Assembly: GCA_015056325.1 (NCBI GenBank)
Contig: SVGL01000008.1
Span: 1-64,000 of the forward strand
DNA: 64,000 bases
From: Clostridiales bacterium
GTDB taxonomy: Bacteria > Bacillota > Clostridia > Christensenellales > Aristaeellaceae
Direction: 5' to 3'
The translations under genes were made by a program, and so were the position numbers. The notes under the pieces were generated by a model. It ran no database searches, was not told the DNA's origin, and saw nothing but the letters and a program-made list of their open reading frames with translations. Of this stretch, positions 1-64,000 are shown piece by piece (the first letter of the stretch is position 1; the number at the start of each line of letters is the position of its first letter).

Positions 1-649
1 GGTTGTCCGCCAAAATGCCCTGGCGGGCCTGGGGCGCATGGATGAAATGCGCGTTGTGGTTGTACAGCACGGTCTTGCGGCCAGCCACGCCGGGCAATAT
101 GGACTTGCGTCCGCCGGAGAACCCCGCGAAGAAATGGGGCTCCACAAAGCCCTCGGAGACCACCAGGTCAGCCTCGGCAACGAGCTTGTTCAGCCACAGC
201 TCGCCTCCGGAGGGCAAAATGCCCATGAAGGTCAGCTGGCTGTCGTCGCTGGCGTTGTGGACGAGGAGCTTCTCATGATCAACGATGGCCTGGCCGTATT
301 TGGCGCGCATCTCCGCCTCGGTGGGGGAGCGGTGCACGCCGGTGGCAATGAGGATGGTGATATCCGCATCAGGGTTGCCGCGGCGGATCTCCTCCAGGTA
401 CAGGGGCAGCGTGATGCTGCTGGGCAGGGGACGGGTATGGTCGCTGGTGATGACCACGATCTTATCCTTGCCCCTGGCCAGTTCATGCAGGGGCGCAGAG
501 CCAATGGGGCTTGCCAGCGCCGCGCGCACCAGGGATTGCTGATCGGCGGCCTCGTGGACCTCATGGGCAGGCGTCAATACGGCTTGCAGACGCTCATCTG
601 CCACGGTCAATGTTTGCGTTCCCTTGCCATGGGGGATCTCGATCCTCAT
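1..649 (-). CDS. larA: Lactate racemase LarA-family protein (3' end outside window)
   Basis: The first 216 residues of a nickel-pincer racemase of the LarA (DUF2088) family; the rest lies beyond base 1. The visible part carries TSDHTRP (R73), ATGVHR (H106), EPHFFAGFSGGRKSILPG (H172, K182) and YNH (H198). These match R75, H108, H174, K184 and H200 of Lactiplantibacillus plantarum LarA with a constant offset of two, so cofactor tethering and nickel binding look intact. The start has GGAGAG just upstream. It is the last visible gene of a leftward sugar operon and sits behind a terminator hairpin, so it may be expressed at a reduced level. LarB, LarC and LarE, which build the cofactor, are not in the window. 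The family includes racemases and epimerases of other 2-hydroxyacids, so lactate is only the default substrate. Confidence 0.8.
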   Translation of the reverse strand, partial: MRIEIPHGKGTQTLTVADERLQAVLTPAHEVHEAADQQSLVRAALASPIGSAPLHELARGKDKIVVITSDHTRPLPSSITLPLYLEEIRRGNPDADITILIATGVHRSPTEAEMRAKYGQAIVDHEKLLVHNASDDSQLTFMGILPSGGELWLNKLVAEADLVVSEGFVEPHFFAGFSGGRKSILPGVAGRKTVLYNHNAHFIHAPQARQGILADN

Positions 650-692
650 ATGTTTCTCTCCTCGGACAGCGTGTTGGTTGCATCACTGATGC

Positions 693-754
693 AAAAATCG
701 GCCGGCTCGGACCACACGGTTACAGGTCTTCCCTACCGTATGACCGAACCGGCC
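693..754 (-). terminator. Rho-independent terminator between nagB and larA homologue
   Basis: Read leftward, an almost fully paired stem of about 19 bp (G-U pairs included) runs from 754 to 700 and is followed by five U at 697-693. It follows nagB and precedes the larA-like gene, so it probably ends most transcripts and lets some through. Confidence 0.8.
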
Positions 755-824
755 TCTTGTGATTAAGTTAGGTCATCTCTTGAGATTCGCAGCATTGCAG
801 CCTCAAGAAATGGGTCGAAGACCC

Positions 825-1589
825 TTAGCGGTAGTCCTCAACAGTGGTCTCGCCCACCAGGGTGACGATCTCGTCAGCCTCGGCGTAGGAGTTGGCGTCC
901 ACGAACAGCTGGAAGTTCTTGTGGGTCTTCAGCATGGTGCCGGGCACCAGGTTGGTCAGCTCGTGGTTCAGGGTGTTGGCCACAGCCCAGGACTTCTCAG
1001 CGTGGGGCACGGCGGAGATGATGTGCTCGCACTGCATGATCTGGTACACGGACATGGAGACGGCCTGCTTCGGCACATCGTCGATGGTGGCGAACCAGCC
1101 CTCGCCGACCTGCTGGTTGCGGCAAGCGGTGTCCAGGTTGACGACCAGGTAGGCAACCTTGGTGTCGAAATCAGCGGGCGGATCGTTGAAGGCGATGTGC
1201 GCATTGCGGCCAATGCCGATCAGGCCCACATCGATGGGAGCCTTGCGGATCTCCTCGGTCAGGGCGGCGATGCCCTCGGCGGTGCCGTCCACGAAGTAGG
1301 CCTTGCCCACGTTGGTCTTGGCGACGAAGCGCTCCTTCAGGTACTTGCGGAAGGAAGCGACATGGGTCTCGGGCAGATCCACGTACTCGTCCAGGTGGAA
1401 CATCTCAACCTTGGACCAGTCGATGTCGGCCTTCACCAGGTGCTCCAGGGTCTCGAACTGGGAGGCGCCGGTGGACAGGATGATGCGGGCGCGGCCATTC
1501 TTCTCGATGGCTTCCTTGATGATCTTGGCAGAGGCCTCGGCAGCCCGCATGCCCAGCTCGTCGGCAGTCTTGGAAATGACAATACGCAT
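825..1589 (-). CDS. nagB: Glucosamine-6-phosphate deaminase family protein
   Basis: A 254-residue protein of the NagB/6-phosphogluconolactonase fold, near the usual family length. In the known family it turns glucosamine-6-P into fructose-6-P and ammonia in the cytoplasm. The FHLDEYVDLP motif (D67) matches the MDEYVG base motif of E. coli NagB. The second motif reads GIGRNAHIAFNDPP, with N129, H131 and D136 where E. coli has D141, H143 and E148, so two of three proton-relay positions are changed conservatively. An AAAGGAG site precedes the ATG. It belongs to the leftward transporter operon, while nagA lies in the divergent rightward operon, which supports a role in amino-sugar catabolism. A deaminase or isomerase acting on a related sugar phosphate is possible. 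Confidence 0.85.
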   Translation of the reverse strand: MRIVISKTADELGMRAAEASAKIIKEAIEKNGRARIILSTGASQFETLEHLVKADIDWSKVEMFHLDEYVDLPETHVASFRKYLKERFVAKTNVGKAYFVDGTAEGIAALTEEIRKAPIDVGLIGIGRNAHIAFNDPPADFDTKVAYLVVNLDTACRNQQVGEGWFATIDDVPKQAVSMSVYQIMQCEHIISAVPHAEKSWAVANTLNHELTNLVPGTMLKTHKNFQLFVDANSYAEADEIVTLVGETTVEDYR

Positions 1590-1623
1590 GGTTCTTTTTC
1601 TCCTTTGTTCTCTATGTTATTGA

Positions 1624-2862
1624 TTACTTCTTGTTGATCTCGGGATAGAACTCGCCCAGGAACTCGCCCACATACACGGCGCGGTCCTCAGCCATGGACT
1701 TGTTGGCCGCGATGCCGATGCCGATAGACATGGAGCCGGCGCGGGTATCGGCCATCTGGTGGAGGGGATCCTCGGTGTAGCCGCGGAAGAGGTTGTCGCG
1801 CAGGGCCGGGTCGGAGCCGCCGTGGCCGCCGGGACGCTGCTTGACGCGGGTGCGGTCGAAGTTGATGCACTCGCCGTCGCGGTTGTAGAACTTCAGGGTC
1901 TCCTTGCCAAAGGCAGTGTCGCCCTCCAGGCGGCCCTTGGTGCCGTTGATGACCAGCTTCATGCACTCGTAGGGAGAGTGCGCGGTCAGAGAGTAGGACA
2001 TCACAGCGCCCTTGGAGTACTTGACGTTGACGGACACAGAGTCCTCGATGTCGATCACGTCAGCGAACAGGCAGCGGTCACGGACGTAGCCGTCCACATG
2101 CTCGTGATCCTTGTACATCTTGGCCAGCATGCCCTGCTCTTCCTTGTCGATGTCGATAAAGAATTCACAGGTGTGCTTCTGGGCGCAGTCGCGGCACTTG
2201 TCGCCGTGGGGACGGCGGTCGTCGCCATAGAAGCGGCGGGTACCGAAGGCGTTGACCTTCACCGGCTCGTCATCGATGATCCAGTTCACCAGGTCAAAGT
2301 GATGGGTGGACTTGTGGATCAGGAGGGAGCCGGAGTTCTCGCGGATGGAATGCCAGCGGCGGAAGTAATCCGCGCCGTGGGAGGTATCCAGCAGCCACTC
2401 CAGGTGCACGGAGAGCACGTCGCCCACGATGCCGGAGGAAACCAGCTCCTTGATGCGGACATAGAAGGGCATGAAGCGGCAGTTGAAGGTCACGGTGACC
2501 TTGTGGCCGGTGCGCTTCTCGGTTTCGATGATGCGGGCAGCCATCTCGGCGGTGGTGGTCAGGGGCTTCTCGGAGATGACGTCGCAGCCAAATTCGAGGG
2601 CCTTGATAATGTACTTCTCGTGGGCGTAGTCACGGGTGGTGACGATGGCCACGTCAGGCTTCTGCTCAGCCAGCATCTGATCAAAATCGGTGTAGACGGG
2701 CAGGCCAGGCTTGCCGATGTACTCAGTGACGTACTTGGCGCGGGACGTATTGGGGTCGCACACCGCCAGCAGCTCGGCGCAGTCGCTGTATTCCTTCACC
2801 ATGGGCTCCAGATAAGCCATAGTTCCGCGCCAGCCGGTGCCAACCAGAACATACTTCTTCAT
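1624..2862 (-). CDS. Gfo/Idh/MocA-family NAD(P)-dependent oxidoreductase
   Basis: A 412-residue oxidoreductase with an N-terminal Rossmann fold (VLVGTGWRG, then AVCDPN), the EKPLTTT motif that carries the family lysine, and a C-terminal beta-sheet domain. Between them is a cysteine insertion, CRDCAQKHTC, seen in a subset of the family and possibly metal binding. HHFDLVNW supplies the usual catalytic-region histidines. Two in-frame ATGs lie six bases apart; the one at 2862 is about nine bases from AGGAGG, while the one at 2868 is only three away, so the former was chosen. It is embedded between a serine hydrolase and nagB, so it likely oxidises or reduces a sugar or sugar acid released from the imported glycan. 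The substrate cannot be told from sequence. Confidence 0.9.
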   Translation of the reverse strand: MKKYVLVGTGWRGTMAYLEPMVKEYSDCAELLAVCDPNTSRAKYVTEYIGKPGLPVYTDFDQMLAEQKPDVAIVTTRDYAHEKYIIKALEFGCDVISEKPLTTTAEMAARIIETEKRTGHKVTVTFNCRFMPFYVRIKELVSSGIVGDVLSVHLEWLLDTSHGADYFRRWHSIRENSGSLLIHKSTHHFDLVNWIIDDEPVKVNAFGTRRFYGDDRRPHGDKCRDCAQKHTCEFFIDIDKEEQGMLAKMYKDHEHVDGYVRDRCLFADVIDIEDSVSVNVKYSKGAVMSYSLTAHSPYECMKLVINGTKGRLEGDTAFGKETLKFYNRDGECINFDRTRVKQRPGGHGGSDPALRDNLFRGYTEDPLHQMADTRAGSMSIGIGIAANKSMAEDRAVYVGEFLGEFYPEINKK

Positions 2863-2877
2863 TGTCATGGTCCTCCT

Positions 2878-4350
2878 TTATTCCTTCACCGCATGGCCAG
2901 CCAGGTAGCCGCGCCAGTCGTTGAAGAAGTTCTCCGCCCAGCGGGTGGCGAAGATGGTCATGGTATCTTCCACAAAGGTGAACTGAATCTTGATGCAGCC
3001 CAGGTAATCGTCCACGGCGAAGACATTGCCCACCAGGGTGTTCTCCATGTCCCAGGCAGCCTGGGAGACACAGCGGTAGTTGGTGTCCAGGATGTCGATG
3101 CGCTTGCCGGCGGCCTTCTCCGGGAAGAGGAATTCGGGGCCGTATTCGCCGATGTACAGGGGGAAGGAATCCACCTGGCCGTGCTTCTCGTAGGTGAGCT
3201 GAACGGCATTGCCGGCAAAGTCCAGCTTCATCCACTTGAAGCCCCAGCGGTTGTCGTCAAAGACGTACTTGACGCCGTTTGCCTTCTCCACCCAGGAGGA
3301 GGTCAGCGCGCCCTCGATCTTGGGCAGCTTGAGGACGGAAGCTTCCGCCAGCTTCTGCTGCGCTTCGGGATCCTCGGGCAAGGCATCGGGCTGGCAGCCG
3401 TGCAGGATGTTCTTCAGGAAGGACTCACGGATGAAGTCCTCGGCGTTGTTCAGGCCCTGGGCGTCAGCGGTGGTGATGACGACCAGATCCTGCTCGGGGT
3501 ACATCAGCGCATACTGGCTGCCCATGCCGCTGCAGGAGAAGCCGCCCTCGGGCTGCATCCAGAACTGATAGCCATAGCCGCTGGTACGGATGCCGGAGTG
3601 GGCGACGTAGTTGCCGATCTGCTTGGTGGTGGCCTGCATCATGTACTCGCGGTCCACGAGCTGCTTGCCGTTCCACTCGCCGCGGTTCAGGCAGAAGAGG
3701 CCGAAGCGGGCCAGATCACGGGGGGTGCACAGGATGCCGCTGCCGGTCCAGGAGCGCTCATCGGGGGACTTGACGCACCAGACATCCTTGGAGATGCCCA
3801 GCTCGTCCAGCAAGGGGCGCATGTAGTCCAGCAGCTTCATGCCGGTCATCTTCTCCACAATGCCGCACAGTACGACGGTGGCGTTGGTGTCATAGTGGAA
3901 GACGGTGCCGGGCATCTGCTTGTAAGTATCGTTATCGAAGAAACACTTGACCCAGTCGGGCGTGTCCCAATCGTAGCAGCCGGTTTCATTGAAGACGGCC
4001 ATCATCAGCAAATCACGGACGGTCGCCTTGAGGATGTAGGGGGAGGGATTCTCAGGGATGTATTCGGGGAAGAAATCAGCAACCTTGTCATTCACAGACA
4101 GGCGGCCTTCGGTCACCAGCATGCCGATCGCCACGGAGGTGAAGGACTTGCTGATGGAGTACATACGATGCTTGCGATCAGCATCAAAGGGGGCACAGTA
4201 GCCCTCCGCCGCCACCTTGCCGTGGCGCAGCACCAGATAGCTGTGAAGCGGAATCCTGTAGGTCTTCATGTCCTCCAGGAAGTTGATGATGGCCTGGGAC
4301 GGAATACCCAGGGATTCAGGGCTTGCGTAAGTCAGATTATTCTCAGGCAT
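2878..4350 (-). CDS. Serine hydrolase of the beta-lactamase/esterase (PBP-like) fold
   Basis: A 490-residue protein with no signal peptide. The class C beta-lactamase-like catalytic motifs are present: SISK at 65-68 (nucleophile S65, K68) and YDTN at 153-156 in place of YxN. A GMGSQYALMYPEQDLVVITT segment corresponds to the third motif strand. About 130 extra C-terminal residues form a probable beta domain found in larger members. GGAGG lies at good distance from the ATG. Because it lacks an export signal and stands among sugar-catabolic genes, an esterase or amidase removing acyl groups from imported glycans is more likely than a cell-wall or antibiotic role. Fold assignment is firm; substrate is unknown. 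Confidence 0.88.
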   Translation of the reverse strand: MPENNLTYASPESLGIPSQAIINFLEDMKTYRIPLHSYLVLRHGKVAAEGYCAPFDADRKHRMYSISKSFTSVAIGMLVTEGRLSVNDKVADFFPEYIPENPSPYILKATVRDLLMMAVFNETGCYDWDTPDWVKCFFDNDTYKQMPGTVFHYDTNATVVLCGIVEKMTGMKLLDYMRPLLDELGISKDVWCVKSPDERSWTGSGILCTPRDLARFGLFCLNRGEWNGKQLVDREYMMQATTKQIGNYVAHSGIRTSGYGYQFWMQPEGGFSCSGMGSQYALMYPEQDLVVITTADAQGLNNAEDFIRESFLKNILHGCQPDALPEDPEAQQKLAEASVLKLPKIEGALTSSWVEKANGVKYVFDDNRWGFKWMKLDFAGNAVQLTYEKHGQVDSFPLYIGEYGPEFLFPEKAAGKRIDILDTNYRCVSQAAWDMENTLVGNVFAVDDYLGCIKIQFTFVEDTMTIFATRWAENFFNDWRGYLAGHAVKE

Positions 4351-4401
4351 GGTAATGTGCCTCCAAAGTGTTGTTGGTCTTTCTTTTCAGGGGCTTGGGC
4401 A

Positions 4402-4450
4402 GAGAAAACGGGGGGCAGTCCGACGCAAGGATGCAATCGAACTGCCCCCC
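4402..4450 (-). terminator. Attenuating terminator downstream of the solute-binding protein gene
   Basis: GGGGGGCAGT at 4410-4419 pairs perfectly with ACTGCCCCCC at 4441-4450 (10 bp, 21-base loop). In the leftward direction the stem is followed by GTTTTCTCT. Its place just after the binding-protein gene fits the common arrangement that makes the binding protein more abundant than the downstream products. Confidence 0.8.
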
Positions 4451-4507
4451 TGTGGGTCACTTGAGGTTAACGTTCACGTATGGAATTGTCTGAAACTTTC
4501 CGGTTAA

Positions 4508-6016
4508 TTACTTGCCCAGGAAAGCATCCAGCTGACGCTGGCACTCGGCGACGACCTTGGCAATGCCGGCCTCGTCCAGAGCGGCAGAGAAGGCGGCCAG
4601 AGCGGCATCAACCTGCTCCATGGTCTCGTGCTTACCGAACTTCAGGTTGGTGTTGAACTCGTCGATCTTGGCGGAGCAAGCAGCGACCTCGTTCTGCACG
4701 GGAGAGGGATCGAAGATGAAGCCCATGTTGCCAGCCTTGGCCTTGGCGTTAGCGACAGCCAGCTTGTCCATGAACTGAGCGGTACCCTTGGAGGCGGGAA
4801 CCTTGGAGTACACGATCGCGCCGAACTGAGCGCCGTACCAGTAGAAGTTGTTGTCGTTGTTGGCGTTCAGGGTGCCGTCGGTGTTCAGGGTGCCGTCCTC
4901 ATTCAGAGTCCAGTGGGTGCCTTCCAGGCCGAAGCGGATGGCGGTGGCCACGAAGGGATCGGTGTTGATCAGTTCCAGAGCCTGCATGGCCTTCTCGGGG
5001 TACTTGCAGGACACGGTGATGGCGTTGGCAGCCTGGTGCAGGTAGGAGGTCATGGCCACGTTGTCCTGGAAGGGCACGAAGGCGGTGGTCCAGCGCTTCT
5101 GCACGGGGTCGTCAGCGTTGATGCCAGCCTCAACCCAACCGGAGCCGATGTCGTTCAGCACGTAGTAGGGCTTGAAGAACTGGTCAGAGTCGTAGTACCA
5201 CACGTCGCCGTTGTACAGGATGCCGTCCAGACGCATCTGCATCAGGGTGCGGCACATTTCAGCGTACTCAGCGGTCTGGTAGATGGAGAAGACTTCGGAG
5301 CCGTCAGCAGCAGCAGCGGCGATGCCGGCGATGCCGTTCACGTTGGTGCCCAGCAGAGAGTTGATCTTCTCGAACTGGATGTACTTCTCGAAGTCGGGGT
5401 AGCAACGGGTCACAGGCACACCCTGCTCAGACAGCCAAGCGTACTCGGGGTTGGCGTCACGGGCAGCCTTAGCCTCGTACAGGTAAGCAACCATGTCCTT
5501 GTAGCCGTTGATCTCGGTGGGGACAGTCAGGCCCAGAGCATCGTTCATGGTCTGGTTGAAGCGGGCAGAGTACATCTGCACGGAGTCCTTCACAGAGGGG
5601 ATGGCGTACACCTTGCCGTCAATGCGCATGGCGTTGAAGAAGTCTTCGCCAACCAGCTCAGCGGTCTTGGGGGCGTACTGCAGCAGATCGTCCATAGCGA
5701 CGAAGGCACCCTTCTTGGCCCACTCAACGTAGGGCAGCTGGCCATTGACATTCACGATGTCGATGCCCTGGGTGCCGTTCATCATCATGGGGTTCATCTT
5801 GGCGGTGTACTCGTCAGCGTTGATGTAGTGGAAGTTGATCTTGACGCCAATTTCCTTGGCCATGTACTCGTTGATGGCATCCCAAACCATCTGGTTGCCG
5901 GGAGCGGGGCCTTCCAGGACGTACCACTCCAGGGTAACGACCTCGTCAGCAGAGGCGAAGGAGCACATGCCGAGCAGCATGGCCAGCGCCATCACCAGGG
6001 AAAGAATCTTACGCAT
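4508..6016 (-). CDS. Extracellular sugar-binding protein of an LplA-like ABC importer
   Basis: A 502-residue solute-binding protein of the CUT1 type. It begins with a clear signal peptide (MRKILSLVMALAMLLG, predicted cleavage near ASA-DE) and has typical binding-protein segments such as INYHFYINADEYTA-like text near residue 65 and a C-terminal helical region. There is no lipobox cysteine at the cleavage point; the cysteine of GMCSF lies upstream of it. A short repeat (DGTLN twice, encoded by an 18-bp direct repeat at 4865-4897) sits in a likely surface loop. It is followed leftward by a terminator and preceded by the two permeases at 6110 and 7151, so the three form one importer. The ligand is unknown; the divergent GH4 gene recalls the B. 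subtilis lplABCD arrangement. Confidence 0.9.
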   Translation of the reverse strand: MRKILSLVMALAMLLGMCSFASADEVVTLEWYVLEGPAPGNQMVWDAINEYMAKEIGVKINFHYINADEYTAKMNPMMMNGTQGIDIVNVNGQLPYVEWAKKGAFVAMDDLLQYAPKTAELVGEDFFNAMRIDGKVYAIPSVKDSVQMYSARFNQTMNDALGLTVPTEINGYKDMVAYLYEAKAARDANPEYAWLSEQGVPVTRCYPDFEKYIQFEKINSLLGTNVNGIAGIAAAAADGSEVFSIYQTAEYAEMCRTLMQMRLDGILYNGDVWYYDSDQFFKPYYVLNDIGSGWVEAGINADDPVQKRWTTAFVPFQDNVAMTSYLHQAANAITVSCKYPEKAMQALELINTDPFVATAIRFGLEGTHWTLNEDGTLNTDGTLNANNDNNFYWYGAQFGAIVYSKVPASKGTAQFMDKLAVANAKAKAGNMGFIFDPSPVQNEVAACSAKIDEFNTNLKFGKHETMEQVDAALAAFSAALDEAGIAKVVAECQRQLDAFLGK

Positions 6017-6109
6017 TGGTAGTTTCCTCCTTGTAATTTGTGTTATTTCTTCAAGCCGCCCGACCCACAGGGCAGCTTTGAAAACGAAGTAGTAAGGTTT
6101 CCAGCAAGC

Positions 6110-7132
6110 TTAGCCCTTCACGGAGCCAATGGTCAGGCCCTGGATGAAGAAACGCTGGAAGAAGGGGTAAGCGAAGATGATGGGCAGGGTGGAGAGCACC
6201 AGAATAGCCATTCGAGTCTGCTCGGTCGGCATCTGCATGATCATCATCTGGCCTTCCATCGTGGACGCGTAGTCGGAGTTGTTCTTGATGAAGTCCAGCT
6301 TCTGCTGGATACGGGTCAGCATGGTCTGCACGGGCACCAGCTTGGGATTCTCGATGTAGAGCATGCCGGTGAACCATTCGTTCCACTTGCCGACCATGAC
6401 GAACAGGGCGATGGTCGCCAGGCCCGCCTTGGACAGGGGCAGCACGATGGAGCGGAACACACGGAATTCGTTGGCGCCGTCAATGGCAGCGGCATCGAAC
6501 ATCTCCACCGGGATGGTGGACTGGATGAAGGTACGCAGCACGATGACGTTGAAGGTATTCACCAAGCCGGGCAGCACCAGAATCCAGAAGGAGTCGTACA
6601 GGCCCAGGTAGTTGACGTTGATGATGTAGGAGGGCACCATGCCGCCGGAGAACAGCATGGGGATCAGCAGATAGATGGAGTAGAACTTCTTGCCGGAGAA
6701 GCGCTGCTGCGCCAGCACGAAGGCGAAGGCAGCCATGGTCAGCACGGACAGCGCAGTATGCACCGCGGTGGTGATGATGGTGACCTTGTAGCAGTCAATC
6801 AGCTGGGAGCCGGTCTTGAACAGGCCCTCGTAGGCGGAGAAGGTGATGCTGGAACTGACGCCCTTCCACCAGGCAGCGAACTCGCTGGCGCCGGCATTAA
6901 GCGCGGCAGCTTCGGCGGTTTTGCTAAAGGGGATCCACGCAAAGCCGTTAAAGGCCAGGGATTCGGAGGAGGAGACGGAGATGGACACCACCAGCAGCAC
7001 CGGCACCACCGTGCAAATCGCCATGACGATGAAGAACAGGCTCAGGAGGACGTTGGTCAACGGCTTGACACGATTGATTTTGGCAAAGGAGTTATCGTCC
7101 ACTTGCTTGGGATTTTTCTTGAAAATAGCCAT
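6110..7132 (-). CDS. Sugar ABC transporter permease, LplC/MalG type
   Basis: A 340-residue inner membrane permease with six predicted transmembrane segments and a periplasmic-type insert after the first one. The EAA loop that contacts the ATPase is visible as MFDAAAIDGANEFRVFRSIV. It overlaps no neighbour but follows the 7151 permease by 18 bases, so it is translated from the same message. Together with the 7151 permease and the 4508 binding protein it forms a CUT1 importer. No ATP-binding subunit is present in the window; in many Bacillota a shared MsmX/UgpC-type ATPase encoded elsewhere powers such systems. Confidence 0.92.
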   Translation of the reverse strand: MAIFKKNPKQVDDNSFAKINRVKPLTNVLLSLFFIVMAICTVVPVLLVVSISVSSSESLAFNGFAWIPFSKTAEAAALNAGASEFAAWWKGVSSSITFSAYEGLFKTGSQLIDCYKVTIITTAVHTALSVLTMAAFAFVLAQQRFSGKKFYSIYLLIPMLFSGGMVPSYIINVNYLGLYDSFWILVLPGLVNTFNVIVLRTFIQSTIPVEMFDAAAIDGANEFRVFRSIVLPLSKAGLATIALFVMVGKWNEWFTGMLYIENPKLVPVQTMLTRIQQKLDFIKNNSDYASTMEGQMMIMQMPTEQTRMAILVLSTLPIIFAYPFFQRFFIQGLTIGSVKG

Positions 7133-7150
7133 TTTTACGCTCCTCCTTCC

Positions 7151-8113
7151 TTAGAACATCGCGGACTCGTCGTCGATCTTGGTCACGACCCAGTTAGCCA
7201 GGATGACCAGCAGGAGGCCGACAAAGGACTGATACAGACCGGCTGCGGAGGACATGCCGGTATCGCCCAGCAGCTTCAGGGCGCGGTAGATGTAGGTGTC
7301 GATAACGTCAGTCACCTCATAGAGGGCGCCGTTATTCTGGGTGACGTTGTAGAACAGACCGAAGTCGCCCTTGAGCAGGGAGCCCACGGACATGATCAGC
7401 ATGATGGTGATGATCTTGCGCAGGTGGGGCAGGGTCACGTACCGGGCCTGCTGGAACTTGCTGGCGCCGTCCAGCACCGCAGCCTCGTAGTACTCCTGGG
7501 AGATGCCGGAGATGGAGGCCACATACACGATGGAGCCGTAGCCGACGCCGCGCCAGGCGTTGATGAACACCAGCAGGAAGGGCCAGGCCGGTTTGTACAT
7601 GTACCAGTCGCGCATCTTGCCGCCAAAGGCCTTAACGATCTGGTTCAGGATGCCGCTGTTGCCGCTCTTGAGGAAGGCGTAGGCAATGATGGCCACAACC
7701 GCCATGGACAGGAAGTTGGGCAGGATGATCATCGTCTGCAGCGTTTTGGCCAGACGCTTGATGTACAGCTCATTGAAAAGCATGGCCAGAAGGACGGACA
7801 GCGAGGTATTCACCAGAAGGAACACAATATTGTACAGGACGGTGTTGCGGGTGATGCGCCAGGCGTCACTGGTCTGGAACAGGAACTCGAAGTTCTTGAA
7901 GCCGATCCATTCACTGCCGAAGAAGCCGCCCTGAATGCTGTACTTCTGGAACGCCAGCACCACGCCGAACATGGGCGCATACGAGAAAGCCAGCAGAGAC
8001 AGGAACGCCGGCAGAGCTAGCACATGCAGCCGCCAATGCTTCTGGAAGTGCAGCGCGATTTTCTGGAACACCGTCCGCTTCGGACCGTTCAGCACGAGAG
8101 TCTTCGTGGACAA
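7151..8113 (-). CDS. Sugar ABC transporter permease, LplB type
   Basis: A 320-residue polytopic permease with about six membrane spans and the EAA motif YYEAAVLDGASKFQQARYVT. It resembles LplB/YteP-like permeases, which pair with LplC-like partners, here the next gene at 6110. It is the first gene of the leftward operon: a TTGCAA/TATAGT promoter at 8189-8217 and a GGAGG site near 8122-8127 precede its ATG. An operator-like half-palindrome lies in its leader at 8142-8151. The import substrate is probably an oligosaccharide handled by the GH4, NagA and NagB enzymes of this region. Confidence 0.92.
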   Translation of the reverse strand: MSTKTLVLNGPKRTVFQKIALHFQKHWRLHVLALPAFLSLLAFSYAPMFGVVLAFQKYSIQGGFFGSEWIGFKNFEFLFQTSDAWRITRNTVLYNIVFLLVNTSLSVLLAMLFNELYIKRLAKTLQTMIILPNFLSMAVVAIIAYAFLKSGNSGILNQIVKAFGGKMRDWYMYKPAWPFLLVFINAWRGVGYGSIVYVASISGISQEYYEAAVLDGASKFQQARYVTLPHLRKIITIMLIMSVGSLLKGDFGLFYNVTQNNGALYEVTDVIDTYIYRALKLLGDTGMSSAAGLYQSFVGLLLVILANWVVTKIDDESAMF

Positions 8114-8141
8114 AATGAGTCGCCTCCTTAGTGTGATTGAT

Positions 8142-8151
8142 AGTGCTTACA
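8142..8151 (-). promoter_or_regulatory. Operator-like site in the leader of the leftward operon
   Basis: Read leftward the site is TGTAAGCACT followed by ATC, one arm and part of the other arm of TGTAAGCACTTACA. Near-identical sites follow the promoters at 8281 and 51567. The layout is that of a LacI/GalR-type or CcpA-type operator; the regulator is not identified here. Confidence 0.5.
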
Positions 8152-8188
8152 TTTCGCACTGGAAATTGTTTTTCAATTGTTCTTCTGT

Positions 8189-8217
8189 ACTATATCACAG
8201 TTTATTTTTTTTTGCAA
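8189..8217 (-). promoter_or_regulatory. Promoter of the leftward transporter operon
   Basis: On the minus strand TTGCAA (8217-8212) and TATAGT (8194-8189) are separated by exactly 17 bases in an A-rich context. This gives a start of transcription near 8182, about 70 bases before the first permease ATG. Confidence 0.75.
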
Positions 8218-8280
8218 CCCAATTCTTGAACATTTTTCACAAAATACAAAAGTTTTCTCCAACATTTTTCCCGGAACACG

Positions 8281-8309
8281 TTGTAATTTCGCGTGAATGT
8301 ATGTATAAT
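8281..8309 (+). promoter_or_regulatory. Promoter of the rightward catabolic operon
   Basis: TTGTAA (8281-8286) and a perfect TATAAT (8304-8309) with a 17-base spacer. It diverges from the leftward promoter; the two -35 boxes are about 64 bases apart. Confidence 0.8.
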
Positions 8310-8326
8310 GTAGGCATGAAAACCTA

Positions 8327-8337
8327 AAGCACTTACA
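8327..8337 (+). promoter_or_regulatory. Operator-like site just downstream of the rightward promoter
   Basis: AAGCACTTACA about 11 bases after the predicted transcription start. It shares the TAAGCACTTA core with the site at 51555-51566 and the arm at 8142-8151. Binding here would block early elongation or initiation. Confidence 0.5.
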
Positions 8338-8355
8338 AGGGAGATGTTTTCCGGT

Positions 8356-10383
8356 ATGCGATCAATGCTCAACGAAGGCGCTCAGCTTCGTCCCAGCGCC
8401 CGCACATTGTGGGAAATTCAGGACCGCCTGAACCGCCTTCCGGTTGAAAGTGCTTCCAACATATATACGGACGTCCTGCGCCGCAGGGAACTCACCGCCG
8501 CCGCCGGGATCGCCCGCCGCAGCGCCGTCTGCGACCTGGACAGTCTGAAGAGCTACCAGCAGGAAGTGCGCTCCTTGTTCCTCTCTTGCCTCGGCGGCGT
8601 GGACAAGACGCCCCTCGACTGCATGCCCCGCATCACCGGCCGCGAGCAGAAGAACGGCTACACCCTGGAGAAGGTGATCCTCCAGCCCCGCCGCGGCAGC
8701 TGGGCTACGGCCAATGTGTACGTTCCAAATATTATAATGAAGAAACCCGCCCCCGCCGTGCTGGTGACCATCGGCCACGACGACCGCGGCAAGGCGGATC
8801 CCGAATATCAGTACCTGGCGCAGATGCTGGTCAAGGCAGGCATGATCGTGCTGCTGCTGGATCCCCTGGGTCAGGGCGAGCGTTTCGAGCATTTCGAGCT
8901 TGAAATGGACTATCAGCCCATCCAGGGCTGCTCGGGTGAGCACGACCTGCTGGACTGGAAGGCGAAGCTCCTGGGCCAGAGCCTGGCGCGCTACTTCATC
9001 CAGGATGGCATCTGCGCCATGGACTACCTCGCCTCCCGCGAGGATGTTGATGCTTCCCGTATCGGCCTGACCGGCCATTCCGGCGGCGGCACCCAGACCA
9101 GCATGCTCATGATGGCTGCCGGCGACCGCTTCGCCTGCGCAGCGCCCTGCTGCTATACCTCCGACCACCGCGCGATGATGGAGCACGGCATTGACCCGGA
9201 CAACGAGATGCTCTGGCCCCGCAGCCTCGCCTGCGGCCTGGACTATGTGGACCTGGTGGCCGGCGTCGCGCCCAGCCCGGTGCTCTTTCTGACAACGCAG
9301 CATGACTTCTTCCCCCGCGAGGGTACCCTGCGTACCCTGAAAGACGCCCAGGCCCTGTGGGCAGCCTGCGGCAGCGATCACACCGTTGATATCGCCACCG
9401 CCACCTCTCAGCACGCCTATCCCCACTCCCTGTCCCAGGCGGTGACAAAGTTCTTCATGCAGCACCTCGCCGCTCCGGCGCAGGACTTCGACACGTTGCT
9501 GGCGGATTTCACCTTCTCCCCCGCGGAGCCCTCCGCCCTGTGGTGCACCCCCGAGGGTCAGGTGATCAAGTATGATCCCGCCATGCGCACCGTCCACGAC
9601 GAGCTCAAGGACGTGATGCTCCGCCTGAAGGAAAGCCGCGCCGCCCTCACCGAGGACGTGCTGACCACTTCCCTCGCCCGCATGCTGCACATCGCTGAGC
9701 TGGATGAGCGCCCCGAGCCCCGCATCTTCGCCGAGGGTATATGCGGGCACTACCAGTACCGCAGCATCATCTGGCGGCCCCAGGATCACTACTGGAACAG
9801 CGGCGTGTTCCTGCGCGACCTGCGCCAGGGGGACAAGCCGCTGCCCACCGTCATCGCCCTGTGGCCCGAAGGCACCCAGCGCCTCACCGAGCACTCCGCC
9901 TGGATCCACCGCTGCATGCAGCAGGGGTATCAGGTGCTGGTGATGGACGTGGCGGCCTCCGGCGGACAGCTGCCCGCGCGCCTGGGCAACACCGACATGT
10001 ACGCTGGCTGGAGCACCATGTACAACCTGGATGCCTACCTGATGCAGCTGGACGATTCCTTCTTCGCGCTGCGGACGCGGCAGATCGTTGCGGCGCTGCG
10101 GATGGTCTCCGCCTGGCCGGAAGCTGCGGACGCCGTCCTCTACGCGGAGAAGGAGTTCTCCCGCTACGCAGACCTGGCGGCGCTGCTGACAAACACCCCC
10201 ATCGCTTCCGACGACGACTTCCTTACGTATGAAGAGATCGTTACGGAGAAGTACCACGACCAGACCTGGTCCCACGCCTGGGTGCTGCCCGGAGCCCTCG
10301 AGGTCTTCGATGCGCCCGAAATCAAAACGTTGCTCACGCGAAAGGGCCTGTCCATCGCAGATCCCTCCCGCGCTGCAAAATAA
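8356..10383 (+). CDS. Large alpha/beta-hydrolase, probable carbohydrate acetyl-esterase
   Basis: A 675-residue cytoplasmic protein. Its first half is an alpha/beta-hydrolase of the acetyl xylan esterase/dienelactone hydrolase group: GHSGGG with nucleophile S242, TTQHDFFP with D317 and SQHAYPH with H353 form a plausible triad. Residues from about 460 on look like a second hydrolase-type sheet (TVIALWPEG, YQVLVMDVAASGG) without a serine elbow, so it is probably non-catalytic. An ATG at 8344 directly abuts the AAGGGAG site, so the ATG at 8356, 12 bases away, is preferred. It is first in the rightward operon, just ahead of GH4 and nagA, which fits removal of acyl groups from an imported sugar. 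The substrate is inferred only from context. Confidence 0.82.
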   Translation: MRSMLNEGAQLRPSARTLWEIQDRLNRLPVESASNIYTDVLRRRELTAAAGIARRSAVCDLDSLKSYQQEVRSLFLSCLGGVDKTPLDCMPRITGREQKNGYTLEKVILQPRRGSWATANVYVPNIIMKKPAPAVLVTIGHDDRGKADPEYQYLAQMLVKAGMIVLLLDPLGQGERFEHFELEMDYQPIQGCSGEHDLLDWKAKLLGQSLARYFIQDGICAMDYLASREDVDASRIGLTGHSGGGTQTSMLMMAAGDRFACAAPCCYTSDHRAMMEHGIDPDNEMLWPRSLACGLDYVDLVAGVAPSPVLFLTTQHDFFPREGTLRTLKDAQALWAACGSDHTVDIATATSQHAYPHSLSQAVTKFFMQHLAAPAQDFDTLLADFTFSPAEPSALWCTPEGQVIKYDPAMRTVHDELKDVMLRLKESRAALTEDVLTTSLARMLHIAELDERPEPRIFAEGICGHYQYRSIIWRPQDHYWNSGVFLRDLRQGDKPLPTVIALWPEGTQRLTEHSAWIHRCMQQGYQVLVMDVAASGGQLPARLGNTDMYAGWSTMYNLDAYLMQLDDSFFALRTRQIVAALRMVSAWPEAADAVLYAEKEFSRYADLAALLTNTPIASDDDFLTYEEIVTEKYHDQTWSHAWVLPGALEVFDAPEIKTLLTRKGLSIADPSRAAK

Positions 10384-10428
10384 ATCCGCGCATCCACATC
10401 CACTACATATATTTAGGAGGAAATCATC

Positions 10429-11769
10429 ATGAAACTCAAGATCGCTATGATCGGCGGCGGCTCCTACTCCTGGGCGTACGGCCTGTACTCCACCTTCCTG
10501 GACAACGACTTCTTCGATCGCGAGACCGAGCTGTGCCTGTATGACATCAACCCCACCGCGCTGGACGATGTGTACAACTTCATCACCTACTACAACGACC
10601 GCAACCCCGAGAAGGCCATCACCGTCACCAAGACCCTGAATGAGGACGAGTGCCTCGAGGGCGCCAAGTACGTCGTGATCGCCATCTCCCACGGCGGCCT
10701 GGCTGCTGAGCTGGAGGATCACTACATCGCCCGCCGTCACGGCTTCTACAACGTCAAGGGCTCCGAGAGCGGCATCGCCGGCGCCTCCCGTACCGTCCGC
10801 CACGTGCCGGAGTTCGTGCGCATCGCCCGCAAGATGAAGAAGCTCTGCGCGCCCGGCGTCCGCATGATCAACGTCACCAACCCCCTGACCAGCCTTTGCC
10901 GCTGCGTGCAGAAGTACGAGGACGTCGAGGCAGTCGGCTTCTGCCACGGTATCCGCAACCACCTCGAAATTCTGCTGCCCTACTTCGGCGCCAAGGGCTT
11001 CGATGACGTGAGCTTCTCCGTCTCCGGCGTGGATCACTGCTCCTTCCTGACCGACGTGAAGCTCCACGGCGAGGACGCCCTCAAAATCATGCGCGACAAG
11101 GGCATGATCGAGGCTGCCTGGGCCGGCAAGTCCAACATCACCTATGACGATCCCTTCGCCGGCCGCGAGAACCAGCGTATCCGCTTCATCGTGTGGGATA
11201 TGCTGGGCTGCATGCCCGGCCTCTCCGACGAGCACTGCGCCGAGTTCTACTACCAGACCACCGGCACCCAGGCGAACCGCGACCTCTTCGGCATGCACTA
11301 TGACCGCATCGAGGACCGCCAGAATTCCGTCACCCGCCTGCGCGAGCAGATCACCGAGCCCCTGCGCACCGGCAACATGCCCGCGCTGCGCATCTCCGAT
11401 GAGAAGCCTGACCGCGTCATCGAGGCCCTGGAGGGCGGCCGTCCCTTCTACGACGTGATGAACTACCGCAACCTGGGCCAGGTGCGCGAAGTGCCGCTGG
11501 ATCATGTGGTGGAGACCTTCGTCAACGTGGACGCCACCGGCTTGCACCCTGCCATCGCCAATCCCCTGCCCAAGGCCGCCCAGAACATCGTCATCCCCAC
11601 CGCCCTGCGTGAGGAGATGTTCATGGAAGCTGCCATGGATTGGGACGTGGCCAAGCTGACCGCCGCTCTGGCCGTCGATCCCCTGGTGCAGGACTTCACC
11701 CGCATCCGCGACGTGGCCAAGGAAATCCTGGACTACAACGCCCAGTTCCTGCCGGAAGGCTGGATCTGA
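10429..11769 (+). CDS. Glycoside hydrolase family 4 (NAD- and metal-dependent)
   Basis: A 446-residue GH4 enzyme. These use NAD+ and a divalent metal to cleave glycosides by an oxidation-elimination mechanism. The N-terminal IGGGSYSW nucleotide-binding loop, the NPLTS motif, the metal cysteine in GFCHG (C172) and the metal histidine in GVDHCSF (H203) are all present, closely matching the positions in Thermotoga AglA. AGGAGG stands eight bases before the ATG. GH4 members act on alpha- or beta-glucosides, galactosides or galacturonides, with or without a 6-phosphate. No PTS gene is nearby and an Lpl-like ABC importer is divergent, so a non-phosphorylated substrate such as an alpha-galacturonide (as for B. 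subtilis LplD) is a reasonable guess, not proven. Confidence 0.9.
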   Translation: MKLKIAMIGGGSYSWAYGLYSTFLDNDFFDRETELCLYDINPTALDDVYNFITYYNDRNPEKAITVTKTLNEDECLEGAKYVVIAISHGGLAAELEDHYIARRHGFYNVKGSESGIAGASRTVRHVPEFVRIARKMKKLCAPGVRMINVTNPLTSLCRCVQKYEDVEAVGFCHGIRNHLEILLPYFGAKGFDDVSFSVSGVDHCSFLTDVKLHGEDALKIMRDKGMIEAAWAGKSNITYDDPFAGRENQRIRFIVWDMLGCMPGLSDEHCAEFYYQTTGTQANRDLFGMHYDRIEDRQNSVTRLREQITEPLRTGNMPALRISDEKPDRVIEALEGGRPFYDVMNYRNLGQVREVPLDHVVETFVNVDATGLHPAIANPLPKAAQNIVIPTALREEMFMEAAMDWDVAKLTAALAVDPLVQDFTRIRDVAKEILDYNAQFLPEGWI

Positions 11770-11774
11770 CGATC

Positions 11775-11940
11775 TCGTGAAAGTGACTGCGGTCACTTTC
11801 ACGAATGGGAGTTTGCACTCCGTCACTGTCAGGGCTGCACAGCAGCCCTGACGGCCGTTCCTTCGTGTAAGGAATGTTTTTCGCAGGCGAAAAACGCCCC
11901 GCCCCGCCGGGAAACCCGGCGGATACGAATTGAGTCTGCC
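11775..11940 (+). repeat. Structured intergenic repeat family A, copy 1
   Basis: Between GH4 and nagA. It starts with a perfect 13-bp hairpin (11775-11787 with 11792-11804, loop TGCG), then TTTGCACTCCGT, a GTCAGGGCTG/CAGCCCTGAC hairpin, CGTGTAAGG, a TTTTTCGC/GCGAAAAA-type hairpin, AAACGCCCCGCCC, a GCCGGG/CCCGGC hairpin and ATACGA. The same order is found at 16608-16751, with base changes in the stems that keep pairing. Confidence 0.85.
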
Positions 11941-11980
11941 GACGGCGAGTTGCTTTGACTTAACTCGATGAGGAGTTATC

Positions 11981-13156
11981 ATGATCACCAGAATCAAGAA
12001 TGGCCGCGTCGTCCTGCCGGGCGGCGTTGCCGAGGATACCTATGTCTACCTGGAGGACGGCGTCATCAGCGCCGTCACCAGAGAAGAAAAAGCCTTCGAT
12101 CAGGAGATCGACGCGGCTGGCCGCTACGTCTCCCCCGGCTTCGTGGAGATCCACACCCACGGCGGCGGCGGCGCAGACTTCCTGGACGGCACGGTAGAAG
12201 CCTTCCGCACGGCGGCTGAGCTCCATGCCCGCCACGGCGTGACCACCCTGATCCCCACCGCCACCTCCGGCGAATTGGAGGCCACCTTCGCCCTGAACGA
12301 CGCCTTCGAGGCGGCTGCGGCGGACAATCCCAACGGCGCGGACATGCCTGGCCTTCACCTGGAGGGCCCCTACTTCGCCTACGGCCAGCGCGGCGCCCAG
12401 GATCCCCGCCACCTGCGTAATCCTGAGCCTGAGGAGTACAACCAGATCCTCGACCGCTGCAAGAAGATCCTGCGCTGGAGCGTCGCACCTGAGCTGCCCG
12501 GCGCTTTGGCGCTGGGCCAGGAGCTGAAAAAGCGCGGCATCCTCGCCGCCATCGGCCACAGCGACGCCGGCTACGCCGAGGTCGAGGCCGCCTGGAACAA
12601 TGGCTACACCCACGTCACCCACCTGTACTCCGGCATGAGCGTGCTGCACCGCCGCAACGCCTACCGCTACGTGGGCGTGCTGGAATCCGCCTACCTGATC
12701 GACGACATGACGGTCGAGATCATCGCGGACGGCTGCCATCTGCCGGCGGAGCTGCTCAAGTTCGTGTACAAGTTCAAGGGCCCGGAGAAGACGGCGCTGA
12801 TCACCGACTCCATGCGCGGCGCGGGCATGCCCGACGGCCCCAGCATGCTCGGCCACTGGCGCGACGGTCTGGAGACCATCATCGAGGACGGCGTGGCCAA
12901 GCTCCCCGACCGCACCTCCTTCGCCGGCAGCGTCGCCACCTTCGACCGCTTGGTACGCAACATGCTGAACATGGCCGAGGTGCCCCTGCACGAGGTCATC
13001 ACCATGGCGTGTTCCACCCCGGCGAAGATCATGGGCTTCACCGACCGCGGCGTGCTCGCCCCGGGACTTCGCGCTGACGTCATCCTCTTTGACGAGAACA
13101 TCCACGTCTCCCACGTCATCGTGGGCGGACGCACCATCCATACGGAGGAACAATAA
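11981..13156 (+). CDS. nagA: N-acetylglucosamine-6-phosphate deacetylase
   Basis: A 391-residue amidohydrolase of full family length that removes acetate from N-acetylglucosamine-6-P, giving glucosamine-6-P for NagB. The metal and catalytic motifs are complete: HTHG (H58, H60), HLEGPY (E128), GHSDA (H193), THLYSGM (H214, where most have THLFNAM), ADGCH (H253) and ITDSM (D276). GAGGAG lies upstream of the ATG. The next gene starts three bases after its stop. Having nagA and nagB on opposite arms of one divergent locus indicates that an N-acetylated amino sugar is among the imported products. How the sugar becomes phosphorylated is not shown here, because no kinase or PTS gene is present. Confidence 0.93.
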   Translation: MITRIKNGRVVLPGGVAEDTYVYLEDGVISAVTREEKAFDQEIDAAGRYVSPGFVEIHTHGGGGADFLDGTVEAFRTAAELHARHGVTTLIPTATSGELEATFALNDAFEAAAADNPNGADMPGLHLEGPYFAYGQRGAQDPRHLRNPEPEEYNQILDRCKKILRWSVAPELPGALALGQELKKRGILAAIGHSDAGYAEVEAAWNNGYTHVTHLYSGMSVLHRRNAYRYVGVLESAYLIDDMTVEIIADGCHLPAELLKFVYKFKGPEKTALITDSMRGAGMPDGPSMLGHWRDGLETIIEDGVAKLPDRTSFAGSVATFDRLVRNMLNMAEVPLHEVITMACSTPAKIMGFTDRGVLAPGLRADVILFDENIHVSHVIVGGRTIHTEEQ

Positions 13157-13158
13157 CG

Positions 13159-14511
13159 ATGAATCAGCTTCATGTGGGCTTCGGCCGGGTGAACATCACC
13201 CCCGCCATGGGCACCCCTATCGGCGGCTACTACGTCGTCCGCCTGGCGGAGAAGGTGCTGGACGAGCTGGAAGCCAACGCGGTAGCCTTTGCCCTGGGCG
13301 ACAAGAAGGCGCTGCTGATCTCTGCGGATATCTCCGGTCTGTTCTACGAGTTCGCTGAGCCCCTGTGCCAGCAGATTTCGAAGGCCACCGGCGTGCCTGC
13401 GGATTGCATCTTCATCACCTGCACCCACACCCATACCGGCCCCGAGGTGAACCTCAACCGGAAGATTCTGCCCGAGAAGCAGGAGGCCTACTTCCCCTTC
13501 TTCTGCTCCCGCCTGGTGGATGCAGCGCTGTTCGCCCTGCAGGACCTCAAGCCCGCAAAGATGGGCTGGGGCGTGGGCCAGGCGCCGGGCATCGCCTTCG
13601 TCCGCCGCTACCGCATGAAGGATGGCTCCACCCGCACCAACCCCGGCATCAACAACCCGGATGTACTGGCCCCCATCGGCGATGTGGACGAACGCGTGGG
13701 CGTACTCCGCTTTGACCGCGAGGGCGGCGAGACCATCGTGCTTGCCAACATCGGCATCCACCCCGACACCGTGGGCGGCTGCGTCATCTCCGGCGACTGG
13801 CCTGCCTTCACCCGCCGCATCCTGGAAAAGGCCATCGACAACACCCGCTGCGTGCTGCTCAACGGCTGCCAGGGCGACGTGAACCACGTCAACACCAGTC
13901 CTGCCCCGGGCCAGAACAACGACCTGACCATGGACTTTGACGACTGCATGCGCGGCTACGGCCACGCCCGTCACATGGGCATGACCGTCGCAGGCGCGGT
14001 GATGCAGGTGTATTCGAAGGTGGCCTACATCCCCGTGGAAAGCATGACCGCCATGAAGCAGATGCTGGTGCATCCCTCCAACATGCCCGCACCCGAGGAG
14101 ATCCCCGAGGCGCACCGCATCAACGACCTGCACATCGCCGGCAGGGACAGCGAGCTCCCCTACGAGGGCATGATGCTTACCACCGTCGTCGCCGAGGCCG
14201 AGCGCATGGTTCAGCTGGAGAACGGCCCGGAAAAGTTCGACCTGTGCATGGGCGCGCTGACCCTGGGCAATGTGGCCCTGGTGGGCATCCCCGGCGAGCC
14301 CTTCACCGCCATCGGCCGCGCCATCAAGGCGGCTCCCGGCTGGGATCTGGTCATGCCCATGTGCTGCACCAACGGCTATGAGGGCTACTTCCCCACCATG
14401 GACGCTTACCTGGAGGGCGGCTACGAGGCCCGCAGCTCCATCTTCAAGGCCGGCGTGGCGGAGGCCGTGGCCGATACCGCCGTCAACATGCTCAACAAGA
14501 TTCGCGAGTAA
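13159..14511 (+). CDS. Neutral/alkaline ceramidase N-terminal domain-like protein
   Basis: A 450-residue protein resembling the N-terminal catalytic half of neutral ceramidases: VGFGRVNITPAMGTPIGGYY at the start, ITCTHTHTGPE (metal histidines), NIGIHPDTVGG and NGCQGDVNHVN. There is no signal peptide and no C-terminal immunoglobulin-like domain, so it is a cytoplasmic, shortened form. Such short homologues are common in bacterial sugar-catabolic clusters and have no settled role; they may be amidases acting on N-acyl sugars instead of ceramides. It starts three bases after nagA, so the two are translationally linked. Family assignment is good; activity is unknown. Confidence 0.82.
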   Translation: MNQLHVGFGRVNITPAMGTPIGGYYVVRLAEKVLDELEANAVAFALGDKKALLISADISGLFYEFAEPLCQQISKATGVPADCIFITCTHTHTGPEVNLNRKILPEKQEAYFPFFCSRLVDAALFALQDLKPAKMGWGVGQAPGIAFVRRYRMKDGSTRTNPGINNPDVLAPIGDVDERVGVLRFDREGGETIVLANIGIHPDTVGGCVISGDWPAFTRRILEKAIDNTRCVLLNGCQGDVNHVNTSPAPGQNNDLTMDFDDCMRGYGHARHMGMTVAGAVMQVYSKVAYIPVESMTAMKQMLVHPSNMPAPEEIPEAHRINDLHIAGRDSELPYEGMMLTTVVAEAERMVQLENGPEKFDLCMGALTLGNVALVGIPGEPFTAIGRAIKAAPGWDLVMPMCCTNGYEGYFPTMDAYLEGGYEARSSIFKAGVAEAVADTAVNMLNKIRE

Positions 14512-14525
14512 GGAGATAAACCGAT

Positions 14526-15542
14526 ATGTGGAATGAAGCTCAGCTGGACGAAGCATTGTCCACCCCCAGCCAGGCGCTGATTGACGACATGGCCAAGCTG
14601 GACGGCGACATCATGATCCTGGGCGCCGGCGGCAAGGTCGGCCCGACCCTGTCCGTGATGGCCAAGCGCGCCGTCGAAGCATCCGGCGTGGATCGCAAGG
14701 TCATCGCCGTCAGCCGCTTTACCGATCCCTTCGTGGTGGCGCTGATGGAGAAGGAGCACGTCGAGTGCATCTCCTGCGACCTGACGCAGCCCTCCCAGAT
14801 CGCCAAGCTCCCCAAGGTCAAGAACATCATCTACATGGCCGGCCGCAAGTTCGGCACCAACGGCGCGGAGTGCGAGACCTGGGAGATGAACGTGGCCGTG
14901 CCCGCCTACGTCACCCAGCACTTCGGCGACGCCCGCTATGTGGTGTTCTCCACCAGCAATGTGTACCCCTTTGCCACCCCCAAGTCCGGCGGCAACACCG
15001 AGGACGTGGCTCCCTCCCCCATCGGCGAGTACGCCATCTCCTGCCTGGGCCGCGAGCGCATCTTTGAGTACGCCGCCCGCCACTTCGGCGCAAAGGTGGT
15101 CAATTTCCGCCTGTCCTACGCCATCGACCTGCGCTACGGCATCCTTTACGACATCTGCTCCTGGATCATGGCCGGCAAGCCCGTGCCGCTGACCGTGCCT
15201 GCCTTCAACTGCGTCTGGCAGCGCTACGTCAACGAGGTCGCCCTGCGCAGCCTCTTCATGGCCAGCGAGAAGGTGGAGAACCTCAACGTCACCGGCCCGG
15301 AGATGGTCAATGTCCGCTACGCCGCCACCAAGCTGGGCAAGCTGCTGGGCAAGGAGCCCATCTTCGAGGGCGAAGAGGGCGAGCGCGGCATCCTGTGCAA
15401 CGCCTCGAAGTGCATCCGCAACTACGGCTACCCGGACATGGGCCTGGAAGAGATGATCGAAAAGCAGGCCGAATGGGTGCTCGCCGGCGGCCGCCAGCTG
15501 GGCAAGCCCACTCACTTTGAAGAATCGAAGGGGAAATTCTGA
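14526..15542 (+). CDS. Extended SDR NAD-dependent epimerase/dehydratase family protein
   Basis: A 338-residue extended short-chain dehydrogenase with a nucleotide loop MILGAGGKVG, a conserved VVFSTSNVYPF strand with the catalytic-type serine and the expected tyrosine in GEYAISCLGRE. In classical members the tyrosine is followed by lysine three residues later (YxxxK); here that position is cysteine. Either chemistry differs or another residue stands in. AAGGAG precedes the ATG and its TGA overlaps the ATG of the next gene by one base. It probably acts on a free or nucleotide-activated sugar within this pathway; substrate not known. Confidence 0.83.
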   Translation: MWNEAQLDEALSTPSQALIDDMAKLDGDIMILGAGGKVGPTLSVMAKRAVEASGVDRKVIAVSRFTDPFVVALMEKEHVECISCDLTQPSQIAKLPKVKNIIYMAGRKFGTNGAECETWEMNVAVPAYVTQHFGDARYVVFSTSNVYPFATPKSGGNTEDVAPSPIGEYAISCLGRERIFEYAARHFGAKVVNFRLSYAIDLRYGILYDICSWIMAGKPVPLTVPAFNCVWQRYVNEVALRSLFMASEKVENLNVTGPEMVNVRYAATKLGKLLGKEPIFEGEEGERGILCNASKCIRNYGYPDMGLEEMIEKQAEWVLAGGRQLGKPTHFEESKGKF

Positions 15543-16600
15543 TGAATACGAAGTCTTTGAATCTGCTGCACGCAGGCGCGTTCCTGCCTGCGATGCCCCT
15601 GGTGCTGGACGAGAACCGCAAGTTCGACGAGGCTGGTCAGCGCCGCCTGGTCCGTTACTACATGGAGGCCGGCGTGGACGGCCTGGCTGTGGCAGTGCAC
15701 ACCACCCAGTTCACCATCCGCGACCCCAAGATCAACCTGTTTGAGACCGTGCTGCGGGTGGTCAAGTCCGAGATGGACGCCTACTCTGCCCGCTCCGGCC
15801 GTCACCTGCTGGCCATCGCCGGCGTGTGCGGCGAGGCTCCCCAGGCTGTGGCCGAGGCCAAGCTGGCCGGTTCCATCGGGTATGACGCGGTGCTGGTCAG
15901 CCCCGGCGGCATGGGTCATCTGACCGAGGAGCAGCTGATCGAGCGCACCCGCCTGATCGCCGAGGTCATGCCCGTGGTGGGCTTCTACCTGCAGGTAGCC
16001 GTGGGCGGCCGCGTCTTCTCCTACGATTACTGGGAGAAGGTCTGCGCCATCCAGAATGTCGTCGCCGTCAAGGCTGCGCCCTTCAACCGCTACCTGACCG
16101 CTGATGTGGCCCGTGCCATCGCCTTTGCGGATCACGAGATCACCCTGTACACCGGCAATGACGACTCCATCGTCACCGACCTGCTGACCACCTATTCCTT
16201 CCAGGATGGCGACCAGGTCCGCACCTGCCGTGTGAAGGGCGGTCTGCTGGGCCACTGGTCTGCCTGGACCAAGACCGCGGTGGACATGTTCCGCAGGATC
16301 AAGGCTCTGCCCGAGGGCGCGCCGGTGGATCCCTCCTGGTACACCCTGGCCGCTCAGGTCACCGACGTGAACAGCGCCTTCTTCGACAGCCGCAACAACT
16401 TCGCGGGCGTGATCGCCGGCATGCACGAGGTGCTGCGCCGTCAGGGCCTGATCAAGGGCATCTGGTGCCTCGACCCCGAGGAGGGCCTGGGCGCAGGTCA
16501 GTCCGAGGAGATCGACCGCGTGTACGCCCAGTACCCCGAGCTGAACGACGATGCCTTTGTGGCTGAGTTCCTGGCCAAGGATAAGGAAATCTACGGCTGA
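15542..16600 (+). CDS. DapA/NanA-family (dihydrodipicolinate synthase-like) aldolase
   Basis: A 352-residue TIM-barrel protein, longer than DapA or NanA (about 295). VVAVKAAPFNRY carries the likely Schiff-base lysine, and VGFYLQ holds the tyrosine position. The usual GTTGE motif after strand two is replaced by AVHTTQF. Members with such changes cleave or form 2-keto-3-deoxy sugar acids in uronic or sialic acid routes. Its ATG overlaps the stop of the epimerase gene (TGATG), so coupling is tight. With two Gfo/Idh/MocA oxidoreductases and GH4 nearby, an aldolase step in sugar-acid breakdown is plausible. It is unlikely to be lysine biosynthetic DapA. Confidence 0.85.
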   Translation: MNTKSLNLLHAGAFLPAMPLVLDENRKFDEAGQRRLVRYYMEAGVDGLAVAVHTTQFTIRDPKINLFETVLRVVKSEMDAYSARSGRHLLAIAGVCGEAPQAVAEAKLAGSIGYDAVLVSPGGMGHLTEEQLIERTRLIAEVMPVVGFYLQVAVGGRVFSYDYWEKVCAIQNVVAVKAAPFNRYLTADVARAIAFADHEITLYTGNDDSIVTDLLTTYSFQDGDQVRTCRVKGGLLGHWSAWTKTAVDMFRRIKALPEGAPVDPSWYTLAAQVTDVNSAFFDSRNNFAGVIAGMHEVLRRQGLIKGIWCLDPEEGLGAGQSEEIDRVYAQYPELNDDAFVAEFLAKDKEIYG

Positions 16601-16607
16601 CGCCGTT

Positions 16608-16751
16608 TCGTAAAAGTGGCACTGCCACTTTTACGAGGATTTGCACTCCGTTGCTGGTCGGGCTTCCGCCCTCCTGGCCGCGCCTCCGTGTAAGGTATGT
16701 TTTCGCTTTGCGAAAACGCCCCGCCCGCGCGGCAAAGCCCCGCGATACGAT
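16608..16751 (+). repeat. Structured intergenic repeat family A, copy 2
   Basis: Second copy of the element at 11775-11940. The first hairpin is 13 bp (16608-16620 with 16624-16636, loop ACT) with two compensated pair changes relative to copy 1. The linkers TTTGCACTCCGT (16640-16651), CGTGTAAGG (16687-16695) and AAACGCCCCGCCC (16714-16726) are identical to copy 1. A further GAGGGTC/GACCCTC hairpin follows at 16760-16777. Confidence 0.85.
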
Positions 16752-16800
16752 TACAGTCAGAGGGTCTGCGGACCCTCCGACACCTCCAAGAGCAAACCTT

Positions 16801-16831
16801 CAGGCCGCCGGACTCCTCTGGCGGCCTTTTC
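16801..16831 (+). terminator. Terminator-like hairpin directly before an internal operon gene
   Basis: AGGCCGCC (16802 on) pairs with GGCGGCCT, followed by TTT, and ends only a few bases before the AAAGGAG of the next gene. It may reduce or condition transcription of the last two genes of the operon. Confidence 0.65.
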
Positions 16832-16848
16832 TGAAAGGAGCGATTTCC

Positions 16849-17925
16849 ATGGCTGTTTTCATTCACGACGATTACGTCTTCCCGCCCAAGCCCCAGCCGG
16901 TGGTGAAGCCCGGTGAGTTCGTCTTTTCCGCCATGCACCTGGATCACAACCACCTCATCGGCATGACCTGGGGCCTGGTGCTGGCCGGCGGCACCCTCAA
17001 GAGCTTCTACGATCCCGACCCGGAGCATGTGAAGAGCTTCCTGAACTCCTTCCCCCATGCCCACATCGCGCAGAGCGAGGAGGAGATCATCAACGATCCC
17101 GAGGTGAAGCTGGTGGCCGCAGCCGCCGTCACCTGCGAGCGCGCGGATCTTGGCATCCGCGTGATGCGCGCGGGCAAGGATTACTACACCGCCAAGGCAC
17201 CCCTGACCACCCTGGAGCAGCTGGAACGCGTCAAGGCCTGCCATCAGGAGACCGGCCGGAAGTACTTCTGCCACTACTCCGAGCGCCTGGACACCGAGAG
17301 CTGCATCTTCGCCGGTCAGCTGATCCGCGATGGCCGCATCGGCAAGGTGATCCACATGGAGGGCACCGGCCCCCACCGCCTGAATCCCCCCTCCCGCCCC
17401 GATTGGTTCTGGTCCAAGGAGAAGTCCGGCGGACTGCTGTGCGATATCGGCTCCCACCAGGCGGATGCGTTCCTGTTCTTCACAGGCGAAACCGACGCCG
17501 ATGTGGTCTACAGCCGCACCGGCAACTACGCCAATCCCGATCACCCCGACTTTGAGGACTTCGGCGACTGCATGATCACCGGCAAGGACGGCGCGACCTT
17601 CTACTTCCGCGTGGACTGGTTCACCCCTGACGGCGTGCGCTCCTTCGGTGACGGCCGCACCTTCATCGTGGGCACCAAGGGCTCCATTGAGCTGCGCAAG
17701 ACGCTTGATCCCGCCATCCCCGAGAAGACCCGTGACGTGGTGATCGTCCTGGATGACGAGGGTGAGCACCGCTACGACGTCAGCGGCAAGATCGGCTCCC
17801 CCTACTACGGGCAGCTGATTCTGGACTGCATCAACCGCACCGAGACCGCCCAGACCATGGAGAGCTGCTTCAAGGCCGCCGAGCTATGCGTGAAGGCCGC
17901 CTGGCAGGCCGTGCGCATTCAGTAA
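16849..17925 (+). CDS. Gfo/Idh/MocA-family oxidoreductase
   Basis: A 358-residue protein in which the N-terminal Rossmann-like part is divergent (FSAMHLDHNHLIGMTWGL instead of a GxGxxG loop). The family core is recognisable: LVAAAAVTCERADLGIRVMRAG, the KAPLTTLEQL lysine motif and GGLLCDIGSHQADAF. A long upstream open frame exists, but the AAAGGAG at 16834-16840 fixes the ATG at 16849; the upstream part covers repeat and hairpin sequence. It is second to last in the rightward operon and 10 bases before the M20 peptidase gene. It likely oxidises a sugar or sugar derivative. Substrate and cofactor preference are not visible, and the weak glycine loop makes cofactor binding less certain. Confidence 0.85.
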   Translation: MAVFIHDDYVFPPKPQPVVKPGEFVFSAMHLDHNHLIGMTWGLVLAGGTLKSFYDPDPEHVKSFLNSFPHAHIAQSEEEIINDPEVKLVAAAAVTCERADLGIRVMRAGKDYYTAKAPLTTLEQLERVKACHQETGRKYFCHYSERLDTESCIFAGQLIRDGRIGKVIHMEGTGPHRLNPPSRPDWFWSKEKSGGLLCDIGSHQADAFLFFTGETDADVVYSRTGNYANPDHPDFEDFGDCMITGKDGATFYFRVDWFTPDGVRSFGDGRTFIVGTKGSIELRKTLDPAIPEKTRDVVIVLDDEGEHRYDVSGKIGSPYYGQLILDCINRTETAQTMESCFKAAELCVKAAWQAVRIQ

Positions 17926-17935
17926 GGAGGCCGAC

Positions 17936-19177
17936 ATGTCCTACATCGTTTCCAATGAGGCCAGGGCGGCTCTGGAGGCGCTCAAGGCGAATCCGCAGGT
18001 CATGAAGGCCATCGAATTCGCTGAGGCCGACCAGCCCCGCTGCCTGGAGGAGCACATCCGCCTGACGGAGATCGAGGCCCCCACCTACCAGGAATCCGCC
18101 CGCGCGGAGGCCTTCGCGGAGCTGCTTCGCAACGAGGGTCTCACAGACGTCCACATCGGCAAGGGCGGCAACGTCATCGGTACCCTGAAGGGCAGCGTCC
18201 CCGGCAAGAAGGTGCTGGTGGACGCTCACCTGGACACCGTGTTCCCCTTCGGCAGCGTCACCAAGGTGCGTGAGGAGAACGGCATCCTCTACGCCCCCGG
18301 CATCTGCGATGACACCCGCGCCCTGGCGATGATGCTCAGTAGCATCCGCGCGCTGAAGGCCGCCGACATCACCACCCGCCGCGACGTCATCTTCCTGGGC
18401 TCCACCCGGGAGGAGGGCAGCGGCAGCATGGGCGGCATGGTGGATTTCCTCTCCGAGCATCAGGAGGAGATCGAGTGCTGCATCAGCGTGGACAGCAGCG
18501 CGCTTCAAAACATCATCTACTGCGCCACGGGTCTGCGCACGGTGGAGTTTACCTTCCGCGGCATCGGCGGACATGCGTATTCCGCCTTTGGCGACGTGCC
18601 CCAGCCGGTGCACGCCGCTGCCCGCGTCGCTGCGGCCATTGCGGATTTGCAGGTGCCCTCCGATCCCAAGACCACCTTCGCTGTGTCCAACTTCCATGCG
18701 GGCAACAAGGCCAGCATGCACGCCATCCCAGCGGAGTGCTCCATCATTGTCAACTACCGCTCCAACGACCCAGCCACGCTGGAATGGCTGCATGAAACCA
18801 TCTTCGCCATCGTGGAGAAGGCCTGTGTGGACGAGACCGCCCGCTGGGGCAAGGACGTCATCACCTGGAGCCACGAAACCCACTGCGACGTGCCCGCCGG
18901 CAGCCAGGATGCCCACGCGCCCCTGGTGGAAGGCCTGGCCGCCATCATCGAGGACATGGGCTGCCGCACCACCCTCATGCCCGGCGGCGCCACCAACTGC
19001 AACATCACCATCGCGCGGGGAATTCCCTCCGTGTGCATGGGCATGACCTGGAGCGCGGACAGCACCCACGTCCCAACCCTTGACCACACCCTGGCCGAGT
19101 GGTTCCCCATCGAGGGCGCTTATCGAGCTGTGCAGGCGCTGATTCTGCTGCTGCTGGGACAGGCGGGGATCGCGTAA
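17936..19177 (+). CDS. M20-family metallopeptidase/deacylase
   Basis: A 413-residue M20 enzyme with the two-zinc motif set: DAHLDTV (H98, D100), GICDDT (bridging aspartate near 125), STREEGSGS (E159 base, E160) and a late STHVPTLDH histidine. A dimerisation domain (about 180-300, GIGGHAYSAFGDVPQPVHAA) is in place. It looks like the YgeY/ArgE/DapE-type branch that hydrolyses N-acyl amino acids or dipeptides. GGAGG precedes the ATG. As last gene of an operon with nagA, it may remove an amino acid or acyl group from an N-acylated sugar or peptide-sugar conjugate; that is context-based only. Confidence 0.88.
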   Translation: MSYIVSNEARAALEALKANPQVMKAIEFAEADQPRCLEEHIRLTEIEAPTYQESARAEAFAELLRNEGLTDVHIGKGGNVIGTLKGSVPGKKVLVDAHLDTVFPFGSVTKVREENGILYAPGICDDTRALAMMLSSIRALKAADITTRRDVIFLGSTREEGSGSMGGMVDFLSEHQEEIECCISVDSSALQNIIYCATGLRTVEFTFRGIGGHAYSAFGDVPQPVHAAARVAAAIADLQVPSDPKTTFAVSNFHAGNKASMHAIPAECSIIVNYRSNDPATLEWLHETIFAIVEKACVDETARWGKDVITWSHETHCDVPAGSQDAHAPLVEGLAAIIEDMGCRTTLMPGGATNCNITIARGIPSVCMGMTWSADSTHVPTLDHTLAEWFPIEGAYRAVQALILLLLGQAGIA

Positions 19178-19192
19178 ACGCTAATAAAGCGA

Positions 19193-19221
19193 AGCCAGCC
19201 TTCCATTACGGAGGGCTGGCT
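19193..19221 (+). terminator. Terminator of the rightward catabolic operon
   Basis: A 12-bp stem (19193-19204 with 19210-19221, one G-U pair, loop ATTAC) 15 bases after the M20 stop codon, followed by the weakly T-rich CTCTGTGTG. Confidence 0.7.
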
Positions 19222-19309
19222 CTCTGTGTGTCGGAAGGTCGCTTCAGAAGTCCATCTCCACATGCCGCTGCGGCTGCACCGAGACCTGCAAAGGAACGAT
19301 GCGGCGACT

Positions 19310-19361
19310 TTGCAGAGGATCGCTTCCGCGTTAAGCGGAAAATCAAAGCGATCCTCTGCAA
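19310..19361. other. Long perfect palindrome with nested hairpin
   Basis: A perfect 16-bp inverted repeat (19310-19325 with 19346-19361) encloses a second one, TTCCGC/GCGGAA at 19324-19340. A third, CTTGAAGG/CCTTCAAG, is at 19439-19458. They lie in the 280-base gap before tnpV, where no convincing gene is seen (a 79-residue open frame at 19226-19465 has no recognisable features). They may be the edge of an old mobile element. Confidence 0.6.
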
Positions 19362-19501
19362 CGCGTTATTATGTAGAGGAAGGTTTACCCCTCCTCGTCA
19401 TGAGTCGCGGGAAATACAAGCAATTCAAGCAGTTATGGCTTGAAGGGAAACCTTCAAGTACATAGCTGCTTTTTCTATTGCAGCAGAAAGCGAGGATACC
19501 C

Positions 19502-19852
19502 ATGAAACTGACCTATCGCCGCTGTGGAGACTACTACCTGCCCAACATCGGCGTCCCTGCCGAGGACATGCGCCCTCTTGGCAAGTACGGCAGAATGCGC
19601 ATGCGCTATCTCCGGGAGCATCGTTCCCTCCTGTTCAATCAGCTTCTGCTGTCCGGCAAGCTCATGAAGCACCTGTACAACATTGACGATGCCTGCCAGG
19701 AACGCATGGATTTGCTGATCCCTCAGATGAAAGCAGCCGAGGGCGTCACCGAAGAGCTGAAAGCTGCTGACCAGATGGAATGGGTACGCCGGATGAACAG
19801 CATCCACCATCGTATCGAAGAAATGCTGTTAGATGAACTGATCTACGACTGA
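19502..19852 (+). CDS. tnpV: Transposon-encoded TnpV-family protein
   Basis: A 116-residue protein typical of TnpV of Tn4451-like and other clostridial mobile elements: MKLTYRRCGDYYLPNIGVP at the start, then GKYGRMRMRYLREHR and a helical tail. Its function is unknown in the family. An upstream in-frame ATG at 19478 would add eight residues, but the conserved start and the GAGGA just upstream favour 19502. It is followed by the broken recombinase-relaxase chimera, so this gene is probably the last intact piece of a decayed integrative or mobilisable element. A 280-base non-coding stretch with strong palindromes precedes it. Confidence 0.8.
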   Translation: MKLTYRRCGDYYLPNIGVPAEDMRPLGKYGRMRMRYLREHRSLLFNQLLLSGKLMKHLYNIDDACQERMDLLIPQMKAAEGVTEELKAADQMEWVRRMNSIHHRIEEMLLDELIYD

Positions 19853-19877
19853 AATGCCGAAACGGCTGGAGGTACAC

Positions 19878-20592
19878 ATGAAGAAACTGCTCAAGCTGCC
19901 CCTTCTGTTAGCTGCCTTGCCTCTCATTGCGATATGGCTACCGCAAAGACCCGGCAGACAAGAACCATTGGCTGGTGGATGACGAGGCGGCTGCGGTTGT
20001 CCGCCGAATCTACCAGCTGGCGATTGACTGTCACGGCCCCTATGAGATCGCGCGTATCCTGGAGGCTGACAAGGTTGAATGTCCAGCCTACTACAATGCG
20101 ACCCACAACACCTGCATGAAGCGATCCAACACCGACATGAGCAAGCCATACACCTGGAATGGCGTGATGGTCAGCAACATCCTGAAACGCCCAGAGTATT
20201 ATAGCTTGCGCAGCAAACGCAAGGAGACGCACGACCTGACTGTCGAGCTGAATGCTCGCATTGACGCTTATGAAAAATGGAAGAAATATCGCAAGCATTA
20301 TCAAGCATGGGAGAAGCTACCGGAGGCAAAGCGCACGGCCTTTGAACGTAGCCACGAATATGAGCTACGGCAATACCGGCAAGCCGCTGCTGCTTTGCGC
20401 CGCTGGCAGGCTGATGGGGAGAAGATCGACCACAAGGGCTGGAAGGCAGCGCTGGATTACCTGAACAAGGAACAGTTCATGCTGGATTACCAGCTGCAGG
20501 AGATGAAGGAAAAGGTGCGCAGGATGGAGATTGTAAAGCGGGAGCTTATTCAGGAGAACAAGCGGACGAGGTCGGATCGGTATGTACGATGA
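19878..20592 (+). pseudogene. Mobile-element remnant: small membrane ORF, serine recombinase and relaxase tail fused
   Basis: Three broken pieces run together. After a GGAGG site an ATG at 19878 starts MKKLLKLPLLLAALPLIAIW, the beginning of a small hydrophobic protein, which soon runs into another frame. From about 19927 a different frame encodes YGYRKDPADKNHWLVDDEAA and YTWNGVMVSNILKRPEYY, the middle (recombinase) domain of a large serine recombinase with no catalytic N-terminal domain. From about residue 110 the text changes to a charged helical region (YEKWKKYRKHYQAWEKLP, then GEKIDHKGWKAALDYLNKE) like the C-terminus of MobA-type relaxases. Neither enzyme has its active site, so this is a deletion scar, not a functional fusion. 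Confidence 0.75.
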
Positions 20593-20905
20593 TTAATTGA
20601 CGAAGTGAGCATTGATATTTGTTGTGACAATGACAACGCAGGTGGATATAGATCAGCGATTTGGAATGTTCCGAAAAAACGAAAATGAATGGCGGAATGG
20701 CTGTGCAGGCCTGACTATTTCAGATTTTTACTCTTCAAAAACGTTTGTATGCAATTAGAATGCGAAAAAGTTGTAATAAAGGGAAAAAATAAGGCCAAAA
20801 TTTACACATTTTCTGCAAGAACTATTGCAAAGGCGGAATGCCTATGATAAAATCCAGATATACCGAAACAAATGAAATGCGGCTGGAATGTGGGGGGAGA
20901 TCATT
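20593..20905. other. AT-rich intergenic region upstream of the large glycan locus
   Basis: 313 bases without a gene, clearly richer in A and T than the flanking genes. Apart from the promoter at 20825-20853 and the GGGGGGAG ribosome site at 20892-20899, no operator or RNA motif was recognised. It separates the mobile-element scar from the polysaccharide locus. Confidence 0.6.
20825..20853 (+). promoter_or_regulatory. Promoter of the large glycan-transport operon
   Basis: TTGCAA (20825-20830) and TAAAAT (20848-20853) with a 17-base spacer, about 50 bases before the start codon of the first gene. Confidence 0.7.
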
Positions 20906-23743
20906 GTGAAGCGTATGTTGAAAATCTGGAGTTGCCTCTGTGTGCTACTTCTGATTCTGCCGCTGCATGCGATGGGTGAAGGCCTGACGCAGCTTTATCT
21001 GGAATGCTCTGAAAAGAATGATTATACTGCGTATCTTGCTTCCATGGCTGATCCGATGATCGTTACGGAAAGTATGAAGCTCTATGAAGCAAAAGAAGGC
21101 GCCCTGCTGGCTGAGGGCGAACAGCTGACCTTCACAGTGTCTGTGCATCAGGATACCTTCGGTTACCCCGTGTTGACCTACGCCATGACCGGCAACAACA
21201 TCCTGGACAACGGCTTCACCCTGATGGTGGACGGCGAGCTGCCCTATGCGGAGTGCAGCACCCTGACCCTTGACAGTCTGTGGACGCAAAGCGGCACATT
21301 CAGCAAGGATCGCTACGGCAACGAGGTTGTCTCCATGCCGGTGAAATCCTATGAAACAACTTCCTGCCGACTGATGGGAAAGGCGGGCATGTACTCAAAA
21401 GGCATGGGCCTGTACCTGACAGCGGGCGAGCATGAAATCACGATCATCTGCCGCGAGGGTCCCTTCAAGCTGTACAGTATGACGCTGGAGGGCGAGATTC
21501 CCGTGCTGGATACGGCGCAGGATGCTCCACAGGGCGATGCGCTCATTACTTTGCAGGCTGAGCAGGTGCCGGTGCGCAATAACCCCAACATCCGGCCCCT
21601 GGCGGACTATGACATGCGCCTGACCCCCTACTCCAGCAATAAAAAAGTCATCAATCATATTGAAGATACTTCCTATAAATATCCCGGCGATGTGCTGACC
21701 TACACCTTCACCGTGGAGCAGGCTGGCCATTACGCCATGGCACTCCGGCTGCGGCAGAGTGAACTGGCAAACTTCCCGGTATACCGCACGGCGCTGATCG
21801 ACGGCGTGATCCCCGGCCCTGCCTTTGAGAATGCAGAATTCAGCTACACGCTGCAATTCGAGAATCAGACCATCATGGACGCGGAGGGCAATCCCGCGTA
21901 CCTGTACCTGACCGAAGGCGAGCATACTCTGACCCTGCTGACCAGCGTGGATCCCCTCCGGCCCTCGCTGCAGCTGCTGCAGACCATCTCTGATGAAATT
22001 GCCGACCTGTCCCTGCAGATCACCAAGATCACCGGCGGGAACACGGATTTCTTCCGCGACTTTGCCCTGGAGGACTTTGACTTCCACATCGCGGATGACC
22101 TGAGCCGCTGGATCAGCGAACTGAAGGCTATCCGTGCCGAACTGGGCTGGATTGCCCATACAGAAGGCCGCGTGGGTGCACTGTCCAGCCTGGATATGGC
22201 GATTCAGGCCCTGGAGCAGTTGGCCAAAGAGCCGGATAACCTGCCCAAGAAGCTGCCGCTGTTCTCCCAGGGTTCCTCCTCTGCGCGAGGCTTCCTGGTC
22301 AGCACGGTGGAGAACCTCTCCACCAGCCCTGTGGGTCTTGACGCGATCTACCTCTATACAGATGAAGAAATGCTGCCCAAGGAACCAAACTTCCTGGAGC
22401 AGGCAGCCGACACCGCCGGACGCTTCGTGGCTTCCTTCACCGATGAAAGCTATGTGGCGGACAACGCGGACGAAAGCAAGCTACAGGTGTGGGTCAACCG
22501 CCCCCGGCAGTACCTCGAAATCCTCCAGCGCATGGCGGATACCACCTTCACGCCCCGAACTGGCATCGAGGTGGAGTTCTCCATCATGCCGGACGAGAGC
22601 AAGCTGATCCTGGCCAATGCCTCCGGCGCCGCGCCTGATGTGGCGCTGGGCGTATCCACCACCCGCGTGTATGACCTGGCTGTCCGCGGCGCACTGAAAA
22701 ACCTGCGCGAATATGAGGACTTCGCTGCGGTGGGCAAGTGGTTCCCCACAGGCCTCCTGATGCCCGCTGTGTGCGACGACGGCATGTACGCCCTGCCGGA
22801 AACCTTCAACTTCTATGTGCTGTTCTACCGCAAGGACATCCTGGAATCTATCGGTCTGGAAGTGCCCAATTCTTACGAGGAAGTGCTGCAGATGCTGCCC
22901 ACGCTGCATCGCTTCGGCCTGAACTACAACAATTTCGTAGCGAACGCGGTGGGCTACAAAGCCTTCTCCATCACCACGCCCTTCCTGTACCAGAACGGGG
23001 CGGTGCTCTATGAGGACGGCGACCTTCACGTCCAGCTGGACACCGAGGAAGCCATCGAGGCCCTCAAGGTCATGACGGATTCCTTCGTCATCTACGACAT
23101 GGATTTCGAGGTCAACAGCTTCTACCAGAGCTTCCGCGACGGCACGCTGCCCATCGGCACCTCCAATTACGCCATGTACAACCTGGTGATGAATGCCGCC
23201 CCGGAGCTGGCGGATAAGTGGGGCATTGCCCTTTACCCCGGCATGACGGACGAAAATGGCGAAGTCCAGCGCTGGACAAGCGGCGCAGAGCAGAGCTGTT
23301 TCATCTTCGACAACACCAACATGCCGGAGGAATCCTGGCAGTTCCTCTCCTGGTGGATGAGCGAGGAGATCCAGACGGAATTTGCCTTCAACCTTCAGTC
23401 CACCCTGGGCAATGAGTATATGTGGAACAGCGCCAACATGGCTGCCTACATGAACGCACCCTGGCCCACGGAGCACAAGCAGATCATTGCCGAGCAGATG
23501 AACTGGATCTACGAAACGCCCCGCAACCCCGGCTCCTACATGGTGGAGCGCGAGCTGTCCAATGCCGTAAACGCCGTGTGCCTGGAGGGGCAAAACCTCC
23601 GCGCGGCACTGGATGAAGCGATCAAACGCATTGACCGCGAGCTGGAACGCAAGCTGGAGGAATTCGGCCGCCTGAAGGACGGTCAGCTGACCGCGCCCTT
23701 CATCGTGCCGGACATCAATACAGTAAAGGAGTGGCTGGAATGA
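20906..23743 (+). CDS. Very large extracellular solute-binding protein with N-terminal beta domains
   Basis: A 945-residue exported protein about twice the usual size of a CUT1 binding protein. A signal peptide ([20 protein letters not shown]) is followed by two beta-rich segments, roughly 30-210 and 240-390, ending in phrases such as [12 protein letters not shown] and [13 protein letters not shown] that recall carbohydrate-binding beta-sandwiches. A helical linker follows, and then from about 540 a family 1 solute-binding domain ([40 protein letters not shown]). The GTG at 20906 is preferred over an ATG at 20888 because GGGGGGAG is six bases upstream. It starts the operon and overlaps the next permease gene by ATGA. 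It probably captures a long or complex glycan at the cell surface. Confidence 0.87.
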
Positions 23744-24645
23744 CCAAGGCTGTCAAAATGCGTGGCCCCAAGGATCAACACATCGCATGGGCATTCCTCG
23801 CTCCCTACATCATTCTGTTCACGCTGTTCATCATCGTGCCGGTGGTGATCGCCATCGGGCTCTCCTTCACGAACTTCAACACCATCCAGGTGCCGGATTT
23901 CGTGGGCTTCATGAACTACGTCAACCTCCTGACCCGCGACGCGATCTTCATGCAGTACGTCCTGCCCAACACGATCCTCTTTGCGATCATCGTGGGCCCC
24001 GGCGGATACCTGCTGAGCTTCTTCCTGGCCTGGTGTCTGAGCCAGATCACCAAGGGCCCGCGCACGGTACTGGCGCTGCTGATTTACAGCCCCTCGATGA
24101 CCTCCGGCGTGGCGATGAACGTCGTCTGGCGCATCATCTTCTCCGGTGACGAGCGCGGCTACCTCAACGCGGTGCTGCTGAACCTGGGCTGGATTTCTGA
24201 ACCTATCCAATTCCTTCAATCCACCGCCTACCTGATGCCGGTGATGATCATCGTGGCCCTGTGGTCCTCCATGGGCGTGGGCTTCCTGGCGATGCTGGCC
24301 GGCATGATGAACATTGACGAAAGCGTCTACGAGGCAGCGGAGATTGACGGTCTTCGCAACCGCTTCCAGGAGGTCTTCTATATCACCATCCCGATGATGA
24401 AGCCCCAGATGCTCTTCGGCCTGGTGATGGCGGTGGTCAACACCTTCCAGGTAGGCCACATCGGCGTGAGCCTCTCCGGTGCCAACCCCACGCCCCAGTA
24501 CGCAGGCCAGTTGATTGTCAACCTGATCGAGGACTATGGTTTCATCCGGTATGAGATGGGCTATGCATCCGCGGCCTCCGTGGTGCTGCTGGTGCTGATC
24601 TACACCATCACCCGCTGGAGTGGTAAGATGTTCAAGGAAGACTAA
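23740..24645 (+). CDS. Sugar ABC transporter permease, MalF/LacF type
   Basis: A 301-residue permease with six predicted membrane spans and the EAA loop [20 protein letters not shown]. Its ATG overlaps the stop of the binding-protein gene (ATGA) and is eight to nine bases from AGGAG; an ATG-like start nine bases earlier has no better site. It overlaps the next gene too. Only one permease lies directly beside the large binding protein; a MalG-type partner must be one of those at 29782 or 32526. No ATPase gene is nearby. Confidence 0.9.
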
Positions 24646-24662
24646 TGAAAGGGGAGAACGCC

Positions 24663-26684
24663 GTGCGCATCAAACGCATTCTGGTATTCCTGCTTTGTCT
24701 GGCGCTTCTGCCCCTGACTGCCTGGGCGGATGAAGCGCCCTACTACACCCTGACGGAGATATACTCCGGCGAGCAGGCCCATTCTCCCGCCGGTTATCTG
24801 CCCGAGGGTACCTACTCCGAATTTGACGGCAAAGCCCTGAAGCGTCCGGCGGATGTGTTCGTGGATGATGAGGATCACCTGTTCATCTCCGACGAGGGCA
24901 ACAAGCGCGTGCTCATGTGCACGCTGGACGGCGAGTGGATCCGCACCTTCGGCAATAAGGAGCTCAAGCAGCCCGGCGGCATCTACGTCCGGGATGGAAA
25001 GCTCTACGTGGCGGACTTGAAGCTCCAGCAGGTGGTGGTGTACGATGTCGCAACCGGCGAAACGGTCTTCACCCTGGAGCACCCCGGCACGCCCCTGTAT
25101 GGCGTGAAAGCCAAGTTTGAGCCGCTGAAGATCGCTGTGGATGCGGCGGGCAGCATGTACGTCATCTCCAAGGGCAACACCAACGGCATTGCCCAGTTCG
25201 CGGCGGACGGCACCTTCCTGGGCTACTTCGGCGCGAACGATACCAACCTCAGCCTGGGCGAGATGCTCAAGCGGCTCACCTACACCGAGGAACAGCTGGC
25301 CAAGCTCAAACGGGTCATTCCGGCCACCCCCACAAGCGTGGATATGGATGCCCGCGGATTGCTCTACACCGTCACCACCGGCGTGCGCGGTGTGAAGCGG
25401 CTGAACATGTCGGGCCTGAATATCATGGAGCCCACCGGCTGGGGCCATGACAACACCATCGACGTGGCAGTGGGCACGCAGGAGAACATCTTCGTCATCA
25501 ACGAACTGGGCTACATCATGGAGTACACCCGGGATGGCCGATGCCTGTTCTACTTCGGCGGCCAGGATCAGGATCGTACCCGCACAGGCCTGTTCGTCAA
25601 CACCGTGGCCATCGATGTGGACCGCTACGGCAACCTTTACGTCCTTGACCGCGACAAGGCGCTGGTGCAGCGCTTCGCCGTGACGGACTACGCCAACCTG
25701 GTGCACAAGGGCCTGGCCCTGTATCAGGAGGGCCGCTACGCCGAGAGTCGCGAGCCCTGGGAGCAGGTGCTGGAGCTCAACTCCATGTTCGATTACGCCC
25801 ACATGGGCCTTGGCCGGGCGTACTACAAGCTGGAAATGTACGAGGAGGCTCTGCAGGCCTCCCGGCGCGGCGGCGACAAGGAGGGCTACTCCGATTCCTA
25901 CTGGGAGGTCCGCAATGTGATCCTCCAGGGCGGCATCATGTGGATGATCGGCGGATTGTTCGCGCTGTGGCTCCTGGGCAAGCTCTGGAAGACGCTCAAG
26001 ACCCGTGTCAAACCCGTACAGCGCTTCTGCGATAAAGTGCATGCCTTCTTCGATGTAAAGCTGCTGCGGGAACTGAAATTTGTCACCTACTTCCCACGAA
26101 ACCCGGCGGACGCCTTCTACGGCGTGAAGCATGAGGGCAAGGTCAGCGTACTGTCGGCCACGATCCTCTATATCGCGGCGATCCTCATCTTCATCGTCAA
26201 CAAGTATTACTGCGGCTTCCTGTTCAAGACCATCCCCGACGGACAATTCGAGGTGGGCATGGATCTGGTGATGCTCCTGGGTGGCATCGCGCTGTTCCTG
26301 ATTGCTTGCAACCTGATCTGCTCCATCCGCGACGGCGAGGGCACATTCAAGCAGATGTACTGCTCCTTTGCCTACGCGCTGGGCCCGTATGTGATGATCA
26401 AACCCATCACCTTCGCGCTGTCTTTCATGTTGACGTTCAACGAGGCGTTCATCATCACCCTGTTGGATGTGGTCACCATCGGATTGTGCCTGATGCTGGT
26501 GGTCATGATGGTCAAGTCGCTGCAGAATTACAACTTCACCGAGACCTTCGTGGCCCTGCTGCTGACGCTGTTCACCATGCTGATGATCATCATCGCCATG
26601 GTCATCGCAGCAGCGCTGGTGGCCCAGCTGTGGGAGTTCATCACTGCCGTATGGAAGGAGGCGCGATTCTACAATGAAGTGTAA
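24663..26684 (+). CDS. NHL-repeat, TPR and Yip1-domain membrane protein
   Basis: A 673-residue protein with a signal peptide or first membrane anchor, an NHL beta-propeller (about 30-360, with units such as RPADVFVDDEDHLFISDEGN and VAIDVDRYGNLYVLDRD), a short TPR-like pair (GLALYQEGRYAESREPWEQ), one membrane span near 430 and a C-terminal Yip1-like bundle of about five spans. The GTG at 24663 with AGGGGAG upstream is preferred over the ATG at 24645 that overlaps the previous stop. The propeller would face outside and the bundle stay in the membrane. It stands between permease genes, so it may help a glycan importer or sense substrate. No enzymatic motif is seen. Confidence 0.8.
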   Translation: MRIKRILVFLLCLALLPLTAWADEAPYYTLTEIYSGEQAHSPAGYLPEGTYSEFDGKALKRPADVFVDDEDHLFISDEGNKRVLMCTLDGEWIRTFGNKELKQPGGIYVRDGKLYVADLKLQQVVVYDVATGETVFTLEHPGTPLYGVKAKFEPLKIAVDAAGSMYVISKGNTNGIAQFAADGTFLGYFGANDTNLSLGEMLKRLTYTEEQLAKLKRVIPATPTSVDMDARGLLYTVTTGVRGVKRLNMSGLNIMEPTGWGHDNTIDVAVGTQENIFVINELGYIMEYTRDGRCLFYFGGQDQDRTRTGLFVNTVAIDVDRYGNLYVLDRDKALVQRFAVTDYANLVHKGLALYQEGRYAESREPWEQVLELNSMFDYAHMGLGRAYYKLEMYEEALQASRRGGDKEGYSDSYWEVRNVILQGGIMWMIGGLFALWLLGKLWKTLKTRVKPVQRFCDKVHAFFDVKLLRELKFVTYFPRNPADAFYGVKHEGKVSVLSATILYIAAILIFIVNKYYCGFLFKTIPDGQFEVGMDLVMLLGGIALFLIACNLICSIRDGEGTFKQMYCSFAYALGPYVMIKPITFALSFMLTFNEAFIITLLDVVTIGLCLMLVVMMVKSLQNYNFTETFVALLLTLFTMLMIIIAMVIAAALVAQLWEFITAVWKEARFYNEV

Positions 26685-28821
26685 ATTGCTGATTCTCCTC
26701 CTTGCTCTGCTCTTGCCCGTGATCGCGCTGGCGGATACCCATACGGTGGAGAACGACGATCTCCTCCTCACCATTGACGATACCAACCTCTACATGACCG
26801 TGACCGACAAGTCCAGCGGCAAGTCCTTCGCCAGCAGCATCGAGCCTGCTTCCGGAAAGCTCACCGGCTGGAAAGCCTTCGTGGCATCTCCTCTGGTGCT
26901 GGATGTGGTGGATGGTCAGTCCGTCATCACCAAGCAGCAGTCCCTGATGGGCAATCAGGTCGCCATTGATCTGACCATGCTGGAGGACGGCGCGGACGCC
27001 CTGGTAGACTTCACCGCCCTGGGCGTGAAGATCAAGCTTCAAATTCGCCTGGAGGCGGATTCCATCGCTATCACCATGCCCAAGGACGGCCTGGAGGAAT
27101 ATCCGGTCTCCAAGGGCGTTGGCAAGGACGGCGTAGAAACTTTCACCGATACCCGCGTGTGCGGCGTGTACCTGCTGCCCTGCTTTGGCGCGACCGAGTT
27201 GGACGAGAAGGCCGGCTACATGCTGGTGCCAGAGGCGGCGGGCGCGCTCATCAACTTCTCCAATGGGGAAGGCGTGGGCAGTACCCCCTTTTCCAAACGC
27301 ATCTACGGTACGAACATCGGCGTGGATAAGTCGGTCATGACCGAGCTGAACCGCCCCGCCGAGCAGATCACCCTGCCGGTATACGGCATGGCCTACACCG
27401 ACGATCAGCTGGGCTACCTCGCTGTGGTGGAGAATGGCAGTGAAGCCGCCGAAATCATGGCGTATCCCGCAGGCGTCATCACTGATTATAACTGGGCAGC
27501 CGCACACTTCACCCTGCGTGAACAATACATCGCCCAGACCACCCGCACCCTGGGCCTCAACAGCCGCGAAAGCAAGCCCTATCTGCGGGACATGACTGTG
27601 CGGTTTTACATCCTGTCTGGCGAAAGTGCCAGCTACACCGGCATGGCCCAGCGCTACCGCAAGGCCCTGCTGGATAACGGCCAGCTCAATACGGCGGACA
27701 CCGCCTATCGTCCCCGCGTGGACTTCCTGGGTGCGGAGAGCGCGGCATTCCTGCTGTGGAACAGCGTCGAGCCCATGACCTCCGTGGAGCAGATGGAGGA
27801 GATCCTTGCCGCCTGCGACGAAAACGGTGTGGCGGAACCTCTGGTCATCTACCGCGGCTGGCAGCCTGGCGGCCTGACCTGGGCCCTGGGCAGCGGCAGC
27901 GTGGAGCTGGAGCGCAAGCTGGGCAAGGAGGACGACCTGATCGCCCTGGCCCGGTCCGTCCGGGAAAACGGCGGCAAGTTCATGCTGGAGATCGACCCGG
28001 TGCAAGCCAATCCTGATCGCATGTACAACATGCGGGTGGACGTGGTTCGCACCATCGGCCAGACCATTGCAGAATACCAGACGGGCAAGGAACTCTACCC
28101 CAACCTGTATTACCTCACCCCCAGCCGCTCCGCCGAGATCATGAAGGCGATGGCGGATAAGTGGGGCGAGCATGTGGACGGCCTGGCCGTGGTCAAGCTG
28201 CCCAATACCCTGTACTCCTACTACTCCCGCGGCGGCAATCATTCCCGTGGCGAAACCCTGACGGACTACCAGACGCTGCTGGCCAATACCGACGCCGCGC
28301 TGGCGCTGCAGAATCCCCTGAGCGATTATCTGGCGCAGACGGATGTGTTCCTCGACATGCCGCTGGACACGACCAGCTACTCCTTCCTGTCAGCGGAGGT
28401 GCCCTTCCTGCCCATGGTGCTCAGCGGACAGATTCCGTACTATTCTACCTGGCTGAACTTCGAGAGCAACCAGCAAAAGGCGCTGCTCAAGCTGGTGGAG
28501 TACGGCGCGTACCCCTCCTGGCTGCTGACAGCCGAGGATGTGCAGCCCCTGATTCACACCAATTCCTCGGACGTGTTCTCTGCCAAGTGGAATGTGCTGC
28601 TGCCCACGATGACGGAGATCAACGAGAAGCTGCAAGATCTGCACGAGTCCATCGGCGGCAGCGCCATGGTAAAGCATGAGCAGATCGTCACAGACGTCGT
28701 CAAGGTGTCCTACCAAAATGGGACGCAGGTGTACATCAACTACCGCAAGGCGGATATTCCCGTTGACGGCGTGACCATACCAGCCCTTGGTTACCTGGTG
28801 AAAGGAGGCGATGCGCAATGA
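26674..28821 (+). CDS. Exported DUF5696-domain protein, possible glycoside hydrolase-like
   Basis: A 715-residue protein with a signal peptide (LLILLLALLLPVIALA). It begins with a beta-sandwich (about 25-300) and continues into what looks like an alpha/beta barrel (about 310-640: LVIYRGWQPGGLTW, FMLEIDPVQANPDRMYN, YYLTPSRSAEIM). The layout resembles DUF5696 proteins found next to sugar ABC transporters in Paenibacillus and Clostridia. No proven activity is known to me; the barrel suggests a glycosidase, with acidic residues in MLEIDP as candidates. Its start overlaps the previous gene by 11 bases and its stop overlaps the next permease (ATGA), so it is a core member of the transport operon. 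Confidence 0.75.
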   Translation: MKCKLLILLLALLLPVIALADTHTVENDDLLLTIDDTNLYMTVTDKSSGKSFASSIEPASGKLTGWKAFVASPLVLDVVDGQSVITKQQSLMGNQVAIDLTMLEDGADALVDFTALGVKIKLQIRLEADSIAITMPKDGLEEYPVSKGVGKDGVETFTDTRVCGVYLLPCFGATELDEKAGYMLVPEAAGALINFSNGEGVGSTPFSKRIYGTNIGVDKSVMTELNRPAEQITLPVYGMAYTDDQLGYLAVVENGSEAAEIMAYPAGVITDYNWAAAHFTLREQYIAQTTRTLGLNSRESKPYLRDMTVRFYILSGESASYTGMAQRYRKALLDNGQLNTADTAYRPRVDFLGAESAAFLLWNSVEPMTSVEQMEEILAACDENGVAEPLVIYRGWQPGGLTWALGSGSVELERKLGKEDDLIALARSVRENGGKFMLEIDPVQANPDRMYNMRVDVVRTIGQTIAEYQTGKELYPNLYYLTPSRSAEIMKAMADKWGEHVDGLAVVKLPNTLYSYYSRGGNHSRGETLTDYQTLLANTDAALALQNPLSDYLAQTDVFLDMPLDTTSYSFLSAEVPFLPMVLSGQIPYYSTWLNFESNQQKALLKLVEYGAYPSWLLTAEDVQPLIHTNSSDVFSAKWNVLLPTMTEINEKLQDLHESIGGSAMVKHEQIVTDVVKVSYQNGTQVYINYRKADIPVDGVTIPALGYLVKGGDAQ

Positions 28822-29792
28822 AAAAACTCCGCATCGGCCTTGTCACCCGGCGTGAAATGAAGGGCTATGTGTTCCTGCTTCCCTGGCTGGTTGGCTTTGT
28901 GACCTTCTTTCTGGTGCCGCTGATGCAGTCCGTATGGTATTCCTGGCATGATGTGAAGGTCACCGCCACCGGTCTGAAGATGACCTGGGTCGGCTGGGAA
29001 AACTACCGCTACCTCTTCCAGCAAGACACGGTTTTTACCGAGCAGCTGACAAATTTCTTTACCGACTCGGTTTTGCGTCTGGCGGTGATCCTGGTGTTCT
29101 CGCTGGTGATCGCCATGATGCTCAATCAGCCCCTGAAGGGCAAGGGCGTCTTCCGCACGCTGTTCTTCCTGCCGATCATCGTGGTGTCCGGTCCTGTGCT
29201 GGAGCGCCTGGTGAACGAGGGCGCAACGGCGGTTCCGCTGATTGAATCCTACGGTGTGAACGGCATCGTTGAAGCGATGCTCCCGCCCATGCTGGCGAGG
29301 CCGCTGTCGAGCCTGTTCAGTCAGATAATCCTGGTGCTGTGGTATTCCGGCGTGCCGATCCTCATCTACATGACCGGTTTGCAGAAGATCGACAGCACCC
29401 TCTACGAAGCCTCTATGATTGACGGTGCAAACGGCTGGATCTCCTTCTGGAAGATCACATTGCCGGCCCTGCGCCCGATGATCCTCATCAACGGCGTGTA
29501 CACGCTGGTGTTCCTGGCGACAACCGGTCTGAATGAGGTCATGGCGACAATCAATGACCGCATGTTCCGCAGCGGCGAGCCCGGCGGCGGTTACGGCATT
29601 GCCAGCTCCATGGCGTGGGTATACGCCCTGAGCCTGGGCCTGGCGCTGATCGTTCTGCTACTGATTACCAAGGAGCGCAAAGGTAAGCAGGTCGCCATTC
29701 AGAAGACCGGCGAGCAGATTGCCATTGAGCGGATGCATGCCGAGCGCGCCAGGAACATGAAGCGGAAGGGAGGGAAGAAGCATGGCAGGTAA
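28818..29792 (+). CDS. Sugar ABC transporter permease, MalF/UgpA type
   Basis: A 324-residue permease with six predicted spans, EAA loop YEASMIDGANGWISFWKITL and a basic C-terminal tail (about 30 residues rich in Lys and Arg). It overlaps the DUF5696 gene by ATGA and the following permease by 11 bases. It is the second MalF-type permease of the operon, and with the 29782 permease makes a standard pair. Which binding protein (20906 or 30956) it serves cannot be told from order alone. Confidence 0.9.
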   Translation: MKKLRIGLVTRREMKGYVFLLPWLVGFVTFFLVPLMQSVWYSWHDVKVTATGLKMTWVGWENYRYLFQQDTVFTEQLTNFFTDSVLRLAVILVFSLVIAMMLNQPLKGKGVFRTLFFLPIIVVSGPVLERLVNEGATAVPLIESYGVNGIVEAMLPPMLARPLSSLFSQIILVLWYSGVPILIYMTGLQKIDSTLYEASMIDGANGWISFWKITLPALRPMILINGVYTLVFLATTGLNEVMATINDRMFRSGEPGGGYGIASSMAWVYALSLGLALIVLLLITKERKGKQVAIQKTGEQIAIERMHAERARNMKRKGGKKHGR

Positions 29793-30750
29793 GCCGACCC
29801 TTCACAAAGCGAAAAAGATCGCCATCGGCAGCTACCGGAAGATGGGTTTGCTGCCTAAAGTGGTGCTGTATGTCATGCTGATCTCCCTGTGCTTTGTGTA
29901 TGTGTACCCGATCCTGCACATGGGTGTCACCTCCCTCAAATCCATGACCGACCTGCTGGATCCTTCGGTGCAGTGGCTGCCCCACGAGATCACCTTCAGC
30001 AACTACACCCAGGCGCTGGACATCATGGGCTTCTCCGAACACCTGGTGGATACGCTCCTGGTGACGGTGGTTCCGGCCCTGTGCCAGACCTTCTCCTGCG
30101 CGCTGGCGGGCTACGCATTCGCCCGCTTCCGCTTCAAGGGGCGCAACATCCTCATGGCCTGTGTGCTGCTCACCTTCATCGTACCCTTCCCGGTGCTGAT
30201 GGTGCCCACCTACACCATGTACGTGGATTACGGCATCATCCGCACCATCTGGACGATGATCCTGCCCTCCATCACGGGGCAGGGTCTGCGGGCGGCGATC
30301 TTCATCCTCATTTACCGGGCCACTTACGAGCAGATTCCCTTCTCCCTGGACGAGGCGGCCCGCGTGGATGGCGCCAGCGAAACCCGCGTGTTCCTGACCA
30401 TTGGCGTGCCCCTTGGTATCCCGGCAATGATCACCAGCTTCCTGTTCTCCTTCGTGTGGTACTGGAACGAAACCTACACCACGTCCCTGTTCATGGGCAA
30501 TGCTGCTTCCGGCAGCACGAAGTACGTTTCCACGCTGGTGATGGAGCTGGCCAAGTTTGAAGACAGTTACCTGGCCTATTTGCAGAAAGCCGGCGGCTGG
30601 GCAAATCAAAGCGGCGGCGCCAACGTCCAAAATGAAGCCGTCACCATGGCTGGCACCATGCTGGTCATCGCGCCTTTGCTGATTGTCTACTTCTGCCTGC
30701 AGCGGTACTTCACCGAGGCCATCGACCGTAGCGGTATTACGGGCGAATAA
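29782..30750 (+). CDS. Sugar ABC transporter permease, MalG type
   Basis: A 322-residue permease with six predicted membrane spans and the EAA loop LDEAARVDGASETRVFLTIG. It overlaps the upstream MalF-type permease and is followed by two hairpins, the second with a short T run, so most transcripts of the first operon part may end here. It completes a permease pair with 28818. An insertion around residues 240-280 (NQSGGANVQNEAV) precedes the last span. GGGAGGGAAG lies upstream of its ATG. Confidence 0.9.
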   Translation: MAGKPTLHKAKKIAIGSYRKMGLLPKVVLYVMLISLCFVYVYPILHMGVTSLKSMTDLLDPSVQWLPHEITFSNYTQALDIMGFSEHLVDTLLVTVVPALCQTFSCALAGYAFARFRFKGRNILMACVLLTFIVPFPVLMVPTYTMYVDYGIIRTIWTMILPSITGQGLRAAIFILIYRATYEQIPFSLDEAARVDGASETRVFLTIGVPLGIPAMITSFLFSFVWYWNETYTTSLFMGNAASGSTKYVSTLVMELAKFEDSYLAYLQKAGGWANQSGGANVQNEAVTMAGTMLVIAPLLIVYFCLQRYFTEAIDRSGITGE

Positions 30751-30806
30751 CCAGGGACGCTGTCCCTGGACCCTGCTTAAGGGTCATCGACCCTTAAGAA
30801 TCCCTT
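30751..30806 (+). terminator. Double hairpin with T run between permease and second binding protein
   Basis: An 8-bp hairpin (30751-30758 with 30762-30769) is followed by a 10-bp one, CTTAAGGGTC/GACCCTTAAG (30776-30785 with 30789-30798), then AATCCCTTTT. The remaining 150 bases up to the next gene show no strong promoter. Confidence 0.6.
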
Positions 30807-30955
30807 TTCGCGTTGCGGTTGGACTGCTTCCCTGCGGCTGAGCGCGTGTGCTGCTGCGAAAAAACCTCCATTACGGTATCTATACAGGCATACGGTGCGT
30901 CGTGTGTTCTGTACACGGTATAACAAGATAACAATCCTGAAAGGAGACTCATCAC

Positions 30956-32299
30956 ATGAAGAAGATGCTTTCTCTGATCCTGGCATGCGTCATGATGCTG
31001 TCCCTGGTTCCGGCGATGGCCGAAGAAGGTCTGCCGCCCATGACCACCGAGAACATTACCCTGACCGTGGCCCATTGGGGTCAGGCCGAAGCTGGCGAGC
31101 CCGAGGTCATCGAGGCCCTGATCGCTCAGTTCGAGGCTGCCTATCCCAACATTAACGTTGAGTTTGTCCCGATTGACCAGGGTACCTGGGATCAGGGCCT
31201 GACCAACCTGGCCTCCGAGGGCAAGCTGCCCGACGTGTTCTGGGTGTTCAACGTGCCCAACGCCGTTGCCAACGAGTGGGCGCTGGACATCACCTACTAC
31301 ATGGAGAACGACCCCGACGCGCAGGAGCTTTATCCCGCCATGCGTGAGTCGGCCAAGATCGGCGGCAAGAACTACTCCTACCCCGCCGTCATGTTCCCCC
31401 ACATGATGTACATGAACGTGACCCTGTTCGAACAGTACAACGTGGAGCTTCCTGACATCAACTGGACTTGGGAAGACTACTTTGAGCTGGCTGACGAGCT
31501 GAGCCACCCCGAGGATTACAACTTCGGCATCTCCAACCCCCTGTTCACCGATCTGTTCCCCGCTGCTTACAACGGCAACCAGGGCAAGTTCGGCTGGGAC
31601 GGCGAGAAGTACAACTTCGACGAGGTCTGGATCAACGCTGTTGAGACCCGCGCCGAAATGATCAACAACAAGATCTGTGAGTGGATGACCGAAGAAGAGA
31701 AGACCAACGTTCTGGGCGATCCCGGCGCTTGGCCTCCCGGCATGGGCCGTACCGCCATGCACATCGACTGGCCCTGGACGCTGGCTCAGTTCCAGACCTT
31801 CCGCAAGGACGAGACTGGCTGCGAATGGGTGTACTACCCCCTGCCCATGGGCGATGGCAAGGGCGAGCTGGCCATCGTTGACAATGGCGTGATCTCTGCC
31901 TCCACCGAGTATCCCCGCGAGGCGTGGGAGCTGGCCAAGTGGATGTCCTGGGGCCCCCAGGCTGCTCTGAAGCGCCAGGAGACCTACCGTTCTCTGGGCT
32001 ATGCCGTGTCCCGTATGCCCGTCGTGTCCACTCCCGAAGTGTGGCAGGACCTGCTGGACAACGCCACTGAGGATCTGGTGCCCTTCTACCGCGGCTTCCT
32101 GGAGCGCGGCGTGAACATCGTTCCCTCCAACTGGCCCGTTGCTCCCGGCTGGGGCACCATCGAAGCCTACTACAACAGCAACGATATCGACGGCAAGATC
32201 CTCCGCGGTGAGCTGACTGCTGCTGACGTGGCTGCTGAACTGCAGGCTGTGGCTGATCAGGGCGTTGCCGATCACCTGAAGGTTCTGCTGGGCGAGTAA
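30956..32299 (+). CDS. Family 1 extracellular sugar-binding protein
   Basis: A 447-residue solute-binding protein of ordinary length: signal peptide (MKKMLSLILACVMMLSLVPAMA), then the family start LTVAHWGQAEAGEPEVIEAL and segments such as LPDVFWVFN and AMHIDWPWTLAQF. AAAGGAG stands before the ATG. A GC-rich repeat block separates it from the following permease gene. With the permeases at 32526 and 23740 or 28818 it would form the second importer of this locus. Codon use is strongly biased to preferred codons (CTG, GGC, AAG), in line with high expression. Confidence 0.92.
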   Translation: MKKMLSLILACVMMLSLVPAMAEEGLPPMTTENITLTVAHWGQAEAGEPEVIEALIAQFEAAYPNINVEFVPIDQGTWDQGLTNLASEGKLPDVFWVFNVPNAVANEWALDITYYMENDPDAQELYPAMRESAKIGGKNYSYPAVMFPHMMYMNVTLFEQYNVELPDINWTWEDYFELADELSHPEDYNFGISNPLFTDLFPAAYNGNQGKFGWDGEKYNFDEVWINAVETRAEMINNKICEWMTEEEKTNVLGDPGAWPPGMGRTAMHIDWPWTLAQFQTFRKDETGCEWVYYPLPMGDGKGELAIVDNGVISASTEYPREAWELAKWMSWGPQAALKRQETYRSLGYAVSRMPVVSTPEVWQDLLDNATEDLVPFYRGFLERGVNIVPSNWPVAPGWGTIEAYYNSNDIDGKILRGELTAADVAAELQAVADQGVADHLKVLLGE

Positions 32300-32356
32300 G
32301 ATTCATTGAACGCATCTGCACAGTCGCCTCCTTTGCTGTGCAGCAGCACTTCCATT

Positions 32357-32435
32357 GAGGTCGGGCATCGGCCCGACTAGCGATAGCCAATGCTTGCATT
32401 GGCAGAGCGTAGCCAGCACTCGACTTTACGTCGAG
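32357..32435 (+). repeat. Hairpin-core-hairpin repeat family B, copy 1
   Basis: Lies in the 226-base gap between binding protein and permease. Hairpin GTCGGGC/GCCCGAC (32360-32377), a core at 32375-32417 that contains the palindrome CCAATGC-TT-GCATTGG, then hairpin CTCGAC/GTCGAG (32419-32435). The 43-base core is identical, in reverse orientation, to 56408-56450. Further hairpins flank it (CTGCACAG/CTGTGCAG at 32316-32343 and GCAGGCA/TGCCTGC near 32457-32476). Confidence 0.85.
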
Positions 32436-32525
32436 GGCTGGCCGACTGGATGGGAGGGCAGGCAACGCACTGCCTGCTCTCCTGATCCCTCCACAATAAT
32501 ACTGACCAAAAGGAAGGTGGCCATC

Positions 32526-33389
32526 ATGCGCAAGACTCGTTTCAATCCGGATCATTTCCATCCGAACCAGATCCCCATGTATCTGGTGCTTGTTCCGCTT
32601 GCGATTTTTATGGCCGTCCCCATCGTGTTCATCATCAACCACGCCTTTAAGCCCATTGAGGAGCTCTTCGCTTTCCCGCCCCGTTTCCTGGTGGAAAACC
32701 CGGTGCTGGATAACTTCACCCGGCTGGCACGTCAGGCGAGTGCAGGCGGCATCTCCATCAGCCGCTACATCTTCAACAGCCTTATCGTGACTGTGGCGGT
32801 GGTGTTTCTGAGCATGGTGATGTCCTCCATGGCCGCCTTCGCGCTGAGCAAGCTGCGCTTCCGCGCCAAGAGCACATTGATGGAGATCAACAACCTTGCC
32901 ATGATGTTCGTACCCATTGCGGTCATCATCCCCCGTTACCTCCTGGTGGACAACCTTGGCATGATCAATACCTATTTCGCCCACATCCTGCCCCTTGTGG
33001 CGATGCCAGTGGGCATGTTCCTGGTCAAGCAGTTCACTGATCAGGTGCCGGATTCCCTCATCGAAGCCGCCATTGTGGACGGCGCCGGTTACTTCAAAGT
33101 CTACCATAAGATCATCCTGCCGATGATCAAACCTGCGTTGGCGACGGTCGCCATCCTGGCCTTCCAGTCTGTGTGGAACAACACGGAAACCTCTACTATG
33201 TACACCAACAAGGAAAGCATGCGCACGCTCACCTTCTACATGAGCACGCTGTCCAGTAACACCAACTCCGTTGCCGGACAGGGCATGGCGGCTGCGTCGT
33301 CGCTGATCATGTTCCTGCCCAACCTGATTTTGTTCATTCTTTGCCAGAGCAAGGTCATGAACACCATGGCCCACTCCGGTATCAAATAA
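32526..33389 (+). CDS. Sugar ABC transporter permease, MalG type
   Basis: A 287-residue permease with six predicted spans and the EAA loop IEAAIVDGAGYFKVYHKIIL. An open frame extends upstream to 32355, but it covers repeat sequence; the AGGAAGGTGG site places the start at 32526. It sits between the second binding protein and the GH43 genes. As the only permease after that binding protein, it must pair with a MalF-type protein encoded earlier (23740 or 28818), which makes the gene order of the two importers interleaved. Confidence 0.9.
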   Translation: MRKTRFNPDHFHPNQIPMYLVLVPLAIFMAVPIVFIINHAFKPIEELFAFPPRFLVENPVLDNFTRLARQASAGGISISRYIFNSLIVTVAVVFLSMVMSSMAAFALSKLRFRAKSTLMEINNLAMMFVPIAVIIPRYLLVDNLGMINTYFAHILPLVAMPVGMFLVKQFTDQVPDSLIEAAIVDGAGYFKVYHKIILPMIKPALATVAILAFQSVWNNTETSTMYTNKESMRTLTFYMSTLSSNTNSVAGQGMAAASSLIMFLPNLILFILCQSKVMNTMAHSGIK

Positions 33390-33419
33390 GACCTCGCTTC
33401 ACCGAGGAGGTACTTTCCC

Positions 33420-35696
33420 ATGAAGGTGCTGATGATCATGATGCTTCTGGCTGCTGCCATGCTGGGGATCGCAACTGCGGAGGACTATCAGAACCCCATT
33501 CCTGTCCTGAACGACCAAGGGGTGAAGATGGACGCCGCTGATCCCTTTGTGATGCGCTTCAACGGAAAGTACTACCTGTATACCACCGGCGCGGAGGAGA
33601 TCCGCGTGTATGAATCGGAAGATCTCGTCCATTGGACGTTCAAGGGCCATTGTACCCGTAATGGTGAGGGCCGCATCGCCTATGCGCCGGAGGTGCTCTA
33701 CTGGCGCGGCGCATTCTATATGATCACCTCGCCCTCCGGTAATGGTCACTATATCATGAAGAGCGATTCTCCCCTGGGTCCTTTTGACCGGGTCACGGAG
33801 AACTTCGGCTACTCCATCGACGGCTCGCTCTTTGTCGGGGATGACGGCAAGCTCTATATGTTCAATCTGCCGGGGAATAAGTCCATCGGCATCGTGGAGA
33901 TCGATGACAAGACTCTGACTCCCAAGGGCGTGAACAAATCCACCGGCGTGACCCTCAACCACTGGACAGAGGGCCCCGGCATGATCCGCCGTGGGGAATG
34001 GAGCTACCTGACGTTCACCGGCAACCATTATCTGTCCACCGGTTATCGTGTTGCCTGGGCCAGCCGCAAGGGCGACGCTCTGGGCCGCTATACCCAGCCC
34101 AAGGATCATACGCTGATGATCAACAGCGTGTTCAAGGATTCCTTCACCGGTCTGGGCCACTCGGCCAACTTCTACGGCCCCGACCTGGACAGCATCTATA
34201 CCTCCTACCACTGCCATGCCCCGGAGCAGACCGGCGGCGGGCTGGTACGCTGGTACTGTGTGGATCGCCTGCTGACCAATGGCGGCTGGCTCTACACCAC
34301 CGGCCCCAGCGATACGGCAATGCCAGTGCCGAGTCAGCCGGATGTGCGCGGTGACGCCCAGGGTGACTTGCGAGACTTTGCTGACACGGCAGAAGGCTAT
34401 TTCACCGATGTCAACGCCAGCAGCCATTTCACCCAGGAGTGCAACTTTATCCTCAATGGCGGCGAAATGGCCTGGCGTATGGGTACCCGGGATGGCAAGA
34501 CGGCCCTTATCACCACCGACGGGGAGAAGATCTATTTCACTGTGGACGGCAAGACCATCTCCAAGGCCAATGTGCCTGAACTGGGCGAAAATGGCCGCAT
34601 CCATACCCTGCGGGTGGAATGCACGGAGGATATCCTCTATGTGTACATCGACGCCATGCGCCTGCTGACAGTAAAGAACCCCGCTATTGTGGCGGATACC
34701 ATCGGCGCGCTGAAGCGTGACGGCGCTGCATACAGCTTTATGGCTCACACTGCCAAGGCGCTGGGCGACGGTGATCTGACGGCGGTGAAGGCCATCCCCG
34801 GTCGTTTCGCGGCGGTTCATGCGGTGAACGGCGCGATGCTGGGAACCGTGGAGGGCCCGGAGCTGGAGGCCAAGGCGGCCCTGCTGGGCACGGCCATTTA
34901 CAACGTGCGCGTGGCTGCGGAAGGCGCGTACTGCTTCGACCTGACAGTTCGCGCCAAGGATGCGGGCAAGACGCTGACGATCCATCTGAATGAAAACGCG
35001 CAGGCGACGATCGTGATTCCCGCTGCGCCGGAGGGGGCGGACTGGTTCACCTTCACCACAGAGGCCATCGCCCTGCCTGCGGGTGACCATGCGCTGAGTC
35101 TGGCCGGCGAGGATGCGGCGGTGCTGACGATTTCCGCCTTCACCCACGCGGTCATGGAAGAAAAGACCTGGGCCCTGGACGAGAACAAGCGGGACGGCAT
35201 CATCACCCTGGGTCAGTTTGCAGCCAGGAACGGCGCGCTGTCCATCGGTACGGGAAAAAACAGCTTCGCCCTCATCGGCGATCAAGGCTGCACGGACTAC
35301 GAGATGCACGTCACCTTCGATATGCCCAGGCAGGGCAGCGGCTTCAGCGGCTTCCTGATGCACGCGACTCATGCGTCCATCCATCCCGATCAGGTGGCGG
35401 AGGCTTGCTACGGCTATGGTGTGGCCATCACCAATACCGGCCTGACCGTCCGCCGGATGAACTACGGGCATTCCATGGACGCCACCAAGGTCAAGATCGA
35501 CGGTTGGAAAAACCTTGAACAGGCGACGCTGACGATGCGGATGGAAGATAATGTGCTGTCCATCTTCGTGGGCGACGCGAAGGAGCCTGTCGCGGTCATT
35601 CATGACGCAGCGCCCTTTACCCACGGCATGTGCGGTTTGTTCTCCACGGGCAAGGAGCTGCAGGTGACGGAACTGTCCGTCAGGCCGCTGCAATAA
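33420..35696 (+). CDS. Exported GH43-family glycosidase with C-terminal beta domains
   Basis: A 758-residue exported protein. After a signal peptide (MKVLMIMMLLAAAMLGIATA) a five-bladed GH43 propeller (about 25-310) shows the three acidic residues: D41 in ADPFVMR (base), D134 in SIDGSLF and E184 in HWTEGPG (acid). Known activities are arabinofuranosidase, xylosidase or arabinanase. Behind it lie a beta-sandwich with the pattern TVDGKTISK (about 325-450), a CBM-like sheet (about 490-580) and a concanavalin-like module (about 590-755). It starts a trio of related genes and follows the permease by 30 bases. GAGGAGG is upstream. It probably trims arabinose or xylose from glycans outside the membrane before import. 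Confidence 0.9.
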   Translation: MKVLMIMMLLAAAMLGIATAEDYQNPIPVLNDQGVKMDAADPFVMRFNGKYYLYTTGAEEIRVYESEDLVHWTFKGHCTRNGEGRIAYAPEVLYWRGAFYMITSPSGNGHYIMKSDSPLGPFDRVTENFGYSIDGSLFVGDDGKLYMFNLPGNKSIGIVEIDDKTLTPKGVNKSTGVTLNHWTEGPGMIRRGEWSYLTFTGNHYLSTGYRVAWASRKGDALGRYTQPKDHTLMINSVFKDSFTGLGHSANFYGPDLDSIYTSYHCHAPEQTGGGLVRWYCVDRLLTNGGWLYTTGPSDTAMPVPSQPDVRGDAQGDLRDFADTAEGYFTDVNASSHFTQECNFILNGGEMAWRMGTRDGKTALITTDGEKIYFTVDGKTISKANVPELGENGRIHTLRVECTEDILYVYIDAMRLLTVKNPAIVADTIGALKRDGAAYSFMAHTAKALGDGDLTAVKAIPGRFAAVHAVNGAMLGTVEGPELEAKAALLGTAIYNVRVAAEGAYCFDLTVRAKDAGKTLTIHLNENAQATIVIPAAPEGADWFTFTTEAIALPAGDHALSLAGEDAAVLTISAFTHAVMEEKTWALDENKRDGIITLGQFAARNGALSIGTGKNSFALIGDQGCTDYEMHVTFDMPRQGSGFSGFLMHATHASIHPDQVAEACYGYGVAITNTGLTVRRMNYGHSMDATKVKIDGWKNLEQATLTMRMEDNVLSIFVGDAKEPVAVIHDAAPFTHGMCGLFSTGKELQVTELSVRPLQ

Positions 35697-35720
35697 GAAT
35701 CGTTGAGGGGAGGGTGAATC

Positions 35721-38009
35721 ATGAAGTTTCTGCTTCTTCTGCTGGCGCTGATGCTGCCCCTTTGCGCATTGGCTGAGGAATACGTCAACCCCATGACGGT
35801 GGAGGGGCAATATCCACCCATTGCCGGTGCACAGGATGACTACGGCATCGGCGATCCCTTCGTCATGCGGTGGAATGGCATGTATTACATGTACCCCTCC
35901 ACCTGCGAGGAACGGGTGAAGGTCTTCACCTCCCGCGATCTGGTCAACTGGACGGATGCGGGCTACTGCACCCAGGGCCGGGATGTGTACTTCGCCTACG
36001 CACCGGAGGTCATCTACTGGCGCGGCAGCTTCTACATGATCACATCCCCCAATGGGCGGGGGCATTACATCCTGAAAAGCGATTCCCCCCTGGGTCCCTT
36101 TGAGCTGATCACAGGGAACTTCGGCCACTCCATTGACGGTTCTTTCTTCAAGACCGACGATGGCCAGCTGATGATGCTCTTCCCGGACAACTGGATCATC
36201 AAGTCCGCTATGCTGGACAAGAAGACCCTGCTCCCATCCAATCTGGCCTCCACCACCGGTGCGACCCTCAAGCACTGGACGGAGGGGCCGGGGCTGTTCC
36301 GCCGGGGGGATTGGTACTACCTGACTTTCACGGGCAACCATGTTTGTTCCACCGGCTATCAGGTCAGCTTTGCCTCACGCAAGGGCGGGCCGCGCGGGAG
36401 CTTTGCCCAGCGCGAGGACGCAACACTGCTGATCAACAGCGTTTTCGGCGATGAATTCAAGGGCCTGGGGCATTCCTCCAACGTGGTCGGCCCTGACCTG
36501 GACAGCATGTACATCGCCTATCATTCGTTGGTATCCTTGGGCGGCCCGGCGCGGCTGTACAACCTGGATCGTCTGTTCACCAATAACGGCTTGCTGTATA
36601 CCTCCGGCCCCAGCAATTCTGCGATGCCTGTGCCGGAAATGCCGGACGTCTGGGGTGATGCGGACGGCGAACTGCACGGCTTTACTGAGCAGGTGGAGGG
36701 TTACTTCGCGGAGATTCCCGAAACCGCTGTCTTTACCCAGGAATGGAACTTCACCCTGAACAGCGGCACGGCAACGCTGCTGATCGGCCAGATGAACAGC
36801 GCAGATGTGACCGTGCAGGTGGATCAGACCAGCCTGACCCTGCTGGTGGATGGCAAAAAGAAAGAATCCGCCAAGCTGCCGGAGATCGGCCCGGCGGACT
36901 GCCTCCATACCCTGCGCGTGGAGGTCACCCCGGAGATTGCCTACTTCTATGTGGACGACATGCGGTTGCTGACGATGAAGAAGCCGGGCATCACCGCATC
37001 CCGCATCGGCGCCATTGCTTCCAACGACGTGACCTATGGCTTCATGGCCTGCACGGCGGAGGCGCTGGGCTCCTCCGATAACACAGCCCTCAAGCTGCTG
37101 CCCGGCGGATTCAGCGCCCGTCATGCCCTCAACGCGGCGGAGCTGACCTTCAAGGACTTCGGCACCCAGGAAGAGCTGGCGGCGCTGCTGGGCAAGGCGG
37201 ATTACAATGTGCGCATCGCGGAGGCTGGCGAGTACTGCTTCGACCTGATGGTAAAAAAGGCCGACAGCGGCAAGCAAGTGGCCATCGCCCTGGACGGGCA
37301 GGAAATCTGGTCAGGTGTGGTGCCGGAATTCACCGGACGCGACAAGAACTTCACCTTCACGACGGAGCCTGTGATGCTCCCGGCTGGCGACCATACCCTG
37401 ACCGTCACCGCGGAGGACGTGCTCCTCAACCGCATCAGTGCCTTTGCCCATACGCCCGTGGAGCCGATGACCTTCGATTTCACCACCAAGGCCCAGCGGG
37501 AGCACTTCATTACCTACGGCAACTTCATGCAGCGACCCAGCAATGGCGATCTGCGCATCCTCTCTGGCAAAAAAGGATTTGCACTCTTTGGTGAAGAGGG
37601 TTATACTGATTACGCTCTGGATGTGACCTTTGAGATACCGAGGAATGGAAACGGCTCCTGCGGTATTCTGCTGCGGACGACGGACGTTTCCTACTATGAC
37701 GCTCAGGTGGATGACAGCTACTTCGGCTATGCGATCGCCCTGTCCGACAAGGGTGTGACGCTCCGGCGTTCCCGCTATGGGCAGGTCGGCGCGAGTCCAT
37801 TCGAGGCAGTCAAGGCGTGGGAAACGGCGGAAACCGGCTCGCTGCACATCGAGGTGCGGGGCAGCCGGGTGGAGGTTTTCCTCCCTGGCGAAGCGGAACC
37901 GCTGCTGACCATGGACGACGGCAAGCCCTTCACCCACGGTATGTGGGGCTTCTTCTCCAAGGACAGGGGCCTGACGGTGCTGGAATGTACTGTTTCGCCG
38001 CTAGAATAA
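35721..38009 (+). CDS. Exported GH43-family glycosidase, paralogue of the upstream gene
   Basis: A 762-residue exported protein with the same domain order as its neighbour. Signal peptide MKFLLLLLALMLPLCALA; GH43 residues D45 (IGDPFVMR), D139 (SIDGSFF) and E188 (HWTEGPG); then the same chain of beta modules, ending in CTVSPLE against SVRPLQ in the neighbour. The shared layout over the full length shows tandem duplication, with enough divergence to suggest different linkage or side-chain preference. Its start is 25 bases after the previous stop, with GGGGAGG upstream. Confidence 0.9.
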   Translation: MKFLLLLLALMLPLCALAEEYVNPMTVEGQYPPIAGAQDDYGIGDPFVMRWNGMYYMYPSTCEERVKVFTSRDLVNWTDAGYCTQGRDVYFAYAPEVIYWRGSFYMITSPNGRGHYILKSDSPLGPFELITGNFGHSIDGSFFKTDDGQLMMLFPDNWIIKSAMLDKKTLLPSNLASTTGATLKHWTEGPGLFRRGDWYYLTFTGNHVCSTGYQVSFASRKGGPRGSFAQREDATLLINSVFGDEFKGLGHSSNVVGPDLDSMYIAYHSLVSLGGPARLYNLDRLFTNNGLLYTSGPSNSAMPVPEMPDVWGDADGELHGFTEQVEGYFAEIPETAVFTQEWNFTLNSGTATLLIGQMNSADVTVQVDQTSLTLLVDGKKKESAKLPEIGPADCLHTLRVEVTPEIAYFYVDDMRLLTMKKPGITASRIGAIASNDVTYGFMACTAEALGSSDNTALKLLPGGFSARHALNAAELTFKDFGTQEELAALLGKADYNVRIAEAGEYCFDLMVKKADSGKQVAIALDGQEIWSGVVPEFTGRDKNFTFTTEPVMLPAGDHTLTVTAEDVLLNRISAFAHTPVEPMTFDFTTKAQREHFITYGNFMQRPSNGDLRILSGKKGFALFGEEGYTDYALDVTFEIPRNGNGSCGILLRTTDVSYYDAQVDDSYFGYAIALSDKGVTLRRSRYGQVGASPFEAVKAWETAETGSLHIEVRGSRVEVFLPGEAEPLLTMDDGKPFTHGMWGFFSKDRGLTVLECTVSPLE

Positions 38010-38046
38010 GGTCATCCGGCAAAAGCTGATGAATGGAGTGCAAAAG

Positions 38047-38973
38047 TTGAAGAATTTGAATCTGAACCTGTCCGATCCCGGCAGGCTGCAAAAGGTAGCC
38101 CATGCGCTTTCCAACGAACTGCGGCTGAAGATCCTCTCCCTGCTGGACGAATGCAGCATGAATGTGCTGGAGCTGAGCCAGCGCCTTGGCGAGCCGATTT
38201 CGACGGTGTCCAACAGCATTGTGGTGCTGGAGGAGGCAGATCTCATCCGCACCGAGCGCCAGAGCGGGATCCGCGGTGTATCCAAGCTGTGCAGCCGCAA
38301 GAAGGACAATATCTCCATTCATTTGGCAAATATGGCAAAGCGGGAGCTGGAAAGCTTCTTCTACAATATGCCCATTGGCGCTTATTCAGATTTTGATGTG
38401 ACCCCTACCTGCGGGCTGCTCAGCCATGAAAGAAATCTGGGCGAAAATGACAATCCCGCGGCCTTCTATGACCCAGCGCGTTTTCAGGCGCAGCTGCTTT
38501 GGTTCCAGCAGGGCTATGTGGAGTACCGCTTTTCATCCCAAACGTTGATGGAACGTGAAACCCGCTGTCTGGCCATCTCCTTCGAGGCTTGCTCCGAAGC
38601 GCCCAACTACCGCAAGGACTGGCCCAGCGATATCACCGTCAGCATCAATGGCGTAGAGCTCGGCACCTGGTGCTGCCCGGGGGACTTTGGCGGAAGACAG
38701 GGGCGCTTCACACCTGAATGGTGGATGACCTCCTCCACGCAGTATGGTCTGATGAAGCGCTGGAAGGTGACCAATGATGGCTGCTATCTGGATGGCGAGA
38801 AGATTTCCGACGTCACGCTGGAGCAGCTGCATCTGACGGACAAGCCCTATATCGCCGTGCGGATCGGCGTGAAACCCGATGCGCTGCACAAGGGCGGTAT
38901 CAATCTCTTTGGCGAGAAATTCGGTGACTATAATCAGGCGATCGTGATGCGCCTGGATTGTACAGCAAAGTAA
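38047..38973 (+). CDS. ArsR-type winged-helix regulator with C-terminal sensor domain
   Basis: About 308 residues. The first 90 form an ArsR-like winged helix (LQKVAHALSNELRLKILSLL, then LSQRLGEPISTVSNSIVVLE as recognition helix). The remaining 200 form a beta-rich domain (ISFEACSEAPNYRKDWPSDI, VSINGVELGTWCCPGDFGG) that may bind a sugar. ATG at 38029 has no ribosome site, while GGAG lies eight bases before a TTG at 38047, so TTG is preferred. It is encoded inside the glycoside hydrolase cluster, so it probably controls the locus in response to a sugar. ArsR cysteine metal sites are absent. Operator sequence not identified. Confidence 0.78.
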   Translation: MKNLNLNLSDPGRLQKVAHALSNELRLKILSLLDECSMNVLELSQRLGEPISTVSNSIVVLEEADLIRTERQSGIRGVSKLCSRKKDNISIHLANMAKRELESFFYNMPIGAYSDFDVTPTCGLLSHERNLGENDNPAAFYDPARFQAQLLWFQQGYVEYRFSSQTLMERETRCLAISFEACSEAPNYRKDWPSDITVSINGVELGTWCCPGDFGGRQGRFTPEWWMTSSTQYGLMKRWKVTNDGCYLDGEKISDVTLEQLHLTDKPYIAVRIGVKPDALHKGGINLFGEKFGDYNQAIVMRLDCTAK

Positions 38974-39004
38974 AATATCGGACACATGAGAGGAGTACGG
39001 GAGC

Positions 39005-40759
39005 ATGAATGAAGCCCTGCGCATGGACTATCCCCGCCCCGACCGGGTTCGCGGAACCTGGTGTACCCTGAACGGCCAGTGGGACTTTGCCTTCGACAAG
39101 GAGAAGGTCGGCAAGAAAGAAAAATGGTACCGCGCACTGCCTGCCACACATAAGATCGAGGTGCCCTTCTGCTACCAGAGCAAGCTCTCCGGTATCAACA
39201 GCCAGGAGCACTGCGATGTGGTGTGGTATGCCCGGAAGATCAACATCCCGGCGGATATGACGGCCCGTCGCCTGCTGCACTTCGGCGCGGTTGACTACAT
39301 TGCCGATGTCTGGCTGGACGGTCAGTATCTGGGCGGCCATGAAGGCGGCTATACCCCCTTCACCTTTGACGTGACCGATCTGACCGAGGCTGGCGGCGAG
39401 TACACGCTGACCGTCCGCGCTGAGGATCGGCTGGACTTTGACCAGCCCCGCGGCAAGCAGAGCTTCCGCCCCGAGCCCTTCGAGTGCTGGTACACGCCTG
39501 TGACTGGCATCTGGCAGAGCGTGTGGCTGGAGGGGGTGGGCGAGTATTACCCCGTGGACTTCCGCCTGACACCCTGTTTGGAGCGCGCCAGCGTGAAGGT
39601 TGAGGTGTACCTCAACGAGCTGCCCAAGGACGCGTCCATCCGGCTGACGACCTCCTATAAGGGCGATGTGGTGGCTGTAAGCGACGTGAAGGTTCTCTCT
39701 GATCGCTGCGTGCAGACGGAGCTCTTCCTGCGCCACAACGAGCGTCTGGAGGGCTTCCACATGTGGTGGCCCCATGATCCTCGCCTGTACGACCTGACCA
39801 TCGAGACCATCGTGGGCGGCGAAGTGGTGGACAAGGTGGACACCTACTTCGGCATGCGCAAGGTCGAGGTGGTGAACGGCAAGGTGCTGCTGAACAACCA
39901 TGTGCTGTACCAGAAGCTGATCCTGGATCAGGGCTACTGGCCGGATGGCCTGCTGACCGCCCCCAGCGACGATGCGCTGCGCCGCGATGTTGAGCTGACC
40001 AAGGCCATGGGCTACAACGGTGCCCGCAAGCATCAGAAGTTTGAGGACCCCCGCTACCTGTACTGGGCGGACAAGCTCGGCCTGCTGGTCTGGGGTGAGC
40101 TGCCCAGCGCCTACTGGCTGCGCGACAGCCAGAAGCGCAACATGATGCGCGACCTATCCGAGGCCATCAAGCGCGACTATAACCACCCCTGCCTGATCAC
40201 CTGGGTGCCCATCAACGAGAGCTGGGGCGTGCCTTACATCCAGACCCAGGTGGAGGCCCAGGAGCTGGCGGACGCGCTCTACCACATGGTGCACAGCCTG
40301 GACGGCACCCGCATTGTCTCCGGAAACGACGGCTGGGAACAGGCCGCTACCGATCTGCTGACTGTGCATGACTACACCGCCTGGCCGGAGCAGCTCAGCC
40401 CCGAATACGGCAGCCTGGATACCATCTGCGACGGCAATCCCGGTGCGGGCCGTATCGTGACGGCCTGTGGCTACGATCACCGCGGCAAGCCTATGCTGCT
40501 GACCGAATATGGCGGCATCGCCATGGCGAAGGACTCCGGCGATGGCAACTGGGGCTACAACGGCGCGGCGAAGGACGAGGAAGCCTTCCTCAAGCGCTTC
40601 GAGGCCATCACCCAGGCCTTCAAGCACATGCCCGGCTTCGTGGGCTATTGCTACACTCAGTTGACGGACGTATTCCAGGAAGTTAACGGCCTGCTGGATA
40701 TGGACCGTACCCCCAAGGCGAATATCGATGAGATCCGCCGCATCAACAACCAGCGTTAA
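39005..40759 (+). CDS. GH2-family glycosidase (cytoplasmic)
   Basis: A 584-residue GH2 protein with no signal peptide, shorter than E. coli LacZ. The sugar-binding domain (WYARKINIPADM, YIADVWLDGQYLGGHEGGY), an immunoglobulin-like domain and the TIM barrel are all present. Catalytic residues are E405 in VPINESWG (acid/base) and E501 in LLTEYGG (nucleophile). Candidates are beta-galactosidase, beta-glucuronidase, beta-mannosidase or alpha-arabinopyranosidase; barrel residues do not decide. GAGAGGAG precedes the ATG. A terminator follows its stop. It likely acts on oligosaccharides already imported by the ABC systems. Confidence 0.9.
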   Translation: MNEALRMDYPRPDRVRGTWCTLNGQWDFAFDKEKVGKKEKWYRALPATHKIEVPFCYQSKLSGINSQEHCDVVWYARKINIPADMTARRLLHFGAVDYIADVWLDGQYLGGHEGGYTPFTFDVTDLTEAGGEYTLTVRAEDRLDFDQPRGKQSFRPEPFECWYTPVTGIWQSVWLEGVGEYYPVDFRLTPCLERASVKVEVYLNELPKDASIRLTTSYKGDVVAVSDVKVLSDRCVQTELFLRHNERLEGFHMWWPHDPRLYDLTIETIVGGEVVDKVDTYFGMRKVEVVNGKVLLNNHVLYQKLILDQGYWPDGLLTAPSDDALRRDVELTKAMGYNGARKHQKFEDPRYLYWADKLGLLVWGELPSAYWLRDSQKRNMMRDLSEAIKRDYNHPCLITWVPINESWGVPYIQTQVEAQELADALYHMVHSLDGTRIVSGNDGWEQAATDLLTVHDYTAWPEQLSPEYGSLDTICDGNPGAGRIVTACGYDHRGKPMLLTEYGGIAMAKDSGDGNWGYNGAAKDEEAFLKRFEAITQAFKHMPGFVGYCYTQLTDVFQEVNGLLDMDRTPKANIDEIRRINNQR

Positions 40760-40769
40760 GTGAATTCCG

Positions 40770-40809
40770 GCGCGGACAGCCTCATCGCGAGGGCCTGTCC
40801 GCGCTTTTT
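40770..40809 (+). terminator. Terminator between GH2 and third GH43 gene
   Basis: GCGCGGACAG (40770-40779) pairs with CTGTCCGCGC (40795-40804) and is followed by TTTTT. It lies only five bases before the AGGAGG of the next gene, so downstream expression depends on read-through. Confidence 0.88.
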
Positions 40810-40825
40810 CGATAGGAGGATGTTT

Positions 40826-43006
40826 ATGAGCATGAATACTGTGCGAAATCCCTATCCGCTGACTGACCTCTGGGATGGCCGGGAGATCGGCGACCCCTTT
40901 CTGATGCGCCACGACGGCCGATTCTACCTCTACTGCTCCAGCCACAGCCATTTACCGGGCATCAAGTGCTGGGTCAGCGAGGATATGATCCGCTTTGACT
41001 ATTACGGCTTTGTCTGCACGGACGAGCGAACCATCGGCGCGTATGCTCCGGAGGTCGCCTACAATGCGGGTAAGTTCTGGATGGTGACCTCGCCCCGGGG
41101 CAGCGGGCACTATCTGCTCAAGTCTGACAGTCCCCTCGGCCCCTTCGAGGTGGTCAGCGACAACCTGGGCGTGGGTATCGACGGCAGCATTTTCGTGGAT
41201 GACGATGGCCGCAGCTGGTTTTACCGGGCGAGCCATCAGGGCATCCGCGTGCACGAGATGCCCAATCCTGGAGAGATTGACGTGCGCAGCAAGGTCATCG
41301 AGGCCAGCTGGTTGGGACACTGGACGGAAGGCCCCCAGGTCATCAAGCGGGACGGCCGCTATTTCCTGACCGACACGGGCAACCATGTCTGCTGCCGGGG
41401 CTATCATGTGGACTACACCGTCTCCCGCAAGGGTGCAGATCGCGGCTACCGCAGACTGCTGGACGGTATGCTCCTGCTGGAGACCCGCGACGAGTACCAC
41501 GCCCTGGGCCATTCCTCCACCTGTGTCGGCCCGGACATGGACACCATGTATATCGTCTATCACAAAAACATCATCGGCGAGCGCAACAACCCGCTGCATC
41601 GTTCGCTTTGCATTGACCGCCTGTTTTTCAACGGTGACCGCATGTACACCAATGCAACATGGTGGCATCAGGCTGCGCCGGTGCAGCCCGTGTGCGTCAG
41701 CCGTTGCGACAAGGATCTGGTGGACGGCCTGCTGCCCGTAGCTGCGCCTGATACCTACACAGCGGAGATCAACATCCGCCTGAGGGAGGACACGGGCAGC
41801 GTGTGCTTCTCCGGCGTGATGCTGACCATCGGCAAAGACCGCCGCTGGACGCTCTCCACGGGTGAAAATGGCGTATTCCCTGGCAATGTGGCCACGGATG
41901 CGCTCATCACCATCAAGGTCAGCCTGCATATGGGGCTGCTGGTGCTGTGCGTCAACGGTATGGAATTTTTACGCAAGCAGACGACGCTGGGCGGCGGCAA
42001 GATTGGCATTGGCGCGGGCTGTGAACCTTCCTTCATCGGCTTCTCCGATGTGGCTCAGGGAAGCGCAGATGCTGCGGCTGACAAGCCTGTCCCCGGCGCA
42101 TTTGACGCGGCGCACGGCACAGCCTGCAGCGAAACGGCGGAAGGTGAAACCGGCTGCAATGCGTTGGTGGTGCGCCCCGGCGAGACAGTCGCCTATGCCC
42201 TGAATGTCTGGCAGGCGGGCAAATACCATCTGGCGATGACAGTGAAGGCCTCCGACGCGCCCACTACGCTGCTGGTCAACGGGTGGACAATGATCGCTCA
42301 GCCCACCGGCGCAGCTACGCAGGATCGCATGGAGAAGCGCTATTTCGGCGCCATTGAGCTGACTGCTGGCCGGCAGACCATGACTATCGCTGCGGAGGAA
42401 TCCGTCATCATCGACCGCATTTACCTCACCGAGGCGGACGACTTCACTCCGGCTGTCATCATCGACCGGGGCGAGGATGTGACCGGCGGCAGGCTCCACG
42501 TCATCGGCCACAAGCAAAAGGGAAGCATGCATCGCAAGTTCTGCGGCTACACAGCGGCGGAGGGCTACGGCGAGGGCTGGTATGGCGGCGCGGACTGGTA
42601 TGGTGCCCACTGGCGAGATTGCGCGCTGCACATGGTCATCAACTGTAAGCCCTGTGCGCCGGAAGCCCGCATCAGCGCCTACATCCGTTCTGACCGGGAG
42701 ACATGGCATCCCCATCAGGTAGCGGCTGGCCGGTTTGCCTATGCGGTGCATGTGACAGAGAACAGCATCCGCCTGTGCAAACAGGAGTACAGCGAAACGG
42801 TTCTGGCGGAAATGCCTATCACCATGGAATGGGGCGGCCAAATGAAGCTGACGCTGCGTGCCAGGGGCAGCCGCATCACCGTGGAGGGCGAGAATGGCCT
42901 GCTGCTGGAATACACCGACCCCATGCCGCTGATTGCCGGCCGCGTGGGTATCAGTGCCAGCACGGACGGCCTGGGATTTGAGACGCTGTACGTAAGCGAA
43001 GAATGA
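40826..43006 (+). CDS. Cytoplasmic GH43-family glycosidase, third paralogue
   Basis: A 726-residue GH43 protein without signal peptide. Key residues D23 (IGDPFLMR), D119 (GIDGSIF) and E168 (HWTEGPQ) match those of the exported paralogues, and SDSPLGPFE is shared word for word. The C-terminal beta modules are more diverged (LAMTVKASDAPTTLLVNGW, IGHKQKGSMHRKFCGY). AGGAGG is six bases before the ATG at 40826; earlier in-frame starts are too close or lack a site. Lacking export, it probably finishes imported arabino- or xylo-oligosaccharides that the exported paralogues begin to process. Confidence 0.88.
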   Translation: MSMNTVRNPYPLTDLWDGREIGDPFLMRHDGRFYLYCSSHSHLPGIKCWVSEDMIRFDYYGFVCTDERTIGAYAPEVAYNAGKFWMVTSPRGSGHYLLKSDSPLGPFEVVSDNLGVGIDGSIFVDDDGRSWFYRASHQGIRVHEMPNPGEIDVRSKVIEASWLGHWTEGPQVIKRDGRYFLTDTGNHVCCRGYHVDYTVSRKGADRGYRRLLDGMLLLETRDEYHALGHSSTCVGPDMDTMYIVYHKNIIGERNNPLHRSLCIDRLFFNGDRMYTNATWWHQAAPVQPVCVSRCDKDLVDGLLPVAAPDTYTAEINIRLREDTGSVCFSGVMLTIGKDRRWTLSTGENGVFPGNVATDALITIKVSLHMGLLVLCVNGMEFLRKQTTLGGGKIGIGAGCEPSFIGFSDVAQGSADAAADKPVPGAFDAAHGTACSETAEGETGCNALVVRPGETVAYALNVWQAGKYHLAMTVKASDAPTTLLVNGWTMIAQPTGAATQDRMEKRYFGAIELTAGRQTMTIAAEESVIIDRIYLTEADDFTPAVIIDRGEDVTGGRLHVIGHKQKGSMHRKFCGYTAAEGYGEGWYGGADWYGAHWRDCALHMVINCKPCAPEARISAYIRSDRETWHPHQVAAGRFAYAVHVTENSIRLCKQEYSETVLAEMPITMEWGGQMKLTLRARGSRITVEGENGLLLEYTDPMPLIAGRVGISASTDGLGFETLYVSEE

Positions 43007-43054
43007 GATGCGAACAGTAATTGATCGCTCAGTTACAGATCGATGGAGGGCACT

Positions 43055-45238
43055 ATGAATTGGAACGCAAAATGGATCAAACCGTCCTGGGAGCCGGAAA
43101 GCAAAGCACCGCTGTATGCAAAGTGTTTTGAGGCGAAAAAGGCTGTGACTTCTGCCGTGCTGCGTTTGACCGGCATGGGTGTGTATGAGGCCGCGATCAA
43201 TGGTGTGAGGGTCAGCGAAGATGTGATGGCCCCGGGCTGGACGACCTACCCCAAGCGTTTACAGGTACAAAGCTACGACGTGACGGACTTGGTTGCGCAT
43301 GACAATGAACTGACTGTGCTGCTGGGGCGGGGGTGGTATCGCAGCCACCTGATGTGCTGGAAGGACGGCACCATCCAGACGGAATTGGTCAAAAAGCCTG
43401 CGGGCATCACGGCAGAGCTGATTCTGACCTATGCCGACGGCACAATGGAGACGATCATCACAGATGAAAGCTGGACGGTCAGCGAGAGTCAGGTGCGCTT
43501 CTCCGAGCTGTACGACGGAGAAGTGTACGACGCGACCTTCGTGCCGCAGGAGATCACCCCTGCTGTGTGCTTCGACGGGCCGACGGGAACCTTGATCCCG
43601 CAGGAGGGCGATCCCGTCCGGGAACAGGAAAGGATCTGTGCAGTCCGCGTTTTCACCACGCCCAAGGGTGAACGGGTCATTGATTTCGGCCAGGAGCTGA
43701 CCGGCTTCCTGGAGGTCAACCTTGACGCGAAGGCCGGAGAAGTGGTGGACGTTTCCTTTGCGGAAGTGCTGGACAAGGAAGGCAATTTCTACACCGAGAA
43801 TTACCGCGAAGCAAAATGTCTCTATCATTATATCTGCCGGGATGGTCAGCAGACCTACAAGACCAGGCTGACCTTCTATGGTTTCCGCTACATCCGGGTG
43901 AATGAATTTCCCGGTGGTGTGGAGAAGGCGGATGAAAGCAGCTTCACGGGTATTGCGGTGCACTCGGACATGAAGCGCACGGGCTATATCCGCACCTCTG
44001 ATCCGATGCTGAACCAGCTGTTCTCCAATATCGTCTGGGGACAAAAATCGAATTTCGTCGATGTCCCCACGGATTGCCCCCAGCGTGACGAGCGCTTTGG
44101 CTGGATGGGCGATGCCCAGGTGTTTACCCGCACGGCCTGCCTCAATTATGATGCGGAGCGATTCTTTGCCAAGTGGCTGAATGATGTGGCGGCAGATCAG
44201 CATGAGGATGGCTATGTGGGCGCTGTGGTGCCGGATGTGCTGACCCATGTGAATGAGCGCGGGACCGCCAGCGCGGCCTGGGGTGATGCGGCAGTCATCG
44301 TCCCGTGGGAGGTTTACCGCGCATACGGCAACGTGGCGCTGCTGCGCCGTCAGTTCCCCAGCATGCGCAGGTGGGTGGACTATATCGGCACCATCACCAC
44401 CACGCCGGATCTGTGGACGGGCTGCTGGCACTATGCGGACTGGCTGGGTCTGGACGCCCCCAGCGGCAGCTACAAGGGATCCAGCCGGGAGGACTTCATC
44501 GCCAGCTCCTTCTATGCTTATTCTACGGAGCTGGTCATCAGAGCTGGCAAGGTGCTGGGTGAGGATGTTTCAGCTTATGAGCAGCTTCATGGGCGTATCG
44601 TGACGGCCTTCCGCAAGGCATACCCCGAATATATGACGCAGACGGAGTGCATCCTTGCGGTGCATTTCCATCTGGCGGAGGATTGTCAGAAGGCTGCTGA
44701 TCAGCTGGCGCGGATGGTGCGGGAAGCAGGTGTGCAGCTGAAGACCGGCTTTGTCGGTACGCCCTATATCCTGCATGTACTCAGCGATTACGGGCATACC
44801 GAGCTGGCCTATGAGCTGCTGCTGCGCCGGGAATATCCCTCCTGGCTGTACCCGATCACCAAAGGCGCCACGACCATCTGGGAGCACTGGGATGGCATTA
44901 TGCAGGATGGCGGCTTCTGGAGCCGGGACATGAATTCCTTCAACCATTATGCCTACGGTTCGGTGGCTGACTGGATGTACGGCGTGGCAGCGGGTATTCA
45001 GGTTTGCGAGGATGAACCGGCGTACGAGAAGGTCTGTATCGAACCCCATCCCTCGGAGAAACTGGACTGGTTCGAGGCTTCCGTGGAGACCCGTCACGGG
45101 CTGGTGTCCTCCCGGTGGAGCAAAGTGCATACAGGCGGTTGGCGGTATGACATCGCTACGCCGGTGCAGGCGGAGATCAGACTGGGTGGAAAGGTTCACA
45201 AAGTTCCGGCGGGCAGCTATGTGTTTCATCAGGAGTGA
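43055..45238 (+). CDS. GH78-family alpha-L-rhamnosidase (cytoplasmic)
   Basis: A 727-residue protein with the GH78 order: N-terminal carbohydrate-binding sandwich (WIKPSWEPESKAPLYAKCFE, GVYEAAINGVRV), linker beta domains and an alpha/alpha barrel from about 320. The barrel carries the family motif VDVPTDCPQRDERFGW with catalytic acidic residues and TIWEHWDG with the second one. No signal peptide. GGAGG sits five to six bases before the ATG at 43055. It releases terminal rhamnose, e.g. from rhamnogalacturonan side chains, plant glycosides or bacterial polysaccharides. With GH43 and GH2 it points to a branched plant pectin-type or hemicellulose substrate. Confidence 0.92.
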   Translation: MNWNAKWIKPSWEPESKAPLYAKCFEAKKAVTSAVLRLTGMGVYEAAINGVRVSEDVMAPGWTTYPKRLQVQSYDVTDLVAHDNELTVLLGRGWYRSHLMCWKDGTIQTELVKKPAGITAELILTYADGTMETIITDESWTVSESQVRFSELYDGEVYDATFVPQEITPAVCFDGPTGTLIPQEGDPVREQERICAVRVFTTPKGERVIDFGQELTGFLEVNLDAKAGEVVDVSFAEVLDKEGNFYTENYREAKCLYHYICRDGQQTYKTRLTFYGFRYIRVNEFPGGVEKADESSFTGIAVHSDMKRTGYIRTSDPMLNQLFSNIVWGQKSNFVDVPTDCPQRDERFGWMGDAQVFTRTACLNYDAERFFAKWLNDVAADQHEDGYVGAVVPDVLTHVNERGTASAAWGDAAVIVPWEVYRAYGNVALLRRQFPSMRRWVDYIGTITTTPDLWTGCWHYADWLGLDAPSGSYKGSSREDFIASSFYAYSTELVIRAGKVLGEDVSAYEQLHGRIVTAFRKAYPEYMTQTECILAVHFHLAEDCQKAADQLARMVREAGVQLKTGFVGTPYILHVLSDYGHTELAYELLLRREYPSWLYPITKGATTIWEHWDGIMQDGGFWSRDMNSFNHYAYGSVADWMYGVAAGIQVCEDEPAYEKVCIEPHPSEKLDWFEASVETRHGLVSSRWSKVHTGGWRYDIATPVQAEIRLGGKVHKVPAGSYVFHQE

Positions 45239-45252
45239 GGAGATGGCAACAT

Positions 45253-45822
45253 ATGAGGATTTTGTTTCTGGGAAATAGCTTTACATTTTTTCATGACCTT
45301 CCTGAGATGGTTGCGGAACTCCTGAACGCCGAGGTGAAGGGGAACCTGCGCGGCGGCGCTTATCTGCACCAGCACATTGACCCTTCTGACGAGCTGTGTG
45401 CCGTCACCCGCAAGCTGCTGACGGAGGAACGGTGGGATTACGTTGTCCTGCAGGACCAGAGCCAAGGGCCGATTACGCACCCAATGGAGTTCACTCGGGC
45501 CGTTGCGGCTCTGTCTCAGATGATCCGCGCAGCAGGTGCAACGCCCGTCCTGTATGAAACCTGGGCTTATGAGGAGGGCAGCGATACGCTGGCTTCCACA
45601 GGTATGACGTTCTTTGAGATGCAGAAGAAGCTGTCGGCGGGATACCATACTGCAGCAGAGGCAAACCAGACCTTGCTTGCGCCGGTGGGACAGGTGTTTG
45701 CAGCAAGCCGCAAGACAATCCAGCTCTACGATGTCGGAGACCATTACCATCCGTCGTCGGCAGGATCCCAACTGGCAGCGGAGACGATTGCTGCAACCAT
45801 TCAGATGGATCAGGCGCGCTGA
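45253..45822 (+). CDS. SGNH-hydrolase family esterase
   Basis: A small cytoplasmic protein of 189 residues. GNSFTFFHDLP at the start holds nucleophile S9; VVLQDQSQGP is the block with the conserved glutamine or asparagine; DVGDHYHPSSAG gives the D163 and H166 dyad. It looks like a carbohydrate acetylesterase of the SGNH type. The ATG at 45253 follows GAGGAG that overlaps the GH78 stop, so both genes are coupled. It closes the glycan locus and probably removes acetyl groups from imported oligosaccharides. The terminator behind it has been split by an insertion element. Confidence 0.82.
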   Translation: MRILFLGNSFTFFHDLPEMVAELLNAEVKGNLRGGAYLHQHIDPSDELCAVTRKLLTEERWDYVVLQDQSQGPITHPMEFTRAVAALSQMIRAAGATPVLYETWAYEEGSDTLASTGMTFFEMQKKLSAGYHTAAEANQTLLAPVGQVFAASRKTIQLYDVGDHYHPSSAGSQLAAETIAATIQMDQAR

Positions 45823-45953
45823 ATTGCTCGTCAGATTCCAATAAAGTAAAACACTGCTATCAAAACGCAAAAAAGAAGACCGGTGCTTGCAATTGGACTG
45901 TACCCGTAACAGTAGACAAAGAAAAGAAGAGTCCTGTTGTAGATAAGGATAGT

Positions 45954-46805
45954 TTACGCGGCCATGCCCCGGATTTCAACCGGGGTGAGGCCGTTTTTGA
46001 GAGAAATACGCTCAAAATTGTTAAAATCAATGTATTCAGAAACGAGCTGCTCAACTTCGGGACGCGAGGAGAAGTGAGTGCGGTACAAGCATTCGGTTTT
46101 CAAGGTGCCGAAGAAGTTTTCCATCGCTGCATTGTCATAAGGACAGCCAGGGCTGGACATGGATGGAGAAACGTGGTATTCTTGAGTCAGGTCGAAGTAT
46201 GCTTGGGACGTGTATTGAGACCCTTGGTCACTGTGGAGTGCGAGTCCACCAGTGACCTTTTCTTGTTTCAGGGCCTCGCGGATGGTGTCCGTGACCAGCG
46301 AAGAAGACATATCGGAGCCGATCTTCCATGCCAACACAGTCTTTCCGCACAAGTCCAGCACAGCACACATGTACAACATGCTGCCGGAAATCGGAATGTA
46401 GGTGATGTCTGTCACCCAGAACTGATTGGGCCGCACCTGATCAAAGCGGCGATTCAGCAGATTGGGATACCTGTGAACGGCCTGCTGGTATCGGGTATAT
46501 GCCCTGCGGCGGCGAATCACCGACAGCAGGTTCAGCTTGCGCATCACCCGCAGAATCGCCTTGAGGTTCACATGCTTCTTCTTCCGGCGCCAGAGCCAGC
46601 TTTGCACCCGCCGGATCCCATAGGTCTGCTTGCTATGCTGCTGACACTCCACGATCAGGTCAACCAGCCACTGATCCTTCGCTTCCTTTCCCTGCCTTTT
46701 CCGCCATGCGTAATACCCGCTGCGGGATACTTCAAACACCTTGCACATCGCTTCAACACTGTACTTCCCACGGAATCGTTCAATGACCCGATACTTCAAC
46801 TTCAC
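45954..46805 (-). CDS. IS3-family transposase OrfB (integrase-type catalytic subunit)
   Basis: A 283-residue DDE transposase. An HTH_21-type region (SVEAMCKVFEVSRSGYYAW, YGIRRVQSWL) precedes the rve integrase core with D133 (WVTDITYI), D193 (LHSDQGSQY) and E229 (CPYDNAAMENFFG), a DD(35)E spacing that fits IS3. It starts with GTG, overlapping the stop of OrfA; a TTG six bases further has better spacing from AGGAGG, so the exact start is open. In this family OrfA and OrfB are often joined by a -1 frameshift, but here coupling by overlap is also possible. All catalytic residues are present, so it is likely active. Confidence 0.93.
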   Translation of the reverse strand: MKLKYRVIERFRGKYSVEAMCKVFEVSRSGYYAWRKRQGKEAKDQWLVDLIVECQQHSKQTYGIRRVQSWLWRRKKKHVNLKAILRVMRKLNLLSVIRRRRAYTRYQQAVHRYPNLLNRRFDQVRPNQFWVTDITYIPISGSMLYMCAVLDLCGKTVLAWKIGSDMSSSLVTDTIREALKQEKVTGGLALHSDQGSQYTSQAYFDLTQEYHVSPSMSSPGCPYDNAAMENFFGTLKTECLYRTHFSSRPEVEQLVSEYIDFNNFERISLKNGLTPVEIRGMAA

Positions 46806-47104
46806 CTCCTTCCAGCTTCGGACAGAAAATTTCGCAGCAACTCCACCTGCATTCGCAGCTGCACAATCTCGTTGTTCCGCTTTACTTCTTCGCTTGCCGG
46901 CTCTTTGCGTGGGCGTCCCTTCGGACGGGGAATATACCCTGCTGCAATCTTCCGCTCTTTCCTTCGCTGCCGTTCCATGAGCTGCTTCAACTGCTTTTTC
47001 CTCAATCCATAGCTGGACGCTATTTCCCCATATGTTTCCCCCTGCTCATGTCGAACCTTCACAACCTCCGCCAGTTCTTCCACCTTCGTGTATCTTCTTT
47101 CCAT
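46802..47104 (-). CDS. IS3-family transposase OrfA (DNA-binding subunit)
   Basis: A 100-residue protein with an HTH motif in the first 50 residues (VVKVRHEQGETYGEIASSYG) and a coiled-coil C-terminal helix (EEVKRNNEIVQLRMQVELLR), the usual layout of OrfA, which binds the inverted repeats. A basic KGRPRKEP hinge stands between them. It overlaps OrfB by four bases. The start lies about 45 bases inside the first right-end repeat unit, so it is transcribed from near that IS end. Confidence 0.9.
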   Translation of the reverse strand: MERRYTKVEELAEVVKVRHEQGETYGEIASSYGLRKKQLKQLMERQRRKERKIAAGYIPRPKGRPRKEPASEEVKRNNEIVQLRMQVELLRNFLSEAGRR

Positions 47105-47149
47105 GCTAAAACCTCCTGTCGTAGTTTCTATTCTACAACAGGAGGCCTC

Positions 47150-47221
47150 TTTTTTCTATTGTCCGCTATCTGGGGAACTGTCCACTTTTTTCTATTGTCC
47201 GCTATCTGGGGAACTGTCCAC
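47150..47221. repeat. Tandem duplication of the right IS end (2 x 36 bp)
   Basis: Bases 47150-47185 and 47186-47221 are identical 36-bp units, each beginning TTTTTTCTATTGTCC and ending AACTGTCCAC. Each unit holds a complete right terminal repeat, so the element carries two right ends in tandem. Confidence 0.92.
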
Positions 47222-47335
47222 AATCGACGGCAAAGCACCGGCTTTCTGATTTGTGCGAAAAATGTGAAAACACCCTTGACAAAACAACTCGAACCAGAGC
47301 CGCCCCGCAAATGCAGCCGCTCGCACAGCCGCACC

Positions 47336-47476
47336 GGAGCAGGAGGGGGTCCGGGGGGAAGCTCCTTTTAGCTTCCCCCCGGCGGCTTTGCGCCGCTTTC
47401 GACGCGCGAAAGCGGCTTCCTGGCTCCAATACCATCATAAGATGCAATAAGTACGCATCCCGGATGCATTGCATCC
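47336..47476. other. Clustered hairpins in a gene-free stretch
   Basis: Between the IS and the redox operon (47225-47521) no gene is seen. An outer near-match GGAGC-AGGA / TCCTGGCTCC (47336-47427) encloses three hairpins: an 11-bp one at 47353-47380, a short one at 47382-47396 and a 10-bp one (GCCGCTTTCG/CGAAAGCGGC, 47392-47416). A GATGCAAT/ATTGCATC pair follows at 47441-47476. Confidence 0.6.
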
Positions 47477-47484
47477 TTTGAACA

Positions 47485-47520
47485 CAAAAAACCCAGCCTC
47501 CTTTAGGAGGCTGGGTTTTC
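47485..47520 (-). terminator. Bidirectional terminator after the redox operon
   Basis: A perfect 12-bp stem (47490-47501 with 47506-47517, loop TTTA) right after the stop codon of the flavoprotein gene, with six T in the leftward direction and TTTTCTTT in the other. Confidence 0.92.
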
Positions 47521-47521
47521 T

Positions 47522-49450
47522 TTATTTACGATTGCGCTCGCGGTAGGCCTTCCACACCACCTCGAAGGAGGCGTCCTCCGGGGGCATGGGGCGCACGCCG
47601 CGCCAGGCGACGGCGCAGTCAGCGCCCGTCCAGCGGATCTCCTGCACCACGCTGCCGTGCTCGTCGCCGTCCAGGCGGAAGCGGTAGGCTTCCGGCAGAT
47701 GGGGGATGCCCTCTCCCGCCGGGTCGAGGTACATGGCGCTGCCGCGGCTCTTGCCGCCCTTCGTGAGGTAATCCAGCATGGCGGACACATACACCCGCTG
47801 GCAGATCAGCGTCTCCTGCAGGCGGTAGAACCAGCGCAGGTCGCCGGGTTCCATGGCGGTGAGGGCCATGCCCTCCAGGCGGGCGTCGATCAGGGTGAGC
47901 AGCTCCCGCAATCCTGCCTCGCTGCGGACAGGCCCGGCAAAGCGGTCCATGTCCCGGCGGGCAGCCATGTAGGCCTCGCGGACGGGGGCGTTGTCCGGCT
48001 GGAAGAGGGCAGCCTCCCTGGCGGAAATCTCCTGCAGGGCGGCATCCAGCTGGCGGCGGAAAGCGGCCTCCTCCGGCAGCTCGCCGGGGTTGGCCGCGAT
48101 GGCCCCTGCAGCACGCACCGCGCCGCACTGGCCCGCGTTCAACGCGCTGCCGCCGGGGCGGTACACGCCATGGGTCGCAGCGGCTTCACCGGCGGCGTAG
48201 AGGCCGGCAATGCCGGTCTGCCAGGAAGCATCCACCGCCAGGCCGCCGTTGTTGTGCTGCACGCACAGGGCGATCTCAAGGGGCTGTGTGCGCAGATCAA
48301 CGCCGTGATCGAGGTAGAAGTCCACGGCGGGCTCGTTCATGTGGAGCAGGCGCTCAATGGGCGTACCGAAACAGGCCCCGGCGTTGCTCAGATACGCGTA
48401 TGCCTCCGGGGACAGGCAGGTGAAGTCGATCTCCCCGTCACTGGGATTGCGGCGGAAGTCCAGGAAAATGCGGCGGCCCTTGAGCATCTCCTGATGCACC
48501 AGGAGGTCGATACGGGAGGAGCCATTTCGCGCCTTGCGCACGTCGAAGGGCCACTGGTAGCCCTTGAGGAACACCATCGTGAGCATCTCGCCCACGTCGG
48601 TAAGGGAATCCGGCAGAAACTCGCGCTCGTCGCTCCCGTCCGCGTCGGTAGAAACGAATCGGGGCAGGGCCTGCATGTAGGTGCCGGAGACGTTCCAGCG
48701 GGGATTGAGGGACGCCAGGCCGAACTGCCACTCGGTCAGGTTGCGGCCCATGGCGCCAGCCGCGAAGGCCACGCCCGTCGCGCCGTACTGGCTGGCGGGG
48801 TAGACGCTGTTGAGATACATACCCGCAGGCCCGCCGGTGGCCCAGATCACATTGGCGCAGCGGAAGGCCGCATAACGGCGGCTTTCGTCGGCGGCATTGT
48901 CCAGATCCAGGCAGATGAGGCCCACGATGCAGTCGTTCTCCGTCAGCAGGCGGATGACCTGCATCCGGTCAAAGACGGTGACGCCCTTTGCGCGGATGGA
49001 GCGCTCGAGGGCCTCCGTCATCAGCTTGGAGGTGTAGGGCCCGGCGCTGGTGGCGCGGCGGTAGGGGTCGTGGTCGGTCTTGTAGCCGACATACTCGCCG
49101 TATTCATTGGTGGGGAAAGGCACGCCCAGCTGGGCCAGGTGGAAGAATCCCCCGGCGGAGGCAGCGGCTTCACACAGGGCAATATCGCCGTCCACCGCCT
49201 GGCCGGCATAGAGGGAGGCAGCCATCTCCCGCACGCTGTCTGCGTCGGAGCCGGAGAGGGAGAGCTTGTAGTAGGTCTGCTTGTCGCTGCCGGTGTTGCG
49301 GCTGGTGCCGCAGTTCATGCCCTCGGTAATGACGGCGACGTCCGTACAGCCCAGCTCGTGCAGCCTCTCCGCCGCACGAAGGCCCGCCGCGCCGCTGCCG
49401 ACAACGAGGGTGTGGACGTGGTGGATGACGGCGGTGGTGGAAATCTTCAC
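47522..49450 (-). CDS. FAD-dependent oxidoreductase of the fumarate reductase/aspartate oxidase group
   Basis: A 642-residue flavoprotein. The N-terminal dinucleotide loop TLVVGSGAAGLRAAERL binds FAD; the capping domain and GGLAVDASWQTGIAGLYAAGE with GGSALNAGQCGAVRAAG match fumarate reductase-type flavoproteins, and a helical C-terminal third follows as in SdhA/NadB. The GTG at 49450, six bases from AAAGGAGGGG, is preferred to an earlier GTG at 49477. There is no signal peptide or heme motif, so it is a soluble cytoplasmic enzyme. It is last in an operon with an SDR and an OYE-type reductase, and probably reduces or oxidises a C=C bond in a small molecule. Substrate not known. Confidence 0.85.
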   Translation of the reverse strand: MKISTTAVIHHVHTLVVGSGAAGLRAAERLHELGCTDVAVITEGMNCGTSRNTGSDKQTYYKLSLSGSDADSVREMAASLYAGQAVDGDIALCEAAASAGGFFHLAQLGVPFPTNEYGEYVGYKTDHDPYRRATSAGPYTSKLMTEALERSIRAKGVTVFDRMQVIRLLTENDCIVGLICLDLDNAADESRRYAAFRCANVIWATGGPAGMYLNSVYPASQYGATGVAFAAGAMGRNLTEWQFGLASLNPRWNVSGTYMQALPRFVSTDADGSDEREFLPDSLTDVGEMLTMVFLKGYQWPFDVRKARNGSSRIDLLVHQEMLKGRRIFLDFRRNPSDGEIDFTCLSPEAYAYLSNAGACFGTPIERLLHMNEPAVDFYLDHGVDLRTQPLEIALCVQHNNGGLAVDASWQTGIAGLYAAGEAAATHGVYRPGGSALNAGQCGAVRAAGAIAANPGELPEEAAFRRQLDAALQEISAREAALFQPDNAPVREAYMAARRDMDRFAGPVRSEAGLRELLTLIDARLEGMALTAMEPGDLRWFYRLQETLICQRVYVSAMLDYLTKGGKSRGSAMYLDPAGEGIPHLPEAYRFRLDGDEHGSVVQEIRWTGADCAVAWRGVRPMPPEDASFEVVWKAYRERNRK

Positions 49451-49473
49451 GGCGAACCCCTCCTTTGGGAAAC

Positions 49474-50214
49474 TCACAATCTTCTGAGGCTGAATCCGCC
49501 GTCGGCGTTGAGCACCTGACCGGCAGCGTAGTCCATCAGGCCCGTGCAGCAGGCCTCCACCATGTCCGCCACGTCCTCGGGCTTGCCGAAGCGGGGGATG
49601 GGCAGCAGACCGCCGTCGATGAGCCGCTGGTACTTGTCGTGCACCTTCTCGGTCATATCGGTAGCGATGATGCCGGGGCGCACCTCAAACACCGGGATGC
49701 CCTCCGCCGCGAGACGATCCGCCAGCAGCTGGGTCACCATGCCAAGGCCTGCCTTGCTGATGCAGTACTCGCCGCGGGCGGTGGAAGAGGTGTAGGCAGA
49801 GATGCTGCCGATGTTGATGATGCGGGGGCGGTAGTCCTCGTCGATGGGACGCTGGAGCATCATGTTGGCGGCCAGCTGGCACATGAACATGGTGCCCTTG
49901 AGGTTGATGCCCAGCACCCGGTCGAAGCTCTCCTCAGTCATTTGGAGGACGTCCTCGCGCACCAGGGGCGCCACGCCGGCGTTGTTCACCAGCACGTCCA
50001 GGCGGCCGTAGGTCTCCTCAATGCAGCGGAAGGCAGCGGCGCGCTGCTCGCTTTCGCCGATGTTGCAGCCGATGTAGTCGATCTCCGCGGGCAGGTCGGC
50101 GGGGCGCTCCAGGCGGGTACCGGAGGCGATCACCTGGTAGCCGCGGGCATGGAGGCGCTCCGCGATGGCACGGCCGATGCCGCGGGTTCCGCCGGATACG
50201 AATGCGATCCTCAC
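49474..50214 (-). CDS. Short-chain dehydrogenase/reductase (classical SDR)
   Basis: A 246-residue classical SDR with complete motifs: GGTRGIG at 8-14 for NAD(P), NNAG, the catalytic serine in NIGSISAYTSS and YCISK with tyrosine and lysine. It closes with PGIIATDM and NADGGFSL, as in FabG/BaiA-like alcohol dehydrogenases. Its ATG overlaps the stop of the OYE gene by four bases, so both are coupled. It would interconvert an alcohol and a ketone on the same molecule the OYE and flavoprotein act on. Confidence 0.92.
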   Translation of the reverse strand: MRIAFVSGGTRGIGRAIAERLHARGYQVIASGTRLERPADLPAEIDYIGCNIGESEQRAAAFRCIEETYGRLDVLVNNAGVAPLVREDVLQMTEESFDRVLGINLKGTMFMCQLAANMMLQRPIDEDYRPRIINIGSISAYTSSTARGEYCISKAGLGMVTQLLADRLAAEGIPVFEVRPGIIATDMTEKVHDKYQRLIDGGLLPIPRFGKPEDVADMVEACCTGLMDYAAGQVLNADGGFSLRRL

Positions 50215-51500
50215 AGCTTGTACACCTCGCGATCATGGATGACGCAGCCCGCACAGCGGCCGGCGCGCAGCAGCACCGCGCAGTTGCCGCAGGTCAGGCA
50301 GACCTTGTCAAGCTTGCCCTGCTCCTTGAGCTGGTTGGGGAAGTCGGGGTTGGCGAAGGCCATGCGGCCAAAGCCCGCCATCGCGCAGTGACCGCCGCCC
50401 ACCATACCGGCGGCCAGGTTGGGCGCGTACTGGCGCAGGTAGGAGAAGGCGCTGCCCAGGATCGGCAGATCCGGGTAGGCATGCTGAATGTCGCTAAGGC
50501 CCTTCATCACGCGGCCCAGGCCCTCGATGGGGTGCTCCGGCGGGACGTAATTGCCGTTGTCGTAGGGGCGGTTGACATGGGGATTCTTGTAGGGGTTGCC
50601 CATGGTGATGTTCAAAAGGGGCAGGTCGTACTGCGCCTTCAGCTCGCCGATGAGCCTGAGCGGCTCAGTCAGGTCGACCTCCAGGCCGGCGCCTTCCTTC
50701 ATGCCCCAGCCCCAGGGATGCTCGAAGCCGTCGTAGGCGTTCATGCGGGAGGTGAGGAAGCCATCGCCGACGCCAGCCTTGGCCGCAGCAAAGGCGTCCT
50801 TGATGAAGCGGGTGCGGTTCTCATAGGAGCCGCCGTACTTGCCCGGACGGGTGAAGGCGCTGAGCAGCTCGCAGGCCAGATAGCGGTGGCAGCACTTCAC
50901 GTCCACGCCGTCAAAACCGGCCTGGCGGGCCAGCCTGGCGGCGGGCTCGAAGGCATCGGTGAAGCGGCGGAGCTGATCGTCGGTCAGGATGCGGCTGCTG
51001 TCCAGAGGCGTCTCCTCCAGGGGCGGGCAGTTGTAGGCGATCATGGGATCCGGCACGCCGGTGGGCTTTGAGTAACGGCCGGAGTTGGTGGACTGCATGA
51101 TGACGATGGGCTCGAAGCCATTCTCCTTCAGGCCGGTCTCCTTGATGTGGGCCACCAGGCGCTTGAAGTCATCCAGGTTGTTCTCCGTCAGGCGCAGCTG
51201 ATGGGCGCTGGCACGTCCCTCGGGGACAGTGGCCACGGCCTCAAACCAGATCAGGCCCGCGCCGCCCTTGGCAAAGCGCTCATAGCGGCGCCAGGTGAGC
51301 TCGCCGGGGGTGCCGTCCTCCAGGCCGTCGGAGCCCTCCATGGGCTGCAGAGCGATGCGGTTGGCCGCGGTGTGCCTGCCCAGGGTCAGGGGCTGGAACA
51401 GGGGAGAAAGGTCCTCCTGCATGGGCAGGAACGCGCCCAGCTCCGCCGCCGTCTGTTCAACCTCGCCAATGGAATGATAGTGGAACTTCTCGTGCATCAT
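50211..51500 (-). CDS. OYE-type FMN reductase with C-terminal cysteine cluster
   Basis: A 429-residue NADH:flavin oxidoreductase of the old yellow enzyme fold. IALQPMEGSD near the start, CCHRYLACELLSAFTR and KYGGSYENRTRF are its barrel signatures. The C-terminus has five cysteines (C401, C404, C407, C416, C419 in the last 30 residues), similar to but not the same spacing as the 4Fe-4S site of 2,4-dienoyl-CoA reductases; the C-terminal FAD/NADPH domains of those enzymes are missing. The frame is open to 51785, but AAGGAG sets the start at 51500. It is first in the operon behind an operator-bearing promoter. It likely reduces an activated double bond. Confidence 0.87.
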   Translation of the reverse strand: MMHEKFHYHSIGEVEQTAAELGAFLPMQEDLSPLFQPLTLGRHTAANRIALQPMEGSDGLEDGTPGELTWRRYERFAKGGAGLIWFEAVATVPEGRASAHQLRLTENNLDDFKRLVAHIKETGLKENGFEPIVIMQSTNSGRYSKPTGVPDPMIAYNCPPLEETPLDSSRILTDDQLRRFTDAFEPAARLARQAGFDGVDVKCCHRYLACELLSAFTRPGKYGGSYENRTRFIKDAFAAAKAGVGDGFLTSRMNAYDGFEHPWGWGMKEGAGLEVDLTEPLRLIGELKAQYDLPLLNITMGNPYKNPHVNRPYDNGNYVPPEHPIEGLGRVMKGLSDIQHAYPDLPILGSAFSYLRQYAPNLAAGMVGGGHCAMAGFGRMAFANPDFPNQLKEQGKLDKVCLTCGNCAVLLRAGRCAGCVIHDREVYKL

Positions 51501-51554
51501 GGCAGATCGTCTCCTTGTGTATCCGTAGTGAAAGGCCGATGGCCGTGTGTTTGG

Positions 51555-51566
51555 GTAAGTGCTTAC
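51555..51566 (-). promoter_or_regulatory. Palindromic operator at the redox operon promoter
   Basis: GTAAG-TG-CTTAC, a perfect 5-bp inverted repeat directly after the -10 box and overlapping the predicted start of transcription. It is the best-formed copy of the motif also seen at 8142 and 8327. LacI/GalR-type recognition is suggested by symmetry and length. Confidence 0.65.
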
Positions 51567-51595
51567 ATTATAGCACAGGAAGGCGCCATATTCAA
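51567..51595 (-). promoter_or_regulatory. Promoter of the redox operon
   Basis: Minus-strand TTGAAT (51595-51590) and perfect TATAAT (51572-51567) with a 17-base spacer. Transcription would begin within the adjoining palindromic operator. Confidence 0.85.
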
Positions 51596-51618
51596 CAGGC
51601 GTGGGGCTCTTTCCCGCC

Positions 51619-51647
51619 TTGACCGGCAGCTTTTTCCATGCTAAAAT
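51619..51647 (+). promoter_or_regulatory. Promoter of the GH27 gene
   Basis: TTGACC (51619-51624) and TAAAAT (51642-51647) with a 17-base spacer, 44 bases before the GH27 start codon. It diverges from the redox operon promoter, which begins 24 bases away. Confidence 0.8.
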
Positions 51648-51690
51648 GGCAGCAGAATCATCACCGATCAACACATCGGAGGACAGCGCT

Positions 51691-52911
51691 ATGATCATCC
51701 GCAAGCCGCCCATGGGCTGGAACACCTGGAACACCTTCGGCCCCAATATCAACGAGCAGCTCATCCTGGAGTCCGCCAGGGCCATGGTGGATACGGGCCT
51801 GAAGGATGCGGGCTATGAATACATCGTCATCGACGACATGTGGTCCCTGAAGGAACGGGACGAAAACGGCCGCCTCCAGCCCGACCCGGTCAAGTTCCCC
51901 CACGGCATGAAGTACATCTCCGACTATGTGCACTCCCTGGGGCTGAAGTTCGGCATGTACGCCTGCGGCGGCTACCTGACCTGCGGCGGCTATCCGGGCA
52001 GCTACGGCCACGAATGGGAGGACGCACGCACCTTCGCTGAATGGGGCGTGGATCTGCTCAAGTACGACTTCTGCTTCCACCCCGCCTCCGTGCACAGCGC
52101 GACCATCTACCGCCAGATGGGCATCGCCCTTGCCAACTGCGGCCGGGACATCCTGTTCATGGCCTGCTCCTGGGGCGCGAATGACACCCGGCAGTGGATC
52201 CGCGAGACCGGCGCCCACACCTGGCGCTCCACCGGGGATATCAACGACTCCTGGACGTCCATCAAGGACATCGCCCAAAGCCAGATGCTGGCCCAGGAAT
52301 ACAACGCCCCCGGCTGCTACAACGACATGGACATGCTGGTGGTGGGCATGAACAACCAGGGCAATGTGTCCCTGGGCGGCTGCAGCGAGGATGAGTACAA
52401 GCTGCACTTCGCGCTGTGGGCCTTCCTGCAGAGCCCGCTGATGATCGGCTGCGACATCCGCAACATGGACGAGAGCACCCGCCGCATCCTGCTGAACCGC
52501 GACATCATCGCCCTCAACCAGGATGAATCCTGCCACCAGGCATACATGTGCAACAACCCCCTGCAGGCCTTCCGCGCCGGCGAGCGTCAGCCCTTCCCCA
52601 CCCCCGACCGCAAGCCGGAGGATCCCTTCTACCACTACACCGATTACTGCCTGAGCCGCTCCATCATGGTGCGCTACCTGGCCGGCGGCGACATCGCGCT
52701 GATCCGCCTCAACTTCCGCGATCACTTGACCTCCGACGCGCCCACTGTGGTCACCGCAGACATGCTGGGTCTGCCGGAAGGCATGATGAAGCGCCTTCGC
52801 GTCACCGATCTGTGGACGGGCGAGGAGCTCCCCCTCATCAACAACACCATCCCCAACCACGGCATCCCGCCCCATGGCTGTCAGGTGTACCGCATCCGCA
52901 TTGAAAAATGA
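51691..52911 (+). CDS. GH27-family alpha-galactosidase (cytoplasmic)
   Basis: A 406-residue GH27 enzyme with MGWNTWNTF at the start, IDDMW, DLLKYDFC with nucleophile D126 and STGDIND with acid/base D183; the barrel is followed by a C-terminal beta domain. No signal peptide. GGAGG lies eight bases before the ATG at 51691. Most GH27 members cleave alpha-1,6-galactose; some are beta-L-arabinopyranosidases, and the sequence does not separate these. It has its own promoter and a terminator, so it is a single-gene unit, and would act on imported galactosides. Confidence 0.9.
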   Translation: MIIRKPPMGWNTWNTFGPNINEQLILESARAMVDTGLKDAGYEYIVIDDMWSLKERDENGRLQPDPVKFPHGMKYISDYVHSLGLKFGMYACGGYLTCGGYPGSYGHEWEDARTFAEWGVDLLKYDFCFHPASVHSATIYRQMGIALANCGRDILFMACSWGANDTRQWIRETGAHTWRSTGDINDSWTSIKDIAQSQMLAQEYNAPGCYNDMDMLVVGMNNQGNVSLGGCSEDEYKLHFALWAFLQSPLMIGCDIRNMDESTRRILLNRDIIALNQDESCHQAYMCNNPLQAFRAGERQPFPTPDRKPEDPFYHYTDYCLSRSIMVRYLAGGDIALIRLNFRDHLTSDAPTVVTADMLGLPEGMMKRLRVTDLWTGEELPLINNTIPNHGIPPHGCQVYRIRIEK

Positions 52912-52916
52912 ACAAA

Positions 52917-52945
52917 AGCACGCCTCTCTCCATGAGGGGCGTGCT
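52917..52945. terminator. Terminator shared by GH27 and the convergent serine hydrolase gene
   Basis: A 12-bp stem (52917-52928 with 52934-52945, one G-T pair), flanked by GCTTTGTT on the right and GCTTTTGTT when read leftward. It serves both converging genes. Confidence 0.85.
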
Positions 52946-52951
52946 GCTTTG

Positions 52952-54091
52952 TTAAGGGATGAATTCCTGGGCCTTCTCCATGAAGGCGCGGGCGATGCTC
53001 ACCACGCCGTCAATGCTCTGGGCGCTGTATCCGTTGGCGAAAACCACGATACACAGCCCGGTCTCCGGCTGAAAATACGCATTGCTCGAAAGGCCCTGCC
53101 AGCGTCCCTGATGACCATACCAGGCACCCCCGGGCATGCCCTCCACCCGGTTGATGCACAGCCCATAGGGGCTTTCCGCCCGGACGGAGCTACCGGAAAC
53201 GAGGTGCTGCTCCGCCATCATCAGCTGCACGGTTTCTTCGCGAAGGAGGCGCACGCCCTCCAGCTCGCCGCCGTTTTCCAGCAGCATCACGATGCGGATG
53301 AGCCCGTTGGGGCTGATGTACAGCCCGCCGGAGGTAATGTTTGTATGCGCGCGGGGGTTGCAGGAGTCGTCATACTCGTGGAAGGTTTCGATCTCCTTGG
53401 CGGCGCTGCGGTAGATAGTGCCGTTTTTCTTCAGCTTGGCGGAAATATCCGACTGATCCGGCAGCAGCGCAGCATGGTAGGCCGCGTTGATCCCCAGGGG
53501 AACGAATACATGCTCCTGCATGTAGGTGTTGACGCTCTGCCCGGAGAGGGCCTCGATCATCGCGCCAATCAGGCCGCCGTTGAGGTTGGAGTACTCATAG
53601 GCCGTGCCGGGCGCCTTCTTCATAGAAAAGTAGCTGTTCTCCACCCGGAGCTTCTCCCAGTTGGGAGTGAGATATTGCGTCTCCTTGATGGAGGAGGTAT
53701 GGCTGAGCACCTGGCGGATGGTGATATCCGCCTCCGGGAAGGCGGGGTTTACCACCGGGAAGCCGACGACGTCCTTCACCGGAGTATCCAGGGGGATGTC
53801 CTTTTCCTCCAGCAGATGCATCAGACCGATGGCGCTGACCATCTTGGTCAGCGATGCGGCGTGGAAGCAGGTATCCAGGGTGACAGGCCAGGTACGGGAG
53901 GCGTTCTTGTGGCCGTAGTCATAGCCATAGAGGATTTCCCCGTCCCGGGCGATAATGACCGCTCCGCCAACGACGTCCCTGGCCTGGAAGCGGCGGCCAG
54001 CATAGGCGTCCATCTCCGCGGCGGGAGATACTTCCTCCGCACAGGCGGACAAGCAGATCAGCATCATCAGCAGGGCAAGCAAGCGGCGCAT
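52952..54091 (-). CDS. Lipoprotein serine hydrolase of the beta-lactamase fold
   Basis: A 379-residue protein with a lipoprotein signal (LLALLMMLICLSAC, lipobox LSAC with C17), so it is probably anchored outside the membrane. Class C-like motifs are SLTK at 80-83, YSN at 167-169 and HQGRW near 330. Length and motifs fit the serine beta-lactamase-like esterase/DD-peptidase group. GGAGG precedes the ATG and a TTGCAT/TAGAAT promoter is upstream. It is monocistronic and convergent with GH27. Esterase, peptidase or D-aminopeptidase roles are possible; nothing here supports true antibiotic resistance. Confidence 0.88.
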   Translation of the reverse strand: MRRLLALLMMLICLSACAEEVSPAAEMDAYAGRRFQARDVVGGAVIIARDGEILYGYDYGHKNASRTWPVTLDTCFHAASLTKMVSAIGLMHLLEEKDIPLDTPVKDVVGFPVVNPAFPEADITIRQVLSHTSSIKETQYLTPNWEKLRVENSYFSMKKAPGTAYEYSNLNGGLIGAMIEALSGQSVNTYMQEHVFVPLGINAAYHAALLPDQSDISAKLKKNGTIYRSAAKEIETFHEYDDSCNPRAHTNITSGGLYISPNGLIRIVMLLENGGELEGVRLLREETVQLMMAEQHLVSGSSVRAESPYGLCINRVEGMPGGAWYGHQGRWQGLSSNAYFQPETGLCIVVFANGYSAQSIDGVVSIARAFMEKAQEFIP

Positions 54092-54121
54092 AGGCAGCCT
54101 CCTTTGCGGGTTTCTGCCATG

Positions 54122-54150
54122 ATTCTACCGCGTCCGCCGGATGAATGCAA
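54122..54150 (-). promoter_or_regulatory. Promoter of the lipoprotein serine hydrolase gene
   Basis: Minus-strand TTGCAT (54150-54145) and TAGAAT (54127-54122) separated by 17 bases, about 30 bases before the start codon. Confidence 0.7.
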
Positions 54151-54187
54151 TACATGGGAATGAATTGTTACAATTCGCATTTTCCCC

Positions 54188-54217
54188 TGTACGCAGCCCA
54201 GGCGGGTGTGCTATAAT
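54188..54217 (+). promoter_or_regulatory. Promoter of the GH74-GH31 operon (extended -10)
   Basis: TATAAT at 54212-54217 preceded by TGC (extended -10), with only a weak -35 (TGTACG at 54188-54193). It lies about 40 bases before the GH74-like gene. Confidence 0.65.
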
Positions 54218-54256
54218 ACCCTCACAAGCATTGCGTCCAACTATATACAAAGGAGC

Positions 54257-56632
54257 GTGATTCCCATCAAGCCCCTGCCCTATCGTTATCGCCATCTGCC
54301 CATCGGCGGCGGCGGGTATGTGACCGGGTTCTTCTTCCACCCGACGGATCCCCGGGTCATGTACTGCCGCACCGACATCGGCGGCATGTACCGCTTTGAT
54401 TATGATACACAAACGTGGATCAGCCTGATTGACCACGTGTCCCCCATGGACAACCGGGAGACCTGCCCCATCTCCGCCGCGCTGGATGCGGAAAAGCCCG
54501 GCAAACTCTACATCGCCAGCGGCCTGTGGGATCCCCAGAGCAAGGGCAAGCTGACCGTCTCGGATGATTGCGGCGCGACCTCCCGCAGCCATGAGCTGCC
54601 CTGCTTCGTGCATGGCAACCTGCATGGCCGCAGCGCCGGCGAGCGCCTCCATTGGGACAGTACAACCCTGTGGCTGGCCAGCCAGCGGGACGGCCTGTTC
54701 CGCTCCCGGGACGAGGGCGCGACCTGGGAGAAGGTTGCTTTCTTCCCGGAGACCGGGTGCACCTTCGCGGCGAAAAAGGGCAAGCTGCTTCTCATCGGCA
54801 CGGAGGGACTGGCACGACGGGATGGCGACATGCGCGGGCCCAGCCTCTACGCCTCTTACGACGATGGCGAGACCTTCGTGCCCGTGCCCCAGCCGGAGTA
54901 CATTCCCGTCGAGGGCAGCCAGCTCCACGGACTGGTGGCCCAGCGCTGCACCTTCGATGATGACTACCTCTACGTCACCTTCTCCGCCAACGGCCCGCGC
55001 AGCCAGAACGTCGAAAAAGGCTACACCTGCGACTGCGGCGACTGCTCCAACGGGCGGGTGGTACGGTACGCCCTTGACAGCGAGCGCCTCGGCCCGATGG
55101 AGGACATCACGCCCGAAGCGGGCAACTGGGGCTTCTCCGCCATGGATGCGAAGCACGGCATGATCGTCACTGCCACCACCCATCGCCAGCACCAGGACGG
55201 GGACGCCATCTACCTCTCCTACGATCAGGGCAGGACCTGGAAGCCCATCCTCCACGGGCTGCGCGAGGGCCGCATGGACTTCCGCCTGCGCTACATGCGC
55301 CCGGAATACAACGGCGGCAGCAACATCGTCCACTGGATGACCGACGTGAAGATCGACCCTCACCGCCCGGACGTGGCCTGGTTCAACACCGGCACTGGCG
55401 TCTTCCGCACGCAGAACCTGCGGGCTGACACCGTCGTCTGGCAGGACTGGTGCGACGGCATGGAGGAGACCGTGCACATCAACATCCACGCACCCGCCAC
55501 GGGCCGGGTACAGCTGCTGGATATGATCGGCGACCTGGGCGGCTTTGCCTTCACAGATGTGGACAAGCACTGCGAGAACTCCTTCGCCAACGAAAAGGGC
55601 GACCGCTGGATCACCTGCCTGAGCTGCGACTGGCCGGACAACGACCCGGACCACATCGTCGTAGCGGCCCGCGGCAACTGGACGGGCAGGACGCTGGGCG
55701 GCCTGATCGTCAGCCGGGATGGCGCGCAAAGCTGGCAGCGTCTCCCTACCCCCACGGGCCTGGGCGATGAGCTGGACGCGCTGCTCAAGCGCATTGAGCG
55801 CCCCAACACCAACGCCGGCTGGGTGGCCGTCAGCGCCGACGGATCCACTTACGTCTGGGCCGTGGCGGACCGCATCTTCCTGCATGCGAAGAACCTCATC
55901 GTCAGCCACGACCAGGGCGCGACCTTCCGCCGCTGCACCGTGCTGGACATGGACGGGCAGTCCTTCACCGGCATGATCAAGCCCCTGGCTGACCGCTGCA
56001 TGCCCAACGTCTTCTATGGCTTCGGGGACAAGGGCGAGCTCTTCGTCAGCACCGACGGCGGCGATACCTTCCGGCAGAAGGCGGCTCCTTCAGGCTTCCC
56101 TGCCGCGCACTTCGGCAAGGTAGACTGCGCTGACCGCACGGAAATCCGTGTCGCCGGCGGCGAACCGGGGGGCATGTACATCGCCACCGGATGCGGCCTT
56201 TGGAAGCTGTATTACGACGCCGAAACAGACGAATTCACCGGCACACGCCTGACCGCAGAGGGCGACAAGGCCTTCTGCGTGGGCCTCGGTCTGGGCCGGC
56301 CCGGCGGCGATTACTTCACCGAGCCCAAGGCGATCTACTTCAGCGGCGTCATTAACGGGGAATACGGTTTCTACCGTATTCGGCCATCATCGGGCATGAA
56401 GCCCGACGCTGGCTACGCTCTGCCAATGCAAGCATTGGCTATCGCTAGTCAGGGCAAACGCCCTGACCTCCCTCGCTTCGACGAATGCATGACCATCGAG
56501 CGCATCAACAACGACCAGCAGATGTTCGGCGGCATCCACTCCATCGACGGCGACAAGCGCGTCTTCGGGCGCTTCTTCCTCGCCACGGGCGCCAGCGGAC
56601 TGCTATACGGTATACAGGAGGATTCATTATGA
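54257..56632 (+). CDS. GH74-like beta-propeller glycoside hydrolase with in-frame repeat insertion
   Basis: About 791 residues. The start GGGGYVTGFFFHPTDPRVMY and CRTDIGGMYRFD match GH74 xyloglucanases, and repeated BNR-type units (SYDDGETFVPV, SYDQGRTWKPI, SRDGAQSWQRL, STDGGDTFRQK) build the twin propellers. No signal peptide is visible, which is unusual for GH74. Residues 712-738 are the translation of repeat family B (56390-56470) and interrupt the last BNR unit. The start is uncertain: AAGGAG at 54250-54255 is one base from a GTG at 54257, and the next in-frame codons ATT or ATC are better spaced but rare as starts. It overlaps the GH31 gene by ATGA. Endo-xyloglucanase or a related glucanase is likely. 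Confidence 0.82.
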   Translation: MIPIKPLPYRYRHLPIGGGGYVTGFFFHPTDPRVMYCRTDIGGMYRFDYDTQTWISLIDHVSPMDNRETCPISAALDAEKPGKLYIASGLWDPQSKGKLTVSDDCGATSRSHELPCFVHGNLHGRSAGERLHWDSTTLWLASQRDGLFRSRDEGATWEKVAFFPETGCTFAAKKGKLLLIGTEGLARRDGDMRGPSLYASYDDGETFVPVPQPEYIPVEGSQLHGLVAQRCTFDDDYLYVTFSANGPRSQNVEKGYTCDCGDCSNGRVVRYALDSERLGPMEDITPEAGNWGFSAMDAKHGMIVTATTHRQHQDGDAIYLSYDQGRTWKPILHGLREGRMDFRLRYMRPEYNGGSNIVHWMTDVKIDPHRPDVAWFNTGTGVFRTQNLRADTVVWQDWCDGMEETVHINIHAPATGRVQLLDMIGDLGGFAFTDVDKHCENSFANEKGDRWITCLSCDWPDNDPDHIVVAARGNWTGRTLGGLIVSRDGAQSWQRLPTPTGLGDELDALLKRIERPNTNAGWVAVSADGSTYVWAVADRIFLHAKNLIVSHDQGATFRRCTVLDMDGQSFTGMIKPLADRCMPNVFYGFGDKGELFVSTDGGDTFRQKAAPSGFPAAHFGKVDCADRTEIRVAGGEPGGMYIATGCGLWKLYYDAETDEFTGTRLTAEGDKAFCVGLGLGRPGGDYFTEPKAIYFSGVINGEYGFYRIRPSSGMKPDAGYALPMQALAIASQGKRPDLPRFDECMTIERINNDQQMFGGIHSIDGDKRVFGRFFLATGASGLLYGIQEDSL
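56390..56470 (-). repeat. Hairpin-core-hairpin repeat family B, copy 2, inside a coding region
   Basis: 81 bases, exactly 27 codons of the GH74-like gene. Core 56408-56450 is the reverse complement of 32375-32417 over 43 bases without mismatch. The two flanking hairpins (TCGGGC/GCCCGA at 56390-56406; GTCAGGGC/GCCCTGAC at 56448-56467) differ in sequence from those of copy 1 but keep pairing and loop size. Confidence 0.88.
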
Positions 56633-58698
56633 GAGTTGAGCAACATGGTTCCCGCATGATCATCCACAGTGGCATCACCCAGCTGTGGATCGACCCCTGG
56701 GGTCGCGACAGCTTCCGCATCCGCATGACCGGCGAGCCGGAGATGGACGCCCACGACTGGGCCCTCACCGAGCCGGTGGAGGCCATCACTCCGGTCGTCA
56801 CCGTGGAGGAGATCGACACCACCGACCCCTGGTACAAAACCGAGGAGTACGCCCACTACCATCAAAAGGGCAAGGTGTACACCATCGTGAACGGCAAGCT
56901 GACAGTCAAGATCAACGAGGAGGGCTGGCTCAGCTTCTGGAACCAGAAGGGCGAGCTCCTCACCGAGGAATACTGGCGCAACCGCAACCGCATCCACCGG
57001 TATTCCACCTCGCTGCGCATCCCCGCGCGCGAGCTGAAGCCCATCCCCGGCACCACGGATTTCGCCCTCACCGCGCTGTTCGAGGCCTATGATGACGAGA
57101 TGATCTTCGGCATGGGCCAGTATCAGGACAAGCACCTGAACAAAAAGGGCGCGACCCTCGAATTGTGCCATCGCAACTCCCAAGCCAGCGTACCCTTCTT
57201 CATTTCCAGCCGCGGCTACGGCTTCCTGTGGAACAACCCGGCCATCGGCACCGCCACCTTCGCCACCAACCGCACCGAATGGAAGGCTCGCTCCACCAAG
57301 AAGCTGGACTACTACATCACCTGCGGCGACACCCCGGCCCAGATCGAGTACAACTACACTGCCGCCACCGGCCGCACCCCCATGATGCCCGAGTACGGCA
57401 TGGGCTACTGGCAGTGCAAGCTGCGCTACCGCACCCAGGACGAGCTAATGGCCGTCGCCCGCAAGCACAAGGCGATGGGCCTGCCGCTGGACGCGATCGT
57501 AGTGGACTTCTTCCACTGGACCCGCCAGGGCGACTTCAAGTTCGAGCCCCTGGATTGGCCCGATCCCGACGCGATGGTCAAAGAGCTCAAGGACATGGGC
57601 GTGGAGACCGTCGTGTCCGTGTGGCCGACGATTGACGAAAAGAGCGAGAACTTCGGCACCATGGCGGACCACGGCTACATCGTCCGCACCGACCGCGGCA
57701 CCGATGTGTCCACCTGGATGGGCGCGACTCACTACTTCGACGCCACGCACCCCGGCGCGCAGAAGTTCGTCTGGGAGCGCTGCAAGGAAAACTACTACAA
57801 GAAGGGCATCCGCTGCTTCTGGCTGGACGAGGCCGAGCCGGAGTACAACTGCTACGAGTTCGACAACTACCGCTACTTCGCGGGTCCTGCGCTGCAGACC
57901 TCCAACGTGTACCCCGTGGGCTACGCCAAGGGCTTCTATGACGGCCTGAAGGAAGCGGGCGAAACGGAGATCATGTCCCTGACCCGCTGCGCCTGGGCCG
58001 GCAGCCAGAAGTACGCCGTGCTGGCCTGGTCAGGCGATATCTACTCCTCCTTCCGCGCCATGCGTGAGCAGCTGCAGGCCGGCCTCAGCATGCAGATGGC
58101 GGGTATCCCCTGGTGGACGAGCGACATCGGCGGCTTCATGGGCGGCGACATTTCAGATCCCGCCTTCAAGGAGCTGCTGCTGCGCTGGTTCGCGTGGGGC
58201 TGCTTCAACCCCGTTTTCCGCATGCACGGCGAGCGCTCCCCCTGGTACGAGCGGGAGCAGGAGTACCGCAACGGCGTGCGCCAGATGTCCTCCGGCCGGG
58301 ACAACGAGGTCTGGGCCTTCGGTGAAGAGAACACACCCATTCTGTGCAAGTACCTCTTCATCCGCGAGCGGATCCGCCCCTACGTCCGCCAGCTGATGCA
58401 GGACGCCCACGAGACCGGCGCACCCGTCATGCGCCCGCTGTTCTACGATTTCCCGCAGGACAAGGCCGCCTGGCAGACAGAGGACTGCTACATGTTCGGC
58501 CCGGATATGTTGGTGGCTCCCGTGATGGAGCCCGGCGTGACCGAGCGCAGCATCTACCTGCCCGAAGGCGCGACCTGGAAGGACGCCTACACCGGCAAGG
58601 TCTACGATGGCGGTCGAACCGTCACCGTGCCCGCGCCCATCGATGTCATCCCCGTCATGCTGCGCGACGGCAAGGATTACCCGATTTACCACGAGTAA
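56629..58698 (+). CDS. GH31-family alpha-glycosidase, probable alpha-xylosidase
   Basis: A 689-residue GH31 enzyme: N-terminal beta-sandwich, (beta/alpha)8 barrel with nucleophile D400 in CFWLDEAEPEY and acid/base D470 in AWSGDIYSSF, then C-terminal sheets. IVVDFFHWTRQGDFKFEPLD resembles the alpha-xylosidase branch (YicI-like) more than alpha-glucosidases. There is no signal peptide. The ATG overlaps the stop of the GH74-like gene and CAGGAGG is upstream, so the two are coupled; an endo-xyloglucanase with an alpha-xylosidase is a known pairing in xyloglucan breakdown. Upstream open frame to 56485 is not part of the gene. Confidence 0.9.
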   Translation: MRVEQHGSRMIIHSGITQLWIDPWGRDSFRIRMTGEPEMDAHDWALTEPVEAITPVVTVEEIDTTDPWYKTEEYAHYHQKGKVYTIVNGKLTVKINEEGWLSFWNQKGELLTEEYWRNRNRIHRYSTSLRIPARELKPIPGTTDFALTALFEAYDDEMIFGMGQYQDKHLNKKGATLELCHRNSQASVPFFISSRGYGFLWNNPAIGTATFATNRTEWKARSTKKLDYYITCGDTPAQIEYNYTAATGRTPMMPEYGMGYWQCKLRYRTQDELMAVARKHKAMGLPLDAIVVDFFHWTRQGDFKFEPLDWPDPDAMVKELKDMGVETVVSVWPTIDEKSENFGTMADHGYIVRTDRGTDVSTWMGATHYFDATHPGAQKFVWERCKENYYKKGIRCFWLDEAEPEYNCYEFDNYRYFAGPALQTSNVYPVGYAKGFYDGLKEAGETEIMSLTRCAWAGSQKYAVLAWSGDIYSSFRAMREQLQAGLSMQMAGIPWWTSDIGGFMGGDISDPAFKELLLRWFAWGCFNPVFRMHGERSPWYEREQEYRNGVRQMSSGRDNEVWAFGEENTPILCKYLFIRERIRPYVRQLMQDAHETGAPVMRPLFYDFPQDKAAWQTEDCYMFGPDMLVAPVMEPGVTERSIYLPEGATWKDAYTGKVYDGGRTVTVPAPIDVIPVMLRDGKDYPIYHE

Positions 58699-58708
58699 GC
58701 AGCAAAAC

Positions 58709-58735
58709 GCCCCGGAACCATCGTCGTTCCGGGGC
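58709..58735 (+). terminator. Terminator of the GH74-GH31 operon
   Basis: GCCCCGGAAC (58709-58718) pairs with GTTCCGGGGC (58726-58735); the T tract is weak (ATTGCTTGTG). Confidence 0.75.
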
Positions 58736-58771
58736 ATTGCTTGTGTCAGGCCATGGCCATCATCCCAACCC

Positions 58772-58801
58772 TTTACAAACAAGCAGCCTGTATGGTATAC
58801 T
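58772..58801 (+). promoter_or_regulatory. Promoter of the envelope-glycan operon
   Basis: TTTACA (58772-58777) and TATACT (58796-58801) with an 18-base spacer, 39 bases before the GTG start of the membrane protein gene. Confidence 0.7.
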
Positions 58802-58840
58802 GAATTTTACGAATAATGTGGAGCCCCCTCCGCACGAAAG

Positions 58841-60460
58841 GTGGCGAGCACGCTGCAACTGCTGAAAAAGTACTGGAACAGATTGGGCGGAATCAACGGC
58901 TTGATTCTGATCCTGTATGTGACCTTCGCGCTGGCCTCCCATGCGGTGACGATCTATGTGGATTACAACAGGACATTCCAGTATGTGGCCCGCGCGCTGT
59001 GCAACTGCGCCTTCCTGGCCGCCGTGCTTTGCCCCCTCCTGCTGCGGAAAACGCAGGCAGTGACCATCAAAACGGATGCCTCTCTGACCCGCACAGAGCA
59101 CCGCAGATGGATCGCCTGGTCCGGCCTCATCACTTCAGGGTACTTGCTGCTTGCCTACATCGCCCATTATCCCGGCGGCTTTGGCACCGACTCCCTTGTA
59201 CAGTATGAGCAAGCCATAACCGGACATTACATCGACTGGCACCCCTTCCTGCACACGCTTCTGTTCTTCAAGCTTCCCCTACTGCTCAGCGGCGGCTGGA
59301 CCGGTTCCATCGTGCTGTTCCAGCTCCTGCTGATGGCTGCGGCGATGACCTACGCCGTCCACACCGTGCTGCGTCATACCAACAAGACCGCTGCGCTGCT
59401 GACGCTGATTTTCTATCTGATCAACCCCAACACAGTCAACCTGTACATGTTCCCCGTCAAGGATAACGCCTTTTCCATCGGCGCGATCCTGCTCACCGCC
59501 TTCGCCGTGAACATTTTCTTTACGAAGGGCGAATGGATCAAGCATCCTCTGCGGGCGCTGGCGTTTGTCCTCGTCTTCGCCTGCACCACCTGCATGCGGC
59601 ACAATGCCATCCTGTTCACCCTGCCGCTGCTCATCGCAGTGATGTTCTTCATCTCCCGCCGAAGCCGTCTGATTCTGGCCATTTTCAGCCTGCTGCTGGT
59701 GCTGACCGTAAAGCTCCCTCTGGCCAATGCGCTGGATGTAGAGGCCGCAGATCGGCGCAAGGTCGAGACCATGGGACTCCCGCTGAATGTGATCGCCGCC
59801 GTTGTCACCTATCACCCCGAAGCGCTGGACGATCAGACCCGAACCTTTGCATACCAGATTGCCGATCAGGCCATATGGGAGGAGTGCTACACCTACGGCA
59901 ACTTCAACCACATCAAATCGGATGACCGGATCAACCTGAACACCGTCGAGGAATACAGCGTTGCCGACATTCTGAAAATGACGCTGTCCTGCCTGCGCCG
60001 CGCGCCCCAGGAAGCCCTGGCCGGCCTGGTGGCCACCACCTCCCCGGTCTATTCCCTGACAGATGATTACAACGCTGTCTTTACCGTACAGATCACCGAC
60101 AATGACCTGGGGATCAAAGCCGGCGGCGTGGGTGTGATGGCCAGGCTGTACGCCTTCTTTTCCAACCTTGCCAGCCTGGTGCTCTCACATCTGGTGCACT
60201 TCATCGGCACCATGATGCTGCTGCTCATCTGCGCCATACTGGCCAAGAGCAATCTTTGGCGCTGGGCTGACTGGAAGCGCCTTTTCCTCGCCCTGCCCGT
60301 CCTGGCATACAACTTCGGCTCCATGCTGCTGATGACCCACCGCGGGGATGCACTGCGCTTCTTCCAGTACACATTCTATTTGATGCCCCTGTATCTGATC
60401 ATCTTCCTGACCAACCGTAACGAAGGGAACAGGATTGACCATCCTGAAGACAAACAATGA
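58841..60460 (+). CDS. Polytopic membrane protein, DUF6020/glycosyltransferase-like
   Basis: A 539-residue membrane protein with around ten or more hydrophobic spans. The loop after the third span, [20 protein letters not shown], has the YPG...DS..Q pattern of DUF6020-type proteins, which resemble GT-C glycosyltransferases with the first outer loop holding an aspartate; [10 protein letters not shown] follows. A large soluble segment (about 320-420) lies near the C-terminus. GTG is used as start; the site upstream (GAAAG) is weak. It shares an operon with an FAD oxidoreductase and GtrA, so it probably takes part in lipid-linked sugar transfer to an envelope polymer. The assignment to a precise family is tentative. 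Confidence 0.72.
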
Positions 60461-62031
60461 AAAAAGCACTGATCATCGGCGCGGGGCCTGCAGGACTGAC
60501 TGCTGCCTACGAGCTGCTGGATAAGGCTGATGACATCGAAGTGATTGTGCTGGAAGCCAGCCATTGCCTCGGCGGCATCTCCAAAACGGTAAATCACAAC
60601 GGCAACCGCATGGACATGGGCGGCCACCGCTTTTTCTCCAAGGTGCCGGAGGTCAACGCATGGTGGGAGAAGATGCTGCCCACTCAGGGCGCCCTCCCCT
60701 ATGACGACCAGCTGCTGGGCCGTACATCCACCCTGTCTCCCGGCGGCCCCGATCCCGAAACGGACGACCGGGTCATGCTGCGCCGCAACCGCCTGTCCCG
60801 CATCTATTTCAACTGCAAGTTCTTCGACTACCCCATCTCCCTGAAATGGGACACCATCCGCAACATGGGGCTGAGCACCACCTTCGTCGTGGGGATGAGC
60901 TACCTCAAAAGCGTGTTCTACAAGCGCCGGGAGAACTCCCTGGAGGACTTTTACATCAATCGCTTCGGCCGGAAGCTCTATTCCATGTTCTTCGAGCGCT
61001 ACACGGAGAATCTCTGGGGCATCCATCCGCGGGAGATTTCGCCCGAGTGGGGCGCTCAGCGCGTCAAGGGTCTCTCCATCGCCGCCATCCTCAAGGATGT
61101 GCTGGGCCGGCTGTTCCATCAAAAGAACCGCCGCGTGGAAACCTCCCTGATCGAGGAGTTCGCCTACCCCAAGCTGGGGCCGGGCCAGCTTTGGGAGCTG
61201 ACAGCCCAGGAGATCCTCCGCCGCAACGGCCAGATCATCATGAATGCGAATGTCGTGAGCATCCTCCGGGATGCAGACAACCGCGTCACGGGCGTTGTGT
61301 ATGAGAATGAGCAGGGTGAAAAAATCCACCTGGAGGGAGATTACGTCCTCTCCTCCATGCCCATCAAGGATCTCGTTGCCGGCATGCATGACGTGCCAGC
61401 CGCCTGCAGGGATATCGCTGACGGCCTGATGTACCGGGATTACATGACCCTTGGCGTCCTGATTTCCCACATGAAGCTGGAAAACAAGACCAAGGTGCGG
61501 ACGATTGGCAACATCGTCCCGGATAACTGGGTATATGTGCACGACAAGAACGTGCAGATGGGCCGCTTCCAGATTTACAACAACTGGTCTCCCTACATGG
61601 TGAAGGACGTTGATCGCACCGTATGGATCGGCCTGGAATACTTCTGTAACGAAGGGGATCGCCTCTGGTCGATGACCGATGAGGAATTCGCCCGCCTGGG
61701 CGTGGAGGAAATGGTCAGGATGGGCCTGATTGACAGCGCGGCCGAGGTGCTCGACTGCCATGCCGAGCGCGTCAAAAAAGCCTACCCTGCCTATTTCGGC
61801 GCCTACGACCGGATTGACGAGCTGCGCGCCTGGCTGGACACCATCCCAAATCTGTTCTGCATCGGCCGCAACGGTCAGCACCGCTACAACAACATCGACC
61901 ACAGCATGTGCACCGCATTCGAGGCTGTCAAGAACATCCTCTCCGGCACAGACAGCAAGGAGAACATCTGGAAGGTGAATACCGAACAGGAATACCACGA
62001 AGAAAACAAGGCAGAGGATGAACGCGCATGA
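60457..62031 (+). CDS. FAD-dependent oxidoreductase of the amine oxidase/UDP-galactopyranose mutase-like group
   Basis: A 524-residue flavoprotein. [18 protein letters not shown] is the dinucleotide loop, [20 protein letters not shown] the second FAD contact, and [20 protein letters not shown] the C-terminal FAD motif. It resembles protoporphyrinogen oxidase-like/UGM-like proteins that stand next to glycosyltransferases and GtrA in envelope clusters. Its ATG overlaps the previous stop and its own stop overlaps GtrA, both by four bases. A role in making or rearranging an activated sugar is likely, but unproven. Heme synthesis is unlikely because no other hem gene is near. Confidence 0.85.
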
Positions 62032-62483
62032 AAGAGTTCTGGACCCTGCTGACCCGTTTCGACCTGAAGGGGCTTCTCGTGCGGCCGACAACCAATCCCA
62101 TCCTCCAGTTTGTCCGATATATCTTTGTCGGGGGATTCGCCACCATTGTGGACTGGGGCGTCATGTACCTGCTGACCGACGCCCTCCATATCCACTATCT
62201 GCTTTCATCCGCCTTCGCCTTCCTGGCTGGGCTGCTGACCAATTTCCTGCTGTCCAAATTGCTGGTGTTCAGTGCCAGCGGAAAGCGTTTCAGCGTCAGC
62301 ATTGAGTTCCTCGGCTATGCCTTCATCGGCCTGATGGGTCTTGCCTTCACCGAGCTGATTCTTTACCTGATGACCTCCGTGATGGGCCTGCACTATATGC
62401 TCTCCAAGATCGCAGCGACCTTCATCGTCCTGTTCTGGAACTACTTCGCCCGCAAGATCCTGCTGTACCGCGACAATCCATAA
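62028..62483 (+). CDS. GtrA-family small membrane protein
   Basis: A 151-residue protein with four predicted spans and the family text [20 protein letters not shown] at the start and FLLSKLLVF, then [13 protein letters not shown] at the end. GtrA-like proteins are thought to flip undecaprenyl-linked sugars for glycosylation of wall polymers or O-antigen. Its ATG overlaps the upstream stop, and a strong terminator follows. It strengthens the reading of this three-gene operon as an envelope-glycan unit. Confidence 0.9.
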
Positions 62484-62487
62484 TGAA

Positions 62488-62515
62488 AGCCTCCTGCCGC
62501 AGCAGGAGGCTTTTT
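62488..62515 (+). terminator. Terminator of the envelope operon
   Basis: AGCCTCCTGC (62488-62497) pairs with GCAGGAGGCT (62502-62511), followed by TTTT. The A tract on the other side is short, but the stem may also serve the convergent phosphatase gene. Confidence 0.92.
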
Positions 62516-62522
62516 CGTATAT

Positions 62523-63206
62523 TCATGCGCCGTAGAAGTTCTCCACCGTCATCCCTGTGATGTGCCGTGCGTCGTTCATCAGTTCAAAGCGGGGGGCAGC
62601 CAGCTCGCCGGGACGGTCCGGGAAATCCACAATGGTGATGCCCGTATAGTCCGGGCCCATCGCCTGGCAGGCAAGGGGGAAGGGCAGATTGAACAGGTGG
62701 GTCAGCATCACTGCGGTTTCTCCGCCATGACCGAAGGCTGCAATGGTACGCTTCGTATCACCCTGCACGCGATAGTACTGACCCTCCCGCACATAACCCA
62801 GGCTGGCCAGCCATGCATCCGCGCCGGCAGCCACCTTGTCGCAGCAGTCCAGCAGGCGGTTACGGCGGAATCCCGGGTGCTCGCGCCACTTCATGTCCAT
62901 GATGGGCTCGCCCCGGGCGATCATCTCATCCACGATGGTCCAGGGGTGGCCGTTCTCGTAGGGCTTGCCATCCACATCACCCCATTGGATCTCCCGCATG
63001 AAGTCGCAGCCTACGACCGGGAGGCCGATGAGGTTCCCCAGGTGCTGGGCGGTCTCGAAGGCGCGCCCGCAAGTGGAGGAGTATATTGCTGCAACGCCCT
63101 CGTCCTTGAGGCGCAGGGCGACGGCCTCCGCATGGCGGTGGCCCAGCTCGGTCAAGCAGTCCTTTTCGTAATTCGGGTGGCCGTGGCGGACAAAGATGAT
63201 GCGCAT
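62523..63206 (-). CDS. Histidine phosphatase family protein (phosphoglycerate mutase-like)
   Basis: A 227-residue branch 1 histidine phosphatase. IIFVRHGHPNY holds the RHG motif with the phospho-accepting H8, SSTCGRAFETAQ the second arginine, a glutamate sits in FMREIQWGD and AFGHGGE carries the second histidine. It could act on a sugar phosphate, a nucleotide or another small phosphoester; GpmA-specific features are missing. The start at 63206 has GGAGG upstream; the longer open frame to 63374 crosses the promoter. It is monocistronic, with its own promoter, divergent from the protease gene. Confidence 0.9.
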   Translation of the reverse strand: MRIIFVRHGHPNYEKDCLTELGHRHAEAVALRLKDEGVAAIYSSTCGRAFETAQHLGNLIGLPVVGCDFMREIQWGDVDGKPYENGHPWTIVDEMIARGEPIMDMKWREHPGFRRNRLLDCCDKVAAGADAWLASLGYVREGQYYRVQGDTKRTIAAFGHGGETAVMLTHLFNLPFPLACQAMGPDYTGITIVDFPDRPGELAAPRFELMNDARHITGMTVENFYGA

Positions 63207-63237
63207 GTCGGGGCCTCCTGTCGTTTGTCTTTGCACC

Positions 63238-63266
63238 ATGATAGCACATTTTCCGCCCTGCTGCAA
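63238..63266 (-). promoter_or_regulatory. Promoter of the histidine phosphatase gene
   Basis: Minus-strand TTGCAG (63266-63261) and TATCAT (63243-63238) with a 17-base spacer, about 30 bases before the start codon. Confidence 0.72.
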
Positions 63267-63279
63267 GCCAATGCGCCCC

Positions 63280-63308
63280 TTGCACAGCAACCCAAGGCGC
63301 TGTATAAT
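63280..63308 (+). promoter_or_regulatory. Promoter of the clostripain-family gene
   Basis: TTGCAC (63280-63285) and perfect TATAAT (63303-63308), spacer 17 bases, 35 bases before the start codon. Confidence 0.85.
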
Positions 63309-63343
63309 GTTGTCAAACATCCCGCAGAAAGGAACCTCCCGCC

Positions 63344-64000
63344 ATGCGAAAGCTGCTTCTGACCGTTGCCGCACTGCTGCTCCTGTGCCTGCCCGTACAA
63401 GCGGAGCAGCCCCGGCTGACGCTGATGATCTACATGACCGGCAGCAACCTGGAATCCGAGTACTTTGCCGCCACCAGCGACATCCAGGAGATGGTCGCGG
63501 CCCGGTACAATCAGCAGCAGATCAACGTGCTGATCATGACCGGCGGCTCGGAAAAATGGTGGACGCCCGGCGTCAGCGCGGACAGGCTGTCCATCCACCG
63601 GCTCTCCCGCGCCAACCTCGTGCTGGAGAAGGACTATCCCCTGGCCAGCATGGCCTCCCCCAATCCGCTGACCGCTCTGCTGGATTACGGCTACACCACC
63701 TATCCTGCGGACAAGTATGCCCTGATCATCTGGGATCACGGCAGCGGCCCGGTGAACGGCGTGTGCATGGATACCCTCTTTGCCGGGGACATGCTGCTGC
63801 CTTCCGAGCTGGACGCTGCCCTGTCCGCCAGCCCCTTTGGCGAAGGGAACAAGCTGGAGTGGATCGGTTTTGACGCCTGCCTGATGGCCAACGCGGAAAC
63901 CGCCTGCCTTCTGGCGCCCTACGCCAGGTACATGATCGCCTCCCAGGAGACCGAGCCCGGCCGGGGCTGGGACTACGCCTTCCTCAAGGGCGCGGAGCAG
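63344..64000 (+). CDS. Clostripain-family (C11) cysteine protease, partial
   Basis: The first 219 residues of an exported protein cut by the window end. A signal peptide (MRKLLLTVAALLLLCLPVQA) is followed by the family opening LTLMIYMTGSNLESEY, the catalytic histidine in IIWDHGSG (H132) and the catalytic cysteine in WIGFDACLMA (C179). C11 peptidases cleave after arginine or lysine and are common in gut Clostridia and Bacteroidetes. AAAGGA precedes the ATG and a strong promoter is upstream. The domains after residue 219 are not visible, so membrane anchoring cannot be judged. Confidence 0.9.
   Translation, partial: MRKLLLTVAALLLLCLPVQAEQPRLTLMIYMTGSNLESEYFAATSDIQEMVAARYNQQQINVLIMTGGSEKWWTPGVSADRLSIHRLSRANLVLEKDYPLASMASPNPLTALLDYGYTTYPADKYALIIWDHGSGPVNGVCMDTLFAGDMLLPSELDAALSASPFGEGNKLEWIGFDACLMANAETACLLAPYARYMIASQETEPGRGWDYAFLKGAEQ

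Follow-up and report, generated by a model that had tools for sequence, protein, structure and literature searches.

A dispersed DNA repeat of three hairpins and about 90 nt lies in frame within protein genes of gut Clostridia

How does a palindromic repeat come to lie, with its frame open, inside a glycoside hydrolase gene of a clostridial genome, and what kind of DNA is it? The question arises from a stretch of 64,000 nucleotides (hereafter, the window) of a MAG that is 84.87% complete, with 5.25% contamination. The original prediction placed in a GH74-like gene of this window an in-frame palindromic insertion of 81 bases, encoding 27 residues, whose core recurred in an intergenic region. 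The core is indeed repeated identically, at 32377-32417 (plus strand) and 56408-56448 (minus strand), and two matches occurred in none of 100 dinucleotide shuffles. A covariance model built on 30 copies extended both cores to full elements. The in-frame palindromic insertion held, but not its proposed size: from protein alignment with orthologues, the net insertion is of 96 nt, or 32 codons, at approximately 56381-56476, with the element itself at 56380-56470. The features are as follows:

54206 to 56632, plus strand: host gene, taken as ORF, for a GH74-like (BNR/Asp-box) protein; the ORF is open through the insertion.
56381 to 56476, plus strand: net insertion of 32 codons, with edges approximate to a few nt (protein alignment with 14 named orthologues and DNA comparison in 28 rows).
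56380 to 56470, minus strand: three-hairpin element, antisense to the gene and open in frame (covariance model 98.8 bits; empty site in relatives).
56448 to 56467, minus strand: hairpin P1 (GTCAGGGC...GCCCTGAC) of this copy.
56422 to 56439, minus strand: hairpin P2 (GCCAATGC TT GCATTGGC) of this copy, from the covariance-model alignment.
56383 to 56413, minus strand: hairpin P3 (GCCA...TGGC) of this copy, with GTA before the first G, counted from the covariance-model alignment.
32357 to 32445, plus strand: second copy, between solute-binding-protein and permease genes (Pfam); covariance model 105.2 bits.

Elsewhere, the window holds an insertion sequence at 45954-47217 that we take to be of the IS3 type. 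Its ORF at 45954-46805 (minus strand) encodes the domains HTH_21 and rve, and beside the insertion sequence lie two tandem copies of a 36-bp sequence (47146-47217). It also holds a cluster of three GH43-family genes (33420-43003), which have common stretches 62-78% identical.

The GH74-like protein matches the Pfam families BNR and Sortilin-Vps10 above the cut-off, and its reading frame is open across the whole insertion, which adds the residues RPSSGM...DLPR between FYRI and FDEC. Homologues show a clean gap at this point, as the original prediction had anticipated: the insert is missing in all 14 named orthologues spanning the site, which come from Clostridia/Clostridiales MAGs, with ruminant gut samples in many titles, and in all 12 other same-genus orthologues aligned (the gene was found in 13 of 18 genomes of the genus, source MAG included). 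These two sets overlap, with two loci identical in the test stretch and about seven that look identical in the aligned rows; a further locus (L046, 39% over residues 144-205) stops short of the insertion site and was left out of the count. DNA alignment gave a net difference of 96 nt for 26 of the 28 rows and of 63 nt for the remaining two, which represent a single sequence carrying a separate indel upstream. The 96 nt exceed the covariance-model length of 91 by five in comparisons with relatives other than G017. In the predicted structure of the 788-residue chain (mean pLDDT 78.8), residues 709-740 have a pLDDT <50 and sit between strands 699-705 and 744-746, the insert being by arithmetic residues 706-737. 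Low pLDDT between two strands is as expected for a loop added to the GH74-like protein.

The element comprises three consecutive hairpins, P1-P2-P3, in about 90 nt, with most copies of 84-92 nt. In the family, P1 is GGTCGGGC..GCCCGAC, P2 is in many copies GCCAATGC NN GCATTGGC, and P3 is GCCA..TGGC with a highly variable tip; the segments TAGCGA and GAGCGTA are conserved between hairpins, and CGA closes the element. Its two ends, GGTCGGGC and GGCCGA, have in common in inverted order only TCGG(C), an inverted similarity of about 4-6 bp. There is also a long form of about 160 nt, in which a further module of two hairpins (GAACC...GGTTCC) separates P2 from P3, seen among the loci scanned at three places in the source MAG and at one in another genome, G002 (L124:2500-2650, L151:8870-9020, L121 at about 640-800 on the minus strand, and L052:670-830).

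The two window copies are not a chance pair. The source MAG contains at least 148 covariance-model copies among 150 scored candidates, and a search with the core at up to two mismatches gave 35 matches in 33 places (two were read on both strands) against none for the reversed control. In all, 149 copies from 79 sources (the window and 78 stretches) were grouped into 103 clusters; several copies are in head-to-tail arrays with a period of 89-106 nt, mostly 91-94. Among 60 genomes, with up to 73 candidates scored per genome, the element was found in 15 of 18 of the same genus, source included, in two of 18 others of the family, with one copy each, and in none of 24 from other families of the order. 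An order-wide draw, with 14 candidates scored per genome, retrieved it from two of 297 genomes, one of them the source. The element thus appears close to specific for one genus of gut Clostridia. It is not limited to protein genes and their surroundings: two genomes (G004 and G006) carry a full copy within the RNase P RNA (L167 and L169, 1361-1794), in a hairpin that we take to be P12. A model search found the element inside two of 17 RNase P RNA loci, with copies outside the gene in two further loci. An exact match to the core pattern is also present in the IMG/VR contig IMGVR_UViG_3300029305_011647, with a full copy (L195:3268-3355) at the 3' end of an SNF2-type helicase gene. Transfer of the element from strain to strain by phages is conceivable.

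Covariation in the stems is strong. In an alignment of 149 copies (143 distinct rows) from one genome, standard pairs fill 93.7% of pair cells, and both stem sides have changed in 543 cells, compared with 148 after shuffling and 31-124 in slid controls; fitting of this alignment to the structure biases the figures in favour of pairing. Stem mismatches in P1, P2 and P3 comprise 65 G.T and 58 A.C, a count that excludes helix 2 of the model, where a fixed consensus G.T pair occurs (116 G.T, 5 A.C). Since selection at the RNA level should favour G.U, these near-equal numbers suggest pairing at the DNA rather than the RNA level, and complementarity might be kept as hairpin DNA or through template-switch repair. 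Watson-Crick pairing is 93.5% in copies inside genes (18 rows) versus 92.4% in the others (131 rows).

We classed 18 copies as inside 16 protein genes, and all 18 are in frame and stop-free, which extends to the family what the original prediction had seen in one gene. As read from Pfam matches, the hosts are the GH74-like gene, GH130, a glycogen debranching enzyme and a heparinase-like gene; PriA, KsgA, QueA and a RimO-like gene; two ABC exporters; a B12/radical-SAM gene, with three copies; a response regulator, where the copy lies in the receiver domain; GLF, an aldo/keto reductase and an amidoligase-like ORF; and one ORF without a name. We presume the names PriA, KsgA, QueA and RimO from the matched Pfam families or from reading by eye. 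Classing used a codon score trained on 33 ORFs of the window, plus reading by eye, and 13 of the 18 assignments are well supported: five copies are backed by orthologues (window, PriA and the three in the radical-SAM gene), and for eight the Pfam match reaches to or across both sides (L135, L122, L142, L100, L121, L159, L114 and L158). The five weaker ones have Pfam on one side only (L090, L161 and L126), no Pfam match (L150) or were assigned by eye (L143).

The search for these copies started from ORFs open through the element and is therefore biased toward in-frame copies. A frame-blind scan, whose thresholds may let genes with <40 codons on one side escape, listed 32 of the 103 clusters, with 14 in frame and open; L126:2501 is in this list and was counted as in-gene from its other frame, whereas L162:5642 and L091 (from a spanning ORF) and L143 (by eye) are outside it. 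By eye, we found no clear mid-gene, out-of-frame copy among 17 other clusters with coding-like flanks, which were judged to be intergenic, at gene ends or arrays from their flanks and, for four, also from translations. Copies outside genes are open in 188 of 444 frames, which means that a bare insertion would in many cases disrupt the gene. The model length is 2 mod 3 in 13 of 18 in-gene copies versus 28 of 74 elsewhere (Fisher p 0.016); 11 clusters >110 nt were excluded from length and frame counts, and one of the 103 was dropped for a short flank. Judging from sequence, the ribosome is expected to read each in-gene copy as about 30 additional residues. In another genome (G007, L185:1408-1588), an ORF is open through two elements in tandem with a spacing of 93 nt, in a gene with a flank that resembles the gene interrupted at L150 of the source genome.

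Six insertion sites were compared with relatives, and all were empty, as had been foreseen, except for that of PriA, common to one relative. The three radical-SAM copies are missing in 13 of 13 rows (10 genomes), a copy in a leader is missing in 21 of 21 rows (17 genomes), and the PriA copy is missing in 15 of the 16 other genomes aligned, being present in G002; PriA of G003 consists of gene pieces only and was left out of the alignment at the site. Net lengths at the five in-gene sites compared at the DNA level (five of the 18 in-gene copies) are multiples of three. Versus G017, the closest relative by PriA, the net insertion exceeds the model length by four in PriA (93 and 89) and also in the three radical-SAM copies (87/83, 96/92 and 93/89). 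Versus other relatives, the net lengths of the latter are 78-102, 90-96 and 90-93, all of them still multiples of three; that of the leader copy varies freely (75-94).

In G002, the PriA insert is reduced by 33 nt (3 + 30 nt), with the frame kept. dS in PriA is 0.46 between G000 and G017, and 0.73 and 0.63 between G002 and these two. G000 and G017 are thus closer to each other than either is to G002, which implies that the PriA insert was precisely lost from G017, gained twice, or exchanged. Among the three genomes, dN/dS for PriA is 0.06-0.11, indicative of purifying selection, and the gene is the sole match in the source MAG; from these ratios, PriA carrying the insert looks functional.

Together, the dispersed copies, the empty sites in relatives and the in-frame copies in genes show that the element is dispersed, has been recently mobile and is tolerated in frame, which supports the suggestion of the original prediction that it might be a mobile DNA that lands in genes. 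Very likely, it is a non-autonomous mobile DNA element, which would be moved in trans as folded single-stranded DNA and whose in-frame insertions would be retained. An enzyme acting in trans would move it in this form and insert it 5' of purine-rich DNA; gene-breaking insertions would be lost, leaving those that are in frame and compatible with a loop; and the stems would be conserved either because the machinery recognises the DNA hairpins, and not a transcript, or by restoration via template-switch repair. We found no mobilising gene in a search covering the Y1 transposase. Neither was there a consistent target-site duplication: comparisons of k-mers (k = 1 to 6) with shuffled pairings gave no strong offset, the nearest hint being common 3-mers at one offset (10 versus 3.3 expected). 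One radical-SAM copy has ATTC on both flanks. The 5-nt sequence TTTAT occurs on both sides of the PriA copy and was considered as a duplication but rejected, as its spacing of 95 (counted by hand) does not match the net insertion of 93 nt.

The element could instead be a GTAG-type REP moved by a RAYT-like Y1 transposase that the MAG lacks or that has been lost, a possibility that we consider unlikely. At the foot of the P3 hairpin, 109 of 149 copies have GTAG, the last base of which is the first of the stem, and the hairpins appear to pair at the DNA level; in-gene REPs, and also ERIC elements, are on record from other phyla (PMC10969869 and PMC3733652). However, GAAG replaces GTAG in 28 of 149 copies, and no Y1 transposase (Y1_Tnp) was found in the source MAG, despite its many copies of the element. 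The enzyme is present in six of 18 genomes of the genus, and its seven loci showed no significant copy nearby, only one chance-level match (E 0.28). The unit is also 2-4 times longer than GTAG- or CGTC-tagged REPs, with three hairpins and in head-to-tail arrays, whereas these REPs are described as units of 20-40 bp, mainly in head-to-head dimers (PMC3733652). GTAG REPs are mobilised by RAYTs, none of which was found near copies of the element. According to PMC3733652, CGTC-tagged repeats, among which the palindromic elements of R. conorii are placed, seem to be without a dedicated transposase. GTAG repeats are named there for Proteobacteria, Cyanobacteria, Chloroflexi and the PVC group, and the word Firmicutes does not occur in the text of that paper.

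Outside genes, 34 of 85 clusters are followed on the same strand, within 25 nt 3' of the element, by a Shine-Dalgarno (SD) sequence and start codon; the opposite side gave six of 85, and control positions displaced by 200-800 nt gave 3-8 of 85. This arrangement, and the strong stem covariation, would fit a cis-regulatory RNA in 5' leaders that controls translation of the next gene. We regard this explanation as improbable, because an RNA helix tolerates G.U whereas G.T mismatches barely exceed A.C; moreover, 11 of the 18 copies within genes lie antisense to the host, copies lie within the RNase P RNA, and the tested leader copy is missing in all 17 other genomes of the genus aligned. In each of the three classes of sites, the DNA directly 3' of the element is rich in A and purines, with A prominent in its first nine bases; for in-gene copies, A is 38% in these nine bases versus 18-19% further on. 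We read this as a preference of the mobile element for purine-rich DNA, of which SD sites would be a common case, although some copies may serve regulation.

Several in-gene copies lie within conserved motifs where an added loop would be expected to harm, at sites that we take to be after the radical-SAM cysteines, beside DIMLP in the receiver domain and in the zinc region of PriA. Such locations would be explained if the insert were removed after transcription, as a small intron, or skipped by the ribosome, as happens with the bypassing elements of yeast mitochondria, and the frame would then be irrelevant. This seems to us very improbable, given that all 18 in-gene copies are in frame and stop-free, that 3 and 30 nt are missing from the PriA copy of G002, and that no Rfam match came near the gathering score: the window has no intron-family match at this level, and a permissive search with one short and one long copy stayed far below it. 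Lastly, an assembly or binning artefact of a single MAG is hardly credible, even if this MAG is incomplete and slightly contaminated and one array runs to the edge of a contig (C1), since the family occurs in 15 of 18 genomes of the genus and G002 also has the PriA copy, in its shorter form.

By analogy, the mobile element appears to work like a Rickettsia palindromic element (RPE), from which it differs in build and host; this agrees with the likeness drawn in the original prediction, which fits by behaviour, in the in-frame copies within genes and the empty sites in relatives. As with RPEs and Wolbachia palindromic elements, it is a dispersed palindromic repeat found both in intergenic regions and in frame within many unrelated conserved genes (for the behaviour of RPEs, see PMC10969869, PMC3767692 and PMC2229807). 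RPEs are also reported within the genes for tmRNA and RNase P RNA (PMC2229807), and the clostridial element is likewise within RNase P RNA in two of the 17 genomes where this RNA was found. RPEs, however, measure 105-146 bp and have a long stem-loop structure as well as inverted repeats of about 12 bp at their termini (PMC2229807), whereas the clostridial element, with about 90 nt and three separate hairpins, has neither that length nor that stem-loop, and its hosts are Clostridia instead of Rickettsiales. It also shows head-to-tail arrays and a preference for positions 5' of SD sites. MITEs such as ERIC/RU-1, NEMIS and RUP are also short, dispersed and sometimes fused in frame to genes (PMC10969869 and PMC2229807), but the clostridial element has only about 4-6 bp of inverted similarity at its ends and no consistent target-site duplication, and a search with the Y1 transposase found no parent IS. 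Within the terms searched and the open-licence library covered, we found no paper on such an element in Clostridia. In build, the clostridial element may also be likened to the BOX elements of pneumococcus, a modular stem-loop array dispersed in a single bacterial lineage, judging from their general description.

Rickettsia supplies the best-known cases of palindromic repeats lying in frame in conserved genes, and here such repeats occur in a clostridial genus. Tentatively, and with less confidence than for its mobility, we propose that the element might be an independent second origin of coding palindromes outside the Rickettsiales, in which an enzyme other than a Y1 transposase would move folded single-stranded DNA, target purine-rich DNA and add loops of about 30 residues. 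If so, an element of separate origin would be steadily extending housekeeping proteins by such loops, and the RNase P RNA by a hairpin array. The copies in PriA, KsgA, QueA, ABC ATPases and the RNase P RNA, together with empty sites at graded distances, offer a test of how proteins accept a segment of about 30 residues and of how it decays, and the clostridial element provides a fresh system for finding the mover of such repeats.
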